Assembly: GCA_947581795.1 (NCBI GenBank)
Contig: CANPVS010000023.1
Location: 1 to 33,685, forward strand
DNA from: an uncultured Oscillospiraceae bacterium
GTDB taxonomy: Bacteria > Bacillota > Clostridia > Oscillospirales > Oscillospiraceae
Reading direction: 5' to 3'
DNA: 33,685 nucleotides
Below, piece after piece: positions 1 to 33,685 of this stretch; positions within the stretch are counted from its first letter, which is position 1; each line of letters starts with the position of its first letter. A program made the translations under genes and the position numbers. The notes under the pieces were generated by a model. It was given only the letters and a program-made list of their open reading frames with translations. It made no database searches and was not told the DNA's origin.

Positions 1-143
1 ATGACGGCGGGCTTGGCCATGGGGTCATAGGTGCCCAGCTCCTCGATGTTGCGGCCGTCACGGGGGGAGCGGCTGTCGGCCACCACGACGCGGTAATAGG
101 GGGCCTTCTTGGCGCCCTGTCTCTTCAGACGGATCTTGACCAT
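1..143 (-). CDS. rpsP: 30S ribosomal protein S16, N-terminal part (runs off the window)
   Basis: Only the first 47 codons are present; the gene continues past position 1. The protein begins [20 protein letters not shown] and continues with the S16 pattern of [10 protein letters not shown] followed by an E-LGTYDP segment. S16 is a small-subunit protein that binds 16S rRNA and is needed for 30S assembly. The start is the ATG read at 143-141, preceded by a GGAGGA ribosome binding site at 151-156. It lies 64 bases downstream of ffh on the same strand, the usual Firmicutes order ylxM-ffh-rpsP, so it is probably cotranscribed with them. Confidence 0.95.
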
Positions 144-207
144 TGTTTTTTCCTCCAAAATATTGTTGTCTGTTTTTTATCCTTCAAATTCAAAATGAAT
201 TTTAAGA

Positions 208-1548
208 TCACATACCGAACATGCCCATCTTTTTGGCCATCTTCCGGCCCTTCCGGGAGCCGGACATCTGCTTGACCATGGCGTTCATGGCGTCGAAGCC
301 CTTCAAAAGCCGGTTGATCTCCACCACGGTAGTGCCGGCGCCGGCGGCGATGCGCCGCTTGCGACTGGCGTTCAATATGGCGGGGTTGGCCCGCTCCTTT
401 GGCGTCATGGACAGGATGATGGCCTCCGTGCGGGCCATGGCCTTGGGGTCGATCTTGGCCCCCTTCAGGGCCTTGGCATCCACGCCGGGCATCATGCCCA
501 GGATGTCCTCGATGGAGCCCATGTCCTTCATGGAGCGGAGCTGCTCCAGGTAGTCCTGGAGGGTGAAGCGATTTTTCATCAGCTTCTCCGCCATCTCCGC
601 GGCCTTCTTCTCATCCACGGCCTGCTCGGCCTTCTCGATAAGGGTAAGCACGTCGCCCATGCCCAAGATGCGGCTGGCCATCCGGTCGGGGTGGAACACC
701 TCGATGGCGTCCAGCTTCTCGCCGGTGCCGGCGAACTTGATGGGCTTGCCGGTGACGGCCCGGACGGACAGGGCCGCGCCGCCCCGGGCGTCGCCGTCCA
801 GTTTGGTGAGCATCACGCCGGTGATGCCCAGGGCCTCGTCAAAGGCGGTGGCGGCGTTCACTGCGTCCTGGCCGGTCATGGCGTCCACGGTGAGGAGTAT
901 CTCCGCCGGATCCACAGCGGCCTTGATGCGTTTCAATTCATCCATGAGGGCCTCGTCCACGTGGAGACGGCCGGCGGTGTCCAGGAAGACCAGGTCGTTG
1001 CCGTGCTTGCGGGCGTGCTCCACCGCGGCCCTGGCGATATCCACCGGGTCCGCCTGGCCCATCTGGAACACGGGGATGCCCACCTGGGCGCCCACGGTCT
1101 CCAGCTGCTTGATGGCGGCGGGGCGGTATACGTCGCAGGCGGCCAGCAGGGGCCGCTTGTTCTGCTGCTTTTTCACGAAGGCGGCCAGCTTCGCGGTGTT
1201 GGTGGTCTTGCCCGCGCCCTGCAGGCCCACCACCATCACCACGCTAGGCACCTTGGAGGAGTAGTTGAGCCGGACGGCCTGGCCCCCCATGAGGGCGGTG
1301 AGCTCCTCGTTGACGATCTTGATGACCATCTGGGCGGGGTTCAGGCTCTCCAATATCTCCTGGCCGGCGGCCTTTTCGGACACGTTCTTCACAAAGTCCT
1401 TCACGACCTTGTAGCTCACGTCCGCCTCCAGAAGCACCATACGCACCTGGCGCATGGCCTCCTTCACGTCTGCCTCGGACAGGCGGCCCTTGCCCCGGAG
1501 CTTCTTGAAGATGCCGTTCAGTTTTTCCGATAAGCTCTCAAATGCCAT
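208..1548 (-). CDS. ffh: Signal recognition particle protein Ffh (SRP54)
   Basis: Ffh is the GTPase of the bacterial signal recognition particle. It binds 4.5S/6S RNA and signal sequences and delivers ribosomes to FtsY at the membrane. The 446-residue length is normal. An N-terminal helical bundle (about 1-90) is followed by the G domain, with the P-loop GLQGAGKTT at 108-116, DTAGR at 190-194 and TKLDG at 248-252. The C-terminal M domain is methionine-rich and ends in a basic, Met-rich tail. The start ATG shares one base with the ylxM stop (TAATG), so the two are translationally coupled. Expression probably comes from the promoter upstream of ylxM. Nothing looks abnormal. Confidence 0.98.
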   Translation of the reverse strand: MAFESLSEKLNGIFKKLRGKGRLSEADVKEAMRQVRMVLLEADVSYKVVKDFVKNVSEKAAGQEILESLNPAQMVIKIVNEELTALMGGQAVRLNYSSKVPSVVMVVGLQGAGKTTNTAKLAAFVKKQQNKRPLLAACDVYRPAAIKQLETVGAQVGIPVFQMGQADPVDIARAAVEHARKHGNDLVFLDTAGRLHVDEALMDELKRIKAAVDPAEILLTVDAMTGQDAVNAATAFDEALGITGVMLTKLDGDARGGAALSVRAVTGKPIKFAGTGEKLDAIEVFHPDRMASRILGMGDVLTLIEKAEQAVDEKKAAEMAEKLMKNRFTLQDYLEQLRSMKDMGSIEDILGMMPGVDAKALKGAKIDPKAMARTEAIILSMTPKERANPAILNASRKRRIAAGAGTTVVEINRLLKGFDAMNAMVKQMSGSRKGRKMAKKMGMFGM

Positions 1549-1880
1549 TAGGACAGCTCCTCCAGCCGCGCCAGGATGGCCTGGCCGCGCTCGTCGTCGG
1601 GAAGAAGGGCCTCCAGCTCCCGCCGGATGGCGGCGATCTCCTCCCGCCGCTCCAAAAACCGGCGCACCAGCCCGGTCTTGGCCTCATAGCTCTGCAAAGC
1701 GGCCTCCGCCCGGCGCAGAAGGTCCCACACCCCCTGGCGGCTCAGGCCCTCGGCCTGGGCGATCTCCGCCAATGACAGGTCCTCGTTCCAGTGCAGGTCG
1801 CAGGTCCGGCGCTGCTTTTCGGTGAGCAGTTCGCCGTAGAAGTCCAGCAGAAGGGACCGGTCCAGGGGAGAGGTGTCCAT
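1548..1880 (-). CDS. ylxM: YlxM/p13-like DNA-binding protein (UPF0122), SRP-associated
   Basis: This is a 110-residue protein of the YlxM family, which sits directly before ffh in Firmicutes and is thought to modulate the SRP pathway. Residues about 17-60 form a sigma-70 region 4-like helix-turn-helix: a TEKQRR...DLSLAEIAQAEGLSRQGV pattern followed by a basic helix. The C-terminal half is helical and charged. The ATG at 1880 has a GGAGG site six bases upstream. It is the first gene of the operon with ffh and rpsP, and its stop overlaps the ffh start by one base. The family has no proven enzymatic role. Confidence 0.93.
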   Translation of the reverse strand: MDTSPLDRSLLLDFYGELLTEKQRRTCDLHWNEDLSLAEIAQAEGLSRQGVWDLLRRAEAALQSYEAKTGLVRRFLERREEIAAIRRELEALLPDDERGQAILARLEELS

Positions 1881-1923
1881 GCCGCGCCTCCATGTGTCAA
1901 GGCTTTTGCTTTACAGCCTGCCT

Positions 1924-1952
1924 ATCATACACCGATTTTGAGCGGGTGTCAA
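1924..1952 (-). promoter_or_regulatory. Sigma-A-type promoter for ylxM-ffh-rpsP
   Basis: On the minus strand a perfect -35 TTGACA (1952-1947) is followed by a 17-base spacer and a -10 TATGAT (1929-1924). This places the transcript start about 35-40 bases before the ylxM ATG. It is among the best promoter matches in the window, as expected for an operon carrying ffh and a ribosomal protein gene. Confidence 0.85.
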
Positions 1953-1976
1953 GTATTTTTTCTTGACAGACGGTCT

Positions 1977-2186
1977 TCAGTACAGGGGCCGGGGCTCGTC
2001 TGTCAGTTCCAGGATATAGTCGGCGGAGACATTGTAAAATTTGGCCAGGAGCCGGAGCTTTTCCCCGCTGATATCCGATTTGCCGGTCTCGATCTTGCTG
2101 TACTGCTGCTGGGTCGTCTTGAGTATGTCTGCAATGGCGGCCTGGGTCAGGTCCCGGTCCTCCCGCAGTTCCCGTATTCTGCTCAT
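1977..2186 (-). CDS. Small Xre-family helix-turn-helix regulator
   Basis: This 69-residue protein is almost entirely a lambda-repressor-like helix-turn-helix domain: RIRELREDRDLTQAAIADIL, then a recognition helix region TTQQQYSKIETGKSDISGEK, and the typical LLAKFYNVSADYILELTD ending. The start chosen is the ATG at 2186, because AAAGGGGGG lies upstream at a usable distance and the domain begins there; the open frame extends upstream but lacks family similarity. It has no effector domain, so it probably acts as a simple DNA-binding dimer. It is divergent from another small helix-turn-helix gene, with a palindrome between them. Targets are unknown; autoregulation is an inference. Confidence 0.85.
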   Translation of the reverse strand: MSRIRELREDRDLTQAAIADILKTTQQQYSKIETGKSDISGEKLRLLAKFYNVSADYILELTDEPRPLY

Positions 2187-2243
2187 GCGGTCACGCCCCC
2201 CTTTGGGGTATTCTATCTCACATCGAAAAGTTGTATTGAATTT

Positions 2244-2260
2244 TACATCTATTAGGTGTA
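2244..2260. promoter_or_regulatory. Candidate operator: 17-bp near-perfect palindrome
   Basis: TACATCTATTAGGTGTA reads almost the same on both strands: seven of eight arm positions pair, with one T/G mismatch around the central base. It lies in the 117-base gap between two divergent helix-turn-helix genes. A further half-site GGTGTA occurs at 2283-2288, just before the ribosome binding site of the plus-strand gene. The location fits control of both divergent promoters by one of the flanking regulators; that binding is inferred. Confidence 0.5.
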
Positions 2261-2303
2261 GACTTTGACTATACAACAATTCGGTGTAAGGAGAAGGGTA
2301 GCT

Positions 2304-2546
2304 ATGACATCAACGGGAGAGGAATTGGACAATCTTTTGTATAACATCGCATGGCTGCGCCGCACAGAGGGCCTGTCTAAGCGGGAGATGGCGAAACGGC
2401 TGGGGGTCGGCAGAAAGACGCTGGACCTGATGGAGCGGGGCGAGGTCCCGCCGCGGCTGAGCGCCTCGGTGATCTTTGCGGTGGAAAAACGGTTCGGTGT
2501 AGGCCGGAGCGCGCTTCTGTCCCGGCGTCTGGGGGAGAGAATTTAA
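2304..2546 (+). CDS. Small helix-turn-helix protein (Xre-like)
   Basis: An 80-residue protein with a single helix-turn-helix: the segment IAWLRRTEGLSKREMAKRLG is followed by VGRKTLDLMERGEVPPRLS, matching the Xre fold, then a short helix with a VEKRFGVGRSALL pattern. The start is the ATG at 2304, preceded by AAGGAGAAGG; an earlier in-frame ATG at 2265 lies in the putative regulatory region and has no ribosome binding site. It is divergent from the 1977-2186 regulator and is followed by a terminator-like hairpin before the giant glucan synthase-like gene. Whether it controls that gene is unknown. No effector or enzymatic domain is visible. Confidence 0.8.
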   Translation: MTSTGEELDNLLYNIAWLRRTEGLSKREMAKRLGVGRKTLDLMERGEVPPRLSASVIFAVEKRFGVGRSALLSRRLGERI

Positions 2547-2550
2547 AATC

Positions 2551-2608
2551 TCTCCCTCCGTCTCCGGCTTGCGCCGGAGCCACCTCCCTCGTCAGAGGGA
2601 GGCTTTTA
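2551..2608 (+). terminator. Double hairpin, terminator-like, within a probable intergenic repeat
   Basis: Two adjacent hairpins follow the helix-turn-helix gene. The first has CTCCGGC (2562-2568) paired with GCCGGAG (2573-2579). The second has CCTCCCTC (2583-2590) paired with GAGGGAGG (2595-2602) and is followed by CTTTT. The second is a plausible Rho-independent terminator. The unit TCTCCCTCCG...GAGGGAGGC looks like a small dispersed palindromic repeat; only one copy is seen here, so that is inference. Confidence 0.6.
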
Positions 2609-2669
2609 TCTGCCGGTTCCCGCCGCGCGTCAGGTATATATCTTTCTTCCGGCGGAAAAGATACCAGGT

Positions 2670-5600
2670 ATGGAAAAGATAAGCACAGAACGCCTGGCCG
2701 GATGGGGCGAACGGGCGGCCAGGAGCATCCCCATCAAAGGACATATCCCCGGCCGCCGGGCGGCCCGGCGGCTGAAGCGGGCCATGGAGGAGGTCTCGGC
2801 CAAGAGCCGGGACAGCCGGGAGCCCGCCTGGTTCGCCGACAACGAATACCTGGCCCGCCGGGAGACGGAGATCGCCCTGGGGGCCTTCAAGAGCGCGGGC
2901 CGGCTGAGGAAAGGGCCCGATGGCGCGGCGGTGGTGACCCTGTGCCGGGCGCTTGTAGACGCGGGGCCGGTGACGGAGGAGCGGATCGAGGCGTTTTTGA
3001 CTGGCGCCCGGCGGAGCCGGGAGATGCCGGAGGATGAGGCGGCCCTTCTAGGGGCCGCCCTTCGCGCCGCGCTCATCCAGGCCCTGGCCGGGCCGGAGGT
3101 GGACGCCGCCCGGGCGGGAGAGCTGTTCACCGGGCTGCGCGCCCTGGCGGACATGGACCTGACTCGAGCCCTGGAGGCGTCGGACCCGGTGGACGCCGTT
3201 TTGCGCCGGGACAAGGTATACCCCGCCATGGACGAGACCTCCCGGGCCCAGTACCGGGAGCGGATCCAGCGGATGGCAAAGGCAAGGCATATCTCCGCCG
3301 CCGAGGCGGCGGCCGAGGCCCTGGACAAGGGACTGCACGAAGTCCTGTTCCCGCCCTGCAGACGCGCCGGGGCGGGCTATATCGCTGCGCGGGTCTTCCT
3401 CCCGGCGGCGCTGGCGGTGGCCCTGGGCTGGGCGGCGGGGAGCGTTTGTACGGCGCTCGCGGCGGTGTGGCCCCTCTCGGAGCTGGTCCGGGTGGGACTG
3501 GACTCAGCGCTGCTGCGGATCATCAAGCCACGGCGGCTGCCCAGGCTGGAGCTCAAAGACGGCGTAGGTCCCGAGGGCCGGACGGTGTGCGCCGTGTCGG
3601 CGCTCCTGGGTGACAACGGCACCGGCGTCCGCCTGGCCCGGCGGCTGGAGGCGTACCGTCTCGCCAACCGGGACTGCGGGGAGGAGCTGCTCTTCGCCCT
3701 GTTGGCGGACCTGCCCGACGGGACACAGTTCCCGCCGGAGGAGGCGGAACGCCTGGACGCCGCCGGGGCGGAGATCGAAAAACTGAACGAGACGTACGGC
3801 GGGGGATTCTTCCTGCTGACCCGGGACCCGGTCTGGCACAAGGCGGACGGGGTCTACGCGCCCTGGGAGCGCAAGCGCGGCGCGGTGCTGGAGCTCATGC
3901 GCCTCGTCCGGGGCCGGCCCAACCGGCTGAAGGTCCTGGCGGGGGACCCCGAGGCCCTGCACGCCAAATATGTGCTGTGCCTGGACGGGGATACCCGGCT
4001 GGTGCCCGGCTCTGCCCGGCAGCTCATCGGCGCGGCTATGCACCCGCTGAACGCGCCCTTGGTGGAAAAGGGCGTGGTGACGCGGGGCCACGGGGTGCTC
4101 CATCCCCGGATGGCGGTGGAGCTGGACCGGGCCATGGCCACGGACTTCGCCCGCATCTGGGCGGGCCAGGGGGGCACGGACCCCTACGGCGCTCCCACGG
4201 GGGAACTGTATACGGACCTCTTTGACCGGGGCGGCTTCGCCGGCAAGGGCATCGTGGACGCGGAGGCCTATCTTGCCTGCCTGGACGGCCGGTTCCCGGA
4301 GGATACGATACTGAGTCACGACGCCCTGGAGGGGGCCTACCTCCGGGGGGCCTATGTGGGGGACGTGGAGCTTTCAGACTCCTGCCCGGTGCAGGCCCCG
4401 GCCTGGTTCCGGCGGCTGCACCGGTGGACCCGGGGCGACTGGCAGAACCTGCCCTGGCTGTTCAAAGCCGGCCGGGACCTGCCCATGCTGGAGCGGTTCC
4501 GGCTGTTCGACAGCGTCCGCCGGAGCCTTGTCGCCCCTACGGCGCTGGCAGCCATGGTCTGGGGCGTGCTGTCCCTGGCGGGCCGCTGGGCGGCGGTCAC
4601 GGCCCTGGTCTGCCTGGGAGCCGACGCGGTCCATGATGCCTTCGCCGGGCTCTTCCTGCGGGAGAGCGCCGCCCGGCTGCGGCTTCGGAGCGGTGTGCTC
4701 CGCGGCGCGGGCGGGTCCCTGACCCGGTTTTTCGCCCGGCTCATCTTCCTGCCCTGGGAGGGGTATACCTGCGCCTCGGCGGCGGTGACGGCCCTGTGGC
4801 GCATGCTGGTATCCCATAAACACATGCTCCAGTGGGTCACGGCGGCCCAGTCGGACCGGTGGAAGACCATGCCCGCGGCCATGTGGTTTTCTGTGGCGCT
4901 GGGCGTAGGACTGGTGTGGCTGGCCCCCGGTCCCGCGGGGAAGGCGGCGGGGGTGGTGTGGGCCCTGGCGCCTGTGTTCGCCTGGGCCTCCGGCCGGCCC
5001 GTGACGCCACAAAACGGTCTGACCGACGGGGACAAAAAGTTCCTCCTGAAGGCCGCCGGGGCCATGTGGGATTATTTCGCCCAGCGGTGCTCCCGGCCCG
5101 ACCACTGGCTGCCCCCCGACAACGTGCAGGTCCAGCCCCCCAAGGGGGCGGCCCGCCGCACCAGCCCCACCAACATCGGCCTCGCGCTGGTGTCGGCCCT
5201 GGCGGCGGCAGAGCTGGGCCTGGCCCCGGACAGCGAGGCCGCCGGGCTCATAGAGCACATCCTAGGCACGGTGGAAAAACTGGACAAGTGGCGGGGCCAC
5301 CTCTACAACTGGTACGACACCCGCACTTGCGCGCCCCTGACTCCGGCTTATGTGTCGGCGGTGGACAGCGGCAATCTCTGCGCCTGCCTCCTGTGTCTGG
5401 CGGAGGGTATGGCGGCCCATGGCCGGCCGGACATCGCCCAGCGGGCCCGGGCTCTGGCGGACGGTATGGAGCTGGGGGCGCTGTACGACGAAAAAAAGCG
5501 GCTGTTCCGCATCGGCATGGACCCGGCCTCCGGCGAGGTGAGTCCCGGCCACTACGATCTCATGGCCTCCGAGGCGCGGCTTCTGAGCTACCTGGCCTGC

Positions 5601-8600
5601 GCCCGGGGGGACGTGCCCGTGCGCCACTGGCAGAGCCTGAGCCGGGCCCAGCTGGCCCTGGACGGGTGGCGGGGCCTGGCCAGCTGGTCCGGGTCCATGT
5701 TCGAGTACCTGATGCCGGAGCTCTTCCTGCCCTTCGTGAACGGGTCCATGCTGTGGGAGACGGCCCGGTTCTGCCTCTATGCCCAGCGGCGGCGGGGGGA
5801 GCGGGCCCACGCGCCCTGGGGCAACTCCGAGAGCGCCTTCTTCTCCCTGGACGCGGGCATGGACTACCGATATAAGGCCCACGGCACGGGGGCCCTGGCC
5901 CTGCGCCGGGATGTAGACAGCGAGCTGGTGGCCGCGCCATACGCCAGCTTCCTGGCCCTGGCGGTCCATCCCAAGGCGGCGGTGAAGAATCTCCGCCGCC
6001 TGAAGGCCATGGGCATGTGGGGCCAGTTCGGATTTTACGAGGCCCTGGACCTGACCCCCGGCCGGACGGGGAAGGGCGGCCAGCCGGTGGCCTGTTTCAT
6101 GAGCCACCACATGGGTATGAGCCTCTGCGCCGTGGCCAACTGCCTCGCCGGGGGCGTGCTGCGCCGGTATTTCATGGCCGATCCGGCCATGGGGGCGTAT
6201 AAGTCCCTGCTGGCGGAGCGGGTGCCCCTGGGCGGGGCGGTGCTGCGCCGCAGCCGGAGCCCTCTGACCCGGCCGCCGGAGAGCCGGCCGGACAGGCCGG
6301 TGTTCCAATGGGAGGGCCCGGGCAATGACCCGGCGGCCCCGGCCTGGTTTCCCATGTCCAACGGGGTGTATACCCTCCTGGCCTGCGACGACGGCCGCTG
6401 CCGGGCCGTGACCGACGGGCTTTTGATGTACCGGCCCGAGGGGTTTACCCTCGCGGTGGACGGGACGCCCGTGACCCCCTCCCGGCGGGAGGCGGCGGTC
6501 CGGCCCTGGCGGTACGAGGGCGGCGTGCTTACCTTCACGGCCCGTCGGGCCGGGGGCGTGGCCAGCGCCGCGCTGGCGGTGGCCTCCGGGGAGCGGGGGG
6601 AGCTGCGGCGCGTCACCGGCCCCAGCGGCGGAAAACTCACCATCCGGTTCGAGCCGGTACTGGCTGTACCCGAGGACTTCGGGGCCCACCCTGCCTTCTG
6701 GCGGCTGGGCCTGGAGGCCAGCGTCCACCGGGGGACGGTGCTTGTCCGGCGGCTGGCCCGGGGAACACGCCCCGAGCGCTGGCTGTGCCTGGCCGCCACG
6801 GTGGACCTGGTCCTCCGCAAGGGCGGGGGCTGGCAGATGCACGAGCCCATGAGCATCGAGACGACCCTGCCCGAGGGCGGGTGCGCCGCGGTGAGCCTCG
6901 CCTTTGGCGGCACTGCCCGGGAGGCGGAGGAGGGCGCAAAACGCATCCTCGCCGGTGCTCCGGCGGACATGGCCGGTGCCATGGGGGCCCTGCTGGGCAT
7001 GAGCGAGGAGGGGCTGCGGGCCGCCTTCCGTCTGTGCGCGGCGGTGTGCTCCCCCCGGGTGGCGGCCCGGCCCGACATGACCCGGGAGGTCCTGTGGAAG
7101 CGGGGCCTCTCCGGGGACCTGCCCATCGTGTATGTGGCGGGGGACGATGTGGACGAGGCCCGGCGGGCCATCAAGCTCCACGCCCTCATCACCGCCTGCG
7201 GGGCCGCGGCGGACCTGGTGATCGACACCGGGGAGGAGGGGCAATACCTCCATCCCCGGCAGGATACGCTCCGCCGGTATCTGGACAAGTACGGCCTTTC
7301 CGGCTTTGAGAACGCCCGGGGCGGCGTGTGGTTTCTGGGCGGGGCGGACATCGCCGCGGCGGCGGTGCTGATCCCGCCTATCCCTGAGCGGCCCAGTCCC
7401 GGCCTGCCCGCCCTGGCCCCCGCCCCGGTCCGGGGCGGAGCGGCGCCTAAGGTGGAATATCTCGCCGGGGGCGCGGTGCGCTATGAGACCCCGCCCCTGC
7501 CGCCCCGGGCCTGGTGCAATATCCTGGCCAACGGGAGCTTTGGGTATCTCGCGGCGGACTGCGGCACGGGCTTCATGTGGCTGGAAAACGCCCGGGAGTG
7601 CCCTGTAAACCCCTGGTGCAACGATCCTATGGCCACGTCTGGCGGGGAGACCCTGACTTTGGTGACGGACCAGGGCCGGCGGAGCCTCTTCGCTGGGGCG
7701 GGGGCCTGCCGGGTCACCAACGGCTTCGGCTGGACCGCGTGGGAGCGGGAGGGCACGCGTCTCACGGCCTTCGTGCCCAACGGCTTCCGGGCCCGGGTGT
7801 TCCTTATCGAGACAGGCGAGGGATATCTGGAATGGCACCTGCCCCTGGCGCTGACGGCCGGCGCCGCGGACCGGCCCTGTGTTATTACAGATTGGGAAGA
7901 GGATTGCCTTACGGCGGTCAATCCCCGGAGCGTGTATTCAGAAACCTTCCGGGCAGTGTGCAGCCAGCGTTTTGCCGGCTTCACCGGGGACGAGGCCGCC
8001 TGGCTGGCGGGCCGGATGGACGGCCGCGTCGGGGCGGGGCTGGAGCCCTGCTTCGGCGCCTTGTGGCGGGCCGGCGGCGTGAGCGTGCTGGTATGCGGGT
8101 TCGAGAGCGCGGCGACGCTGAAGGCCCTGGCGGACCCGGACCGGGCGGCGAAGGAGCTGACGAAGGTCCGGGACGGCTGGCGGGCCACCCTGGGCCGGGT
8201 GCGCGTCCACACCCCGGACCCGGACCTGGACCGGATGATGAACGGCTGGGCGGCCTATCAGACCCTGGCCTGCCGCATCCTGGGCAGGACCAGCATGTAC
8301 CAGAGCGGCGGGGCCTGGGGCTTCCGGGACCAGCTGCAAGACGGGTTGGGCCTCATCCTCATCGCCCCCTCCCGGGCGAAAAAGCAGTTACTGACCTGCT
8401 GTGCCCGGCAGTTCAGGGAGGGAGATGTGCTCCACTGGTGGCACGAGGGGCCGGGCGGCCCCAGGGGCGTGCGGACCCGCTGTTCGGACGACCTTCTGTG
8501 GCTTGTATGGGCCCTGTGCGAGTACACGGAAAAGACGGGAGACCTGGGGCTTTGCGCGGAAATAGCTCCCTGGCTGGAGGCCCCGCCCCTGCGCCCCGAG

Positions 8601-9551
8601 GAGACGGACCGGTACTTTGCCCCGCCCGCCTCGGAGGAGAAAAGCACGGTCCTGGACCACGCCCGGCGGGCCATGGACCTGGTCATGCGCCGGGGCCACG
8701 GACCCCACGAGCTGCTCCTCACCGGCTCCGGGGACTGGAACGACGGGATGGACAAGGTGGGCGGCGAGAGCGTGTGGCTCACCTGGTTCTTCGTCCACAT
8801 CGCGAGGCGCTTTGCCGCCCTGCTGCGGCGGCTGGGGTCGCCGGACAGCGAGATGTACGCCCAGGCGGGGGAGAAATACGCCGCCGCGGCGGAGCGGAGC
8901 TGGAACGGCAGCTGGTATCTCCGGGGCTGGTGGGCCGACGGCGCGCCCCTGGGGGGCGTGGGTTCACCGGGCTGCGCCATCGACTCCATCGCCCAGAGCT
9001 GGGCGGCCTTCTGCCCCGAGGCGGACCGGGAGCGGGTCCACACAGCCCTGCGGGCCGCGGTGGACCACCTGTACGACCGGGCCCATGGGCTCGTAAAGCT
9101 GTTCACGCCGCCCTTCGGCGACGAGGGCCGGGACCCGGGATATATCCGCGCCTGCGGGCCGGGGTTCCGGGAAAACGGCGGGCAGTACACCCACGCCGCG
9201 GTGTGGCTGGCCTCGGCGCTGCTGAAGGAGGGCTTCCCCGACGCGGGCGCGGCCCTGCTGCTGGACCTGCTGCCGGCCAAGCACGACGCCGCCCGCTGGG
9301 GGGCGGAGCCCTGGGTGCTGGCGGCGGACGTGTCCGCCAACCCAGACCACTACGGAGAGGCCCTGTGGAGCTGGTACACCGGCTCCGCCGGGTGGTTCTT
9401 CCGGGTGGTGCTGGAAGACCTGCTGGGCATCCGGCTGGAGAACGGCCGGCTCACGGTCCGGCCCAACCTGCCCCATGGCTGGGACGGCTACGAGGCGGAG
9501 ATATGCGGCCGGAAGATCAAAGTGGAGAACGGCCATGTGACCGTCATATGA
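2670..9551 (+). CDS. Cyclic beta-1,2-glucan synthase-like giant membrane enzyme (GT84-GH189-GH94 plan)
   Basis: This 2293-residue protein has the domain order of cyclic beta-1,2-glucan synthases (NdvB/Cgs). Residues about 390-610 look like the GT84 glycosyltransferase, with a DGD metal-binding triad at 439-441, a later SHDALEGAY segment, and RWTRGDWQ at 585-592. Hydrophobic segments lie at about 240-275, 620-655, 685-720 and 740-780. Residues about 785-1200 resemble the middle cyclisation domain (GH189-like). The C-terminal third is GH94 phosphorylase-like, including WGFRDQLQD and GDWNDGMD, with D2022 and D2025 near the expected general acid. The likely job is polymerising UDP-glucose into beta-1,2-glucan, then cyclising and trimming it. 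It is monocistronic, and the ribosome binding site at 2670 is weak. In Brucella and Rhizobium this enzyme makes periplasmic osmolytes; the role in a Gram-positive is inferred. Confidence 0.85.
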   Translation: MEKISTERLAGWGERAARSIPIKGHIPGRRAARRLKRAMEEVSAKSRDSREPAWFADNEYLARRETEIALGAFKSAGRLRKGPDGAAVVTLCRALVDAGPVTEERIEAFLTGARRSREMPEDEAALLGAALRAALIQALAGPEVDAARAGELFTGLRALADMDLTRALEASDPVDAVLRRDKVYPAMDETSRAQYRERIQRMAKARHISAAEAAAEALDKGLHEVLFPPCRRAGAGYIAARVFLPAALAVALGWAAGSVCTALAAVWPLSELVRVGLDSALLRIIKPRRLPRLELKDGVGPEGRTVCAVSALLGDNGTGVRLARRLEAYRLANRDCGEELLFALLADLPDGTQFPPEEAERLDAAGAEIEKLNETYGGGFFLLTRDPVWHKADGVYAPWERKRGAVLELMRLVRGRPNRLKVLAGDPEALHAKYVLCLDGDTRLVPGSARQLIGAAMHPLNAPLVEKGVVTRGHGVLHPRMAVELDRAMATDFARIWAGQGGTDPYGAPTGELYTDLFDRGGFAGKGIVDAEAYLACLDGRFPEDTILSHDALEGAYLRGAYVGDVELSDSCPVQAPAWFRRLHRWTRGDWQNLPWLFKAGRDLPMLERFRLFDSVRRSLVAPTALAAMVWGVLSLAGRWAAVTALVCLGADAVHDAFAGLFLRESAARLRLRSGVLRGAGGSLTRFFARLIFLPWEGYTCASAAVTALWRMLVSHKHMLQWVTAAQSDRWKTMPAAMWFSVALGVGLVWLAPGPAGKAAGVVWALAPVFAWASGRPVTPQNGLTDGDKKFLLKAAGAMWDYFAQRCSRPDHWLPPDNVQVQPPKGAARRTSPTNIGLALVSALAAAELGLAPDSEAAGLIEHILGTVEKLDKWRGHLYNWYDTRTCAPLTPAYVSAVDSGNLCACLLCLAEGMAAHGRPDIAQRARALADGMELGALYDEKKRLFRIGMDPASGEVSPGHYDLMASEARLLSYLACARGDVPVRHWQSLSRAQLALDGWRGLASWSGSMFEYLMPELFLPFVNGSMLWETARFCLYAQRRRGERAHAPWGNSESAFFSLDAGMDYRYKAHGTGALALRRDVDSELVAAPYASFLALAVHPKAAVKNLRRLKAMGMWGQFGFYEALDLTPGRTGKGGQPVACFMSHHMGMSLCAVANCLAGGVLRRYFMADPAMGAYKSLLAERVPLGGAVLRRSRSPLTRPPESRPDRPVFQWEGPGNDPAAPAWFPMSNGVYTLLACDDGRCRAVTDGLLMYRPEGFTLAVDGTPVTPSRREAAVRPWRYEGGVLTFTARRAGGVASAALAVASGERGELRRVTGPSGGKLTIRFEPVLAVPEDFGAHPAFWRLGLEASVHRGTVLVRRLARGTRPERWLCLAATVDLVLRKGGGWQMHEPMSIETTLPEGGCAAVSLAFGGTAREAEEGAKRILAGAPADMAGAMGALLGMSEEGLRAAFRLCAAVCSPRVAARPDMTREVLWKRGLSGDLPIVYVAGDDVDEARRAIKLHALITACGAAADLVIDTGEEGQYLHPRQDTLRRYLDKYGLSGFENARGGVWFLGGADIAAAAVLIPPIPERPSPGLPALAPAPVRGGAAPKVEYLAGGAVRYETPPLPPRAWCNILANGSFGYLAADCGTGFMWLENARECPVNPWCNDPMATSGGETLTLVTDQGRRSLFAGAGACRVTNGFGWTAWEREGTRLTAFVPNGFRARVFLIETGEGYLEWHLPLALTAGAADRPCVITDWEEDCLTAVNPRSVYSETFRAVCSQRFAGFTGDEAAWLAGRMDGRVGAGLEPCFGALWRAGGVSVLVCGFESAATLKALADPDRAAKELTKVRDGWRATLGRVRVHTPDPDLDRMMNGWAAYQTLACRILGRTSMYQSGGAWGFRDQLQDGLGLILIAPSRAKKQLLTCCARQFREGDVLHWWHEGPGGPRGVRTRCSDDLLWLVWALCEYTEKTGDLGLCAEIAPWLEAPPLRPEETDRYFAPPASEEKSTVLDHARRAMDLVMRRGHGPHELLLTGSGDWNDGMDKVGGESVWLTWFFVHIARRFAALLRRLGSPDSEMYAQAGEKYAAAAERSWNGSWYLRGWWADGAPLGGVGSPGCAIDSIAQSWAAFCPEADRERVHTALRAAVDHLYDRAHGLVKLFTPPFGDEGRDPGYIRACGPGFRENGGQYTHAAVWLASALLKEGFPDAGAALLLDLLPAKHDAARWGAEPWVLAADVSANPDHYGEALWSWYTGSAGWFFRVVLEDLLGIRLENGRLTVRPNLPHGWDGYEAEICGRKIKVENGHVTVI

Positions 9552-9553
9552 AA

Positions 9554-9585
9554 AAGGGCGCGTGAAAACGCGCCCTTGATTTTTT
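9554..9585 (+). terminator. Rho-independent terminator of the glucan synthase-like gene
   Basis: A perfect 10-bp stem, AAGGGCGCGT (9554-9563) and ACGCGCCCTT (9568-9577), with a GAAA tetraloop is followed by a T-rich run at 9580-9585. It begins two bases after the stop codon. Confidence 0.93.
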
Positions 9586-9593
9586 GAAATAAC

Positions 9594-9614
9594 ATATTGA
9601 CACGGCGTCAGAAT
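9594..9614. promoter_or_regulatory. TetR operator O1 (degenerate), overlapping the -35 box
   Basis: ATATTGACACGGCGTCAGAAT aligns with the perfect palindrome at 9628-9648. Its half-sites TATTGACA and CGTCAGAA match 13 of 16 arm positions around the same 3-base centre. The centres are 34 bp apart. The site covers the -35 TTGACA, so a bound repressor would block RNA polymerase. Confidence 0.6.
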
Positions 9615-9625
9615 GGTGCTATATT
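9597..9625 (+). promoter_or_regulatory. Consensus promoter of the TetR-controlled redox operon
   Basis: A perfect -35 TTGACA (9597-9602), a 17-base spacer and a -10 TATATT (9620-9625) make a strong sigma-A-type promoter. The two TetR-type palindromes overlap its -35 box and the expected start-site region. The strength of the promoter suggests tight repression with inducible expression. Confidence 0.9.
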
Positions 9626-9627
9626 AC

Positions 9628-9648
9628 GTTCTGACAAGATGTCAGAAC
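9628..9648. promoter_or_regulatory. TetR operator O2: perfect 21-bp palindrome
   Basis: GTTCTGACA (9628-9636) and TGTCAGAAC (9640-9648) are perfect 9-bp inverted arms around AGA. The site begins three bases after the -10 box and covers the likely transcription start. Its size and position fit a TetR-family dimer, most simply the product of the tetR gene in this operon. The assignment to that protein is inferred from proximity. Confidence 0.8.
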
Positions 9649-9666
9649 ATGAATGGAGGCATGGAT

Positions 9667-10408
9667 ATGAAGAAAAACATCGGTTCCAAGCTGGCGCTGT
9701 ACCCCATGCCCATTACGGTGATAATGATTATCTGATGGCGAAACGCCGTAAGGCGTTGCGCCGAGCCGCTTTGCGGCTCAGCAAAACAGCACGGCTGTTT
9801 TGCCAGATTCATTGCAATGAGCATCGCGCAAATGATCCTTGGATCATTTGCTGCCAAACGTGTCGTTTGGCGGCGAAAACATTCGTTTTCGCTATGCGAT
9901 AATCATTATCGGCGCGATGAACGGCGCCAAGCCCACCTGGACGCTGGCGGGACACCTGGGCATCATCGGCCATGACCGGGTGCTGGTGAGCCTGGCTGCG
10001 CCCCATTTCATCAATGGGAAGATCAAGGAAACGAAAAAGCTGTCCATCAATCTGGTGGACGAGGCGATGCTTCCCAAGGCCGACTATGTGGGCTCCGTCA
10101 GCGGGAATAAGACGGACAAATCCGGCTTGTTCGCCTGGGAGCAGGGCGAGGCCGGCGCGCCGGTCATCAGCGATTCGCCGCTCACCCTGGAGTGCAGCGT
10201 GGAGGACGTCTATGCCACGCCGAATTTTGAGAGCTTCATCTGCTCCATCGACAACACCTATGTATCGGAAGAACATCTGGACGGGTCGGGCAAGATCGAT
10301 TACAACACCCTGAAGCCGGTGCTGTTCGAGTTTCCCACCTATCATTATCTGAAAACCGGCGACGTGATCGGAAAATGCCTGTCTTTCAAAAAGACGCCGA
10401 CGGAATAA
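9667..10408 (+). pseudogene. Flavin reductase-like protein gene, interrupted by a 185-bp hairpin element
   Basis: From the ATG at 9667 (GGAGG at 9655-9659, seven bases upstream) translation gives MKKNIGSKLALYPMPITVI and then meets TGA at 9733-9735. The family sequence resumes at 9911 with GAMNGAKPTWTLAGHLGIIG and runs intact to TAA at 10408, including SLAAPHFI, SINLVDEAML and DYVGSVSGNKTDKSGLF. Removing 9721-9907 (element plus one AT copy) joins the two parts in frame as ...MPITV-IGAM..., the expected flavin reductase-like continuity. The ancestral protein would have about 185 residues and bind FMN. The rest of the frame is undamaged, suggesting a recent insertion. It is the first gene of the operon, and downstream genes have their own ribosome binding sites. 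Confidence 0.85.
9723..9907. mobile_element. Hairpin-array miniature element (MITE-like), 185 bp, non-coding
   Basis: The ends are inverted repeats: AATGATTATC at 9723-9732 and GATAATCATT at 9898-9907. With flanking bases they extend to 21 of 24 matches (9720-9743 against 9910-9887). An AT dinucleotide flanks both sides (9721-9722 and 9908-9909), consistent with a 2-bp target duplication. The interior is a run of perfect stem-loops with almost no spacing: 9742-9757, 9763-9779, 9781-9803 (10-bp arms), the palindrome 9809-9820, 9828-9851 (11-bp arms), 9853-9871 and 9873-9892. No transposase is encoded, so mobility would need an enzyme supplied elsewhere. A short open frame crosses it but looks incidental. 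It could instead be a repeat spread by another mechanism. Confidence 0.8.
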
Positions 10409-10420
10409 GGAGGACGAAAA

Positions 10421-11056
10421 ATGCCAAAAGGATCGCCGGAGCTGACGAACGCCCGGAAAGAGGAGATCATCAACGCCTGTGAGGCGCTGTATCAAACCAT
10501 GGGCTTCAAAGAGATCACCATGAAGGACATAAGCGCGGCCACCAGCTTTACCAGAACGTCCATCTATAACTACTTCCAGACGAAAGAGGAGATATTCCTG
10601 GCGCTGCTGCAACGGGAATACGGGCTGTGGATAGCGGACCTGGCCGCCATGATGGGGGAAAACGACGCCCTCACCAAAGCGGCGTTCGCGGACAAATTCG
10701 CCCGGACGCTGGAAAAGCGCGCCCAGCTTCTGAAGATCATGAGCATGAACCACTACGACATGGAGACGGGCAGCCGCCCGGAAAGGCTCAAAGAGTTCAA
10801 AACGGTCTATGGCCGGTCCCTGCAGACCGTTCGCGCGTGCCTGGATAAGTTTTTCCCGCAGATGTCCCGGTCGGAAAAACAGGATTTTATCTACACCTTT
10901 TTCCCGTTCATGTTCGGCATCTATCCCTACACCTTCGTCACCGAAAAGCAGCGGACGGCCATGGAGGAGGCGGGGGTCAATTATGTGTTCCTGTCCATTT
11001 ATGAGATCACATACAACTGCGTGAAGCGGCTTTTGGCAAATCAACAGGAGGGATGA
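10421..11056 (+). CDS. TetR/AcrR-family transcriptional repressor
   Basis: A 211-residue TetR-type regulator. The N-terminal helix-turn-helix spans about 12-58, with ITMKDISAATSFTRTSIYNY at 32-51 followed by FQTKEEIFLALL. The rest is a helical ligand-binding and dimerisation domain of unknown effector. The ATG at 10421 has an AAGGAGG site. It lies 12 bases after the broken flavin reductase gene and one base before the aldo/keto reductase gene, so it is inside the operon it probably represses through the palindromes at 9594-9648. Autoregulation would make the operon inducible by a small molecule, perhaps an electrophile, quinone or flavin-linked redox compound; that last point is inference from the neighbours. 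Confidence 0.93.
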   Translation: MPKGSPELTNARKEEIINACEALYQTMGFKEITMKDISAATSFTRTSIYNYFQTKEEIFLALLQREYGLWIADLAAMMGENDALTKAAFADKFARTLEKRAQLLKIMSMNHYDMETGSRPERLKEFKTVYGRSLQTVRACLDKFFPQMSRSEKQDFIYTFFPFMFGIYPYTFVTEKQRTAMEEAGVNYVFLSIYEITYNCVKRLLANQQEG

Positions 11057-11057
11057 T

Positions 11058-12068
11058 ATGAAGTACACGAAACTGGGAAAGTCCGACCTGACCGTCTCCC
11101 GCATCTGCATGGGGTGCATGGGCTTTGGCAACGCGGCCACAGGGCAGCACAGCTGGACGGTGGGCGAGGCCGAAACAAAGGAGATCATCAAGCGCGGTTT
11201 GGACCTGGGCGTCAATTTCTATGACACCGCCATCGCCTACCAGAACGGCACCAGCGAACAATATGTGGGCAAGGCGCTGCGGGAGCTGGCCAGGCGGGAC
11301 GATTACGTGATCGCCACCAAGTTCACGCCCCGGACCCAGGAGGAGATCGACGCCCACGTCACAGGGCAGAAGCACATCGAAAACTATCTGGACCAGAGCC
11401 TCCGCAATCTGGGCATGGACTATGTGGACCTCTACATCTACCACATGTGGGACTACCACACGCCCATGGAGGAGATCATGGAGGGTCTGGACCGCGTGGT
11501 CCGGGCGGGCAAGGCCCGATATGCTGGCATCTCCAACTGCTTCGCCTGGCAGCTTGCCAAGGCCAACTTTTACGCCCGGGAGAACGGCCTGACGGAATTC
11601 GTGTCCGTCCAGACCCACTACAATCTGCTTGCCCGGGAGGAGGAGCGGGAGATGGCCCCCTTCTGCGCCGACCAGAACATCGCCATGACGCCTTACAGCG
11701 CCCTGGCCAGCGGCAGACTCTCCCGCCATCCCGGCGAGACCAGCAAGCGTTTGGAGCAGGACGCCTACGCCAAGTTCAAGTACGACGCCACAGCGGAGGC
11801 GGACGGAAAGATCATCGCACGGGTGGCGGAGATCGCGGACCGGCGGGGCGTGTCCATGACGGAGGTGTCCCTGGCGTGGCTGCTTACCAAAGTCACCGCC
11901 CCGGTGGTGGGCGCGACGAAGTTCTCCCATGTGGAGGGCGTGGCCAAGGCCGTGGACCTGGAGCTGACCCCGGACGAGATCGACTATCTTGAGGAGTTGT
12001 ACGTCCCTCACGCCTTGGTAGGCGTCATGGCCCAGAACGGCAAGCAGAAGGCCGGAAACGTTGTCTGA
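11058..12068 (+). CDS. Aldo/keto reductase
   Basis: A 336-residue NADPH-dependent oxidoreductase of the aldo/keto reductase superfamily, predicted to reduce aldehydes or ketones to alcohols in the cytosol. The catalytic tetrad is visible: D56, Y61, K88 and H129, in the contexts NFYDTA, AYQNGTSE, ATKFT and LYIYHMWD. The C-terminal part has the PYSALASGRL and VVGATKFSHVEGV segments typical of cofactor binding. The start ATG lies one base after the tetR stop, with a GGAGGG site inside the end of tetR. The substrate cannot be told from sequence. Operon context with a flavin reductase and a decarboxylase-like protein suggests detoxification of reactive carbonyls or quinones. Confidence 0.95.
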   Translation: MKYTKLGKSDLTVSRICMGCMGFGNAATGQHSWTVGEAETKEIIKRGLDLGVNFYDTAIAYQNGTSEQYVGKALRELARRDDYVIATKFTPRTQEEIDAHVTGQKHIENYLDQSLRNLGMDYVDLYIYHMWDYHTPMEEIMEGLDRVVRAGKARYAGISNCFAWQLAKANFYARENGLTEFVSVQTHYNLLAREEEREMAPFCADQNIAMTPYSALASGRLSRHPGETSKRLEQDAYAKFKYDATAEADGKIIARVAEIADRRGVSMTEVSLAWLLTKVTAPVVGATKFSHVEGVAKAVDLELTPDEIDYLEELYVPHALVGVMAQNGKQKAGNVV

Positions 12069-12090
12069 ACAAGATTGGGGAGCATTCACG

Positions 12091-12588
12091 ATGAAAAAAC
12101 TCGCAGCTATGGTACTGACGCTTAGTTTGTGCCTTATGCTTGCCGCCTGCGGCGGAAAGGCTCAGGAGGATGAGACTGTCTCCAAGGTCACGCAGGACGC
12201 CCGGGCGGAACAAAATAAGACAACGGAGGAGGAAACTGCTATGAACATGAAGATCGGCGATACGCCCGTTACCGTGGCGTGGGAGGACAATGCGTCCGTG
12301 GAGGCGCTGCAGGCGCTGTGCGCCCAGGGGCCGCTCACCATCGGGCTGCACATGTACGGCGGCTTCGAGCAGGTGGGCGACATCGGCGAGAGCCTGCCGA
12401 GAGACGATGCACAGACCACCACCCAGGCCGGGGATATCGTGCTCTACTCCGGCGACCAGATGGTGGTGTTCTACGGCTCCAATTCCTGGGCCTATACCCG
12501 CCTGGGGCACATCACAGACCAGGATGCGGACGGCATGCGCACGCTTTTGTCGAATGGCGACGTGACTGTCACGCTCACGATGGAATAA
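12091..12588 (+). CDS. Lipoprotein with cyclophilin-like fold domain
   Basis: A 165-residue protein starting with a lipoprotein signal, MKKLAAMVLTLSLCLMLAAC, with the lipobox LAAC and acylated cysteine at C20. After a charged linker, residues about 50-165 form a cyclophilin-like beta domain: MKIGDTPVTVAWEDNASVEAL, then MYGGFEQVG, GDIVLYSGDQMVVFYG and SWAYTRLGHI. This family (Cyclophil_like2) often accompanies flavin reductase-like and aldo/keto reductase genes. The start is the ATG at 12091 with GGGGAG upstream; an earlier in-frame start would add residues before the signal peptide. No known catalytic proline isomerase residues were recognised. Function is unknown; it is predicted to sit on the outer face of the membrane. 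Confidence 0.88.
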   Translation: MKKLAAMVLTLSLCLMLAACGGKAQEDETVSKVTQDARAEQNKTTEEETAMNMKIGDTPVTVAWEDNASVEALQALCAQGPLTIGLHMYGGFEQVGDIGESLPRDDAQTTTQAGDIVLYSGDQMVVFYGSNSWAYTRLGHITDQDADGMRTLLSNGDVTVTLTME

Positions 12589-12606
12589 CAAAAGGAGATA
12601 AATATC

Positions 12607-12936
12607 ATGGAGAAGATCACACAGACCGCGGGCAGAGATCAGCTTGGCGATTTCGCGCCGGATTTCGCCCACTTCAACGACGACGTTCTCTTTGGGGAGA
12701 ACTGGAACAACCATGACATCGACCTGAAGACCCGTTGCATCATCACCGTGGTGGCGCTGATGAGCTCCGGCATCACGGACTCGTCCCTGACCTATCACCT
12801 GGAGAACGCTAAGGCCCACGGCGTCACCCGCGCGGAGATCGCCGCCATCGTGACCCACGTCGGCTTCTATGTGGGCTGGCCCAAGGCGTGGGCGGTGTTC
12901 CGTCTGGCGAAGGACGTGTGGAACGAGGAGCCCTGA
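12607..12936 (+). CDS. Carboxymuconolactone decarboxylase-family protein
   Basis: A 109-residue all-helical protein of the CMD/AhpD-like family. Visible family features are LKTRCIITVVALMSSG at 40-55, H64 in the TYHLENAKAHGVTRAEI stretch, and THVGFYVGWPKAW around 83-95. The AhpD CxxC motif is absent (only C44), so a peroxidase-type thiol activity is not supported; the fit is to the gamma-carboxymuconolactone decarboxylase side of the family, whose members are often poorly defined. It has an AAAAGGAGATA site and lies 18 bases after the lipoprotein gene. It is the last gene of the operon, followed by a strong hairpin. Confidence 0.92.
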   Translation: MEKITQTAGRDQLGDFAPDFAHFNDDVLFGENWNNHDIDLKTRCIITVVALMSSGITDSSLTYHLENAKAHGVTRAEIAAIVTHVGFYVGWPKAWAVFRLAKDVWNEEP

Positions 12937-12952
12937 GGCGCATACGCAAATG

Positions 12953-12988
12953 AAACGGGTCTGTTGCAAAAGCGCAGCAGACCCGTTT
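12953..12988. terminator. Bidirectional terminator hairpin between convergent genes
   Basis: A 15-bp stem with one G-T pair, 12953-12967 against 12974-12988, and a 6-base loop lies between the end of the redox operon and the convergent kinase gene. A-runs and T-runs at the stem ends make it usable in either direction, although the T tract on each side is short. Confidence 0.75.
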
Positions 12989-13005
12989 GCTGTGTATGGA
13001 AGATG

Positions 13006-14091
13006 TCACCGTTTGATGTCGTAGTTCATGTTCATGATGGAGCGGATGGAGTCGGCGTCGTCGGTGATGTTGGCGTCGCCGTGGATGGTGTGCTTGATGA
13101 CACTGCTGGCCACGGCGAAGTTCACCATGTCCATGGGCCGGTAGCCGTTCATCATGGCGTAGATAAGGCCGCTGGCGAAGGCGTCGCCGCCGCCCACCCG
13201 GTCCAGGATGTTGAAGGTGAAGAGCCTGCTCTCGAAGGTGTGGCCCTGGTACCACATGTAGGCCATGAGGCTGTTCTCGCTGCCGGTGTGGGCATAGCGG
13301 ACGTGGCGGGCCAGGCATTTGAGGTTGGGGTATTTCTCCACGAACCGCTGGAAGATCTCGTCCTGCTGCTCGTAACTGGGCTGCAGGGGCACCCCGTCCT
13401 TCCAGTCGCCCTTGGAATGGTCGTTCTCGTCCTTCCACAGGTGATAGGGCTCGATGCCCAGCAGCACGTCCACATAGGGCAGGCACTGGGTGCAGAAGTC
13501 GCGGGCCTCGTCCCAGGTCCAGAGAGTGCTGCGGAAGTTGCCGTCGAAGCTGATGGTGAGCCCCTTCTCCCGGGCCTTTTTGATGCACTGGAGGGTGAAA
13601 TCGGCGCAGCTGGGGCTGAGGGCGGGGGTGATGCCGCTCAGGTGCAGCCAGTCGAAGCCCTCCAGCAGGGCGTCCAGGTCCACCTTGCTGAAGTCGTACT
13701 CGGTGATGGCGGAGTGCTTCCGGTCATAGGTGACCTTGCTGGGCCGGATGCCGTAGCCCGTCTCCAGGTAGTAGGTGCCCAGCCGGTGGGAGGGGGTCTC
13801 CTCCGGGGTGGAGAGGATGACGGGGGTGCAGTGTACGTCGTTGGACCGGAGCATGCGCACGGCGCTCTTGCCCAGGGAATTGTTGGGCACCACGCTGAAG
13901 AAGGTGCTGTCGATGCCCAGGTTGGCCAGGGCCAGGGCGATGTTGGCCTCGCTGCCGCCGTAGCTGGCCTCAAAGTTGGAGGCCATGCGGATCTTCTCAT
14001 AGTTGGGCGGGGTCAGCCGGAGCATCACCTCGCCGAAGGTGATGAACCGGGGCGTATCCACGCCTGTCAGGAGGGGATTATGATGTTCCAT
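13006..14091 (-). CDS. kdgK: PfkB-family sugar kinase, probable 2-keto-3-deoxygluconate kinase
   Basis: A 361-residue ribokinase-fold kinase that most resembles KDG kinases, which phosphorylate 2-keto-3-deoxygluconate to KDPG in uronate degradation. The N-terminal ITFGEVMLRLTPP segment and the GGSEAN motif at 45-50 bind sugar. The second PfkB signature DRVGGGDAFASG starts at D297, with the catalytic base at D303; GGGD replaces the commoner GAGD. The start is the ATG at 14091 with GAGG seven bases upstream; a GTG six bases earlier is possible. The gene stands alone, with no KDPG aldolase or uronate genes in view, so the substrate assignment rests on family resemblance only. Confidence 0.85.
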   Translation of the reverse strand: MEHHNPLLTGVDTPRFITFGEVMLRLTPPNYEKIRMASNFEASYGGSEANIALALANLGIDSTFFSVVPNNSLGKSAVRMLRSNDVHCTPVILSTPEETPSHRLGTYYLETGYGIRPSKVTYDRKHSAITEYDFSKVDLDALLEGFDWLHLSGITPALSPSCADFTLQCIKKAREKGLTISFDGNFRSTLWTWDEARDFCTQCLPYVDVLLGIEPYHLWKDENDHSKGDWKDGVPLQPSYEQQDEIFQRFVEKYPNLKCLARHVRYAHTGSENSLMAYMWYQGHTFESRLFTFNILDRVGGGDAFASGLIYAMMNGYRPMDMVNFAVASSVIKHTIHGDANITDDADSIRSIMNMNYDIKR

Positions 14092-14111
14092 GGTCACACC
14101 TCACGCGTCAA

Positions 14112-14167
14112 GGCCGCGAAGCGGCCGATATCTTATTTATTTTTGCATATCTCACAAGAAAATGCAA
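14112..14167 (-). promoter_or_regulatory. Leader and putative promoter/operator of the kinase gene
   Basis: On the minus strand a -35-like TTGTGA (14157-14152) and a -10-like TAAGAT (14135-14130) are spaced by 16 bases. An inverted repeat TTGCAT (14143-14148) and ATGCAA (14162-14167) brackets the region and could be a regulator site. Between promoter and start codon, GGCCGC and GCGGCC (14112-14126, loop GAA) form a strong leader hairpin just before the ribosome binding site. No regulator is identified. Confidence 0.4.
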
Positions 14168-14251
14168 GTATCACAGAAAAGTTTTATGGCTTTTGACCGA
14201 CTTTTTCGGCAAAAAGTGCCCGGGCCGGTCTACGAATTCACGATTTAGTCA

Positions 14252-14280
14252 TTTTCAAAGCCCCTGCCCTGTGCTATAAT
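14252..14280 (+). promoter_or_regulatory. Extended -10 promoter for the M16 peptidase-lgt operon
   Basis: A -35 TTTTCA (14252-14257), a 17-base spacer and a perfect -10 TATAAT (14275-14280) with the extended element TGC just upstream. The transcript would start near 14287, only about 17-25 bases before the first gene. Confidence 0.85.
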
Positions 14281-14303
14281 ATCCATATCGATTTACGGAT
14301 GGG

Positions 14304-15614
14304 GTGAGCGCTTTGACCAGATCGCGGCGGGAGCTGCTGCCGGGCGTGTTTCTCACGTGCCTGCAGACCGAAAAATTTAAGACCGGGCTTCTCAGCCTGC
14401 ATCTGCTGACCCCTCTGGACCGGGAGACGGCGGCGCAGAACGCCCTCATCCCCAGCGTCCTGCGCCGGGGCACTGTCCGGTACCCGGACATGGGAGCCCT
14501 GGGCGCCCGGCTGGACGAGCTGTACGGCGCCCGGTTGGAACCCTCCGTGCGAAAGCTGGGGGAGATCCAGGCCGTTGGTTTTGTGACTGACTTCGTGGAG
14601 GTGCCCGGCCAGGACGTGCTGGAGGACATGGCCGCGCTCCTGGGCGAGGCGCTGCTCTCCCCCAACACAAGAGGCGGGCTGCTGCTGCCCAGGTACGTGG
14701 AGAGCGAGCGGGAAAAGCTCCTGGAGGACATCCGGGCCCGGGTGAACGACCGGGCCGAATACGCCCGGCAGCGGCTTATTGAGCTCATGTGCCCCGGGGA
14801 GGCCTATGCCGTGGACGGCCTGGGGGACGAGGACGCCGCCGGCGACATCGGCTACGTGGCCCTGACCCGGCACTATAAAGCGCTGCTGGCCGCCAGTCCC
14901 ATAGAGATATTCTACTGCGGCGCCGCTGACGCTGACAGGGTGGCCGCCGCCATGAAGGACGCCCTGGCCATGCTGCCCCGGGGGGAGCTGAATTTCGACA
15001 TCGGCACGGACATCCGCATGAACACCGTGGAGGATACCGCACGCGTTTTCACCGAGGAGATGGACGTGGGCCAGGGAAAGCTGGTGCTGGGCTACCGGCT
15101 GGGGGACGCCATGGAGGACCCGGATATGGCGGCCCTGCAGGTGATGAACTATATTCTGGGCGATCCGGCGGGGGCCAGCTATGTGTCCTCCAAGCTCTTC
15201 CTGCATGTGCGGGAGAGGCAGAGCCTGTGCTATTACGTGGATTCGGAGCTGGACCTGATGAAGGGCCTCATGATCGTGGCCAGCGGCATCGACCCGGCAG
15301 ATCACGAGAAGACCATGGCGGAGATCGGCCGCCAGGTGCAGGCCGTGAAGGATGGAGACTTTACCGACGGCGAGCTGCGCACGGCGCGGGCGGGTCTGAG
15401 CGCCCGTATGCTGTCGCTCACGGACGACCCGGCCAGGCTGGAGAAGTTCTGGCTGGGACAGAACGTACTGGGCCTGGACTACGGGCCCGAGGAGCTGGCC
15501 GCCCTGGCCCTGGACGTGACCAGAGAAGATGTCATCCGGGCCGCGGCGGGCATAGAGTGCGACGGGGTATATTTCCTGCGGGGTGCCGAGGGGGACGACG
15601 ATGAAGAGAACTGA
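14304..15614 (+). CDS. M16-family peptidase-like protein lacking the zinc motif (YmfF type)
   Basis: A 436-residue protein of the insulinase (M16) fold, the catalytically degenerate partner of the next gene. The N-terminal part reads RRELLPGVFLTCLQTEKFKT, and at the place of the zinc motif HxxEH there is ALIPSVLRRGT, so it should not cleave by itself. The C-terminal half has the conserved GDPAGASYVSSKLFLHVRER and LCYYVDSELDL segments. The start is uncertain: GTG at 14304, or TTG at 14313 with GGGGTGAG better spaced. It overlaps the next gene by 14 bases. Such pairs occur as YmfF/YmfH in Bacillus, where databases link them to peptide processing or EF-P modification; the substrate here is unknown. 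Confidence 0.88.
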   Translation: MSALTRSRRELLPGVFLTCLQTEKFKTGLLSLHLLTPLDRETAAQNALIPSVLRRGTVRYPDMGALGARLDELYGARLEPSVRKLGEIQAVGFVTDFVEVPGQDVLEDMAALLGEALLSPNTRGGLLLPRYVESEREKLLEDIRARVNDRAEYARQRLIELMCPGEAYAVDGLGDEDAAGDIGYVALTRHYKALLAASPIEIFYCGAADADRVAAAMKDALAMLPRGELNFDIGTDIRMNTVEDTARVFTEEMDVGQGKLVLGYRLGDAMEDPDMAALQVMNYILGDPAGASYVSSKLFLHVRERQSLCYYVDSELDLMKGLMIVASGIDPADHEKTMAEIGRQVQAVKDGDFTDGELRTARAGLSARMLSLTDDPARLEKFWLGQNVLGLDYGPEELAALALDVTREDVIRAAAGIECDGVYFLRGAEGDDDEEN

Positions 15615-16860
15615 TTATCCGGCCCTGGGGCTGAGCCTTTTTGAGACGACGCTGGAAAACGGCCTTACCGTATGCGTGATACCCCGGCCGGGCTGGCGCA
15701 GGGCAAGGGCCTGCTTTGTCACCAATTACGGCGGCGCGGACCGGCGCTTTATCCTGGACGGCGAGGCCCACGACACCCCGGCGGGGGTGGCCCACTACCT
15801 GGAGCACAAGATGTTCGACATGCCCTGCGGCAGCGTGGACGGGCGGTTCGCCGCCCGGGGCGCGGACTCCAACGCCTATACTTCCGAGGCGGTCACCAGC
15901 TACCACTTCCTCTGCACGGATAAATTTGAGGAAAACTTGCGGGACCTGCTGGAATTCGTGTCCGCCCCTTATTTCACCCCGGAAACGGTGGAGAAGGAGC
16001 GGGGCATCATCGGTCAGGAGATCGCGGAGGAAGAGGACGACCCGGTGGCCGCGGCCTATATGGGCTGTATAAAACTGCTGTTCGGCGAAGGCCCCCTGGG
16101 GGACATGGTGGTGGGTACGGCCGCGTCCGTCGCGGACATCACGGACCGGACGCTATACGCCTGCCACAAGGCCTTTTACGCCCCGGCCAACATGGCTCTG
16201 TGCGTGGCGGGGGATATTGACCCGGAGACGGTGGAGCGTATCGCCCGGGAGGCGCTGCCCGGGGAGAAAGCGCCGTACCCTAAGCGGGACTACGGCCCGG
16301 ACCCTGGCCCGGAGCCCTTGGAAACGCGGACCCAGCGGACCATGGATGTGTCCGCGCCCCAGTTCTGCGCCGGGCTGAAGCTGGGCCCGGCGGCTCAGGG
16401 GCCGGAGGCCCTGAAAGAGCGGCTCACGGCGGAGCTCGCCATGCGGTGTCTCTGGGGCGAGCACGCCCCGGCGTACATCGGCCTCTACGAAAAGGGGCTG
16501 TTGAACGACACCTTCCGCTTCTCAGCCACCTACGCCGGCGGCGTGGGATATATCTGCCTGGAGGGGGAGTCCCCCGACCCGGAGGCGGCCCTGGCAGGGC
16601 TGCTGGCGGTGGAGAAGGGCGTGGACCCCGCCTTCTTTGCCCGGCAGAAAAGGGCGGTGCTGGGAGGATTTATCCGGTTGCTGGACGACTTCTGGGAGCT
16701 GACGGAGTCCCTGGCGGACGGCGTGTTCGGGGGCTTTGACCCGCTGGGGATGCCCGCCGCGCTGGAGGCGCTGACCGTGGAGGATATTGCCGGCTGGGCC
16801 AGGGAACATATTATACCGGACCGGTTCGCCCTCTCCGTCGTCCGCCCCAAGGAGGCATAA
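15601..16860 (+). CDS. Zinc-dependent M16-family peptidase (YmfH type)
   Basis: A 419-residue insulinase-family metallopeptidase. The inverted zinc motif HYLEH is at 65-69, and the third ligand is probably E140 in the GQEIAEEEDDP segment. The SNAYTSEAVTSYHFLCT stretch at about 90-106 is typical of this subgroup. It presumably forms a heterodimer with the preceding zinc-less protein, giving a closed chamber that degrades or trims peptides in the cytosol. The start is the ATG at 15601 with GAGGGGG upstream; it overlaps the preceding gene by 14 bases, indicating coupled synthesis. Its stop is immediately followed by the lgt start. Confidence 0.93.
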   Translation: MKRTDYPALGLSLFETTLENGLTVCVIPRPGWRRARACFVTNYGGADRRFILDGEAHDTPAGVAHYLEHKMFDMPCGSVDGRFAARGADSNAYTSEAVTSYHFLCTDKFEENLRDLLEFVSAPYFTPETVEKERGIIGQEIAEEEDDPVAAAYMGCIKLLFGEGPLGDMVVGTAASVADITDRTLYACHKAFYAPANMALCVAGDIDPETVERIAREALPGEKAPYPKRDYGPDPGPEPLETRTQRTMDVSAPQFCAGLKLGPAAQGPEALKERLTAELAMRCLWGEHAPAYIGLYEKGLLNDTFRFSATYAGGVGYICLEGESPDPEAALAGLLAVEKGVDPAFFARQKRAVLGGFIRLLDDFWELTESLADGVFGGFDPLGMPAALEALTVEDIAGWAREHIIPDRFALSVVRPKEA

Positions 16861-17808
16861 ATGAGCAACGCATCCATCTCCTTCCCCCTGCTGGGGAGCT
16901 GGTCCATCGACCCTCCCAACAGCTTCACCCTGTTCGGCCACGAGTTTTACTGGTACGGTATCATCATCGCCTGCGGTTTCCTGCTGGCGGTGGCCTACTG
17001 CCTGCACAGAAGCCATGAGTTCGGCATCCGGCAGGACGACGTGATCGACTGCCTGCTGTTCGCGGTGCCCCTGGGCATCATCGGCGCCCGGGCTTACTAC
17101 GTCATCTTCTTCGGCCACTACACCTCCTTCTGGGACATGTGCAAGATATGGGAAGGGGGCCTCGCCATCTACGGGGCGGTGATCGCCGCGGTGCTCACCG
17201 TGCTGGTGGTCTGCCGGGTGAAGCGCATCTCCGCCCTGGCGTTGCTGGATCTTGTGAGCTTCGGCTTTCTCATCGGCCAGTGCATCGGCCGGTGGGGCAA
17301 CTTCATGAACCGGGAGGCTTTCGGCTATGAGACGGACATCTTCTGCCGCATGGGCCTCACCGTGAACGGGGTCACCACCTACGTCCACCCCACGTTTTTG
17401 TATGAGTCCCTGTGGAACCTGACGGGATTCATCGCGCTGCATGTTCTTTCCAAAAAGACAAAACGCAGATTTGACGGCCAGTATTTCCTTACGTACGTGC
17501 TGTGGTACGGCCTGGGCCGGGCCTGGATCGAGGGCCTGCGGGTCGACTCCCTGTATCTGGGGAACACCGGCGTGCGGGTGAGCCAGCTTCTGGCCGTCGC
17601 GGCAGCGGTGACCTCGGCGGCGCTGCTGCTGATCCTGACCAGTCGGGCGAAGAAGACGCCCAAGCCCCTGTGGGTAGAAAAGGCGGCCGCCGCTGTGGCG
17701 GCGGAGACCGTTCCGGCCCGGGAGCCGGAAATGAATGAGACCGCATCGGAAGTTCCGTCCTCTGACGAGGCGGAAATTCCCGGCGATAAAGAGGAAGAAA
17801 CAAAGTAA
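16861..17808 (+). CDS. lgt: Prolipoprotein diacylglyceryl transferase with acidic C-terminal tail
   Basis: Lgt transfers diacylglycerol from phosphatidylglycerol to the lipobox cysteine, the first step of lipoprotein maturation. The 315-residue protein has seven or so membrane segments, the GGLAIYGA loop at 99-106, the Lgt signature GRWGNFMNRE at 143-152, HPTFLYES, and a late GLGRAWIEGLR. A tail of about 55 residues after the last membrane helix is Ala-rich, then acidic (EMNETASEVPSSDEAEIP), beyond the usual enzyme. The ATG directly follows the preceding TAA (TAAATG), with AAGGAGG inside the end of the upstream gene. Lipoprotein genes at 12091 and 18873 would be among its substrates. Confidence 0.97.
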   Translation: MSNASISFPLLGSWSIDPPNSFTLFGHEFYWYGIIIACGFLLAVAYCLHRSHEFGIRQDDVIDCLLFAVPLGIIGARAYYVIFFGHYTSFWDMCKIWEGGLAIYGAVIAAVLTVLVVCRVKRISALALLDLVSFGFLIGQCIGRWGNFMNREAFGYETDIFCRMGLTVNGVTTYVHPTFLYESLWNLTGFIALHVLSKKTKRRFDGQYFLTYVLWYGLGRAWIEGLRVDSLYLGNTGVRVSQLLAVAAAVTSAALLLILTSRAKKTPKPLWVEKAAAAVAAETVPAREPEMNETASEVPSSDEAEIPGDKEEETK

Positions 17809-17845
17809 ACTATAGAGAAAAACAAGCTGTAAGGAGGCTAATACC

Positions 17846-18382
17846 ATGGCAGGATTCAATGATTTTCTCACGAAAGCGGGCGCCATCGCGTCCAAGGCCG
17901 CGGACAAAGCCAAGGACCTGGCCGGTACCGCCGCCGTCAAGACAAAGCAGTACAGCCGCATCGCCAAGCTCAATATGGATATCTCCGGCCAGAAGGACGA
18001 CATGAAGAAGGCCTACGCCGAGCTGGGCAAGATCTATTATGAGGCACACCACGATGCCCCCGACGAGACCTGCGCCCCCCTGTGCCAGCAGATCGACGAG
18101 GCCGCGGCGGCCATCGCCTCCATGGAGGAGGAGATCGCCAAGATCAAGGCGGAGATGGAGACAGTGGAGGACGCGGACCTGGAGGATGTGGTGGACGCCA
18201 CCGAGACCGAGGCAGGCGTAGAGGTGGAGATCCAGGTGGAGGAGCCTGCAGCCACGGAGGCCCCGGCGGAGCCCGCCGCGCCCGCGGAGCCTGCGGAACC
18301 GACCGCTCCGGCCGAGCCCGCCGCCCCCGAGACCCCGGAGGGGACCAGGGACGAGGAGCCCCACTGGCCCGCCGGCGAGTAA
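17846..18382 (+). CDS. Hypothetical coiled-coil protein with Pro-Ala-Glu tail
   Basis: A 178-residue protein with no recognised enzymatic domain. Residues 1-60 are helical and amphipathic (FLTKAGAIASKAADKAKDL), followed by IAKLNMDISGQKDDMKKAYA, a pattern seen in small Clostridia proteins that often carry a C-terminal zinc ribbon. Here the ribbon is missing, although two cysteines occur near 75-80. Residues 85-110 form a charged coiled coil, and the last 60 residues are an acidic Ala-Pro-Glu repeat of low complexity. It has a strong site TAAGGAGG before the ATG, lies 37 bases after lgt and ends at a terminator. It is predicted cytosolic; function unknown. Confidence 0.8.
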   Translation: MAGFNDFLTKAGAIASKAADKAKDLAGTAAVKTKQYSRIAKLNMDISGQKDDMKKAYAELGKIYYEAHHDAPDETCAPLCQQIDEAAAAIASMEEEIAKIKAEMETVEDADLEDVVDATETEAGVEVEIQVEEPAATEAPAEPAAPAEPAEPTAPAEPAAPETPEGTRDEEPHWPAGE

Positions 18383-18396
18383 AAGCAACGCTGACA

Positions 18397-18428
18397 AAAA
18401 ATCCCCTGCCAAGCGGCAGGGGATTTTT
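18397..18428. terminator. Strong bidirectional terminator
   Basis: A 14-bp perfect stem, 18397-18410 against 18415-18428, with an AAGC loop and A/T runs at both bases (AAAAAT...ATTTTT). It separates the lgt operon from the convergent GtrA gene and should work in both directions. Confidence 0.95.
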
Positions 18429-18441
18429 ATACGCTTTTCGT

Positions 18442-18876
18442 TCAGTTCTTTTTCCGGAAGGCGATGAACTTGCTGAGGAAGTAGTTGAGGACGATGACCA
18501 CGATGGATATGACTACCTTGGCAACCAGGCCTTCCACGCCGAAAAGGGTCTGGTCCAGACCCAGCCGCATGAGAAGGGGTAGCCCACCCAGTTCCACGAG
18601 ACCGGAGAAGAGGCGTCCGGCGTAAAAGGCCCCGGCCTCTTTGAGCCACTGGGGCCAGGCCCAGCTTTTGGACTGGAACACCCACAGCTTGTTGGTGACG
18701 AAGGCGAAGGTCACGGCGCAGATCCAGCTCAGGATGTTGCCGGGGGTCACGCCCATGCCCAGCACACCCACGAACAGGGCATAGGTGGCCCAGCTCACCA
18801 CGGTGGTGGCGCCGCCGAAGAGGAGATAGTTTATGATCTCCCGGTGGGCCTCATAGAGAGCTTTGAGCTTTTTCAT
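18442..18876 (-). CDS. GtrA-family membrane protein
   Basis: A 144-residue protein with four membrane helices (about 17-37, 44-64, 82-102 and 112-135), matching the GtrA/DPMS family: INYLLFGGATTVVSWATYAL, FVTNKLWVFQSK and a VISIVVIVLNYFLSKFIAFR ending. GtrA proteins are proposed to flip or carry polyprenyl-linked sugars for cell-wall or surface glycan decoration. The ATG overlaps the stop of the upstream lipoprotein gene by four bases (ATGA). Together with the GT-C-like protein at 19353-21260 it suggests a small envelope glycosylation unit; that is an inference from gene order. Confidence 0.92.
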   Translation of the reverse strand: MKKLKALYEAHREIINYLLFGGATTVVSWATYALFVGVLGMGVTPGNILSWICAVTFAFVTNKLWVFQSKSWAWPQWLKEAGAFYAGRLFSGLVELGGLPLLMRLGLDQTLFGVEGLVAKVVISIVVIVLNYFLSKFIAFRKKN

Positions 18877-19292
18877 TCCGTCTCCCCATCCAGGTACACG
18901 GCCCGGACGATCTCACCGGTGGCGGTGCGCATGGTCCAGACGGAGAAGCCCCGGAAGTAGAGCATGCCGTCCTCGGCGCCGTCCTGCTCGCAGGAGGCGG
19001 AGTACTCCGTGCTCACGGGCTGGCCGATGGCGTTGATGAGGGCGCTGGCGGGCTGGCCGATGTAGCCCAGGGCCTTGCCGTAGCTCTGGTCGTCCAGGAC
19101 GGCGTCGGAGCTGGAGGCGGGGGGCACGTGGGTCTGCTGGGCCTGGGCCGTGTCCGAGGCGGAGGCGGCCAGGACTTCCTGGGGCGCCGGGGTGGCCGTG
19201 GCCTCCGGCTCCTCGGGAGCCTTTTCCCGGCGGCAGGCCGCCAGGGCAAGAAGCATCGTGAAAGCAAGCAAAAGGGAGAGGGTCTTTTTCAT
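18873..19292 (-). CDS. Putative lipoprotein, unknown function
   Basis: A 139-residue protein with a lipoprotein signal MKKTLSLLLAFTMLLALAAC, lipobox cysteine at C20. A Pro/Ala/Glu-rich linker to about residue 65 is followed by a compact C-terminal region containing SYGKALGYIGQPASALINAI, a CEQDGAEDG loop and GMLYFRGFSVWTM, which looks like a small alpha/beta sensor or inhibitor-like domain. No family is named with confidence. The start at 19292 is preceded by GGAGGT nine bases away. It lies between the GT-C-like and GtrA genes and overlaps GtrA by four bases, so it probably acts at the outer membrane face with them. Confidence 0.8.
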   Translation of the reverse strand: MKKTLSLLLAFTMLLALAACRREKAPEEPEATATPAPQEVLAASASDTAQAQQTHVPPASSSDAVLDDQSYGKALGYIGQPASALINAIGQPVSTEYSASCEQDGAEDGMLYFRGFSVWTMRTATGEIVRAVYLDGETE

Positions 19293-19352
19293 CAGGGTAT
19301 TACCTCCATAGGGAAACGCGCTGTGGATGCGAACGGGATACATTGTATCACA

Positions 19353-21260
19353 TTATGTGGCGATTTGGAAGATGCTGATGCCGCCCTGGTCGTAGACGAG
19401 AGGGTAGTTTTCGGCGAAATAGTCGTAGTTCACGTGGTAGTCGGCGTATTCCGAACTGCCGATATAGACATAGTCCACGCCGTACTCGGCCGCCAGGCGC
19501 TCAAAGTCCTGGCCGCCGGCGTACATGACCGGCAGCTGGGCCTCCCGGGCGCCGTAGTCGATGCCGTGGTAGTAGAGGTACATCCCCGCCCCGCACAGGA
19601 TGTTCCGGCCCGTGAGGACCGAGACGGGGTTGGTGTGGTCGGAAGAGGTGAGGAACAGGCTGTCCGCCGGGGTGTTCTCAATGATGAAGTCCGCCGCGGC
19701 CACCTGCTCGCCGGACAGGAACTGGTACTCGCCGGCAGCCTCCCGGAGAAGGCTCATGCCCCCGGAGAGGGTGCCCAGGACCACCAGCAGGGCCGCCGCG
19801 CCTCCGGCGAGAGCCCTGGGCCGGATGCGGGAAAGCAGCTCCCACAGCCAGCCGCAGACCAGGATGTCCGTCACCATGTACCAGATGTACAAAAGCTTGT
19901 TGTCGTCGTAGGGGTTGGGCTGGAAGGCCACCAGATTGGCAAGCGCGAACAGCCCCGCCGCGCCCCAGAAAAGGCGGGCCTTATCCCCCCGCAGGAAGAA
20001 CATCATGGGCAGCATGGCGCAGAACACCACGCCGCAGTTCACCATCCAGAACCACAGCCAGGGCATGTCCCCGTGGACCCAGCCGGGGTTGAGCCAGAGA
20101 AGGTTCCCGGTGCTGGCGGCGTCAAAGGTCCAGACGATGAGCTGGGGCAGGGCGAGCGCCAGGCAGACAGCGCCGTAAAGCACGTAGTTTATAACAAGCG
20201 CCTTCAGGCGTCCGGCCTTTTTTGCCTTTCCCAGGAAGGCGAAAAACCAGCCCGCCGACAGCACGCCCAGGGCCAGAAAGCTGTGGGTATGGACCATGGG
20301 CATGAGCCCCGCGAGGACGCCCAGGACGACGATCTCCCGCCGGCCGCCCTGGCCGGATACTGTCTTCTCGATGGCCTTGATGAGAAGGTATATGGCGGCC
20401 AGGACCAGGCACCAGCCGGCCATGGTGGTCCGCTGGGGGATGAGCATGTCGCATATCACGTTCACCCAGCGCAGGTCCTCGTCCACCAGGTTGGTGGGGG
20501 TCACGTAAAAACCGCCCAGCAGGTCCGTGAGGCTGTATTTGCCGTTCAGGAAGAGCACGAACCCAAACCCGCCGTTGAAGACGAACAGGAGCCACGCCAT
20601 GAGGGCGGGGCCCAGCTTTTTGGTGAGCTCGTCCGCCAGCAGCCAGAAGCCGTAGAACACCGCGAACAGGAAAAAGAGGCTGGGCAGGATCACCGCCATG
20701 CGCAGGCTCAGCCCGAAAAACCGCAGACTGGCCGCGGCGGCGTCCACCAGGAAGGGGTAGTCGATCCGCTGGCCGGGGAAGATGCTGTAGTCCGGGGGGA
20801 ACTTGCCCTGCTGGTAGAGGCTCTCGGCGAAGCCCAGGTGCATCCCCAGGTCCCCGTAGGTGCTCTGGCCCACCCAGAGACTGCCGTCCTCGTGGGGCAG
20901 CAGCACGTGAGTGTAGAGAAGATAGCCGCAGAAGGCGGTGATGAGGAGGCTTGCCAACGCCCCCACCGCGTCCGCCGGAGGCGGCGGGGCGGGCAGCAGC
21001 TTTCTGCCCTCCCCCTTGGGAGCGTCAAGCTTCGGCCCCAGCATACAAAGGCACACGGTGCCCACGGTGGCGAGGCACAGGGCGATCAGCTCCGCGGTCA
21101 TAGTGAAGCCCGCGAAAAAGGCGATGAGGCAGGGCAGCCACATCAGCGCCGTACAGCCGAACACCAGCCCCAGCCAGCACTTCACCGCCCCCCGGCAGGA
21201 GGGCAGCACGCGCCAGGCCAGGGCCAGGCCAAAGAGCATATATACGATGAGAGCGGGCAT
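19353..21260 (-). CDS. Multi-pass membrane protein, GT-C glycosyltransferase-like
   Basis: A 635-residue protein with roughly 12 hydrophobic helices and a soluble C-terminal domain of about 130 residues. The first large external loop holds HED (123-125) and YGDLGMH (135-141), acidic residues placed like the catalytic site of GT-C enzymes that use polyprenyl-phosphate sugars. Other features are PTNLVDEDLRWVN, VHTHSFLALGV and FQPNPYDDNKLLYIWYMV. The C-terminal part (EYGVDYVYIGSSEYADYHVN) resembles the ends of large surface-glycan membrane proteins. The start at 21260 follows AAAAGGAGA; the frame is open further upstream but only through repeat-like non-coding DNA. The next genes are a lipoprotein and GtrA. 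The exact donor and acceptor are unknown. Confidence 0.8.
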   Translation of the reverse strand: MPALIVYMLFGLALAWRVLPSCRGAVKCWLGLVFGCTALMWLPCLIAFFAGFTMTAELIALCLATVGTVCLCMLGPKLDAPKGEGRKLLPAPPPPADAVGALASLLITAFCGYLLYTHVLLPHEDGSLWVGQSTYGDLGMHLGFAESLYQQGKFPPDYSIFPGQRIDYPFLVDAAAASLRFFGLSLRMAVILPSLFFLFAVFYGFWLLADELTKKLGPALMAWLLFVFNGGFGFVLFLNGKYSLTDLLGGFYVTPTNLVDEDLRWVNVICDMLIPQRTTMAGWCLVLAAIYLLIKAIEKTVSGQGGRREIVVLGVLAGLMPMVHTHSFLALGVLSAGWFFAFLGKAKKAGRLKALVINYVLYGAVCLALALPQLIVWTFDAASTGNLLWLNPGWVHGDMPWLWFWMVNCGVVFCAMLPMMFFLRGDKARLFWGAAGLFALANLVAFQPNPYDDNKLLYIWYMVTDILVCGWLWELLSRIRPRALAGGAAALLVVLGTLSGGMSLLREAAGEYQFLSGEQVAAADFIIENTPADSLFLTSSDHTNPVSVLTGRNILCGAGMYLYYHGIDYGAREAQLPVMYAGGQDFERLAAEYGVDYVYIGSSEYADYHVNYDYFAENYPLVYDQGGISIFQIAT

Positions 21261-21546
21261 ATGATCTCTCCTTTTGACCCGACGTGCGATGGGTGAGTGC
21301 GCATGCCGACGGCGCTCCAAGGAGGCAGCGTCCCTCGAACGAACATTGTTGAGCGAAGCGAAACCCAAACTGGGGCCCCCGCACGAGCCCAGCGAAGCGG
21401 GTCGTGTGGGGAGAAGGAAGAAGAGCTTTGACCGATAGCGGAGCCTCGCTTGCGAGGATTTGATATCTTCAAAGTTCTTCTGACGTGCTGTCGACGCAGG
21501 GAGCGCCATGGCACCACGTCGGTTAGCGCATTTGCTCCTCGCTGAT
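21261..21546. repeat. 286-bp hairpin-rich non-coding region, probable dispersed repeat
   Basis: No gene with family similarity is seen between rluD and the GT-C-like gene. The region holds several inverted repeats: 21377-21390 with 21399-21411 (12 pairs plus a G-T and a one-base bulge), CCTCGC/GCGAGG at 21444-21457, and GGAGC/GCTCC arms spanning about 21503-21539. Its composition (GAGCGAAGCGAAACCC, GCGAAGCGGG) differs from the neighbouring genes, and long incidental open frames cross it. It looks like an intergenic repeat or a leader RNA for the downstream operon. A ribosome binding site for the GT-C-like gene lies at 21267-21275. Confidence 0.5.
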
Positions 21547-22461
21547 TCACTGCTCCGGTCCCAGTTTGCTTAAAACGTCCTGGAACCAGTCGGGCAGGCC
21601 GGTCCAGAGTTCGATAGGCTCGCCGGTGGCGGGGTGGATGAATTTGAGGCCCCGGGCGTGGAGGCACTGGCTTTCCAGCCCCTTGTCCCGGCGGCCGCCG
21701 TAGACCGTGTCCCCCAGCAGGGGGTGGCCCGTATAGGCCATGTGGACCCGGATCTGGTGAGTCCGGCCGGTCTCCAGCCGGCAGCGGACGTAGGTGTGGC
21801 GGGGGTACCGGGCCAGCACCTCCCAGTGGGTCACGGCGGGGCGGGAATTCTTCTCCGTCACGGCCATGCGCTGGCGGTTCCGGGGGTCCCGGCCGATGGG
21901 GGCGTCCACGGTGCCGGCGTCATCGTGGAAGTTTCCGTGGCACACCGCGTCATAGACGCGGGAGAGGGTGTGGTCCTTGAGCTGGGCCGACAGGGCCTCG
22001 TGGGCCCGGTCGTTCTTCGCGGCGATGATGAGGCCGCTGGTGTCCTTGTCGATGCGGTGGACGATGCCGGGCCGCAGCTCGCCGCCCACGCCGGAGAGGG
22101 AGTCCCCGCAGTGGGCCAGCAGGGCGTTCACCAGCGTCCCGTCCGGGTGGCCGGGGGCGGGGTGGACCACCAGGCCCCGGGGCTTGTTCACCACGATCAC
22201 GTCCCCGTCCTCGTAGACCACGTCCAGGGGGATATCCTGGGCCACGGCGCTGGCCGGGGCCGCCTCGGGCAGGATGACGTCGAATACATCCCCCGCCGCC
22301 GGGCGGTAGTTCTTCCGCACGGGAGCGCCCCGGAACGTCACAAGGCCCCCCTCCAGCAGCTTCGCCGCGGCGGAGCGGCTACGGATGGCCTCTTGACGGG
22401 CGAGGAGAGCGTCGATCCTCTCCCCGCTCTCCTCCGCTGTTACCGTTATTCTCGTTTCCAT
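21547..22461 (-). CDS. rluD: RluA-family 23S rRNA pseudouridine synthase (RluD type)
   Basis: A 304-residue enzyme that converts specific uridines of large-subunit rRNA to pseudouridine. An S4-like RNA-binding domain (about 14-75) precedes the catalytic domain. The catalytic motif HRIDKDTSG is at 135-143, with the nucleophile D138. GRTHQIRVH, near 230, and GDTVYGG also match the family. Its ATG shares a base with the lspA stop (TGATG), the standard lspA-rluD (ylyB) pair of Firmicutes. The exact target uridines cannot be set from sequence. No terminator with a T tract is evident after the stop; the hairpin-rich stretch follows. Confidence 0.95.
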   Translation of the reverse strand: METRITVTAEESGERIDALLARQEAIRSRSAAAKLLEGGLVTFRGAPVRKNYRPAAGDVFDVILPEAAPASAVAQDIPLDVVYEDGDVIVVNKPRGLVVHPAPGHPDGTLVNALLAHCGDSLSGVGGELRPGIVHRIDKDTSGLIIAAKNDRAHEALSAQLKDHTLSRVYDAVCHGNFHDDAGTVDAPIGRDPRNRQRMAVTEKNSRPAVTHWEVLARYPRHTYVRCRLETGRTHQIRVHMAYTGHPLLGDTVYGGRRDKGLESQCLHARGLKFIHPATGEPIELWTGLPDWFQDVLSKLGPEQ

Positions 22462-23492
22462 CAGCTGTCCCGGAACTCCGCCAGGATGTCGTCCAGGGAA
22501 TAGTCGTCGAACCCGGCGTCCGCCTCCGGCTTCTTGGCCGGGGCCGGGGCCTTGGGCTGGGGTGCCTTGGGCGCGGCCGCCGTCTTCTTCACGGGCAGCT
22601 CCAGATCAAGACCGTCGCCTTCAGGTACCGGCGCGGGCGCGGCCTTTTTGACCGGCCGGGGCGCGGGTTTTGCCTCTGCCTTGGGGGCGGGCGCAGGCGC
22701 AGGCTCGGGCTCGGGCTCGTCCTCCTCCGCGCCGCCGAAGCTCCACTCCGCGAAGGGGTCGGTCGGGTCGGCGGGGCGCAGCTCGTCGGCCAGGCTCCGG
22801 TGCTCGCCCCTATCCCGATGGGGGATGGCGGCGTACATGTCCTCCCGGGCCTGCTTGGCCGCCTGACGGGCGGCCCGGCGGCTGGTCTTGGCGGGGGCGG
22901 GCTCGGGCTCAGGCTCGTACTCCTGGTCATACTCCTCGTCCCCGTAGTACTCCTCTTCCTCCATGTCCAGCTCGGACCGGCGGGGCTGCCGCCGGCGGGC
23001 CTTGGCGGGCCGGCGCTTTTCCTCCTTGGGCAGTTCCATGGGGTCCCGGTAAATGATCACATGCAGGCAGAACAGGATGCCGCAGATGGTGATGAAGATG
23101 TCCGCCACATTGAACACGGTGAAGGAGAATATCTCGAACTCGAACATGTCCACCACGTAGCCGAACAGTACCCTATCAATGCAGTTGCCCAGGGCGCCGG
23201 CGGCCACCAGCACGCTGGTCCAGCGGCCGAAGCGGGTGCGGATGATCTCCATGTTGATGAGCACGATGATACCGATGATGAACAGGGCCGACACACCGAT
23301 CAGAAGCCACTTGGCGTCGGCCAGGATGCTGAAGGCCGCGCCGGTGTTCTGCACGTTGGTCATGTGCAGGATACCGGGGATCAGCTCCACGCACTGGTCC
23401 CCCACGGCGTCCAGGGGGATGTGGTTGACGGTCCAGAACTTTACCGCCTGGTCCAGAATGAGGACCACCACGGCGGCTATCGCATAGATCAC
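22461..23492 (-). CDS. lspA: Lipoprotein signal peptidase LspA with long disordered C-terminal extension
   Basis: LspA (signal peptidase II) cleaves the signal peptide of diacylglyceryl-modified prolipoproteins. Residues 1-150 form the complete enzyme: four membrane helices, NTGAAFSIL at 49-57, GNCIDR at 102-107, and the catalytic aspartates D115 (GYVVD) and D131 (FNVAD). Bacterial LspA normally ends near residue 160. Here about 190 further residues follow: a basic stretch, an acidic Glu/Tyr stretch (EEEEYYGDEEYDQEYEPE), Pro/Ala/Lys-rich linkers, and an acidic end DDYSLDDILAEFRDS. The tail is cytosolic if the topology is standard. The start is GTG at 23492 with GGAGG eight bases upstream. The gene lies between ileS and rluD, overlapping rluD by one base. 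Confidence 0.93.
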   Translation of the reverse strand: MIYAIAAVVVLILDQAVKFWTVNHIPLDAVGDQCVELIPGILHMTNVQNTGAAFSILADAKWLLIGVSALFIIGIIVLINMEIIRTRFGRWTSVLVAAGALGNCIDRVLFGYVVDMFEFEIFSFTVFNVADIFITICGILFCLHVIIYRDPMELPKEEKRRPAKARRRQPRRSELDMEEEEYYGDEEYDQEYEPEPEPAPAKTSRRAARQAAKQAREDMYAAIPHRDRGEHRSLADELRPADPTDPFAEWSFGGAEEDEPEPEPAPAPAPKAEAKPAPRPVKKAAPAPVPEGDGLDLELPVKKTAAAPKAPQPKAPAPAKKPEADAGFDDYSLDDILAEFRDS

Positions 23493-23529
23493 GGTTCGTT
23501 CCTCCTGTATCTTCCGGGAAAGCGAAAAC

Positions 23530-26352
23530 TCACTTTCCTTCTATATTGCGCATGGCGCGTGCGCAGCGGGCGCACAGCTCGGGGTAGGCGCTGTCGGAGC
23601 CCACATCGGCGCTGTGGGTCCAGCAGCGGGGGCATTTGGGCAGGGCGGAGGGGGCCACCTCCACGGTCACGCCGGGCACCTCGGTGCCGGCCCAGCCGGG
23701 GCCCTCCCCGTCGGTGAATTCCGCCTCGGAGACGATGAACAGACTCTCCAGGGGCCGGGCCGCGATGGGCGCCATGGCCTTTTTGGCCTCCGGACCCACG
23801 TGGATGGTGACCTTGGCCTCCAGGGGCTTGCCGATGATCTTGTCGGCCCGGGCCAGCTCCAGGGCCTTGTTCACGTCGTCCCGGAGGCGCAGGCTGTCGG
23901 CCCAGAGGGCCGCCTCGTCCTCGGGAAGCTTCCAGGCCTCGTGGGCGGCGGGCATGTCGTTGAGCATCACGTGGCGGGCGTCGTCCGAGGCCCTGTGGGG
24001 CATGGCCAGCCATATCTCGTTGGAGGTGAAGGCCAGGATGGGGGCCAGCAGCCGCACCATGCTGTCCAGCACGTGCCACATGGCGGTCTGGGCGGCGAGA
24101 CGGGCTTTGCTATGGGGGGCCTCGCAGTACAGCCGGTCCTTCACGATGTTCATATAGACGTTGGACATGTCCACCACGCAGAAATTGTGGATGGCGTAGG
24201 TGACGGACCAGAACTCGTATTTATCATACCCGGCCAGGCACTTGTCGATGAGGGCGGCGGTCCGGTCCAGGGCCCAGCGGTCGATACCCTCCAGCTCCTC
24301 CAGGGGCAGCATGTCCTTGCCCGGGTCGAAGCCGTCCAGGTTGCCCAGCAGGAACCGGGCGGTGTTGCGGATCTTCAGGTACTTGTCGGACAGCTGCTTG
24401 AAGATGGCGTCGGAGCAGCGCATATCCAGCCGGAAATCCGCGCTGGCGGCCCAGAGGCGGCACAGGTCCGCGCCGTATTTCTCGGTGAGCTCGTCGGGGG
24501 CCACGCCGTTTCCAAGGCTCTTGTGCATGGCCCGGCCCTCGCCGTCCACGGTCCAGCCGTGGCAGAGAACGGCCTTATAGGGGGCCTGGCCCCGGGTGGC
24601 CACGGCGGTGAGCAGGCTGGACTGGAACCAGCCCCGGAACTGGTCGCCGCCCTCCAGATAGAGGTCCGCGGGCCAGACACCGGGGGCGTCCAGCTCCATG
24701 GATGCCACGTGGGTGGAGCCGGAGTCGAACCAGCCGTCCAGGGTGTCGGTCTCCTTCTCGGTGACCTTGCCGCCGCAGTGGGGGCAGACGAAGCCCTTGG
24801 GCAGCAGCTCCTCCACGGACAGGTCGAACCAGGCGTTGGAACCCTTCTCGCCGAATATCTTAGAAACGTTTTCGATGGTCTCGGGGGTGCATATGGGCTT
24901 TCCGCAGTCGGCGCAGTAGAACACGGGGATGGGCAGGCCCCAGCGGCGCTGGCGGCTGATGCACCAGTCGGCCCGCTCCCGGATCATGCTCTCCATCCGG
25001 TCCGCGCCCCACTCGGGGTTCCACTGGACCTTGCGGGCGGCCCGGACCGCGTCCTCCTTGAAGGCGTCCACGGAGCAGAACCACTGGTCCGTGGCCCGGA
25101 AGATGATGGGATTCTTGCACCGCCAGCAGTGGGGATAGGAGTGGGTGATGTCCTCGGAGGCCAGAATGGCATTGCAGGCCACCAGGTCCGCAAAAATGGG
25201 CTCATGGGCCTTCAGCACGCTGAGGCCCTCGTATTTCCCGGCGTCGGCGGTGAAGCGGCCGGAATCGTCCACGTTCACCACCAGGTCCTTCCCGGAGGGG
25301 ATCTGGGGGTACTTCTGGCAGACGAAGAAGTCGTCCGCGCCGTAGGCCGGGGCGGTGTGGACGCAGCCGGTGCCGGCGTCCAGGGTGACGTGGTCGCCCA
25401 GGATGACCAGACTGGTCTGGTCGAAAAGGGGGTGCTGGGCGGTCATCAGCTCCAGGTCGGCGCCCTTGAAGGTGGCCAGGACCTCTTTTACTTCCAGGCC
25501 GGCCTTCTGGAGGACGGATTCCGCCAGCTCCTTGGCCATGATGTAGACCTCGCCGTTGGAGGCGCGGGTCATGGTGTAGTCGTAAGCGGGGTTCAGACAG
25601 ATGGCCAGGTTCCCCGGAATGGTCCAGGTGGTGGTGGTCCAGATGACGAAGTAGACGTTGTCCAGGGGCTCGATGGCGCTGAGCCTGCCCAGGTCGTCCT
25701 TCACCCGGAACTTCACGAAGATGGTGGTGACGGGGTCGTCGGCGTACTCGATCTCCGCCTCGGCCAGGGCCGTCTCGTCCTTGGGACACCAGTAGACGGG
25801 TTTCTTGCCCTTGTAGATATAGCCCTTCTCATACATCCGGCCGAAGACCTTGACCTCCTGGGCCTCAAACTTGGGGTCCATGGTCCGGTAGGGGTGCTCC
25901 CAGTCGCCCAGCACGCCCAGGCGCTTGAAGCCGTTTCTCTGCACGTCCAGATAGTGCTCGGCGTAGGCGTGGCAGGCGGTGCGGAACTCCGATACGCTCA
26001 TGGCCTTGTGGTTGAGCTTCTGCTCCTTGATGATGGCCGACTCGATGGGCATGCCGTGGTTGTCCCAGCCGGGGGTATAGGGCACCTGGAAGCCTGCCAT
26101 GGACTTGTAGCGGTTGATGAAGTCCTTCAGGCACTTGTTGAGGGCGGTGCCCATGTGCAGGTTGCCGTTGGAAAAGGGAGGGCCGTCGTGGAGGATGAAC
26201 AGGGGCTTGCCCTCGTTCTTTTTGAGCATCTCGTGGTAAAGATCCAGCTCCTCCCAGGCTTTGAGCATATCCGGCTCCCGCTTGGGAAGGCCCGCGCGCA
26301 TGGGAAATTCGGTCTTCGGAAGGTTCAGTGTAGCGTTGTAATCGGTGGGCAT
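23530..26352 (-). CDS. ileS: Isoleucyl-tRNA synthetase
   Basis: A 940-residue class I synthetase that charges tRNA-Ile. The N-terminal catalytic core has PPFSNGNLHMGTALNK, where the HIGH motif reads HMGT at 66-69 (fourth His replaced by Thr). The CP1 editing domain follows, with WTTTTWTIPGNLA and GTGCVHTAPAYGADD. The KMSKS region reads GRAMHKSLGN, keeping the second Lys. The C-terminal end has the zinc-finger pattern CPRCW...CARC. The start is the ATG at 26352, nine bases after GGAG; a TTG 15 bases earlier is less likely. It follows divIVA and precedes lspA by 37 bases. The upstream gap is only 71 bases, so there is no room for a T-box leader. Confidence 0.97.
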   Translation of the reverse strand: MPTDYNATLNLPKTEFPMRAGLPKREPDMLKAWEELDLYHEMLKKNEGKPLFILHDGPPFSNGNLHMGTALNKCLKDFINRYKSMAGFQVPYTPGWDNHGMPIESAIIKEQKLNHKAMSVSEFRTACHAYAEHYLDVQRNGFKRLGVLGDWEHPYRTMDPKFEAQEVKVFGRMYEKGYIYKGKKPVYWCPKDETALAEAEIEYADDPVTTIFVKFRVKDDLGRLSAIEPLDNVYFVIWTTTTWTIPGNLAICLNPAYDYTMTRASNGEVYIMAKELAESVLQKAGLEVKEVLATFKGADLELMTAQHPLFDQTSLVILGDHVTLDAGTGCVHTAPAYGADDFFVCQKYPQIPSGKDLVVNVDDSGRFTADAGKYEGLSVLKAHEPIFADLVACNAILASEDITHSYPHCWRCKNPIIFRATDQWFCSVDAFKEDAVRAARKVQWNPEWGADRMESMIRERADWCISRQRRWGLPIPVFYCADCGKPICTPETIENVSKIFGEKGSNAWFDLSVEELLPKGFVCPHCGGKVTEKETDTLDGWFDSGSTHVASMELDAPGVWPADLYLEGGDQFRGWFQSSLLTAVATRGQAPYKAVLCHGWTVDGEGRAMHKSLGNGVAPDELTEKYGADLCRLWAASADFRLDMRCSDAIFKQLSDKYLKIRNTARFLLGNLDGFDPGKDMLPLEELEGIDRWALDRTAALIDKCLAGYDKYEFWSVTYAIHNFCVVDMSNVYMNIVKDRLYCEAPHSKARLAAQTAMWHVLDSMVRLLAPILAFTSNEIWLAMPHRASDDARHVMLNDMPAAHEAWKLPEDEAALWADSLRLRDDVNKALELARADKIIGKPLEAKVTIHVGPEAKKAMAPIAARPLESLFIVSEAEFTDGEGPGWAGTEVPGVTVEVAPSALPKCPRCWTHSADVGSDSAYPELCARCARAMRNIEGK

Positions 26353-26386
26353 ATCTCTACTCTCCAAGGCGAAATATAGTGTGGAA

Positions 26387-26409
26387 GGGCGGAGCTTTTT
26401 GCTCCGCCC
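26387..26409 (-). terminator. GC-rich hairpin between divIVA and ileS
   Basis: GGGCGGAGC (26387-26395) and GCTCCGCCC (26401-26409) form a 9-bp perfect stem with a five-base loop. On the transcribed strand it follows the divIVA stop by about 15 bases and has no clear T tract, so it may be a weak terminator, an RNA-processing site or a stabiliser of the divIVA message. Confidence 0.5.
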
Positions 26410-26423
26410 CGAAGGATGTAAGA

Positions 26424-27158
26424 TCAGATGTCGTCGTCGAAGCCTAGATCGTCAAAACTGCGCTTTCTCTTTTTGTCCCGGCCCTTGCCGCCGGCGCTGA
26501 AAAGCCGGGTGGGCTCGTCGGGCTCCTGGGCCTGGGTCTCGGGAGCCTCCTGCTCGGGCTCCGGCTCGTCCAGAGCCGCCTCCGCCGCGGAAGCGGCGAT
26601 GGACCGGACGGTCTCCTCCACGTCCACGGGCTTGGCGGGACCGGGCTCGGGCTGGGCCTCGGGCTCCTCAACAGGCTTTTCCTCGGCCTTGGGCTCCTCG
26701 CCGCCGATGAGCTGCATCTGGCTGAGCTTGTCGTAGAACTCGATCTGCTTCTGGCAGACGGTGCGCATGTGGTCGAAGAAGCGGTTGGTGGCCTTCTTGG
26801 CCTCCTCCAGCTTGGCCTCCTCGTTGGCCATGCCGTCCTCGGTCTCCTTCTTCAGCTTGTTGGCGTAGTCCTGGGCCTCGGCCATGACGGCGTCGGCCTT
26901 CTCCTTGGCGTCGGCCTCCATCTGGGCGCTGACCTTCTGGGCGGAGAGGAACGCCAGGCGCATGGAGTCCTCGGTCTGGCGGTATTCGTCCACCTTCTGG
27001 ACCAGCACCTTCATCTTGCTCTTGAGGGCGGCGTTTTCCTTGCTCAGGGTGGAGAAGTCCGCGGCCAGTTCGTCGAGGAATTCGTCCACCTGCTCCATAT
27101 TATAGCCTTTTCCGGCCCGTTCAAATGCTTTTTCCTGGATATCCTGCGATGTGATCAT
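26424..27158 (-). CDS. divIVA: DivIVA-family cell division / polarity protein
   Basis: A 244-residue coiled-coil protein. The N-terminal lipid-binding domain has the family pattern ITSQDIQEKAFERAGKGYNM followed by VDEFLDELA at about 24-32. Residues 30-130 form a long coiled coil, then comes a Pro/Glu-rich linker, and the protein ends with the basic KGRDKKRKR and an acidic FDDLGFDDDI. DivIVA binds curved membrane at division sites and poles and recruits division and wall-synthesis proteins. It lies 62 bases after sepF and 71 before ileS. The membrane and RNA-associated genes usually found between sepF and divIVA (ylmG, ylmH) are missing. Confidence 0.94.
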   Translation of the reverse strand: MITSQDIQEKAFERAGKGYNMEQVDEFLDELAADFSTLSKENAALKSKMKVLVQKVDEYRQTEDSMRLAFLSAQKVSAQMEADAKEKADAVMAEAQDYANKLKKETEDGMANEEAKLEEAKKATNRFFDHMRTVCQKQIEFYDKLSQMQLIGGEEPKAEEKPVEEPEAQPEPGPAKPVDVEETVRSIAASAAEAALDEPEPEQEAPETQAQEPDEPTRLFSAGGKGRDKKRKRSFDDLGFDDDI

Positions 27159-27220
27159 ATCCCAAACCTTATCCTTTCTCTATTTATGCGGATGCGCCAA
27201 AGCGCAAATATACGTGAGAT

Positions 27221-27742
27221 TCAGATATAGACGCCGTTGTTCTCCAGTTCGTCTATGAGATCGCCCATGATATCCACGTTGAAGGGGGTGATGATGTATG
27301 TATTGATGGCGACCTTCTTGATCTTGCCGTCGTTGGCATAGGCCACGCCGGACAGGAAGTCCACCAGCCTGCGGGCCACGTCCTTGTTGGTGGTCTCCAG
27401 GTTCATAACCACGGTGCGCTTCTCACGCAGGTGGTCCGCGATCTCCGCGGCCTGCTCGAAGCGGTCCGGCTTGGACAGGACCACCTGAACGGCGGTGGTG
27501 GTGTGGATGTTCACCACCTTGTTGTCCTTCTTGGCCGTGGCGCGCTCCTCAAAGACAGGGGCATCCATGTCGTCAAAGGGACTGCGGTGCTCCTGCCGCT
27601 CGGTGCGCTCGGACCGGTCCGTGCGGGGCACAACGATGGTGGGATCGTCGTCCGCGTCCTGAACGCCTTCGCCGCCGAAGAAGTCTTCGTCCTCGTCGTC
27701 ATAGGGTTTCGTCAGCTTTTTCAGTTCGTCCAAAAAACCCAT
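27221..27742 (-). CDS. sepF: Cell division protein SepF
   Basis: A 173-residue protein. The N-terminal amphipathic helix MGFLDELKKL is the membrane anchor, followed by an acidic, Phe-containing linker (DDEDEDFFGGEG) to about residue 70. The C-terminal SepF domain, residues about 75-170, contains VVNIHTTTAVQVVLSKPDRF, EIADHLREKRTVVMNLE and RRLVDFLSGVAYA. SepF tethers FtsZ to the membrane and helps form the septum. The ATG has GGAGG eight bases upstream. It follows yggS by 49 bases, the normal Firmicutes yggS-sepF arrangement. Confidence 0.97.
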   Translation of the reverse strand: MGFLDELKKLTKPYDDEDEDFFGGEGVQDADDDPTIVVPRTDRSERTERQEHRSPFDDMDAPVFEERATAKKDNKVVNIHTTTAVQVVLSKPDRFEQAAEIADHLREKRTVVMNLETTNKDVARRLVDFLSGVAYANDGKIKKVAINTYIITPFNVDIMGDLIDELENNGVYI

Positions 27743-27791
27743 GGTGGGTGCCTCCTGCTTTCACGTATTTCTTTCTTCTGTTGTGGGGAAG

Positions 27792-28466
27792 TTATTGATA
27801 GTTTCGGGGGCCGAACAGGCAAGTGCCCACCCGGACCATGTTGGCCCCGGCCCGGATGGCGTCCTCGTAGTCGTCGGACATGCCCATGGACAGAAAATCC
27901 ATAGATACATTATCGTATTTTTTGGGTGTATTGTCAACAAAAAGGTGTGCCATTGGGTCAAAATAAGCCCTGGAATTTTCTGCCGGGGGGATGGCCATCA
28001 AGCCCCGGACCCGCACGCCCGGTGTGAGGGCGGCGGCCTCCAGAAGGGACCCCAGCATCTCGGGCAGCGCCCCGGATTTGCCGGCTTCCCGGCCGATATT
28101 GACCTCCAGGAGCACGTCCTGGACCGCGCCGAGGGCTTTGGCCCGCCGGCCGATCTCCATGAGCAGGGGGGCGGAGTCCACGGACTGGATCAGGTCCACC
28201 CTCCCGGCCACGTATTTCACCTTGTTGGTCTGCAGGCCGCCGATGATGTGGATCTGGGCGCCCTCATAGGCGCCCTGGGCGCTCTTTTCCCGGTACTCCT
28301 GGACGTAGTTCTCGCCTACGGCCGTGAGCCCGGCCTGCACGGCCTCTTTGATGAGCTCCGCCGGTTTCGTCTTGGCGGCGCCCACCAATATCACCTGCCG
28401 CCCGCCGGCGGCCTTTTCTATGTTCTCCCGGATCACGTCCAGGCGCTGCTGTAGTGTGAGCTCCAT
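27792..28466 (-). CDS. yggS: YggS/PLPBP-family pyridoxal phosphate homeostasis protein
   Basis: A 224-residue TIM-barrel protein that binds pyridoxal 5'-phosphate and maintains PLP and amino-acid balance without known catalysis. The PLP-binding lysine is probably K32 in VGAAKTKP; the GENYVQEYREK segment at 51-61 and IIGGLQTNK at 74-82 follow the family. The C-terminal end has DFLSMGMSDDYEDAI and VRVGTCLFGPR, which hold the phosphate. It lies 15 bases after the HlyD-like gene and 49 before sepF. The start at 28466 has AAGGAG upstream. Confidence 0.96.
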   Translation of the reverse strand: MELTLQQRLDVIRENIEKAAGGRQVILVGAAKTKPAELIKEAVQAGLTAVGENYVQEYREKSAQGAYEGAQIHIIGGLQTNKVKYVAGRVDLIQSVDSAPLLMEIGRRAKALGAVQDVLLEVNIGREAGKSGALPEMLGSLLEAAALTPGVRVRGLMAIPPAENSRAYFDPMAHLFVDNTPKKYDNVSMDFLSMGMSDDYEDAIRAGANMVRVGTCLFGPRNYQ

Positions 28467-28481
28467 CTCTCTGTCCGCTCC

Positions 28482-29993
28482 TTATGAGAAGACCCGGCCG
28501 TTGTAGAGGTCCCGGGCCCGGAGGATGACCTCGTTGCCCTCCCGGAGGGCGTCGGTGCCCTCGCTGGAGAGGAGGCAGTATTCCTCCCCGGCGTAGACCA
28601 TGCTGACCAGCTTCCGCTCGGCCTGCAGGCCCGTCATGGTGAACACGCAAAGCCTGTCCTGGGCGTCCGGGTTTTCCGGGTCGTATTCGTAGTAGTTGGC
28701 CGCGGCGTACCCATGGCTGCCAACGGTGACGGTGCCGCCGCCGGCGGAGGTGTCCGGGGCCTCGTCCTCCGCGGTCCAGGGCCAGCAGAACACCACCAGC
28801 CGCCGCTTGGGCCGGTCGTCCTCCTCGCTTCCCGACTCCACCCCCAGGGGCAGGTCGCCGTAGCGGCTGGCGGAGCCGATCTCGGACACGAAGGCCTCCC
28901 GGGACACGCCGTTCAGGTCCAGGGTGACGGTCTGGCCCTCCTCCAGGGCGGCGCCGTCGGCGTCGGAGAGATACCCGGCGTAATAGCGGTAGAGGCCCTT
29001 CAGGGGCACACGCAGGCCGGTGTATTCCTCGTAGATGAGCTCGGCGTTCACGGCCCGGACGGCCAGCATGTCCGCCATGCCCTTCTCAATGCGGAAGATG
29101 ACGATCTGCTCGCTGCCCTCGGCCCGGCCCACGTAGTCCACCTCCGCGTCCAGGGTGCCGCTGTAGTAGCGGCCGAAGGACAGCTCCACATCCTGTCCGG
29201 GGAGCATGGTCCGGCCGTATTCCTGGGGGATGATGCCCACGTAGTACCAGTCGTAGGAGGTGATGAGCTTGCCGAGGGAGCTGTTGTCCACCACCCGCTC
29301 GGCGGCGATCAGCTCCCGCAGGGCGCTGGGGGTCAGGTCCTGGGCATAGGCGGGGTCAACGCCCTCATAGCCGTCCACCACGGAGGAGAAGGTGCCGCTC
29401 TGGCTCACGGTGATGGGGGTGGTGTCGCCGGCGCTGGTGCGCTTGAGCTCGTCGTACTCCTCCTGGAGCTGGGCCAGGTACTCCTCGGAGGTGTCGGTGC
29501 CGGCGTCGGAGGGGAAGATGAGCCCCGAGAGCACCCCGGCCCGGGCGTCCACCTCGGACAGGTCTCCGCCCCGCAGGCAGGAGGAAAGGCCTGTCAGCGC
29601 GCTGAAGACGGTCTCCTCCCGGTTGCCGGCGGCCTGGACCGTGTTTGACTCGCCGGAGGCCACGTCCTCGATCTCCCGGCTCAGAAGATGCAGCCGGGAG
29701 GCGCGCTCCAGCGCCTCCTCGGAGCTGTAGGCCACGGCCACCTCCTGGCCGCCGGCCACCTTTGAACCGTCCTCGGCGGTGACCTCTATGTACTGTTCCC
29801 TGCTGTTGATGAGCAGCTCATTGCGGATCACCAGCCCGCTCATGGGGGCGGACTCGCTCATGGAGGCCGTCACGGTCAGGGCGGTGCGCACCGGGTTGGA
29901 GGCCCGGTGGACGATATATACGGTCAGGTAGGCCGCCAGCGCGATGAACACCAGCAGGGAGGTGACCTTCATGAGAGCGTCGGTCTTTTTCAA
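28482..29993 (-). CDS. HlyD-like membrane-anchored protein of the sepF-yggS cluster
   Basis: A 503-residue protein with one N-terminal membrane helix (about 11-29, [19 protein letters not shown]) and a large extracytoplasmic part. It resembles proteins found before yggS-sepF in Clostridia and labelled HlyD-family efflux adaptor. A beta-rich barrel-sandwich start ([20 protein letters not shown]) and a helical hairpin region near 90-185 ([13 protein letters not shown]) support an adaptor-like fold. No partner ABC or RND pump is nearby, so export is not supported. The start is uncertain: TTG at 29993 overlaps the hfq stop by four bases, and ATG at 29972 is an alternative. A division or envelope role is suggested by position only. 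Confidence 0.75.
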
Positions 29994-30226
29994 AGAGCCT
30001 GCATGTCCTCCGTCATGGATATGGCGCGGGCCGGGGCGATGGTGGAGATGGCGTGCTTATAGATCATCTGCTGCTTGCCGTCGGAGTCCACGAACACCAC
30101 GAAGGAATCGAAGCCCCGGACCGTGCCCCGCAGCTGGAAGCCGTTGACGAGGAACACGGTGACCATGATCCGTTCCCGGCGCGCCTGGTTCAAAAAAGCG
30201 TCCTGAAGATTCTGTGTTTTCTGCAT
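29990..30226 (-). CDS. hfq: RNA chaperone Hfq
   Basis: A 78-residue Sm-like protein that forms a hexameric ring and pairs small RNAs with messages. The Sm1 segment [20 protein letters not shown] spans 25-44, and the Sm2 motif YKHAISTI is at 56-63, with K57 and H58 of the RNA-binding proximal face. The start at 30226 is chosen because the Hfq domain begins there ([13 protein letters not shown]) and an AAGGGA site precedes it; an earlier in-frame ATG would add eleven non-conserved residues. It follows miaA, as in many bacteria, but with its own promoter, and overlaps the HlyD-like gene by four bases. Confidence 0.96.
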
Positions 30227-30268
30227 CTTTTCCGTCCCTTCCGGGGCGGGAGAACTCAATTAAAAATA

Positions 30269-30297
30269 ATTGTATCATATAACGCCGCCCCGTAAAA
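30269..30297 (-). promoter_or_regulatory. Putative extended -10 promoter of hfq
   Basis: On the minus strand -35 TTTTAC (30297-30292), a 17-base spacer and -10 TACAAT (30274-30269), preceded by TGA as an extended -10 element. The start would fall about 35 bases before the hfq ATG. Two TTGTACA repeats lie just upstream at 30306-30327 and may be part of its control. Confidence 0.6.
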
Positions 30298-30366
30298 TAG
30301 TGATTTTGTACAAATTCCGTTGTACAGCGCCTATATTACGGCTTTTCGGGGGGCGAATGGAGACGA

Positions 30367-30386
30367 AGCCCGTCGAGGGACGGGCT
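30367..30386 (-). terminator. Hairpin overlapping the miaA stop codon
   Basis: AGCCCGTC (30367-30374) and GACGGGCT (30379-30386) pair perfectly with a four-base loop, and the right arm includes part of the miaA stop. On the transcribed strand it is followed by CTTCGTCT rather than a T run, so termination would be partial. Confidence 0.5.
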
Positions 30387-31332
30387 AAATCTGCAAGGCG
30401 GAAAATTCGGCCGCTATGGCGCGGGCGGTCCGGTCCAGAGCGGCCCGGTCCGGCTCTGCGTCCCAGCGGACCCAATGGACCTCCGGGCGGCTCCGCAGCC
30501 AGGTGAGCTGGCGCTTGGCGTACTGGCGGGAGGCCCGGCACACCGCGTCTATGGCTTCCTCCAGAGAGCACCGGCCCGCCAGGTGCTGGGCCACCTCCTT
30601 GTAGCCGATGGCCTGCATGGCGGTGCACTGGGGGCTCAGACCTCCGTCCAGCAGACAGCGGACTTCCTCGACCAGCCCCTGGTCGAACATGGTCCGGGCC
30701 CGCCGGTCTATGCGGCCGTAGAGCACCTGCCGGTCCGCGAAGTCCAGGGCCACGGTGTACGCCTCATACCGGGGCGGGACCAGCTTGGACTGCTCATCGT
30801 GCCATGTAATGGTCTTTCCCGTGAGGGCATATACCTCCCAGGCCCGGACCAGCCGCTTTTTGTCCCGGGGGTGAAGCTGGGCCGCCCGGTCCGGGTCCAC
30901 GGCCGAGAGCTTTTCCCGGAAGGCCCCGCCGCCGATGGAATCGTACTCCGCCTCGATGGCCCGGCGGGTATCCGGGTCCGAGGGGGCGGCGGCATAGTCC
31001 GTGCCACGGACGAGGCCGTCGATGTAAAGACCCGTGCCGCCCACCACCACGGGCTGCTTTCCCCGGCGGAAGATGTCGTCGGCGCAGGCGGCGGCCATCT
31101 TCGCGTATTTGGCAGTGGAGAAGTTCTCCCCTGGGTCGGCAACATCCAGCATGTGGTGCGCAACGCCTTCCATCTCAGAGGCGGTGGGCTTGGCGGTGCC
31201 GATGTCCATGCCCCGGTATATCTGCATGGAGTCGGCGGAGACCACCTCCCCATCCAGCAGCTTTGCCAGCGCCACACCCAGGGCGGTCTTGCCCGTGGCG
31301 GTGGGGCCGGTGATCACAAGAAGCCTGGCCAT
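30385..31332 (-). CDS. miaA: tRNA dimethylallyltransferase MiaA
   Basis: A 315-residue enzyme that adds a dimethylallyl group to A37 of tRNAs reading U-starting codons. The P-loop GPTATGKT is at 8-15. SADSMQIYRGMDIGTAKP and VVVGGTGLYIDGL are family signatures. The product is the substrate of MiaB, whose gene begins divergently at 33303. The start is taken as the ATG at 31332, two bases after the mutL stop; a TTG at 31338 has a better-spaced GGGAG and would overlap the stop by four bases, so it is a real alternative. Cotranscription with mutL is expected. Confidence 0.96.
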   Translation of the reverse strand: MARLLVITGPTATGKTALGVALAKLLDGEVVSADSMQIYRGMDIGTAKPTASEMEGVAHHMLDVADPGENFSTAKYAKMAAACADDIFRRGKQPVVVGGTGLYIDGLVRGTDYAAAPSDPDTRRAIEAEYDSIGGGAFREKLSAVDPDRAAQLHPRDKKRLVRAWEVYALTGKTITWHDEQSKLVPPRYEAYTVALDFADRQVLYGRIDRRARTMFDQGLVEEVRCLLDGGLSPQCTAMQAIGYKEVAQHLAGRCSLEEAIDAVCRASRQYAKRQLTWLRSRPEVHWVRWDAEPDRAALDRTARAIAAEFSALQI

Positions 31333-31334
31333 GG

Positions 31335-33203
31335 TCAATGCTGAATTCTCCCGAACTGCCGGTCCAGCTCCTTTTTCGTGAGCGTCACGGCCACAGGGCG
31401 GCCATGGGGGCAGTACTTGATCTCCCCGGAGGCCACCTTCTCCGCCAGGACCTGCAGCTCGGCGGGGTCCGTGTCCCAGCCCGCCTTGATGGCGGCCTTG
31501 CAGGCGATGGTCTGCAGCACCCCGTCCCGGGCCAGGTCATGGGCCCCGGTCCGGAGCTTCTCGCATATCTCCTCCAGGGCAGCCCCGGTCTGGCCGGGGT
31601 CCATGCCCTCGGGCACGGCCCGGACGATCATATCCTCCTCGCCGTATGCCTCCAGCTCAAAGCCCATGTCCCGCAAAAGCTCTTCGTTGGCCGCGATGGC
31701 CTCCCGGTCCTCCGGGGCGGGACGCCAGATCTGGGGCTGGAGAAGGGCCTGGCTCATGATCTGCCGGCCCATGGCCTTCAGCCTATCGAAATTCATCCGC
31801 TCGTGGGCGGCGTGCTTGTCGATGAGCAGGATCTTGTCCCCCTGCTCGGCGATGATGTAGGTGCGCAGCACCTCCCCCGCCACCCGGACGGGGGCGTCCT
31901 CCGTTATGGGCGTTTCCGCAGCGGGCGCGGGCTTTTCCGGCGCGGCCGCGGCGGGCGTTCTGACAGCCGCCGAACGGGCCGGGGCGGCAGGCGCCGGGGC
32001 GCTCTTCTTCGGCAGGGAATAGCCGCCGCTGCTCTTGGGCGTGGGCCGGGGGGTGTAGACCACCGAGGCGCCGGTGCCGTAGGCGGGGCGGGGACTGTGC
32101 AGGTCCATGCGGGTCTGCTCCGGGGCCGGAGTCGGGGGCGTCTTCTCCCGGACCGGGGCCTGGGGGGCCAGTTTTTTCTCGGTGGACTTGGAAAGGCGCA
32201 TCTGCAGGGTGTCTTTCTCCCCCTGCAGGGCGCTGAGAGCGCTGTAGTAGACGGCGTCAAAGACCCGCTTTTCCGAGGAAAATTTCACCTCGTTTTTCGT
32301 GGGGTGGACGTTCACGTCCACCGCCCCGGGGCTCAGGGTGATGTAGAGCACGCAGGCGGGGAAGCGGCCCACCATGAGGGTGTTTTTATAGGCCTGCTCC
32401 AACGCGGCCTGGAGGCTCTGGGACCGGATGGACCGGCCGTTCACGAAGAAAAACTGCATGGCCCGGCTGCCACGCCCGGCGGCGGGAGAGCTGATGAAAC
32501 CCGATACGGCCACGCCCTCGTTCTCCCCCTCGGCGGGGAGCATGGAAAGGGCCGCGTCCCGGCCCAAAATGGCGTACAGCGCCGACTCGGGCCGCCCGTC
32601 CCCGGGGGTGAAGAACTCCTCTTTCCCGTCCTTCACGCACCGGACGGACACGTCCGGCCGGCCCAGGGCCACCCGCGCGGCCTGCTGGACGCAGAAAGAC
32701 CCCTCCGCCCGGTCGGACTTCATGAACTTCAGGCGGGCGGGGGTGTTGTAGAAGATATCCCGGACCGTGAACACGGTGCCCTGGGGGCAGCCGGCGGCGT
32801 GCATGTCTTGGATGTCCCCGGCCTGGACGGACACGAAGGTGCCCTCCGCGTCCTCCCTCCGGCGGGTGAGCAGGTCCACCCGGCTCACGGCGGAGATGGC
32901 CGCCAATGCCTCGCCCCGGAACCCCATGGTCTCGATGGCCTCCAGGCCCCGCTCGTCACGGAGCTTCGATGTGGCGTGGCGGAGGAAACAGTTGCCCGCG
33001 TCGTCGGGGGCCATGCCGCAGCCGTCGTCGGTGACCCGGATATAGGTGGCGCCGCCGCCTTTAAGCTCCACGGTCACGTTTTTCGCCCCGGCGTCCAGGG
33101 CGTTCTCCATGAGTTCCTTCACCACGCTGCCGGGCCGTTCCACCACCTCGCCGGCGGCGATCATGTCCGCCACATGAGGGGAGAGGATGTTGATGACTGC
33201 CAT
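31335..33203 (-). CDS. mutL: DNA mismatch repair protein MutL
   Basis: A 622-residue MutL. The GHKL ATPase domain holds IAAGEVVERPGSVVKELMEN, the DDGCGM loop and FRGEAL. A Pro/Ala-rich linker (about 345-440) joins it to a C-terminal dimerisation domain with endonuclease motifs: DKHAAHERMNFD starting at D462, and CPHGRP with C598 and H600. The first motif differs slightly from the usual DQHAxxERxxYE, with Asp at its last position. MutL nicks the new strand during mismatch repair. The start is the ATG at 33203 with AAGGAGA upstream. mutS is not in the window. Confidence 0.97.
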   Translation of the reverse strand: MAVINILSPHVADMIAAGEVVERPGSVVKELMENALDAGAKNVTVELKGGGATYIRVTDDGCGMAPDDAGNCFLRHATSKLRDERGLEAIETMGFRGEALAAISAVSRVDLLTRRREDAEGTFVSVQAGDIQDMHAAGCPQGTVFTVRDIFYNTPARLKFMKSDRAEGSFCVQQAARVALGRPDVSVRCVKDGKEEFFTPGDGRPESALYAILGRDAALSMLPAEGENEGVAVSGFISSPAAGRGSRAMQFFFVNGRSIRSQSLQAALEQAYKNTLMVGRFPACVLYITLSPGAVDVNVHPTKNEVKFSSEKRVFDAVYYSALSALQGEKDTLQMRLSKSTEKKLAPQAPVREKTPPTPAPEQTRMDLHSPRPAYGTGASVVYTPRPTPKSSGGYSLPKKSAPAPAAPARSAAVRTPAAAAPEKPAPAAETPITEDAPVRVAGEVLRTYIIAEQGDKILLIDKHAAHERMNFDRLKAMGRQIMSQALLQPQIWRPAPEDREAIAANEELLRDMGFELEAYGEEDMIVRAVPEGMDPGQTGAALEEICEKLRTGAHDLARDGVLQTIACKAAIKAGWDTDPAELQVLAEKVASGEIKYCPHGRPVAVTLTKKELDRQFGRIQH

Positions 33204-33236
33204 AGCGATCTCCTTCGTATCCGTAAACACTTTTCG

Positions 33237-33265
33237 TTGATTATATCACAAATAAATGGTAATAT
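33237..33265 (+). promoter_or_regulatory. Extended -10 promoter of miaB
   Basis: -35 TTGATT (33237-33242), a 17-base spacer and -10 TAATAT (33260-33265), preceded by TGG as an extended -10 element. It faces miaB and overlaps the opposite mutL promoter almost completely. Confidence 0.75.
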
Positions 33266-33268
33266 AAA
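33240..33268 (-). promoter_or_regulatory. Extended -10 promoter of mutL-miaA
   Basis: On the minus strand -35 TTTATA (33268-33263), a 17-base spacer and a perfect -10 TATAAT (33245-33240), preceded by TGA as an extended -10 element. The start would lie about 30 bases before the mutL ATG. Confidence 0.75.
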
Positions 33269-33302
33269 GTGCCAACTACCTTGCCAAGGAGAACAGCGCC
33301 CT

Positions 33303-33685
33303 ATGTACCAACGCCGGGAGATCACCACCCAGGAACGGCTCCAGCAGGAGCAGTTTTGCGAGAAGATAAAGTCCCTCATTGCCCGCCGGCCCCACTATGC
33401 CCTGGTGGACACCTATGGCTGCCAGCAGAACGAGTCCGACAGCGAGATACTCAGAGGGTGGCTGGTCCAATGCGGCTATGAGCTCACCGATGATGAGGAC
33501 GAGGCGGACCTCATTGCCGTGAACACCTGCGCCGTCCGGGAGCACGCGGAAAAGCGGGTGCTGGGCAACGTGGGGGCCCTGAACCACAAGAAGGCGAAAA
33601 ACCCGGAGCTCATCGTGTGCGTGGGCGGGTGCATGACCCAGCAGCCCGTCATGCGGGAGAAGATCAAAAACTCCTATCAGGTGGT
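33303..33685 (+). CDS. miaB: tRNA-2-methylthio-N6-dimethylallyladenosine synthase MiaB, N-terminal part (runs off the window)
   Basis: The first 127 codons of MiaB, a radical-SAM enzyme that adds a methylthio group to i6A37 of tRNA, the product of MiaA. The N-terminal UPF0004 domain is visible with its three conserved cysteines in TYGCQQNESDSE, NTCAVREHAEKRV and VGGCMTQQP, which bind the auxiliary iron-sulphur cluster. The radical-SAM and TRAM domains lie beyond position 33685. The ATG at 33303 has AAGGAG about 11 bases upstream. It is divergent from mutL-miaA, so both steps of the same tRNA modification start from one intergenic region. Confidence 0.95.
   Translation, partial: MYQRREITTQERLQQEQFCEKIKSLIARRPHYALVDTYGCQQNESDSEILRGWLVQCGYELTDDEDEADLIAVNTCAVREHAEKRVLGNVGALNHKKAKNPELIVCVGGCMTQQPVMREKIKNSYQV

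Follow-up and report, generated by a model that had tools for sequence, protein, structure and literature searches.

The locus described here raises the question of how a stretch of 185 bp, made almost entirely of consecutive hairpins, came to stand inside a flavin reductase gene of an uncultured Oscillospiraceae bacterium, and what keeps its hairpins intact. It lies within a contig segment of 33,685 nt, which was analysed at full length and is called the window below. The original prediction for this DNA was a mobile structured element, with a protein-binding array, a structured RNA or a substrate for single-strand transposition as further options.

The interrupted gene and the anatomy of the insertion

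The flavin reductase gene of the window is split in codon 19, from where its reading frame enters the element and stops at a TGA at 9733-9735. In two orthologous loci (L115 and L117) the gene is uninterrupted and reads ACGGTGATCGGCGCG where the window has ACGGTG-AT-element-AT-CGGCGCG, and in a third (L114) the window site is empty with GT instead of AT. The net insertion amounts to 187 bp, with AT duplicated. Since the frame outside the insertion is still open, the event looks recent; the window copy is an ordinary insertion within a gene. The features of the locus are the following.

9667..9722, + strand: 5' part of the split flavin reductase gene, ending after 18 codons and the second base of codon 19
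9721..9722, no strand: left copy of the target duplication, AT (from the empty sites of L115 and L117, ACGGTGATCGGCGCG)
9723..9907, no strand: mobile element, 185 bp (from its copies and composition, with ends set by the empty sites)
9723..9732, + strand: left terminal inverted repeat AATGATTATC, or ATAATGATTATC with AT included (from arm comparison and copy alignment)
9723..9813, no strand: unit A, closing stem 9723-9734 with 9804-9813 enclosing three hairpins (from consensus fold and covariation)
9737..9762, no strand: hairpin A1, with one mismatch
9763..9779, no strand: hairpin A2 (from covariation and stem-loop scan)
9781..9803, no strand: hairpin A3 (from covariation and stem-loop scan)
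9809..9820, no strand: central palindrome TCATTGCAATGA, where the closing stem of unit A meets that of unit B
9816..9907, no strand: unit B, closing stem 9816-9827 with 9896-9907 enclosing three hairpins (from consensus fold and covariation)
9828..9851, no strand: hairpin B1 (from covariation and stem-loop scan)
9853..9871, no strand: hairpin B2 (from covariation and stem-loop scan)
9873..9892, no strand: hairpin B3 (from covariation and stem-loop scan)
9898..9907, - strand: right terminal inverted repeat (from arm comparison and copy alignment)
9908..9909, no strand: right copy of the target duplication, AT (from empty sites)
9910..10408, + strand: 3' part of the split flavin reductase gene (the ORF 9839-10408 matches Flavin_Reduct of Pfam, E 1e-12)

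The element has a G+C content of 49% against 65% across the window and, at 185 bp, is too short to encode a transposase, as had been noted originally. The seven stem-loops first described as perfect are all present, but by inspection only six of them are perfect, that at 9737-9762 having one internal mismatch (91% of 11). The inverted ends held exactly, 9720-9732 and 9898-9910 being mutual reverse complements, while the 33-nt arms are 79% complementary. The folding energy of 9715-9915 as DNA was -74.2 kcal/mol, compared with -34.5 (sd 3.59) for shuffled sequences (z -11.06; 0 of 200 shuffles as good), and the same region folded as RNA gave a z of -10.91. Five perfect stem-loops with 7-bp arms occur in the element, against a mean of 0.07 in 2000 letter shuffles, and the 185-bp stretches of the window densest in stem-loops are those overlapping it. 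In the window copy's own fold both element ends pair together, and the 3' arm of its unit A closing stem is 2 bp short; the consensus of the copies folds instead as two units, and a single long hairpin formed by the whole element was rejected.

Distribution, target sites and mode of insertion

Matches to the element were present in 21 of the 35 genomes of the genus, with up to 26 per genome when fragments and overlapping palindrome hits are included, and in none of the 25 genomes searched outside it. The element's own genome has two copies, the second 84% identical. A rumen copy used as query against 394 genomes of the order (169 genera, at most two candidates scored per genome) found only the genome of the window and one 27-base match. 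The exact 27-base left-end pattern was recovered from 70 stretches in named genome contigs, whose titles give Oscillospiraceae, Ruminococcaceae, Clostridia or Clostridiales; rabbit ("Lapin") and ruminant samples are the origin of many, and the longer matches among these stretches were about 75–98% identical to the consensus. Phage and plasmid collections gave no blastn match and viral contigs no hit to the exact pattern. Gut bacteria of rabbits and ruminants make up the group through which the element has spread. Near-identical pairs of copies inside one genome (in CAMHEN contigs at 99.5% and 99%, in SIG466 at 98.5% identity), together with the position of nine of the 12 end hits of SIG466 within about 200 bases of a contig's first base, as expected of an assembly interrupted by repeats, suggest that the movement was recent.

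Copies with the same ends and fewer hairpins, arisen by internal deletion, are common, and composite variants also occur. Many further variants were seen in the genome RUG12356, including a short single-hairpin form and one abutting another copy. At L224:1992-2254 of this genome a single-hairpin version adjoins a full copy, with an AT common to both, as if inserted alongside. Several of the loci L207-L218 carry lone ends (ATAATGATNATC) without a body, some right at promoters or upstream of start codons; these are either deletion remnants, excision footprints or chance occurrences.

Full-length copies, defined by a blastn match over consensus positions 4-188 or better and by distinct flanks or ends, numbered 83 and were 171–205 bp long; some of them, such as L014 and L062 to judge by their flanks, occupy one site inherited from a common ancestor. 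The copies are related, and the tests based on them are not independent. Their terminal repeats ATAATGAT...ATCATTAT are conserved with scattered substitutions. The flanks follow the pattern YN-AT-NR on both sides with no further fixed base (82 left and 83 right flanks), position -2 being a pyrimidine in 93% of the left and 86% of the right ones. When the joined flanks of 86 copies were compared with the loci examined, junction-spanning hits were obtained for 16 copies. A single AT stands at the empty junction of the window site and of L184, L047, L180, L020, L112 and L148, and also, in more diverged or gapped alignments, of L140, L136, L194, L011 and L067. Another dinucleotide occupies three empty sites, GT in L114 (the window site) and in the ortholog of L024, and TT in that of L193; of the remaining hits, L009 was unreadable and L130 is the window's gene in genome G034. 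Junctions fell within called ORFs in 29 of 69 cases and outside in 40, compared with 318 of 400 random positions inside ORFs, all drawn from the single genome G010. Neighbouring genes, by crude ORF calls for the 69 of 83 copies with enough flank, showed all four arrangements without clear bias.

The sequence comparisons proposed together with the original prediction were borne out: copies with the same ends exist within the genus and in rumen relatives, empty sites in relatives have a single AT at the junction, which establishes the flanking AT as a target duplication, and compensatory stem changes appear over the 83 full-length copies (see below). Nothing of what would have spoken against mobility was encountered, since other copies exist, their flanks in the genus differ, and flavin reductase orthologs are found uninterrupted. 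The element is short, non-coding, multi-copy and dispersed, with symmetric ends, a duplication of fixed length, near-identical copies within single genomes, internal-deletion variants and conserved palindromes. Very probably, then, it is a non-autonomous MITE-like DNA element, inserted by an enzyme acting in trans, presumably a transposase, into palindromic YN-AT-NR sites with duplication of AT; this reading includes the account of the hairpin array and of the -10 boxes given below.

The search for an autonomous partner with the exact ends ATAATGATYATC (12-mers) in eight genomes returned only copies, fragments or single ends, and no such partner was seen at the 15 single-end places read. Paired ends with at most two mismatches each formed seven loose pairs in 220 loci, by eye not transposon-like, and no gene lay between paired ends in 20 stretches of RUG12356 covering part of its 40 end hits. 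Enzyme families were searched in eight incomplete genomes (PF13936, PF13358, PF01609) or in six (PF00239). DDE_3 (IS630) was detected in none of the eight copy-bearing genomes, and because of this and of the AT duplication IS630 is disfavoured; a MITE of the IS630/Tc1-mariner group (RUP or Correia type) was rejected with AT, not TA, duplicated. Transposases of the IS30 family carry HTH_38 and make a 2–3 bp duplication. HTH_38 scored above cut-off in two of the eight genomes and more weakly in five others, and the 14 loci fetched had no end pair, only two single one-mismatch hits (L315 and L317). DDE_Tnp_1 was found in two of the eight genomes. Resolvase domains, known from serine recombinases with their 2-bp crossovers, were present in all six genomes searched; among 30 such loci no gene lay between paired ends, and nine had one single one-mismatch hit; a recombinase acting in trans may nevertheless be involved. 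In L352 (G010:C6) a copy at 7231-7423 has a large serine recombinase (588-aa frame) as its neighbour, the resolvase-domain match being some 0.4 kb away, with no second end beyond the gene in the fetched stretch.

In its mode of action the element works like a bacterial MITE, and the MITE features open to comparison are present apart from an autonomous partner, for which the searches above found no candidate. According to the sections of the sources used here, RUP, Correia/NEMIS, ERIC and YPAL are short and non-coding, with terminal inverted repeats, target duplication, many copies and stable folds (PMC2229807; PMC10969869). These features are shared by the element, which is likewise A+T richer than its host. 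Most such MITEs are described as having TA at the termini and long stem loops, with YPAL as an exception that lacks TA and has internal inverted repeats and duplications of 3–26 bp (same part of PMC2229807). The element differs from most of those described in duplicating AT, in a multi-branched body built as a tandem pair of three-hairpin units, and in its insertions into -10 boxes. CIR of Caulobacter consists of two separately folding halves and a linker; each half is a long stem-loop, and the passages cited list no terminal inverted repeat for it (PMC2229807). Two separately folding halves are common to both, whereas those of the present element are closing stems with three arms and terminal repeats are present. 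The GC clusters of yeast mitochondria are described, in the part of the source cited, as palindromes that move, merge and shuffle and are flanked by short repeats, AG or ACT, the main cluster having 42 nt (PMC4478555). Here the likeness is one of analogy only, organism and sequence both being different. REP, BIME and REPIN palindromes are not known to have a target duplication and are tied to RAYT, and membership among them was rejected for a unit of about 190 bp with a target duplication; their length is given as 20–40 bp in the section cited (PMC3733652).

Insertions into -10 boxes

Among the 165 junctions examined for promoters, a T precedes the AT in 72, so that the junction reads TATAAT. 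A TTG at a spacing of 17 was present in 15 of these 72 T-junctions, compared with 0–4 at every other spacing from 8 to 39 and with one of the 93 remaining junctions; its rate at comparable YTATV sites of G010 was 2.3% (P 9e-11 against the T-junctions). An earlier scan for TTGACA-like hexamers (at least four of six matches) had given only a weak excess, the signal emerging with TTG by exact spacing. At 18 of the 165 junctions the empty site itself is TATAAT, and a TTG stands 16–18 bp upstream of 15 of these, compared with 42 of the 112 TATAATs that the fetched G010 contigs contain outside called ORFs (P 0.0003). The left end of the element faces the promoter in nine of the 18 and the right end in nine. 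T-junctions with TTG at 16–18 were found in 20 of the 83 copies, and beyond the far end a ribosome-binding site, start codon and open frame followed in 14 of 21 such junctions compared with 53 of the other 136 (P 0.016, with 9 directions skipped). About a fifth of the copies thus appear from their sequences to sit inside promoters, with the switch seemingly left readable.

Because the element ends begin with AAT, the insertion rewrites TATAAT. Where the target is the T|AT|AAT of a -10 box, the AAT ends would restore the hexamer at both junctions, and the host promoter, which to judge by the sequence may still work after the insertion, would then read through a compact, self-folding leader. Some boxes were weaker before the insertion, namely TATACT (L136, L162), TATTAT (L021), TATCAC (L178) and TATGAG (L180). 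As junctions are rarer inside called ORFs, both survival and targeting are possible explanations of the pattern, and the promoter sites may reflect survival rather than targeting. We put forward, as a tentative and rather doubtful proposal, a promoter-sparing transposon, with ends built to rewrite TATAAT in the -10 box and to give imperfect boxes (TATACT, for example) the consensus sequence, and with a two-unit cloverleaf body selected to fold alike from either strand, such that the promoter would read through a self-insulating leader in either orientation; the enzyme, which leaves the 2-bp AT duplication, might be of a new kind or a serine recombinase.

Ties to sigma-A promoters are described for TnGBS, ISLre2 and ISKra4 and are seen by the authors as limiting host cost; in the portion of the paper used, TnGBS and related ISs insert 15–17 bp upstream of the -35 region (PMC3942029). 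The present element, in contrast, inserts within the -10 box, its own end supplying AAT. A literature search in open-licence papers yielded no promoter-restoring or promoter-located insertions of this kind, no multi-hairpin or cloverleaf MITEs and no MITEs of Oscillospiraceae. Mobile elements that harm their host little should last longest, and this family offers a testable design, an insertion at the heart of a bacterial promoter whose box is rewritten by the element's own end.

Conservation of the hairpins

The consensus of the 83 copies forms two tandem units, each with a closing stem around three hairpins; the closing stems read AATGA...TCATT, extended by ATCTG/CAGAT or CATCGC/GCGATG. The folds of both strands served to define a structure of 72 pairs, in which 97.5% of 5931 cells were paired. 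Changes on both sides were found in 26 of the 72 pairs and 110 cells, compared with shuffled means of 7.4 and 17.9 (0 of 500 shuffles as high) and with 4–10 pairs in slid controls, partial and deletion copies being outside these counts. Pairs changed on both sides occur in all eight helices.

Selection on a single RNA strand should leave G.U tolerated and A.C not, and such events were counted on the tree. In the 50 pairs common to both strand folds, 23 changes from Watson-Crick gave G.T and 26 gave A.C, in contrast to 16 and 3 in 48 such pairs of the RNase P RNA of the genus (P 0.006), for which 28 of the 33 listed matches were aligned. Counting pairs at least 90% Watson-Crick gave 43 G.T and 51 A.C for the element, and 48 and 7 for RNase P in its own fold. 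The outcome depends on the pair set counted: with all 76 pairs of either strand's fold the element had 47 G.T against 76 A.C events (P 0.011), while RNase P had 52 and 35, a far smaller contrast, and the minus-strand fold alone, with more pairs (70 counted), contained 147 G.T against 43 A.C cells. The widest pair set, leaning to a minus-strand RNA, could be a hint of one. In general, no one-strand RNA signature of ordinary size is visible, and the palindromes look as if they were kept as DNA, as RNA of both strands alike, or by template switching.

The last of these is the most serious competitor, plausible but less likely than not: the element would be mobile and its hairpins functionless, and template switching in imperfect palindromes during replication would copy one arm to the other, producing perfect stems and apparent compensation by mutation alone. 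The mechanism itself is published, in the parts of the papers cited, for imperfect palindromes (PMC8794818; PMC7202029). That the pairs shared by the two folds changed to G.T and to A.C about equally often agrees with it, and so does a block change of neighbouring pairs in A3, from AAAA/TTTT to GCCG/CGGC, as expected from arm-to-arm copying. However, the closing stems also covary, although their arms are some 70–90 nt apart with three hairpins between (columns 12-87 are CG in 55 copies and AT in 23), and full copies retain all six hairpins, though deletions are common elsewhere. In the reading preferred here, that of a MITE-like element with a selected array, the hairpins would be kept since folding is needed in whichever orientation the element lands, either as DNA extruded during replication or movement, or as an untranslated leader between promoter and gene. 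The palindromes of the body are maintained, but the wobble tolerance on one strand that marks an ordinary RNA is not clearly seen. With its tens of copies whose relatives are known, the family also serves as a natural data set in which selection on hairpins can be told apart from their upkeep by template switching.

A structured RNA, either a cis-regulatory leader or a small RNA dispersed by happenstance, is improbable, even with the stable RNA fold, the covariation, several copies between promoter and gene and the minus-strand wobble excess in the widest pair set in its favour. The wobble bias is absent from the pairs common to both folds, the promoter orientation is nine to nine, the flanking genes come in all four arrangements by crude ORF calls, and insertions lie inside genes; furthermore, positions 9500-10100 gave seven Rfam hits with E up to 10, all far below the gathering score. 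The suggestion of one structured RNA from one strand is accordingly left unsupported. Single-strand mobility of the IS200/IS605, REP/RAYT or integron attC type is very improbable. Hairpins are indeed the substrates of such systems, but the symmetric ends, the symmetric target and the 2-bp duplication seen here are not known as features of theirs, and the HUH-type transposition proposed earlier fits poorly. A binding-site array for a dimeric protein, which several perfect palindromes in a row had brought to mind, is more improbable still: the six hairpins have different sequences, each drifting freely while staying palindromic, and a protein reading the sequence would fix them. Least probable of all is an insertion removed from the message, as an intron or bypass element with flavin reductase still made. 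In its favour is the reading frame, otherwise intact on both sides, from which loss of the gene looks recent or incomplete; against it, the net 187 bp shift the frame and bring in the TGA at 9733, full copies vary from 171 to 205 bp with 40 of 69 outside called ORFs, and the same-site copy of G034 sits in a gene that is itself shortened.

In that genome (L130/L004) the same AT of the flavin reductase gene carries a copy in opposite orientation beside a 9-bp tandem duplication, and about 210 bp of the gene are missing further on; either the site was hit twice or the copy became inverted. In the window, the gene is preceded by a promoter TTGACA-17-TATATT (9597-9602 and 9620-9625) and then by a palindrome TTCTGACaagatGTCAGAA (9629-9647), which is probably the operator for the TetR-type regulator whose gene lies at 10421-11056. 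Flavin reductase, TetR and an aldo/keto reductase form one cluster, split by the element. Upstream, positions 2670-9551 of the + strand encode a protein of 2293 aa with glycoside hydrolase 94 and glucoamylase domains, which we take to resemble cyclic beta-glucan synthases.
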